From: a virus
DNA: 21,793 bases
Reading direction: 5' to 3' (one strand)
Virus record (IMG/VR): IMGVR_UViG_3300046698_000376
Location: 1-21,793 of that record
Positions 1-21,793 of the stretch are shown here, one piece after another. A program made the translations under genes and the position numbers. How positions within the stretch are numbered: the stretch's first letter is position 1; every line of letters begins with the position of its first letter. A model generated the notes under the pieces. That model ran no database searches. It saw only the letters and a list, made by a program, of their open reading frames with translations, and had not been told where the DNA came from.

Positions 1-16
1 CCAAGGAGAAACTCGC

Positions 17-172
17 ATGGCGAACGCAGTCACCGCCGTTTATCAGAAGCAGGGCATCAACTTCAAGTCCACCGTTTTCAACATCGCGCTCAGCGGCAAC
101 TACGCCGCGCCCGAGGTTGTGACATTGATCACTGTCGAGGTTGACCACGACCTGCAAGGGCTGGACGGCTAA
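17..172 (+). CDS. Small hypothetical phage protein (51 aa)
   Basis: A 51-codon ORF starts at an ATG eight bases downstream of AAGGAG (3-8) and ends at TAA. The protein begins MANAVTAVYQKQGINF and contains a short alternating hydrophobic stretch (STVFNIALSGNY), consistent with a small beta-rich virion protein, but I recognise no family. It lies directly upstream of the 1021-aa tail-type gene and in the same frame, separated from it by two stops (TAA, two codons, TAA). It may be complete, or the N-terminal remnant of a longer structural protein that lost its 3' part; the sequence alone does not decide. The strong RBS supports translation. Confidence 0.55.
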   Translation: MANAVTAVYQKQGINFKSTVFNIALSGNYAAPEVVTLITVEVDHDLQGLDG

Positions 173-181
173 GGCAGATAA

Positions 182-3100
182 GTGGGCAATTACGGCGAAT
201 CGACCAAGGTTGAATTCAGTCGCTGGCTCGGCCTCGTTGACGAAGATGACCCGACAAACCTCCCGATGGGATGCGCTGCCACAGCGCAGAATTGCCGGTT
301 CAATCTCACCGAGGTCGAGACGCGATGGGGAATTCAGGCCGCTATTCAAGGAAAGAACGAGAGTCCCATCACAGGACTCTTGGGGTGTGCCTACACGCCG
401 GAGTCTGTAGCCGATAACTACTTCCAGGCGATTCTTCTCTACGACTACGCGGCCACCTTACAGATAGAGAACCCCGCCGGGACGGGCCGCACGACGGCCA
501 TCACCGGACCGCTCGTTACCCTCCCCGCCCGATCTCACATGATCGGCACCCAGGCCTACAACCGTGCCTGGATGTCGTACTCGAATCTCCTTACCCCCAC
601 TGCGTTTCCATCCGTCTACGATCTCAAAACCAAGGCGCTCTATCCCTACGGCATGAAGCCAGTCGGCTTTGGCTGGTACGCTGGCGCGCAGGTGCTGGTG
701 GGCGAGTGCTGTACCCCATCGCGGCTCCAAAGTGGCGTCACGGTTGCAGTCGGCAATGGGCATCTCTACATCTGCACCCAGGCCGGCACAACGGGTAACG
801 TGCAGCCGACTTGGACTGCGACCGAGGGGGAGACGTACAACGACGGCGGGGCGAAGTGGAAAGAGCAGACGCCGGTCCTGGCCAACGCTCTGCCCGTGCC
901 CGCCTCCCCGGCGCTGTCGCAAGCAGGCGGTGGCGCGTTTGACGCGACCGATGATGTTTACATCGTCATCACCCTGCTCAACGACGTTGGGGAGTCCCTC
1001 CCGTCGATCCCGGTTTTCCTCACTCCTGCCGGTTCTTCCACAACTGTAAATGTGCAAATCCCGGCCCTTGCGAGTCTTGCGGGATGGATGCAGGGATTGC
1101 CTGCGCCGTATGTGCCGAACGGAGCGAATGTCTATGCTGCCGTAGTCGGGCACGGCGGCCCTCCCACCCAATTAACGAACTACTTGAAGGTCAACAGCGT
1201 GCCGATTGCGCTGGGCACACTCTACGGCGTCGCGGCGGCGGGATCTGGAATTGCCCCGCCGAGCACCAACACGGCGCGCATCACTGGCGGCCAGCTCCCC
1301 ACCCCCGATGTCGAGCCGGTGATTACCCGCTCATCGGGAGCCGGTACATTCCCCGCCGGCCGCGACGTGTATGTCCTCCAGACCTATACGAACGCCCTGG
1401 GCGAGACGCTACCTGGCCCGGCAAACTCCATCGTCGATACCCAGTCTAATGACGCCGTGGTGGCCACCGTGGCTTTCCCAATCGGCTACGCCGTCCTGGG
1501 CGTCAACATCTACGAGTGCGACGTTCCGACCGGCACGGTCTTTGATGGCAGCACCTTCCCGCCGTTCGGCGACTTCGCGCTGGTTGGCAGCTTCACGAAC
1601 GGCGCCATAGTCACGATCACCGATTCAGCCACAGGCGCGCCGCCGCCGACTGCGAACACGACCGGGACCGCCGGCAACATCGCCCAGGACACCCAGACGG
1701 GCGGTCCGAACGGGACACAGGGATACCGATGGGGCATCATTGCCTATGAGGACGAGTTCGATACCATCTCCGGCATGACCCAAGCCGCGGCCTTCTCCTG
1801 CATCGTGGACGAGAACGGCTGGGAACTTTCTGTCTTCAACATGCCGACCGGGCCGAGTTATATCCAGAATGTGATTCTGGCGCTTACGGTGGCCGACGGG
1901 CTCAGTGCGGGACCGTTCTTTTACATTCCGGAGTCCGAGGTCTCGGATGGCATCCCGATGACGGCGACCGCGTTCCCCAACGGAACCTCAACAGCGACCG
2001 TCAACTTCACCGACGAATACCTGGTTGGCTCGCTGGACATCACCGACCGGCTGCGCGTGATTCAGCCGCAGCAATGCGTCGATCTCTACTACTCTCCGTC
2101 CACGAACCGCATCTTCCAGAGCGGGGTTCCAGGATTCTACTCAGGCCATTGGGTTTCGCTCGCCGCGGATCCTGAGAGCTACTACGGCGACACCAGCATC
2201 ATCACCGTGGGAACGGACGACGGGGAGCGAGCTTGGTGCGTGCGCGAGTATCAGGGTGTGCTCTACTCCTTCCGCGAGCGCTCCGGCTTCGAGTTGACGC
2301 CTTCGACAGCAGACCCCGCCACTTGGAATGTCACCCAACGCTGGCAGAAGGTGGGCCCGTGCGGTCCGCGCGCGGTGGACGTTTGCGGCCAGTTCATCAT
2401 CTTTATCCACTCAAGCGGGGTCTACAAGTACGAGAGTTCCTACCCGGAGCTGGTTTCCAAGGAACTGCCGCGCTGGTGGAACACGATCAACTGGACGGCT
2501 CAACAGACGATCTGGTGCGCGATCGACGTGGAGCAGCACGAGGTCCGGATGGGCTTCCCTGTCGGGTCCAGCACGGTTCCGAACGTGGTCCTCACGCTGA
2601 ACTACGAGGAGGGCTGGAACAACCCGCTGCTGTTCTCGCGCTACTCCGGCAAGGAAATCACCATCGAGCAGTGCCGCAAATACTCGGTGGACAACATCCA
2701 AGGCTTGCTCGGCGGCCGTTTCTACCGGACGATCCCCGGCGTGGTCATTCCCAACGAGGGGCCGGTAAGCACCACGCAGGAGACCGCACGGCAGGCTATC
2801 TCGCAGTTCCTGATCGCGTCTTCGGGACCGGATGGGACCGTTCAGGCGGTTACGCCCGGTGTCTACAACGACAACGGCGCCGGGATCGATTGCCAGTATG
2901 AGTGCGTGGCCGCGCAGGAGATGATGACGCTCTGCAAGCTCCAGGGACTCAACATGAACGCCCGCGGCAACGGCAGCCTATTCCCGTGGTTCATCGCCGG
3001 CGCACACCGATTCACCGACTGGACCCCCGGCGACCCACAACCGTCGTGGCTCTTGAAACTGCGGCCCTTTCAGCTTCAACTGAACCCGGCTATCGGTTTG

Positions 3101-3247
3101 AGCCGGAACACTCCCAGCCGGCTCAGTGAGCGGTGGCGGCTGCGCTTGACGAACGGCGCGATTCCCGACGCTTGGTTCTCAGTGAAGTACGCTTGTGTCT
3201 TTGTCAGCCAGATGTTCCAGGCCCGGACGGCGGGGGAGAATCCATAG
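182..3247 (+). CDS. Large tail/neck structural protein, propeller-like (1021 aa)
   Basis: The start is GTG at 182, right after the second in-frame TAA upstream, with a weak AAGG at 171-174; the next Met is about 30 codons in. Residues about 250-340 and 385-500 hold two related beta-rich modules sharing a DVY(I/V) strand followed by a (D/A)(V/L)GE(S/T)LP turn, Ig/Fn3-like in character. The second half (about 640-900) has repeated short blades such as YQGVLYSFRE and SGVYKYESSYPEL, a style found in phage tail-nozzle and neck propeller proteins. There is no signal peptide or membrane segment. The neighbours are virion-type genes. A tail tube, nozzle or hub role is an inference from pattern; that this is a virion protein is much firmer than its exact position. 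Confidence 0.7.
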   Translation: MGNYGESTKVEFSRWLGLVDEDDPTNLPMGCAATAQNCRFNLTEVETRWGIQAAIQGKNESPITGLLGCAYTPESVADNYFQAILLYDYAATLQIENPAGTGRTTAITGPLVTLPARSHMIGTQAYNRAWMSYSNLLTPTAFPSVYDLKTKALYPYGMKPVGFGWYAGAQVLVGECCTPSRLQSGVTVAVGNGHLYICTQAGTTGNVQPTWTATEGETYNDGGAKWKEQTPVLANALPVPASPALSQAGGGAFDATDDVYIVITLLNDVGESLPSIPVFLTPAGSSTTVNVQIPALASLAGWMQGLPAPYVPNGANVYAAVVGHGGPPTQLTNYLKVNSVPIALGTLYGVAAAGSGIAPPSTNTARITGGQLPTPDVEPVITRSSGAGTFPAGRDVYVLQTYTNALGETLPGPANSIVDTQSNDAVVATVAFPIGYAVLGVNIYECDVPTGTVFDGSTFPPFGDFALVGSFTNGAIVTITDSATGAPPPTANTTGTAGNIAQDTQTGGPNGTQGYRWGIIAYEDEFDTISGMTQAAAFSCIVDENGWELSVFNMPTGPSYIQNVILALTVADGLSAGPFFYIPESEVSDGIPMTATAFPNGTSTATVNFTDEYLVGSLDITDRLRVIQPQQCVDLYYSPSTNRIFQSGVPGFYSGHWVSLAADPESYYGDTSIITVGTDDGERAWCVREYQGVLYSFRERSGFELTPSTADPATWNVTQRWQKVGPCGPRAVDVCGQFIIFIHSSGVYKYESSYPELVSKELPRWWNTINWTAQQTIWCAIDVEQHEVRMGFPVGSSTVPNVVLTLNYEEGWNNPLLFSRYSGKEITIEQCRKYSVDNIQGLLGGRFYRTIPGVVIPNEGPVSTTQETARQAISQFLIASSGPDGTVQAVTPGVYNDNGAGIDCQYECVAAQEMMTLCKLQGLNMNARGNGSLFPWFIAGAHRFTDWTPGDPQPSWLLKLRPFQLQLNPAIGLSRNTPSRLSERWRLRLTNGAIPDAWFSVKYACVFVSQMFQARTAGENP

Positions 3248-3249
3248 CC

Positions 3250-4326
3250 ATGGCGATCAGCCGCGCACAGATCAATGGAATCCGCGACTTCAAGCTACGC
3301 ACGATCCTTTTGGGTATGCTCAGCCAGCATCTCGTGGTCGGTGAGGCTTTGGGCATCAATGTGCTAGAGCCGACCAATTCCCCCCAGCAACCGGTGAGCG
3401 CCCCGCCACCGCTTGCCGAGTTTATCGTCAGTGGAGCAAACGGATCTTTCAATGCCAAAATCACGAACCCGGCTCAGTCGGTCAACAAGACCATCTACCA
3501 TGAGTTGAGCTATTGCACCATCGCTAGCTTTGTTGGATCGGTCACGACGCTGCCAGTGCAGACTTCGACGCAACTGACGCTGCCGAGGCCGGGGCTTACG
3601 GTTTTCTGGCGGCTGCGGTCGAGCTACGACCAGACGAATTGGAACAGCTACCAGACGCAACCGGGAACGGTGTCGAGCGGGCTGCAATCGTCAGCCGCAT
3701 CGGAGAACGCCACAGTGCTCAACCAGACCAATTACGCGACGGTGGACTCGGTGTCGAGTGTGGCGGGCACGTCGGCCAACATCCGCGTGTACGGCAAGGC
3801 TGGTCTGAATACCCAGTTTCCGTCAGTCAAGGGGGGAGCAGAGACCATTCTGCCGTCAGCCACGATCATCAATGTGCCGTTTACTTCCGAGCAGGTTGTC
3901 GGGCACGACGGCACCGATTATGTTGCACGTGGAACCCTGCCCGAGGTTTTGATGGACGGAACAACACCAATTGGAGCAGTGAGCGTAGTCGGCAGTGGAA
4001 TGCTGACGCTGCCCACAGTGACCGTAACGGTTAGCCTCGGGGGTGGCGTAACCTCGTGGAATGTGGTGAGCGGCGGTAACGCGCTGAGCGATCCGGTGAC
4101 GCTTACCCCTCCTGTGCAGGTGGGAGCCGGGGCAGCTCCGGGGGCGCAGGTGATCCATGCAGGTGTGCTGATCTCGATTGCGAATGGGCCAGCGGGAACC
4201 GGCGGTACACCCGGCACGTGGCCGGTTACGGTGAGCGGTGGGCAGTTCGGTGGATCAGTCGGCGGCGGCCAGGATATTGGCGGCAACGGGGGACGGCTGG
4301 TCGTCAACGACGGGACGACGGGGTAA
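3250..4326 (+). CDS. Fn3-like structural protein, glycine-rich C-terminus (358 aa)
   Basis: The ATG at 3250 lies two bases after the upstream stop and is preceded by GGGGGAG at 3232-3238. The frame is open back to 3133, but an earlier start would overlap the 1021-aa gene by over 100 bases and add Arg-rich residues, so 3250 is preferred. Residues about 55-145 look like one fibronectin-III-type domain: FIVSGANGSFNAKITNP, then a TVFWRLRSSYDQTNWNSY strand. The middle is Ser/Thr/Val-rich beta sequence. The last ~60 residues are very rich in Gly, Thr and Val, as in fibre or spike tips. It is probably a virion surface or tail accessory protein. No chaperone or peptidase domain is visible. Confidence 0.65.
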   Translation: MAISRAQINGIRDFKLRTILLGMLSQHLVVGEALGINVLEPTNSPQQPVSAPPPLAEFIVSGANGSFNAKITNPAQSVNKTIYHELSYCTIASFVGSVTTLPVQTSTQLTLPRPGLTVFWRLRSSYDQTNWNSYQTQPGTVSSGLQSSAASENATVLNQTNYATVDSVSSVAGTSANIRVYGKAGLNTQFPSVKGGAETILPSATIINVPFTSEQVVGHDGTDYVARGTLPEVLMDGTTPIGAVSVVGSGMLTLPTVTVTVSLGGGVTSWNVVSGGNALSDPVTLTPPVQVGAGAAPGAQVIHAGVLISIANGPAGTGGTPGTWPVTVSGGQFGGSVGGGQDIGGNGGRLVVNDGTTG

Positions 4327-4331
4327 ACGAT

Positions 4332-4694
4332 ATGTGGGCAGTTAGGCCAGGACACGAGCACAATCACATCGACGGGCGTACCCACGTCCATCATGTCCAT
4401 CTCTTCAACCAGGTCACAGGGGGCGAGCACAACATTGACCTGTTGCTCGGTTGCCCGAAGTGTCCGAGTTGCCAGCGTCCGTTTGCGCAGAGCGACCTTG
4501 GAGGGCTGGACCCGGCGGCGGAGATCAATGCCGCGATTGAGGCGCTGATGGAAAACCACGCGGCCATCATGGAGTATGCAGGAAAGCACAGAATCCCGAT
4601 TGGCCTTGGGCCGCTGGGTAGCCATATTCCGCCGGGGCACAAGATCACGAATCACGGGCCGCTCAAGATGCTGCACGTGCCGAGGTCGAAGTGA
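4332..4694 (+). CDS. His/Cys-rich small protein, putative metal binding (120 aa)
   Basis: The start is ATG at 4332, five bases after the previous stop, with GGGG around 4320 as a possible RBS; a longer upstream frame would overlap the preceding gene. The N-terminus carries seven histidines in sixteen residues (H8, H10, H12, H18, H20, H21, H23) and then H33. Residues 41-47 form a CxxCxxC cluster (C41, C44, C47). The C-terminal half is a plain helical segment followed by a His/Pro/Gly-rich tail. The arrangement suggests zinc or another metal, but I recognise no named family. Its stop overlaps the next gene's GTG (GTGA at 4691-4694), so the two are probably translated together. Confidence 0.6.
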   Translation: MWAVRPGHEHNHIDGRTHVHHVHLFNQVTGGEHNIDLLLGCPKCPSCQRPFAQSDLGGLDPAAEINAAIEALMENHAAIMEYAGKHRIPIGLGPLGSHIPPGHKITNHGPLKMLHVPRSK

Positions 4695-5131
4695 AACCGA
4701 TCATCCTCCGCCCGGCCAAGCCTGAGCACATGGGCCTGATTCGTATGCTCCACGCGGAGCAGAATCAGCGGGATGGGACAAGTTACCCCCTGCCGCCATT
4801 CTTCGACAGGCAGCGGTGCCTCACTCCACAGGTGCCCGTGGCGCTGGTCGGGGTCGAGGAAGGGTCGGATGAGCCGCTCCAGGCTATCTGGGTCGAACGC
4901 CGGGCGGAGTTGATGTTTGCCGGCTGCGACCCGAAAGCTACAGCGTTTGCCCGCCGGGACATCGACGGCCTCGCCGCGGTACTGACGTGGCTGGGCTACT
5001 CGGGTCTACACTGCGATGTGCCGCTCGCGCTGGTTGAGGCGATTGGCAAGCCGCTGGATAAAGCAGGGTTTGAACGGAACGATGAAAGGTTAGCGCACTT
5101 TTTCAAGGATTTACGGGAGAAAACACCATGA
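4691..5131 (+). CDS. GNAT-like acetyltransferase-fold protein (146 aa)
   Basis: The start is GTG at 4691, overlapping the upstream TGA by four bases, with GAGG at 4682-4685. The opening IILRPAKPEHMGLIRML is the usual first strand and helix of GNAT N-acetyltransferases. A central strand pair follows (VALVGVEEG, LQAIWVERRAELMF). The end (KAGFERNDERLAHFFKDL) matches the closing GF-x-strand layout of that fold. A clear acetyl-CoA loop (Q/RxxGxG/A) is not visible, so the enzyme may be degenerate or its assignment wrong. Small GNAT-like genes sit among structural genes in some podoviruses, where their role is unclear. The stop overlaps the next start (ATGA, 5128-5131). Confidence 0.5.
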   Translation: MKPIILRPAKPEHMGLIRMLHAEQNQRDGTSYPLPPFFDRQRCLTPQVPVALVGVEEGSDEPLQAIWVERRAELMFAGCDPKATAFARRDIDGLAAVLTWLGYSGLHCDVPLALVEAIGKPLDKAGFERNDERLAHFFKDLREKTP

Positions 5132-6153
5132 GCCGTGCCCAACAGGGAGCTATCGAATCGACGGAAGCGGGCAACACCGCCGCGTCCACAGCGGCAGCCA
5201 AAACGTCCGAAGCCGAGCAGCAGTCCGACATCAGCACGAACCGGTCGCAGCTCGCGAAGTTCGCCGCCAACAACCCCTACGTCCAGGGCGGCCAGGCCGC
5301 AACTGTGGCCAACCAGCAACTGTCGAACACCGCGGACGCGACAGCAGCGGCAGCGGCGTCCAAGAACCAGCAGCAGGCCCAGCGAACCGGCCAGAACGCC
5401 TCCGCCGGGGTTGCGGCAGGTGAGGCCGAGCAACAGGCGGCGCAGCGGGAATTGGGCGGCCAGGAAGCCGGTGCGACTATGAGCAGACTGGCGCAGGGGT
5501 CGCAGTACGGCGAGGATGTGGTGAAGGCTGGCCAAGGCATCACTGCCGAGCAGGCACAACTCACCGGGCAGGAAGTGGGCGAGGCCCAGGGGCAGGCTGG
5601 CATTGAGGAACAGGCCGCGCAGACGCCGAGCTTTATGGATGAACTGGGGCAGGGGCTGATCACGGGCGCTGGGCAGGCGGGATCAGCAGCAATCACAGCA
5701 TTCTGCCCGGCGCGCGGAACCTGCTATTTGCTCCCAAGTGGAGAGCAGAAGAAGGTCGAGCATCTGGAGATTGGCGATCTTCTAGCGGGCATCGACGGCG
5801 AAGACCAACTTGTCGAGGAAATACAAAGCGCAAGGAACCCTGTGCTTCGGACAGAAACAGAGAACGGCTTTGCGATTCGGACTTCCCCGGTTCACGCCTT
5901 CGCTTTGCCGGTTGGCGGGTTCACGGTCGCTGCGCGGTGCATCGGCAAAACCATCCTCACCGCAGACGGCCCGAGCCGGGTGGTGAGCGTCGAGCCAGAT
6001 GGAGTGGACGAGGTATTCAACGTCATCACCGACGGTTCGCACACTTACCGCGCCAATGGCCTATGGTCCCTCGGGGTTGGTGATGCCGAGCGGCAGGTAA
6101 GCATGGAAAAGTGGGAAGAGATTGGCCAGCAGATGATGCAGGCGGGGGGATAG
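5128..6153 (+). CDS. Putative internal virion protein with C-terminal Hint domain (341 aa)
   Basis: The ATG at 5128 overlaps the upstream TGA and has GGGAG at 5115-5119. Residues 1-190 are Ala/Gln/Glu/Gly-rich and probably helical, like phage ejection proteins. Cys193 opens a Hint fold: C193-PARGTC, then an EHLEIGDLLAGIDG strand-turn. The block-B equivalent is TSPVH with His256. The C-terminal block is VFNVITDGSHTYRANG with His305 and Asn310. The final His-Asn plus nucleophile needed for intein splicing is absent: the chain reads NGLWSLG and continues for about 30 residues. N-S acyl shift and cleavage at Cys193 are therefore possible, but ordinary splicing is not expected. The neighbours suggest a virion component delivered or processed during assembly. 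Confidence 0.7.
   Translation: MSRAQQGAIESTEAGNTAASTAAAKTSEAEQQSDISTNRSQLAKFAANNPYVQGGQAATVANQQLSNTADATAAAAASKNQQQAQRTGQNASAGVAAGEAEQQAAQRELGGQEAGATMSRLAQGSQYGEDVVKAGQGITAEQAQLTGQEVGEAQGQAGIEEQAAQTPSFMDELGQGLITGAGQAGSAAITAFCPARGTCYLLPSGEQKKVEHLEIGDLLAGIDGEDQLVEEIQSARNPVLRTETENGFAIRTSPVHAFALPVGGFTVAARCIGKTILTADGPSRVVSVEPDGVDEVFNVITDGSHTYRANGLWSLGVGDAERQVSMEKWEEIGQQMMQAGG
5704..6075 (+). other. Hint (hedgehog/intein-type) domain within the 341-aa protein
   Basis: This segment covers residues 193-316. It starts at the candidate nucleophile Cys193 and includes S253-P-V-H256 in the TxxH position, His305, and Asn310-Gly311. The usual closing His-Asn is replaced by Trp-Ser-Leu-Gly. The assignment rests on the order and spacing of blocks A, B and F, which I judged by eye. 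Confidence 0.7.
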
Positions 6154-6154
6154 C

Positions 6155-7774
6155 ATGGGACCACTCACAGACCAGGACGACGTTCAAAGTCTTATCCCGT
6201 CAGCCTCTCCGCTGATGAACGCAGCAGCCGTGCATGGGCTCGACGTTGAGAAGATCATCGGCGGAGATCCGGCAGAGATCGCCAAAGCCCAAGGACTCGG
6301 AATTCCTGTCCCTGGCGCTGCTCCCGGCCCGGCCGCGAGTACGCCGCCAGTGGTCCAGAGCGCGCTCGCCACCGGAGCAGCAGGCCAGAATCCGCCAGCT
6401 CCCGCTGGGACATCGGCCAACCAGCCGCAGCCGCCGGCCCCGTCGATTGCTCAGAACGATACCCCAAGCTACACCCCAGGATTCGCGCTCGACTTCGGAA
6501 GAAATCTGGCGCAGGCCCAGGTTCCGGCGACCAACGCTCCCAACCCGCCGACGGATACCACCGGAGCGCCAACCGTGCCCGCGTCGATCAGCCCAACAGG
6601 GACGGCGCAAGACGACCCGAACCAGCGGACGCTCCAGCAGGCAAGCCAACTGGGGATGGATTACGCCAAGGGACTCGCCGGCGCTCCCACGCTGCAATCT
6701 CAGGAGCAGGCCATTCAGGCAAAGCGGACACTGCCGCCGCAGGAGTATGACCCGGCCCACCCGGAGTACGCTCCAACGGCCGGCAGGCGCATCATGCGCG
6801 GTATCGTCGGCGGACTCTCCGGCTTGGCTCAGCACGGCATCTTCGGGGCCGCCGAGGGCGCGCTGAACCCCGGCGCGGTCGGAGCGACACCTTACGGCGC
6901 GCCAACACGCCAGTTCTCGATTGCAGCCCAGCGCCAGGCAGCGCAGTCAGCCGCTCTCGACAAGCAGCAGGCGACGCTTGAGAAGGGGTACTCCGAGGAT
7001 ACGGGCCGCGCGAAGGACGTGATCCAGTCCGTGAACGACATCGGGAAGAACGCGGCGTCTGGGCAGAGCGCACAGGCCCGTATGGACACCGCTGCGGCGC
7101 GGGAGGAGACGGCCAGAGTGCAAGGCCAACTCGCGGACATCAAGCAGCAGGTGGCGGACTTCCAAAGCCAGGGGAAGACGCCGACGACCTACGAGGGAAC
7201 AGTTGCGGCAGCGCACCTGGAGAAAGACCCGGCGCGCGCGGCGACTCTTCAATCCGCCGCGAAGGAGATGGAGGCGACTGAAATCAAGAAGTTCCAGTAC
7301 AAGGCCGCGGACCCGGCGCTGGCTGACCAGAGAAGCACTTTCCGCCAGTCCATGATCGACTCAGCGACCGAGCAGGTCAAGGCGTTGCAGGACAAGTACC
7401 AATACGACCCGCGCCGCAACCAGTACGTCAACCCCAACAATCCGAACGATATACTGAATCCGAGCGAGTTGACCGACAAGAAGAACGAGATTGCGGCCAA
7501 GCTCGACAAAGACCTGGGAGCGAAGAAAATGAAGCCGCTGGGCGTCCGTTTCAATCCGTCCGATGCTGGCGCTGACAGACCAAGCGGCAGGGCAGCGCGG
7601 CAGGCGGCAGCACAACCCGCAGCGGCGGCAACCACTCAGCAGCCGAAGCGACCCGCGCCGCCGACTCCGACCGTGCCCGCGCCGCAAGGGGCCGCAGATA
7701 TGCAACTCAGCGCAGCGGACGGGCAGTACCACTATCGGGATGCCGGGAAACATGATCTTGGCGTGGTGAAATAA
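6155..7774 (+). CDS. Ala/Pro/Gln-rich putative internal virion (ejection) protein (539 aa)
   Basis: The ATG at 6155 follows the upstream stop by one base, with a G-run (GGCGGGGGA) just before it. Residues about 45-190 are Pro/Ala-rich and probably disordered. Residues about 210-245 form a Gly/Ala-rich hydrophobic segment (RIMRGIVGGLSGLAQHGIFG). Residues about 250-460 are heptad-like, charged helix suited to coiled coil. The tail is again Ala/Pro-rich and closes with DGQYHYRDAGKHDLGVVK. There is no catalytic motif. The composition and the position between the Hint protein and the giant gene fit a protein packaged in the capsid and ejected with the DNA; that role is inferred. Its stop overlaps the giant gene's start by one base (TAATG, 7772-7776). 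Confidence 0.55.
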   Translation: MGPLTDQDDVQSLIPSASPLMNAAAVHGLDVEKIIGGDPAEIAKAQGLGIPVPGAAPGPAASTPPVVQSALATGAAGQNPPAPAGTSANQPQPPAPSIAQNDTPSYTPGFALDFGRNLAQAQVPATNAPNPPTDTTGAPTVPASISPTGTAQDDPNQRTLQQASQLGMDYAKGLAGAPTLQSQEQAIQAKRTLPPQEYDPAHPEYAPTAGRRIMRGIVGGLSGLAQHGIFGAAEGALNPGAVGATPYGAPTRQFSIAAQRQAAQSAALDKQQATLEKGYSEDTGRAKDVIQSVNDIGKNAASGQSAQARMDTAAAREETARVQGQLADIKQQVADFQSQGKTPTTYEGTVAAAHLEKDPARAATLQSAAKEMEATEIKKFQYKAADPALADQRSTFRQSMIDSATEQVKALQDKYQYDPRRNQYVNPNNPNDILNPSELTDKKNEIAAKLDKDLGAKKMKPLGVRFNPSDAGADRPSGRAARQAAAQPAAAATTQQPKRPAPPTPTVPAPQGAADMQLSAADGQYHYRDAGKHDLGVVK

Positions 7775-10700
7775 TGCCTACCGCACAGGCTCAATGGGAC
7801 GAGAGCGCGCCAGCTATTCCATTGTCCCAGCAATCTGCGTCTGGATGGGATGAGTCGAGTCCGGCTATTCCGCTTCCCAAAGCTGCGCCCGCCCCTCAAG
7901 CCGCGCCCGGCCCGCAACCCGCCGCCGCACCAGCGCCACAGCCAGTCTCCGCCCAGCCGCCAGCCCCTCGCCAGCCGGATACCATCGGCCCCGCTCCGGA
8001 ACCGGGTCGGATAGAGCGCGCGCGCCAATGGCTCGTCAACAGTAATCCTGGCCAGATGCTTGAGCGCAATGCGCCCGGTGTGGCCAGTGCCTTGGGTTTG
8101 ACACCTACCGAGTCCGACGCTGCGCGCCAAGAACGCCATGCAACTGACACATTCCCTTATCACCCCATCCAGGCAGCCGAGCAGATCAACAAGGGCATGA
8201 GGGTCAATCAGGGATACGCCGATGCCTACGACAAACTGGCAGGCGAGCACCCGGATTGGGACGAAGGCGCGGTAAGGCGCGTTCTGGCGGACCGTGGCAT
8301 TACACCAGCGACGATCTCAGAGCGCGCGGGCGGAGCGCATGAGGTAGCCAGCGGCCTGATGGAAGAGGCCAAGCCTCTCATGGTAGCCGGTGCTGCTGCC
8401 GCTCCGCTGCGGACGGCGGCAGCGCTTGGGCTAGGTTTGGCTGGCCAGAAGGCCGGAGAAAAGACTGCGACGGCATTAGGGGCAACTCCCAATGAAGCCG
8501 CCCTAACCGGCGATGTGACCGGGTTGGGCGGTGCCGTACTTGGGGCCGGAGTGCATGGCGACGTGGGAGAGACTACGGCGCGCATCCCCGATCCTGTAAC
8601 TGGAGAAGTCCGCGATGTTCCCGTCAAGACAGCGGCGGTCGGTGGTCCCGGCTTTGGCGCTGCCGTGGGCCGGGACGAATCCGGCCAGGTCTACGCCGGT
8701 GGCCGGGTTGGACCGTACTCAAAGAATTGGCGCTCCAGTGCTGCGCCCCGTCCGCTTGTCCAGCCGTCAACCGAGCCGCTGGCGCTCCCCGCCCCGGAGG
8801 GCAGCGTGCCAGCCGAGGCCGCGCGCCCAGCGCCGCCCCCCGGTGTCGGTCCCATCATCGAGGGTGAGGGCGTACCCATTCCGGCCCAAACACCGCGCAC
8901 CGCCCCGCCGCCGCCCGCGCCCGCTGCACGTCCGCCGCAAGCTCCCAATCTCGCCCAGGCTGAGGCCGCGCTCCGTGGCAAGTCCATCGAAGAGATTCAG
9001 CGTGCCGGCCAGCCCGCAGCCGCTCCCGTCGTCCCGCCGCCTCCATCCACCATCCAACCAGTCCCAGAATCGCCCCAGGGCGCGCCCGCCACGCCACAGA
9101 CGCCCGTACCTGCCCCGGCAGCGCCAGCCGCGCCACAGCCTCAAGCTGGCGGCCAGCGCCCGGCAGTCCAGGCGAGCGGCGAACCCGCCGAGCTGCGCAA
9201 GTCCGCCCAGGAGCAAAAGCCGGACCTTGAGGCTATGGCCGGCCAAGTCGCGGCGGCGGTTCCCGGCACTGACGTTGTAGGCCCACGAGTCAAGAAGATA
9301 GACTCGATGGAAAACAAGGCGGGTCGAGTTGACGAAAATGGTGTGGCCAAAACACCGGAGACCATCGAAGACCCATTGGGCGTGCGCTTGGTTGCGCCAA
9401 AGCCCGCAGCGGTATCCGCCGTTGAACAAGCAGTTCGTGAGAAAATGCCTGTCGTTTCCACTGACAAGATCGACAGCAATGGACTCGATGTAACGCAGTT
9501 TGGCGTGGCAGGCCGGCCGGGCGAACCCATGCAGACGATGGAAGTCCAGGTCGTCAAAGGCCCGGCGCAGGCCGCCGCGATGAAGGCGAGCGACGCCGAT
9601 TACGCCCGCCAGAAAGAAGTGCAGGCCGAGGCTGACAAAGCCGCGCCGGGGAGCTGGCAGCAGAAGGCGGCGCAGAAAGAGGCGGATGAGATTGGCGCGC
9701 AGATCGAGGCGCGGATGGTCAAGGCCAAAGCTCAGGACGCCAAGGCTGCGGCGAAGAAGCCAGCCACTCCCCAGGTTCCAGCCATGCCGGGAACAGCGCC
9801 GCTTGGCGCGCAGCCTGTTGGCTTGGCGCACCCGCTGCGCAAGGGAGAGACCGTAGTTTTGCCGGATGGTCGAAAGGCAACTGCGCTTCACCACAATCCA
9901 AACTACTCGCAAGGTGGCAGGGTCACGGTCCAGGCCGAGGGGAGCAAAACCCCGGAGACGTTCAAGGGGAGCCAGCTCAAGCGTACCCCGGCTGCGCAGG
10001 CTCCCGGTCCAGTCGGCGCACCGCTCCCCGAGCGCGTCCAGCAGATCAAGGACGTCGCGGCCAAGGGAACGCCGGTCAAGATATTCACCGCGCGCGGCGA
10101 CGATCCCGAGGTCAAACGGTGGCTCCAGCAGCACGGCCTCGGCAATCTTCCGGTGACCAACGTCAAGGGCCACGACTTCGGCGGACTGATTGATAACGAG
10201 GTCAACGTACCGACGAATTCGGACAAGCCATTCCAGATTCCGACCGTGCCGGAGGGGAAGACGCTGTACGTCGATCTCGACGGGACGCTGGCGAAACAGC
10301 CCATGGAGGGCCAACCCAATGAACAGCGGATCAGCGCAGAGCAGCCTGCCGGTAATGCTGCAAACGGTAGACCAGAGGAGGCCCAAGGTGCCATTCAAAA
10401 GCAACCAGCAGCGCAAGTGGATGAACGCCAACCGGGACAAGGTGGGCGCGAAGACGGTGGACGAGTTCAACCGGTCGAGCAAGGGATTGAACCTGCCGGA
10501 GAAAGCGCCGTCCAAGCCAAGCCGGGCGGGGAAGAGAATCGCGGGAAAGAAGTAGCTTCCAAGCCGTCCGCCGTCGTGAATACCATCGCTGGAAAGATGG
10601 ACCTGGACGAGTTTGAGCGCAACGGCTATGCGCCGGAGCAAGTGACCCGCGAAGACTGGACAAACTTGCAGCGCGCCGCCCGGCGTGCGATGGGGCAGAG

Positions 10701-13700
10701 TGAAGAGTCCGGCACGCGGTATGCGCCTTATGCTGACTACGAGGGATACCACAAGAGCGCGGTGGAGGCTGCTCTAAAGAAGGGTGAAGAGGTAGACCCG
10801 GAAGTTCTCAAGGACTACCCTGACCTGAAACCGGCAGCGGCCAAGGCGGTCGAGGTTTCTAAAAACCCTGTCTCTCTATCCGAAAAACAATCCTTCACTC
10901 TGCGCCAGATGTCAGACGGTAAGGAGGCATCATGGCTCACAAGTGAGATGGCCGCCGGACTTGAAAAGAAAGGCTTGATCAAATATGAGAGTGGGAATGC
11001 TTACCGAATCACCGAACAAGGAAAGAAGGCCGTCGCGGAACCGGCAGCGCCCAAGGCGGTCGAGAAGGCAGTGCCCGCCAAGCGCCCGACGCGCGCCGAT
11101 GGTCGATTGATACCGCAGGCGGGCGATCAGGTCTACAAGGCTGTGCCTGGCTTTGGCGGAGTCCCAGCCTACGTCAATGGCAAAGCCTTCAAATCCCCCG
11201 GCGGCTTTGTGCGCATCCGCGACACAGGGACCAATGCACTCATCGGCGGGCGCGGCGCAACGGGTAAAACCTACGCGCTGGACGATAGCTGGACAGTGCG
11301 CGGTGATCCCGAAGTGGAGCGCCGGAAGACTGCGCGGGAAGAGAAAGAGAAGGCGCGGAAAGAAGAGCGCGAAGCAGAGGAGCGTGGCGAGAAGACTAAC
11401 ATCGAGAATCGCATCGCAAAGTATGGCGAACTCAAAGCCTCCGATGTAAAGTTTAGCGACGTACTCGAAGACCCGCAGGGGAAGCATTGGGTTGTGCGTG
11501 AAGTGTTGCCAGTGGAAGGGCGCGGGCCAAATGCGGAGCCGTTCATCGGCGTAGTTGACCCCGCTAATCTGCGCGAATCCCCTGGCAATACGGGCAACCT
11601 GGCAGGCTGGCGCAAGGTGGGCACTAACGCATTGGTCGAGCCGATGCCGGACTGGCGCGCGGAACTGGCGAAGGAAGACGGGGCTAAAGCCCCTGAACCC
11701 CCGGTACTCAAGCCGGAACCTGCGGCAAAGCCCGTCGATCCTGATGAACGCGACAGAGCAGAGATTGCGCGGCTGGAAGCTATGCGCTTCAAAACGCGCG
11801 GCCAAGAAAACCAGATCGAGATACTCAAAGCCCGCATTGGAACTCCTGCCGACAAGTACAAGGTGGGGGACGGCGTAGGGTACAAGGTCGCCAGTGGCGG
11901 CAAGACGGCGCAGATTAATCGCGGATTCCGCGTGGTCGAGGTTCTACCAGAGAGCAAAGAGGCGGTTATCCGGCAGGTGGCCGATACCGGACTAACTTCG
12001 ACAGGCGGCAATTATGACAAGATCGGAGACCAGACTATCCACGTCGGAGACCTTGTGCGCGACAGGAGCTACGACGCCAAGCCTCAGTTCTCCGCCGGGG
12101 CGCGCGCCAAGGTGCAGCCGAAGCCAGAGCAGCCAGCGCCGGTCAAGACGGAAGGCGGCGAAGTCACCATCGGCTCTGCCCAGCCGGAACGCGGCGGCCA
12201 GCGCGAGGACATCGAGCGCACCCTCCGCACATACCAAGAGAAAGGCAAGCCAGCCATCATCGAGGGCGACCAGCTAATCATCCGCGATGGTCGCTATCAG
12301 ATGACGTGGGACAATGGCCGGTTGAAGATCGGCAAGATTCATGATCTCGCCAAGGCGGGATGGGAGAGTGTTCTCGACCGCTCTGGTATCGGTACTCAGG
12401 ACCGCTGGACCTCATTCAACCAGGCCGCCAAGGACGAGTACGACAGCCGCGCCAAAGACAGGGCTGACCGCGATGCTGAGGCGCAAGCCAAGCGCGAAAC
12501 CGAGGAGATGGAGAGAGCGCACACCGCCGAACTCCAGGAGCGATTCACCACCGAGATGCGCGACCGTCTCGCCCGCGCAAAGTTTACGCCCGGTACGATG
12601 ATTCCGAGAGGACCGAAAGGCGAACTCCCAGAAGTTAAGGGGGATACGCTCGGGGGTCTGATAGTTCACAAAGCGATTTCGGAGCGAACGTTCTCCAACA
12701 AGCGCGGCAGTGGAAGCGATTGGGAAGTCTCTCATATCCCAAGTGGGCTGGCAATTCTCAGAGGACTCAGCAACCGCGATAATGCGAAGATTGCAGCCGT
12801 CCGGTTGGCTGACATCGGCAACTGGAACAGACCCCAAAAAGAACTGGAAGCTGATAAAGATTTGAGAGGGCGCGGCGCTGAGCTTGCAAAGGCTGTCAGA
12901 GAAGGCGCAACGGCCATGACGCCGAACGATCTCAAGGCGATGGAAGCGAGGCCCGTTCCAGAGAAAGCACCCGTTGCTGAAATCGCGCCGAAGTCCGCAC
13001 CAGTTCCGGTTGCCGCAGTCAAAGCAGACGCCTCCGCCGTTGCGCCGGGGACAGAACCGCCGAGCGAGTTAGAGCAGTGGAAAGCGGAACTCGCAGCAAT
13101 GCTCGGAAAAGACAGAAGTCATTTTGGAAAAACGAATCCGCAAGTCGCTGTCCTTCAAGGCCGCATTGCCGACGCGGAACATGCGGTCAAGACTTCCGGC
13201 CTGCCACTCACCGAGCCTGAAGAGAAGCTCGTGACTGACCCGGACAAGAACAAATGGAAGTACCAAGCCGAGTATTTCGTCAAGGCGCTGGAGCCGGTCA
13301 AGCAGGCGTGGATTGACAAATTCCATTCTGGCAACGGCAAGGATGCCTGGGATTGGGAATCTCTCTCCGACTCCAAGAAAGCTCCGAACCTCGAAGGGAT
13401 ACATCCTGACGGCTTCCCCGATGACTTCATCCGCATCGAAGTACCGAACGACGGCAAGTTCCTCGTCAAGAACACCCCGGCGGCCATCGACCGGCTGCTC
13501 AAGTCCGCGCCGTCCGCCTTCGCCGAGCCGACACATACCATCCCCGGAACGGCCAAGAGAAGCGTCCCGCGCGCGCCGAAGGAGTTAGAACCAGACAAGC
13601 TCATAGCCTTCCATAAGGCCCAGATCGAAGAGACTGAGCAGGACTTAAAGCGGTCGCGCCCGGAAGATCGAGAGTTCCTGCAAGACAAACTCAAGGCAGC

Positions 13701-16700
13701 GCGCGCGAATCTCGCCGCCGCGCAGCAGGCCGCAAAGGATGTATTCAAAGAAACGAGGGACAAATATGCCAAGCAAAATGGAGGAGACGGCAGCAAGACT
13801 GAGAAAGAAATGGGAAGGCCGAACGGACGGGATATTGATAACCCCGGTGGCCGGTCAGGGCCGGATAGAGGCGGCCTACAAGCTACTTCAACAAGAGCAG
13901 AACTCGCCAAGCTCTCCAAGCCCGGAGAAGTAGCAAAGGATCAACATGGAAAAACCGCTAGCGAAGATAGTACCGGAGCACATGGTTTACATGAACCCGG
14001 AGGAAGACCCATTCAGAAGGGCGATGAAAGCGGCGGCAAGGAAACTGAATTGGGACAAGGACGACACGGTGATCTTCTCGACGCCAGAGCAGGGACCGAC
14101 CGTGGAGGGCGTCCGAAAGATGATGGAGATGACCAGGCAACTGGAAAAGAAACACTCACGCAACGCGCCGAATCAAAGCAACCCACAGCCCGAACTTCCG
14201 GCGACGCAGGCGTAGGCAAGCTCTCCGACCTGGGCACGAAGTTCTACTCCAACCCCTTCTTTGATCCCGGCCTCTACAAGCAGTTCATCGGAGACCCCAT
14301 CAAGGAATGGGCCTCCGACAAGGAGACCACGGGAGACACGCAAAAGGCTCTCATGCGGGAGACGCGCGGGCAGCGCGACAGGCGTGAGGCAATCGCCGCG
14401 CATAAGCTGTCCAAAGAATTGCGAGATTGGGACCGGCGCTCCAGGGCCGACAGCCTCGCCTTTATGAATGCAGTCGAGCACGTTGGCGGAAAGACAATCG
14501 ACGATCTGGCCCCGAAGGACCGTGATCTGGCGGAACTGCTCAGCGCCATGGGCGACCATCTGAAAGCGAAGATCGAGGCGCTACAGCCCGACGTAATCCG
14601 CCACTGGATTGAAAACTACTATGCTCACTTGTGGGAGAAACCATCTCAAGCCCGCTCGGTTATTCAGGCGATGTACGCATCGAAGAGACCGTTCGCTGGC
14701 CGAGCTTCATTCCTGCGACAGCGCACCGTTCCGAATATGCAAGACGGTATCGACATGGGCCTCAAGCCCGCGACGTGGAATCCTGTACGCAATGCCCTGT
14801 TGAAGTTCCACGAGATGAATCAATTCATCATGGGGCATGAGACGCTTCAAGTGATGAAGGACTCCGGCACTGCCAAGTATGTGCGGGCCGGCTCCAGGCA
14901 ACCTGAAGGATGGGTCAGACTCGACGACCGGATTGGAACCGTCTACGGGCGTGAGAAGATCATCAACGAAAATAAGCTGGACGCTGCCACCTACGACAAG
15001 ACCTACAAGGGCGGCAACCAGCCAATTCCGAGCGTAGCTAGAGCGGATGTCGATGAAGCCATGAATGATGCGACGATCATTCGCGGCTACTACTACGCCC
15101 CGGCGGACGCGGCCAAAGCATTCAACAATTATATGTCCACCGGGTTAGCTGGGCGCTCTGGTGTCTACGATGCGCTGCGGTGGGCCAACAATAACCTCAA
15201 TATCATGCAGCTTGCGATCAGCGGATTCCACGCGACAATGACGACCTTTGCCGCGGCTGCCGGAGATACAGGGCTGGCCATCCAGCAGGCTACGGAAGGG
15301 AAGCCCATAGAGGCTGGCGTGAGCCTGTTCCGTGGAGTTACCGCTCTGCCGTCGCTCATCAACACGCTTCGCAATGGCATAAAACTACACCGCGAGTACG
15401 TCGATCCTGGAACTTATGCAGAGATGAGCCGCCAGGCCGATGCGATCGCGCGCGCTGGCGGTCGTTTCGCGGCAAACACCGTCGAGATCAGACCTTTAGA
15501 TAAGGCGGTCAATGCTCTCAGGAATGGCGCCGTCTTGGAAGGTCTCTCAGCCGTACCCGGAACCCTGCTCCATGCAATCACTGACCCGCTGATGAAGTTC
15601 TACGTCCCTATGATGAAGTTTGGAGCGTTCTACAATATGTCGTCCAATGTTCTCGAAAACGCAGAGCAGGGGAATTGGTCTCCAGAGCAGACGCGGGTTC
15701 GCGTGCAAGAGGCGTGGAAGTCGGTGGACAATCGATTTGGCGAACTTGTCCGCGACAACCTGTTCTGGCACAAAGCACTTCTTGATGTCCTAGACCTCAC
15801 AACTCGCAGTGTTGGCTACACCTATGGAACCATCAACGAGTACGCCGGCGCAGCCTACGACACAGCCAAGCAGGCCGGGAAGGCAGCGTCGGGGCAGAGA
15901 CCGCGCGTCACCGACCGCATGGCGTTTGCAATCGCCTCATTCATAAATGCGGGCATAATTGGCGGCGCGCTGACTTATCTGATGACAGGCCAAAGGCCGC
16001 GAGAGTGGAAGGATTACTACTTCCCGAAGAAGGCGAACAGCTCTCGCCTCTCAATGCCGGTCTATCCAACGCAGATCATCAACATGATGTTCCACCCGGT
16101 CTCGACAATGACCAACAAAATTTCACCCATCCTGGGAGCGCTCACGCAAGCTATCCAGAACCGGGACTTTTACGGAACGGAGATCAGGCACCCCGACGAC
16201 TCAACCGTGAAACAGCTTTGGGAGTTCTCAAAGTGGGCAGCTCGGCAGCCCGCACCGTTCGCCGCAGAGAGCGCCGAGAGGCAACTGAAACAGCGTGGTG
16301 CTGGCCCCTCACTCGCCGAGATTCTACACTCGGCCCATCAACACCCCGGCGATGTAGTTTCTGGATTCTTTGGCTTCAATCCCGCGCCAGCCTACATCGA
16401 GCACAGCACAGCTTATAATCTGGCGCAGAAATACTCTTTGGCGAACCGTCCTCCGGGAACCAAGACAGCAGAGGACACCGCCCGTTATGACGCGAAGCAA
16501 GCGATCAGGACCATGCAGAGGACAGGAGACGTTGACCAAGACCAGATTGACCGCTACGTGCAACAGGGCGTTCTCAAGGATGAGGATGTCGATAAGGTCA
16601 TGCGTGAGGCCGATGAAGTGCCAATCGTTCATGCCGCAAAGAGTCTCCATGTCGATCAATACCTGAATGTCTACCAGAAGGCAACCCCAGAGGAGCGGGA

Positions 16701-16833
16701 AGCCTTGGAAGAGCACTGCGATAAGATCGTGGAGAGAGAGCGCAGAGAGCAGATCGAGGATGGAATCGACGCAATCAAAAAGGACGAAGCTGATAAAGCT
16801 GTCCCATCGACCAGCACCGGCGGAGGGGGATAA
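7774..16833 (+). CDS. Giant multidomain polyvalent protein (3019 aa)
   Basis: The frame is open without a stop for 3019 codons from ATG 7774. By rough residue position: two WDES(A/S)PAIPL repeats (8-34); Pro/Ala linker; Ala/Gly hydrophobic segment (190-265); Pro-rich linker; RelA/SpoT-like segment (475-615); SH3-like strands (665-730); HAD-like motifs in permuted order (750-845); low-complexity linker (860-930); YHKSAVEAALKKGEEVDPEVLKDYPDL, a motif recurrent in phage polyvalent proteins (992-1018); winged helix (1033-1087); charged coiled coil (1170-1220); SH3-like strands (1360-1430); mixed helical domains to 1995; low-complexity linker (1998-2148); long helical C-terminus (2150-3019) with a hydrophobic helix near 2716-2740. 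Proteins of this kind are thought to be injected with phage DNA and act against host defences. Activity of any domain here is unproven. Confidence 0.8.
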   Translation: MPTAQAQWDESAPAIPLSQQSASGWDESSPAIPLPKAAPAPQAAPGPQPAAAPAPQPVSAQPPAPRQPDTIGPAPEPGRIERARQWLVNSNPGQMLERNAPGVASALGLTPTESDAARQERHATDTFPYHPIQAAEQINKGMRVNQGYADAYDKLAGEHPDWDEGAVRRVLADRGITPATISERAGGAHEVASGLMEEAKPLMVAGAAAAPLRTAAALGLGLAGQKAGEKTATALGATPNEAALTGDVTGLGGAVLGAGVHGDVGETTARIPDPVTGEVRDVPVKTAAVGGPGFGAAVGRDESGQVYAGGRVGPYSKNWRSSAAPRPLVQPSTEPLALPAPEGSVPAEAARPAPPPGVGPIIEGEGVPIPAQTPRTAPPPPAPAARPPQAPNLAQAEAALRGKSIEEIQRAGQPAAAPVVPPPPSTIQPVPESPQGAPATPQTPVPAPAAPAAPQPQAGGQRPAVQASGEPAELRKSAQEQKPDLEAMAGQVAAAVPGTDVVGPRVKKIDSMENKAGRVDENGVAKTPETIEDPLGVRLVAPKPAAVSAVEQAVREKMPVVSTDKIDSNGLDVTQFGVAGRPGEPMQTMEVQVVKGPAQAAAMKASDADYARQKEVQAEADKAAPGSWQQKAAQKEADEIGAQIEARMVKAKAQDAKAAAKKPATPQVPAMPGTAPLGAQPVGLAHPLRKGETVVLPDGRKATALHHNPNYSQGGRVTVQAEGSKTPETFKGSQLKRTPAAQAPGPVGAPLPERVQQIKDVAAKGTPVKIFTARGDDPEVKRWLQQHGLGNLPVTNVKGHDFGGLIDNEVNVPTNSDKPFQIPTVPEGKTLYVDLDGTLAKQPMEGQPNEQRISAEQPAGNAANGRPEEAQGAIQKQPAAQVDERQPGQGGREDGGRVQPVEQGIEPAGESAVQAKPGGEENRGKEVASKPSAVVNTIAGKMDLDEFERNGYAPEQVTREDWTNLQRAARRAMGQSEESGTRYAPYADYEGYHKSAVEAALKKGEEVDPEVLKDYPDLKPAAAKAVEVSKNPVSLSEKQSFTLRQMSDGKEASWLTSEMAAGLEKKGLIKYESGNAYRITEQGKKAVAEPAAPKAVEKAVPAKRPTRADGRLIPQAGDQVYKAVPGFGGVPAYVNGKAFKSPGGFVRIRDTGTNALIGGRGATGKTYALDDSWTVRGDPEVERRKTAREEKEKARKEEREAEERGEKTNIENRIAKYGELKASDVKFSDVLEDPQGKHWVVREVLPVEGRGPNAEPFIGVVDPANLRESPGNTGNLAGWRKVGTNALVEPMPDWRAELAKEDGAKAPEPPVLKPEPAAKPVDPDERDRAEIARLEAMRFKTRGQENQIEILKARIGTPADKYKVGDGVGYKVASGGKTAQINRGFRVVEVLPESKEAVIRQVADTGLTSTGGNYDKIGDQTIHVGDLVRDRSYDAKPQFSAGARAKVQPKPEQPAPVKTEGGEVTIGSAQPERGGQREDIERTLRTYQEKGKPAIIEGDQLIIRDGRYQMTWDNGRLKIGKIHDLAKAGWESVLDRSGIGTQDRWTSFNQAAKDEYDSRAKDRADRDAEAQAKRETEEMERAHTAELQERFTTEMRDRLARAKFTPGTMIPRGPKGELPEVKGDTLGGLIVHKAISERTFSNKRGSGSDWEVSHIPSGLAILRGLSNRDNAKIAAVRLADIGNWNRPQKELEADKDLRGRGAELAKAVREGATAMTPNDLKAMEARPVPEKAPVAEIAPKSAPVPVAAVKADASAVAPGTEPPSELEQWKAELAAMLGKDRSHFGKTNPQVAVLQGRIADAEHAVKTSGLPLTEPEEKLVTDPDKNKWKYQAEYFVKALEPVKQAWIDKFHSGNGKDAWDWESLSDSKKAPNLEGIHPDGFPDDFIRIEVPNDGKFLVKNTPAAIDRLLKSAPSAFAEPTHTIPGTAKRSVPRAPKELEPDKLIAFHKAQIEETEQDLKRSRPEDREFLQDKLKAARANLAAAQQAAKDVFKETRDKYAKQNGGDGSKTEKEMGRPNGRDIDNPGGRSGPDRGGLQATSTRAELAKLSKPGEVAKDQHGKTASEDSTGAHGLHEPGGRPIQKGDESGGKETELGQGRHGDLLDARAGTDRGGRPKDDGDDQATGKETLTQRAESKQPTARTSGDAGVGKLSDLGTKFYSNPFFDPGLYKQFIGDPIKEWASDKETTGDTQKALMRETRGQRDRREAIAAHKLSKELRDWDRRSRADSLAFMNAVEHVGGKTIDDLAPKDRDLAELLSAMGDHLKAKIEALQPDVIRHWIENYYAHLWEKPSQARSVIQAMYASKRPFAGRASFLRQRTVPNMQDGIDMGLKPATWNPVRNALLKFHEMNQFIMGHETLQVMKDSGTAKYVRAGSRQPEGWVRLDDRIGTVYGREKIINENKLDAATYDKTYKGGNQPIPSVARADVDEAMNDATIIRGYYYAPADAAKAFNNYMSTGLAGRSGVYDALRWANNNLNIMQLAISGFHATMTTFAAAAGDTGLAIQQATEGKPIEAGVSLFRGVTALPSLINTLRNGIKLHREYVDPGTYAEMSRQADAIARAGGRFAANTVEIRPLDKAVNALRNGAVLEGLSAVPGTLLHAITDPLMKFYVPMMKFGAFYNMSSNVLENAEQGNWSPEQTRVRVQEAWKSVDNRFGELVRDNLFWHKALLDVLDLTTRSVGYTYGTINEYAGAAYDTAKQAGKAASGQRPRVTDRMAFAIASFINAGIIGGALTYLMTGQRPREWKDYYFPKKANSSRLSMPVYPTQIINMMFHPVSTMTNKISPILGALTQAIQNRDFYGTEIRHPDDSTVKQLWEFSKWAARQPAPFAAESAERQLKQRGAGPSLAEILHSAHQHPGDVVSGFFGFNPAPAYIEHSTAYNLAQKYSLANRPPGTKTAEDTARYDAKQAIRTMQRTGDVDQDQIDRYVQQGVLKDEDVDKVMREADEVPIVHAAKSLHVDQYLNVYQKATPEEREALEEHCDKIVERERREQIEDGIDAIKKDEADKAVPSTSTGGGG
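7795..7824 (+). repeat. N-terminal WDExxPAIPL motif, copy 1
   Basis: Codes for WDESAPAIPL, residues 8-17 of the giant protein. It pairs with a second copy 51 bases downstream. Similar short Trp-Asp/Pro-Ala repeats occur at the start of large phage proteins; a packaging or processing role is only a guess. Confidence 0.7.
7846..7875 (+). repeat. N-terminal WDExxPAIPL motif, copy 2
   Basis: Codes for WDESSPAIPL, residues 25-34, differing from copy 1 by one residue. Codon choice differs between the copies, so the peptide rather than the DNA appears to be conserved. Confidence 0.7.
9196..9627 (+). other. RelA/SpoT-like nucleotidyltransferase segment (in giant protein)
   Basis: Residues about 475-618. 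The order of motifs resembles the (p)ppGpp synthetase fold: RVKK (Arg505, Lys507, Lys508), then DPLGVRLV with Asp533 and Arg538, then a spacer, GLDVTQFGV where synthetases have a GYxSxH element, then MEVQVV with Glu590 and Gln592, and a closing DADYARQ helix. The substrate-stacking Tyr and the His of the GY..H element are replaced by Leu and Gln, so the domain may be inactive or act on another substrate. Assigned by eye. Confidence 0.5.
10021..10335 (+). other. HAD-like phosphatase segment, motifs in permuted order (in giant protein)
   Basis: Residues about 750-854. PERVQQIKDVAAKG leads into KIFTARGDD (Lys769-Asp777), then LPVTNVKGHDFGGLIDNE with Lys798, Asp807, Asn808, and only then LYVDLDGTLAK with the DxDxT nucleophile motif (Asp834, Asp836, Thr838). 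In ordinary HAD 5'(3')-nucleotidase-like proteins, DxDGT comes first and the FTAR and VTNxK...DD parts follow. Here the order is II-III-IV-I, as a circular permutation would give. Confidence 0.6.
10374..10381 (+). promoter_or_regulatory. Shine-Dalgarno for nested gene at 10388
   Basis: AGAGGAGG lies six bases before the GTG at 10388. It is one of the best RBS matches in the window and serves no start in the giant frame, which supports translation of the +1-frame ORF. Confidence 0.6.
10388..10555 (+). CDS. Nested +1-frame small phage protein, PFKSxxQRKWMxAN type (55 aa)
   Basis: This ORF lies wholly inside the giant gene, in its +1 frame. It starts at GTG with a strong SD and ends at TAG. The protein opens (M)PFKSNQQRKWMNANRDK; short phage proteins beginning MPFKSxAQRxWM(x)AN recur widely, and this is a good match from memory. 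The rest is basic (SKPSRAGKRIAGKK). GC-ending codons are 48 of 55 (87%) in this frame against 25 of 56 (45%) in the giant frame. The giant frame here reads as Gly/Gln/Glu/Pro-rich low complexity (residues 872-927). All this points to a real overprinted gene. The function is unknown; basic charge hints at nucleic-acid or virion contact. Confidence 0.65.
   Translation: MPFKSNQQRKWMNANRDKVGAKTVDEFNRSSKGLNLPEKAPSKPSRAGKRIAGKK
10829..10854 (+). repeat. 26-bp direct repeat, left copy
   Basis: This is the left copy of a repeat matching positions 11039-11064 at 25 of 26 bases (core CCAAGGCGGTCGAG). It codes for the linker PAAAKAVE. The copies are 210 bases (70 codons) apart, in frame, and bracket the winged-helix segment. 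Confidence 0.75.
10870..11034 (+). other. Winged-helix-like segment (in giant protein)
   Basis: Residues 1033-1087. The pattern is LSEKQSFTLRQM, helix, WLTSEMAAGLEKKGLIKY, then a short wing and YRITEQGKKAV, the layout of MarR/PadR-like winged helices. GC of 10861-11040 is 49% (88 of 180), against 58% just upstream and 77% just downstream. Codon use is also more A/T-ending. This suggests a separately acquired module. Confidence 0.6.
11039..11064 (+). repeat. 26-bp direct repeat, right copy
   Basis: The right copy codes for PAAPKAVE and differs from the left copy by a single G to C change. It follows immediately after the winged-helix segment. Confidence 0.75.
13755..13760 (+). promoter_or_regulatory. 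Shine-Dalgarno for nested gene at 13766
   Basis: GAGGGA lies five bases before the ATG at 13766 and matches no start in the giant frame. It favours 13766 over the earlier in-frame ATG at 13739. Confidence 0.5.
13766..13933 (+). CDS. Nested +1-frame small protein A (55 aa)
   Basis: This ORF lies inside the giant gene in the +1 frame, from ATG 13766 to TAG 13931-13933. The protein has ordinary composition: MPSKMEETAARLRKKWEG, then DGILITPVAGQGRIEAAYK, then a Ser/Pro tail. The giant frame over the same bases is Gly/Arg/Asp-rich low complexity. GC3 is 35 of 55 here against 27 of 55 in the giant frame, so codon bias favours it only modestly. It is followed 12 bases later by a second nested ORF in the same frame, and the pair looks like a small two-gene unit. 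I recognise no family. Confidence 0.5.
   Translation: MPSKMEETAARLRKKWEGRTDGILITPVAGQGRIEAAYKLLQQEQNSPSSPSPEK
13936..13940 (+). promoter_or_regulatory. Shine-Dalgarno for nested gene at 13946
   Basis: AAGGA lies five bases before the ATG at 13946, in the short gap between the two nested ORFs. Confidence 0.5.
13946..14215 (+). CDS. Nested +1-frame small protein B (89 aa)
   Basis: This ORF lies inside the giant gene in the +1 frame, from ATG 13946 to TAG 14213-14215. The protein is balanced and looks folded: KPLAKIVPEHMVYMNPEEDP, a basic helix (FRRAMKAAARKLNW), a TVIFSTPEQGPTVEGVRKM strand-helix, a charged helix and a Pro/Asn/Gln tail. GC-ending codons are 64 of 89 (72%) against about 39% (35 of 90) in the giant frame. 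The giant frame here (residues 2058-2148) is Gly/Asp/Lys/Thr low complexity. With its own RBS this is the strongest of the two tandem nested candidates. I recognise no family. An untranslated coincidence is possible but the codon signal argues against it. Confidence 0.6.
   Translation: MEKPLAKIVPEHMVYMNPEEDPFRRAMKAAARKLNWDKDDTVIFSTPEQGPTVEGVRKMMEMTRQLEKKHSRNAPNQSNPQPELPATQA
14221..16650 (+). other. C-terminal helical region, LPD38-like (in giant protein)
   Basis: Residues about 2150-2960. It starts at KLSDLGTKFYSNPFFDPGLY and is almost entirely helical. It contains VIRHWIENYYAHLWEKP, several amphipathic Ala/Gly helices, a membrane-like helix (FAIASFINAGIIGGALTYLM, near 2720-2739) and REWKDYYFPK. 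Large phage polyvalent proteins often end in such a region, named large polyvalent-associated domain 38. The assignment is from memory of that style. Confidence 0.45.
16822..16828 (+). promoter_or_regulatory. Shine-Dalgarno for small terminase gene
   Basis: GGAGGGG lies four bases before the ATG at 16833, inside the Gly-rich last codons of the giant gene. It fixes the TAATG overlap as the start. Confidence 0.6.
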
Positions 16834-17417
16834 TGGACACTGAAACCGCCATTGCCGCCCCGCTCCAGCCGCAGGTGCTGCGCTTCATCGACGCCTACTG
16901 CGCCTGCCGGGACGTGAAGCGGGCGGCCATCGAAGCGGGCTATGGATCGAAGGACGGGCCCGGCCTCTACCGCCGTGCCGCGGTCCACGCCGAGATCACC
17001 CGCCGGCTGGGCAACATCGAGGGCGAGGTTGACAAGATCATCGCCAAGAAGCGGGTGGTCAACGTCGAGGCCCTGGACCATGAACTGATGCAGGTGGTCA
17101 AGATTCCGCGCGAGGTGCTGCTGGAGACGCCCAGCCTGGCCACTCCCAAGGTCAACGCTATCGAGATGGGGTACAAGCGCATCGGCTTACTGATCGATGA
17201 CAACTTTGTGCCCGACGCTTCGAGCGGCCCCCAGGCCGAGCAGGCACCGCGCATCTACCGGCCGGCGGAGCAGACCATCATCACCCACCAGATCACCGAG
17301 ACCCGGCAGGTGGTGAGGCAGACTGCGCCGATGGAAGTCATAAAGGAGCGCATCCGGGCAATGACTACCCCGCCGCCCACCATCGATGCCGAGCCGGACC
17401 CCTGGGCGGACTTCTAG
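16833..17417 (+). CDS. terS: Terminase small subunit (194 aa)
   Basis: The ATG at 16833 shares one base with the giant gene's TAA. Residues about 12-60 are the DNA-binding helix-turn-helix of the Terminase_2-like group: VLRFIDAYCACRDVKRAAIEAGY, then a short helix and VHAEITRRL. A charged oligomerisation helix follows (70-95). A KVNAIEMGYKRIGLLID segment (about 115-131) matches the usual end of the conserved part. The tail is Pro/Thr-rich. The role is recognition of the phage DNA for packaging and recruitment of the large subunit. The large terminase follows two bases downstream, which makes the call firm. The length is typical for the family. Confidence 0.85.
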   Translation: MDTETAIAAPLQPQVLRFIDAYCACRDVKRAAIEAGYGSKDGPGLYRRAAVHAEITRRLGNIEGEVDKIIAKKRVVNVEALDHELMQVVKIPREVLLETPSLATPKVNAIEMGYKRIGLLIDDNFVPDASSGPQAEQAPRIYRPAEQTIITHQITETRQVVRQTAPMEVIKERIRAMTTPPPTIDAEPDPWADF

Positions 17418-18920
17418 CCATGGCCCTGACGCTCCTTGAAAGCAGAGGGATGCTTGCCCTCCCAGCCAATCTGTCTGAGGTAAATGGATGGGCTCCGAAC
17501 AGTTCTCCGCAGCTCACAGCCCTCGAATCGCGCGCTCAAATGCTGCTCTATGGGGGGGCATCTGGCGGCGGCAAATCCTCATGGTTGGTCGGTGACTCCG
17601 CACAGGAGTATGACAACCCCCGATTCCGCGGCATCCTGCTCCGCAAGTCCTACACGGAAATGACGAACCTCATGGACGAGATGGAGCGCATCTATCTCCC
17701 CCTGGGCGGCCGGAAGTCGGATGGCGGCAAGCTCTGGAGGTTCCCGGCCGGCGGCATGATGCGCCTTGGCTACATGGCCAAAGATTCCGACGTTGAACTC
17801 TACACCGGCAAGCCTATCTCTTGGCTTGGCATCGATGAAGCGCAGTTCCAGACAGAGGATCGCGTCCGCTCGCTACTGCCGTGGGTGTCGACGCCGACCG
17901 AGTACGGCCTCCGTGATCGCGTTAGGATCACCGCGAACCCCTCGACGCCCTGGCTGCGCCAAGTCTTTCTCAATGGCGAGTGTCCTGTCTGCCACCCCGA
18001 GCGGTCGGTGATCCCGGCGGCCGTCTACGCGGGCGCGCGCTGGAAGAAGGACGACAGCCCGGTCATGCTGACCACCGCATTTATCCCGGCGCTGCTCAAA
18101 GACAATCCAGCCTACGATGAGCGCAAAATGGCAATGCTGCTCTCGCAGACCGCCGACGTGCGCAAGAAGTTGATCGATGGATGCTGGTGCCACACGGAGG
18201 GAGCCTTCTTCCCCTTCCTCAACGAGAGCTACATCCTGCCGTATTCGGAGTGCGGCGAGCAGTGGTGGATGACCCATTTCCTTTCGATGGACTATGGCTA
18301 TTCCGGCTCGGCGGCGGCAACAGGTCTCTACTTCATGCACGAGAATACCCGCATCTACAAGATCGGCGAGGATGTCGAGCGCACGATGAAGTCCGAGGAG
18401 TACGCGCATCACATCGCGCGGAAGTTCTTGCAGCGCATCGGGCCAGGCGGACAGCGGTGCCGGATCGTTTCAGGGTACGCAGATCCTGCCATGGATGCGC
18501 ACACCGGAACAGGCAAGAGCAACCTCGATCTCATCAATGCAGTTCTGGTGAATGAGGGTATGACTTTGACCAAGGCGGCCAAGGATTCCGTAGGCAATGC
18601 GCAGTTGCTTAGTGGCAAGTTGAGCCGCGGCGAGTTCATCGTGACCGACCTTTGCCCGAAGACTTACGAGAGCCTATCTAGCCGGAAGTGCGACCCGGAA
18701 AGGCCCGGCGCCATCCTCAAGGTTAGCGGAGAGGACTTAGACGACGTGCTCGACGAAACGCTCTACGGCCTGAACCAGTTCCTCACCGGCGACCGCAAGC
18801 CGGATCAAGTTGTCACCGAGGAGAAGATACAGGCGCTCATTGCGGCTGGCGTCGATCAGCGGTCGATTGCCGTCACGCGCTGGAAGCTGGACCGGGAGGT
18901 TGAGAAGATGAGCGGGCCGG

Positions 18921-21295
<2,375 letters not shown>

Positions 21296-21299
<4 letters not shown>

Positions 21300-21511
21300 G
21301 GTTCAACCTCCACTTTCATTGGTGCGTAGACTTCGATTTTGGTTCTGACGCTATTTCTCCAGAGACGGTCTGCCGTTGGAAACATCTTGCGCGCTTCCTC
21401 AATGTCGATCTCCCGCTCAAGCGTGATCCACGGCTGCCGGCCCAGGTCCAGGTACAAGTCCCGCCACTTGGTCAGTCGCCAAAGATACTGCCAACTGCGC
21501 GTGCGCTTCAT
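21296..21511 (-). CDS. Hypothetical Trp/Arg-rich small protein upstream of groES (71 aa)
   Basis: The ATG at 21511 shares one base with the upstream TGA (TGATG) and follows AAGGAAGG by four bases, which argues for it over the TTG at 21514. The stop overlaps the groES ATG. The protein is basic and tryptophan-rich at the N-terminus (SWQYLWRLTKWRDLYLDLGR), with an acidic helix (EREIDIEEARKM) and a beta-like end (TKIEVYAPMKVEVEP). I recognise no domain. Overlaps on both sides show it belongs to the chaperonin operon. Confidence 0.6.
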
Positions 21512-21696
21512 CAAGCCTTCCTTAGAGCTTCAGCCACGGTTTCAATCGGAATCCGGTTAAGGAATACGGAGTGGCCGCCGCGAAGATGGCATTCGGTTCC
21601 CTCTTCGGTCGGGGTGCGGTTGATGCTGTCAATGGCGAGTAGGACAATCGATGCTTCTAATTTTCCATCCTCGGCGAAAACCTCAAACACATTCAT
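21511..21696 (-). CDS. Hypothetical small protein (61 aa)
   Basis: The ATG at 21696 is chosen because the stop of the gene upstream overlaps it (ATGA) and AGGAG lies nine bases before it; the frame is open further up to 21777. The protein reads MNVFEVFAEDGKLEAS, a hydrophobic IVLLAIDSI strand or helix, then ECHLRGGHSVFLNRIPIETV and a short helix. I recognise no family. The next gene starts on the last base of its TGA. Confidence 0.55.
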   Translation of the reverse strand: MNVFEVFAEDGKLEASIVLLAIDSINRTPTEEGTECHLRGGHSVFLNRIPIETVAEALRKA

Positions 21697-21793
21697 CGCT
21701 TCACGCTCCTGTTTCTCCAAAGGCAGCACCACGGCACAAACTCGCACCGGATGACGCCCGTCTCTCCATCCCGGCATTTGGCCCGGATGATCT
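21693..21793 (-). CDS. 3' end of an unidentified gene, cut by the window edge
   Basis: The last 32 residues are visible, in the frame ending at TGA 21695-21693. They read IIRAKCRDGETGVIRCEF, a VPWCCLW cluster and a basic end. Four cysteines suggest metal binding. The frame was picked over the two others because its stop overlaps the next ATG, as at the other junctions of this operon, and because its residues look protein-like. Start and function lie outside the window. Confidence 0.45.
   Translation of the reverse strand, partial: IIRAKCRDGETGVIRCEFVPWCCLWRNRSVKR

Follow-up and report, generated by a model that had tools for sequence, protein, structure and literature searches.

The window, by which we mean the whole analysed stretch of DNA, is an IMG/VR phage record of 21,793 bases. 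Its forward strand carries a giant polyvalent-type gene (7774-16833, 3019 codons in the ORF list) that is the host frame of the nested genes described here. An in-frame cassette linker of about 163 codons lies at 13738-14226 on the same strand, as placed by giant-frame alignment and predicted disorder. It is followed by the C-terminal domain of the giant (C-domain; 14215-16830, forward strand), which is conserved in the giant frame and served as a control region. The +1 frame of the linker contains two forward-strand ORFs, ORF55 (13766-13933, 55 aa) and ORF89 (13946-14215, 89 aa), and the coordinates, lengths, 12-base spacing and frame given for them in the preliminary description are correct. 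ORF55, which constitutes family F1, is recognised by nested +1 homologues and by selection in its own frame. ORF89 is an F2 module (codons 1-35, KIVPEHM..DPFRRAMKAAARKLN) fused to an F3 module (WDKDDTVIFSTPEQGPTVEGVRKMMEMT..), and it is recognised by F2 and F3 homologues in relatives and likewise by selection.

The linker had been described as a low-complexity region of the giant protein between two well-formed ones. AlphaFold2 agrees, with a pLDDT of about 30 over the giant residues matching 13780-14289 against 70-87 in the flanks, where a coiled coil precedes the linker and helices follow it. The AlphaFold2 model of ORF89 itself is weak (two helices, mean pLDDT 61), and a structure search with this weak model as the query returned no matches. 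The only domain match in the window's giant is a weak RelA_SpoT one at 9100-9900 (E = 0.009, below the Pfam cut-off), and a separate 341-aa ORF at 5128-6153 has a weak, below-cut-off match to a Hom_end-associated Hint domain (E = 5e-5). The giants of two relatives, L013 and L014 (about 48% C-domain identity), have 2'-5' RNA ligase and SNF2 domains above the Pfam threshold. Their ligase domain also matches the anti-CBASS protein Acb1, and both contain a sub-threshold RelA/SpoT region with stronger matches than that of the window.

Each small ORF has a Shine-Dalgarno-like sequence on its 5' side, also on the forward strand. The site of ORF89 is AAGGA (13936-13940; AAGGAG in relatives), and it stands 5 nt from the ATG as the preliminary description had it for both ORFs. 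That of ORF55 is a GAGG (13755-13758) at 7 nt, and it is kept as GAGGGAAAAGTATG in the related contigs L031 and L007. Because four-base matches to a ribosome-binding site precede 27% of the +1 ATGs in these giant genes, the two sites count as supporting evidence only. Composition is more distinctive. Read in its own frame, ORF89 has GC1/2/3 of 57/39/72, and the giant frame has 69/55/42 over the nested stretch versus 59/43/68 in the C-domain. The codon-position signature over the nested stretch is the normal pattern shifted by one, and the contrast in GC3 noted earlier between ORF89 and the giant frame (72 against 42) holds. ORF length was rejected as evidence: when the giant amino acids are kept and synonymous codons are redrawn, a +1 run of at least 92 codons appears in 76% of trials (P = 0.76). 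The real evidence for these putative small genes is comparative.

A protein search located ORF89 at the matching junction in two further contigs, again in the +1 frame, and wider searches added L007, L010 and L011 as well as ORF55 in L031 and L032/L007. The nested +1 homologues of ORF55 are 95% identical in L031 and 79% identical in L032/L007. F2 is present in L002, L003, L007, L010 and L011, and F3 in L031, L002 and L007, so that the two halves of ORF89 occur apart in other contigs. Their order also varies. The window has F1 and then the fused F2-F3, L031 has F1, F3 and then a C-domain unlike that of the window, and L007 has F3, F1, a domain and F2. Another linker of the window's giant contains a second nested +1 gene (10319-10552, forward strand, 78 aa, PFKSNQQRKWM..KGLNLPEK), which constitutes family F4 and is recognised by homologues, selection and a flip of codon phase. 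The preliminary description had reported a nested gene at 10388; a comparable +1 gene is indeed present, with its start now placed at 10319. F4 homologues are nested in +1 in L011 and L015, and a fifth family, F5, was founded on L013 and L014.

All nested ORFs were compared with one another by BLASTP. At the loci analysed, F1-F4 occur solely as +1 genes nested in giants, with differing flanking domains, and searches of PHROGs and Pfam gave no family match for F1-F3. Weak matches in L024, L025, L027, L029, L037 and L040 looked unrelated and were set aside. A distant relative of the giant, in L017, has a 45-aa nested +1 ORF at 4462-4596 with a TAAGGAG site and a weak match to PHROG 37812 (E = 9e-4).

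Frame-specific selection tests, which the preliminary description had proposed, find the small frame constrained and the giant frame neutral. In the relocation test, each difference between two sequences is moved to a randomly chosen site that has the same base, and the resulting amino-acid changes are counted. Changes in the small frame are depleted for F1 (window-L031, 3 versus 11.9 expected), F2 (L003-L007, 14 versus 24.2), F3 (window-L031, 18 versus 28.1), F4 (window-L011, 31 versus 50.7) and F5 (L013-L014, 48 versus 59.9), with p <= 0.0003 in all five listed pairs. Because the same sequences recur in several pairs of a family, the pairwise tests are not independent of one another, and F1-F3 come from few contigs. 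The giant frame is at its neutral expectation in the same F1-F5 pairs. These comparisons indicate purifying selection on the small frame for all the families tested. The negative controls (60-codon pieces of the C-domain and a shadow ORF in the terminase gene) have a constrained host frame and a neutral +1 frame. Since the controls show the reversed pattern, the frame under selection flips at the linker. Other nested ORFs matched between relatives, in the terminase gene, in the C-domain and in antisense, were rejected, such matches being shadows of a conserved host frame by the terminase and C-domain controls. The same comparison bears on the idea that ORF55, ORF89 and their kin are chance ORFs whose similarity is a shadow of the conserved giant frame. 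The giant genes often contain open +1 runs as long as these. Wherever the small frame shows constraint, however, the giant frame evolves neutrally, and the controls behave in the opposite way, which leaves that idea barely credible.

Both frames are maintained. The giant frame has no stops in any of the 13 small ORFs, and the joint probability that it would be open in nine divergent ones is 5e-5 if synonymous codons are redrawn with pooled small-ORF usage, falling to 7e-11 when the usage of clean phage genes is taken instead. In the codon redraw the third frame would be closed nearly always for most small ORFs, and this partly accounts for the consistent use of +1 in the overlaps. In the terms applied to overlapping genes, the giant frame is open across the overlaps of relatives and the nested frame is constrained in its amino acids. 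Scanned for codon phase in an unbiased way, the window's giant has strong flips only at 10351-10533 and 13792-14175, and the codon usage of the small frame is closer to the phage's own than is that of the giant frame. In the L011 giant, the codon-phase scan suggests +2-frame coding at 4085-4246 and 9140-9304.

The linker is present in some giants and absent from others. In L009 and L015 the domains that flank it in the window are joined directly, without the roughly 163 codons that hold both small genes. Because these two contigs have the same flanking domains without it, the ORF55/ORF89 stretch behaves as an in-frame cassette. L009 is also 100% identical to L011 up to one point, after which it is without a domain and the F2 linker of that domain. 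Within the window, a 225-bp block (13966-14190) is 100% identical to L002 even though the sequence upstream of the block is unrelated and identity falls to 54% in the downstream domain, a footprint of recombination. The L010 sequence switches within a small ORF: to the left of the switch it matches the second F2 linker of L011, to its right it is 100% identical to L003, and this recombinant keeps both frames intact. L010 is direct evidence for a crossover in a small gene that alters which sequence the giant's C-domain is attached to. The linkers also behave as joints for domain swapping between phages.

Nested genes of this kind recur in cultured phages. An F5 model made from L013 and L014 alone recovers F5 in the giants of 11/11 cultured phages (Atu_ph08, PBC5, VvAW1, POI1126, Itty13, Mwe-JY07, Pavtok, PEp14, Stean, LASTA and SopranoGao), which are annotated as DarB-like, PLxRFG or 'DNA methylase', most of them as DarB-like. 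In 10 of the 11 the F5 gene is in +1, inside an open giant frame and unannotated; PBC5 is the only one of the cultured-phage copies found in which an annotated ORF covers F5 in the right frame. The copies have diverged to about 40-50% identity. All the cultured F5 pairs listed are depleted of amino-acid changes in the small frame, and nearly all of them show a neutral giant frame. F1-F4 were searched for in the 11 cultured loci and were not found there. A further 76-aa ORF, F6, is nested in +1 and unannotated in the giants of the Erwinia phages Pavtok, PEp14 and Stean (L089 3529-3756, L092 3763-3990 and L093 3748-3975) and has GGAGG ribosome-binding sites. Its small-frame constraint is moderate, and it is a candidate nested gene with weaker support. 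Fixed-distance controls for F6 were discarded as unaligned and near saturation. In Sinorhizobium phage PBC5 (L085 8697-9930), the F5 gene marks a break in the DarB-like giant. The upstream half (orf33) runs to its end in the frame of the small gene, after which the giant continues in another frame. This split may be real or may be a sequencing frameshift.

We consider it very probable that the linker at 13738-14226 is a dual-coding cassette whose small genes are translated by internal initiation, and that linkers of this kind are exchangeable. The core of the preliminary description is supported: a disordered linker with ordered regions on both sides holds two overprinted genes in tandem. The +1 frame would carry a pair of genuine small genes with separate ribosome-binding sites, and internal initiation together with termination-reinitiation on the giant mRNA would yield ORF55 and ORF89. 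We infer initiation at the ribosome-binding site and reinitiation between the tandem ORFs, and the 12-nt gap between the ORF55 stop and the ORF89 start suits this combination. The giant frame would read through the linker as a disordered spacer, free to drift in sequence and forbidden only to acquire stops. Cassettes would be common to different linkers and different phages and be traded between them, with at least one crossover that joins different domain arrangements falling inside a small gene. If the +1 frame were instead reached by programmed frameshifting, the products would be shorter giants with alternative C-terminal tails and there would be no internal starts. The small frame is open for some codons 5' of the ATG at several loci, and the upstream half of the PBC5 giant is continuous with it. 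However, the small proteins are homologous from the ATG onwards, ribosome-binding sites precede the starts, and the tandem ORFs, with a stop between them, would each need a slip site of their own, so that frameshifting is improbable.

The preliminary description suggested that the giant had grown by running through former small genes. The window's giant is indeed longer by a cassette than those of L009 and L015, but the proposed route is not borne out. It predicts free-standing copies between shorter polyvalent genes, and none was found in the collections searched: 50,697 phage records and the related contigs yielded no such copy for any family, and genome contigs yielded none for the ORF89 family. 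Searches of genomes from two bacterial phyla, where coverage of the relevant hosts is poor, were empty and uninformative. A scan of genome contigs for the C-domain places it within a longer fused gene in distant relatives wherever the start is readable, and no F-family small gene was noticed at the C-domain junction of these relatives. A model in which the small genes once stood free and the giant grew over them by loss of stops can draw on the greater length of the giant here, on the more phage-like codon usage of the small frame, which is the usual sign of the older frame, on the split of the PBC5 giant at its F5 gene, and on the hepatitis B P/S overlap, for which something similar has been proposed (PMC8227390). 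We nevertheless regard it as unlikely, given the lack of free-standing copies in those collections, the junction already fused without small genes in L009 and L015, the longer fused genes of distant relatives with a readable start, and the chance that the PBC5 split is a sequencing frameshift. Because a fused giant exists without the cassette, it is simpler to suppose that the cassette was gained or lost in a gene that had been fused before.

An origin of the small genes de novo, by overprinting on a spacer that the giant already possessed, seems to us just as unlikely as growth by loss of stops. The known copies are all nested, and +1 is the commonest frame among de novo overprints (PMC8227390). 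Yet the spacer itself is absent in L009 and L015, residues are constrained in the small frame and not in the giant frame here, and codon usage is more native in the former.

The closest precedent for the cassettes is ShiLan, an out-of-frame insertion in phage DNA methylase genes (PMC11855218). Both ShiLan and the cassettes are stop-free in-frame insertions in a large phage gene with a real gene in another frame, and in both the insertion is poorly structured in the host frame. ShiLan itself is one 195-aa HNH endonuclease with a GTG start, inserted between highly conserved residues (PMC11855218), whereas the insertions here hold one or two genes of about 47-132 aa from several families, lie in disordered linkers and have ATG starts with a ribosome-binding site. 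By analogy, the cassettes might be selfish homing elements whose out-of-frame gene promotes copying into homologous genes. Insertion in frame with a gene in another frame, a patchy distribution and identical DNA within divergent surroundings all resemble such an element, and one site is found both with and without the cassette. However, for the short products of the nested ORFs searched, PHROGs and Pfam gave no HNH or other nuclease match, the genes are nested in disordered linkers rather than in conserved catalytic motifs, and the cultured F5 copies have diverged to an extent that resembles a resident gene. Homing is accordingly improbable, and exchange of dual-coding linkers remains the reading that we prefer.

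The hosts of the nested genes appear to be giants of the polyvalent or DarB-like kind, which are multi-domain phage proteins (PMC5512222; P1 DarB, PMC9024508; JC1, PMC9144972). DarB of phage P1 is packaged and ejected (PMC9024508), and the DarB-like protein of JC1 is reported in virions (PMC9144972). In P1, Ulx helps DarB to localise (PMC9024508), and on this model we tentatively suggest that the small proteins could be helpers made together with the giant, for example for loading it into the head or keeping it unfolded for ejection. Searches of the open-licence literature brought up no description of genes nested within polyvalent or DarB-like genes: the words 'overlap' and 'linker' do not occur in the polyvalent-protein survey (PMC5512222), and 'nested' does not occur in the JC1 (PMC9144972) and P1 (PMC9024508) papers. 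Genes in linkers are overlooked because annotation gives the whole stretch to the giant. Small out-of-frame nested genes with both products in use are familiar from the Rz/Rz1 spanin genes of phages and from the overlapping genes of phiX174. Those are single fixed overlaps, whereas the genes described here form families in the linkers of giant genes, and some have been exchanged between linkers or phages.

One possible generalisation, which we advance with reserve, is that overprinted small genes are standard interdomain joints of polyvalent phage giants and combine a gene, a flexible spacer and a patch of homology for domain shuffling. If so, a phage could swap anti-defence domains while the giant frame stays open and a helper gene is gained or kept. 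Few phage proteins are as large as the DarB-like giants, which have been linked to the protection of incoming phage DNA. Recognising the nested genes would provide defined small proteins to test, and the linkers of giants would not be meaningless spacer. Since F5 occurs in cultured phages, the central claim is directly testable. The nested genes would also offer a concrete way for domain shuffling within one huge gene to keep its frame.
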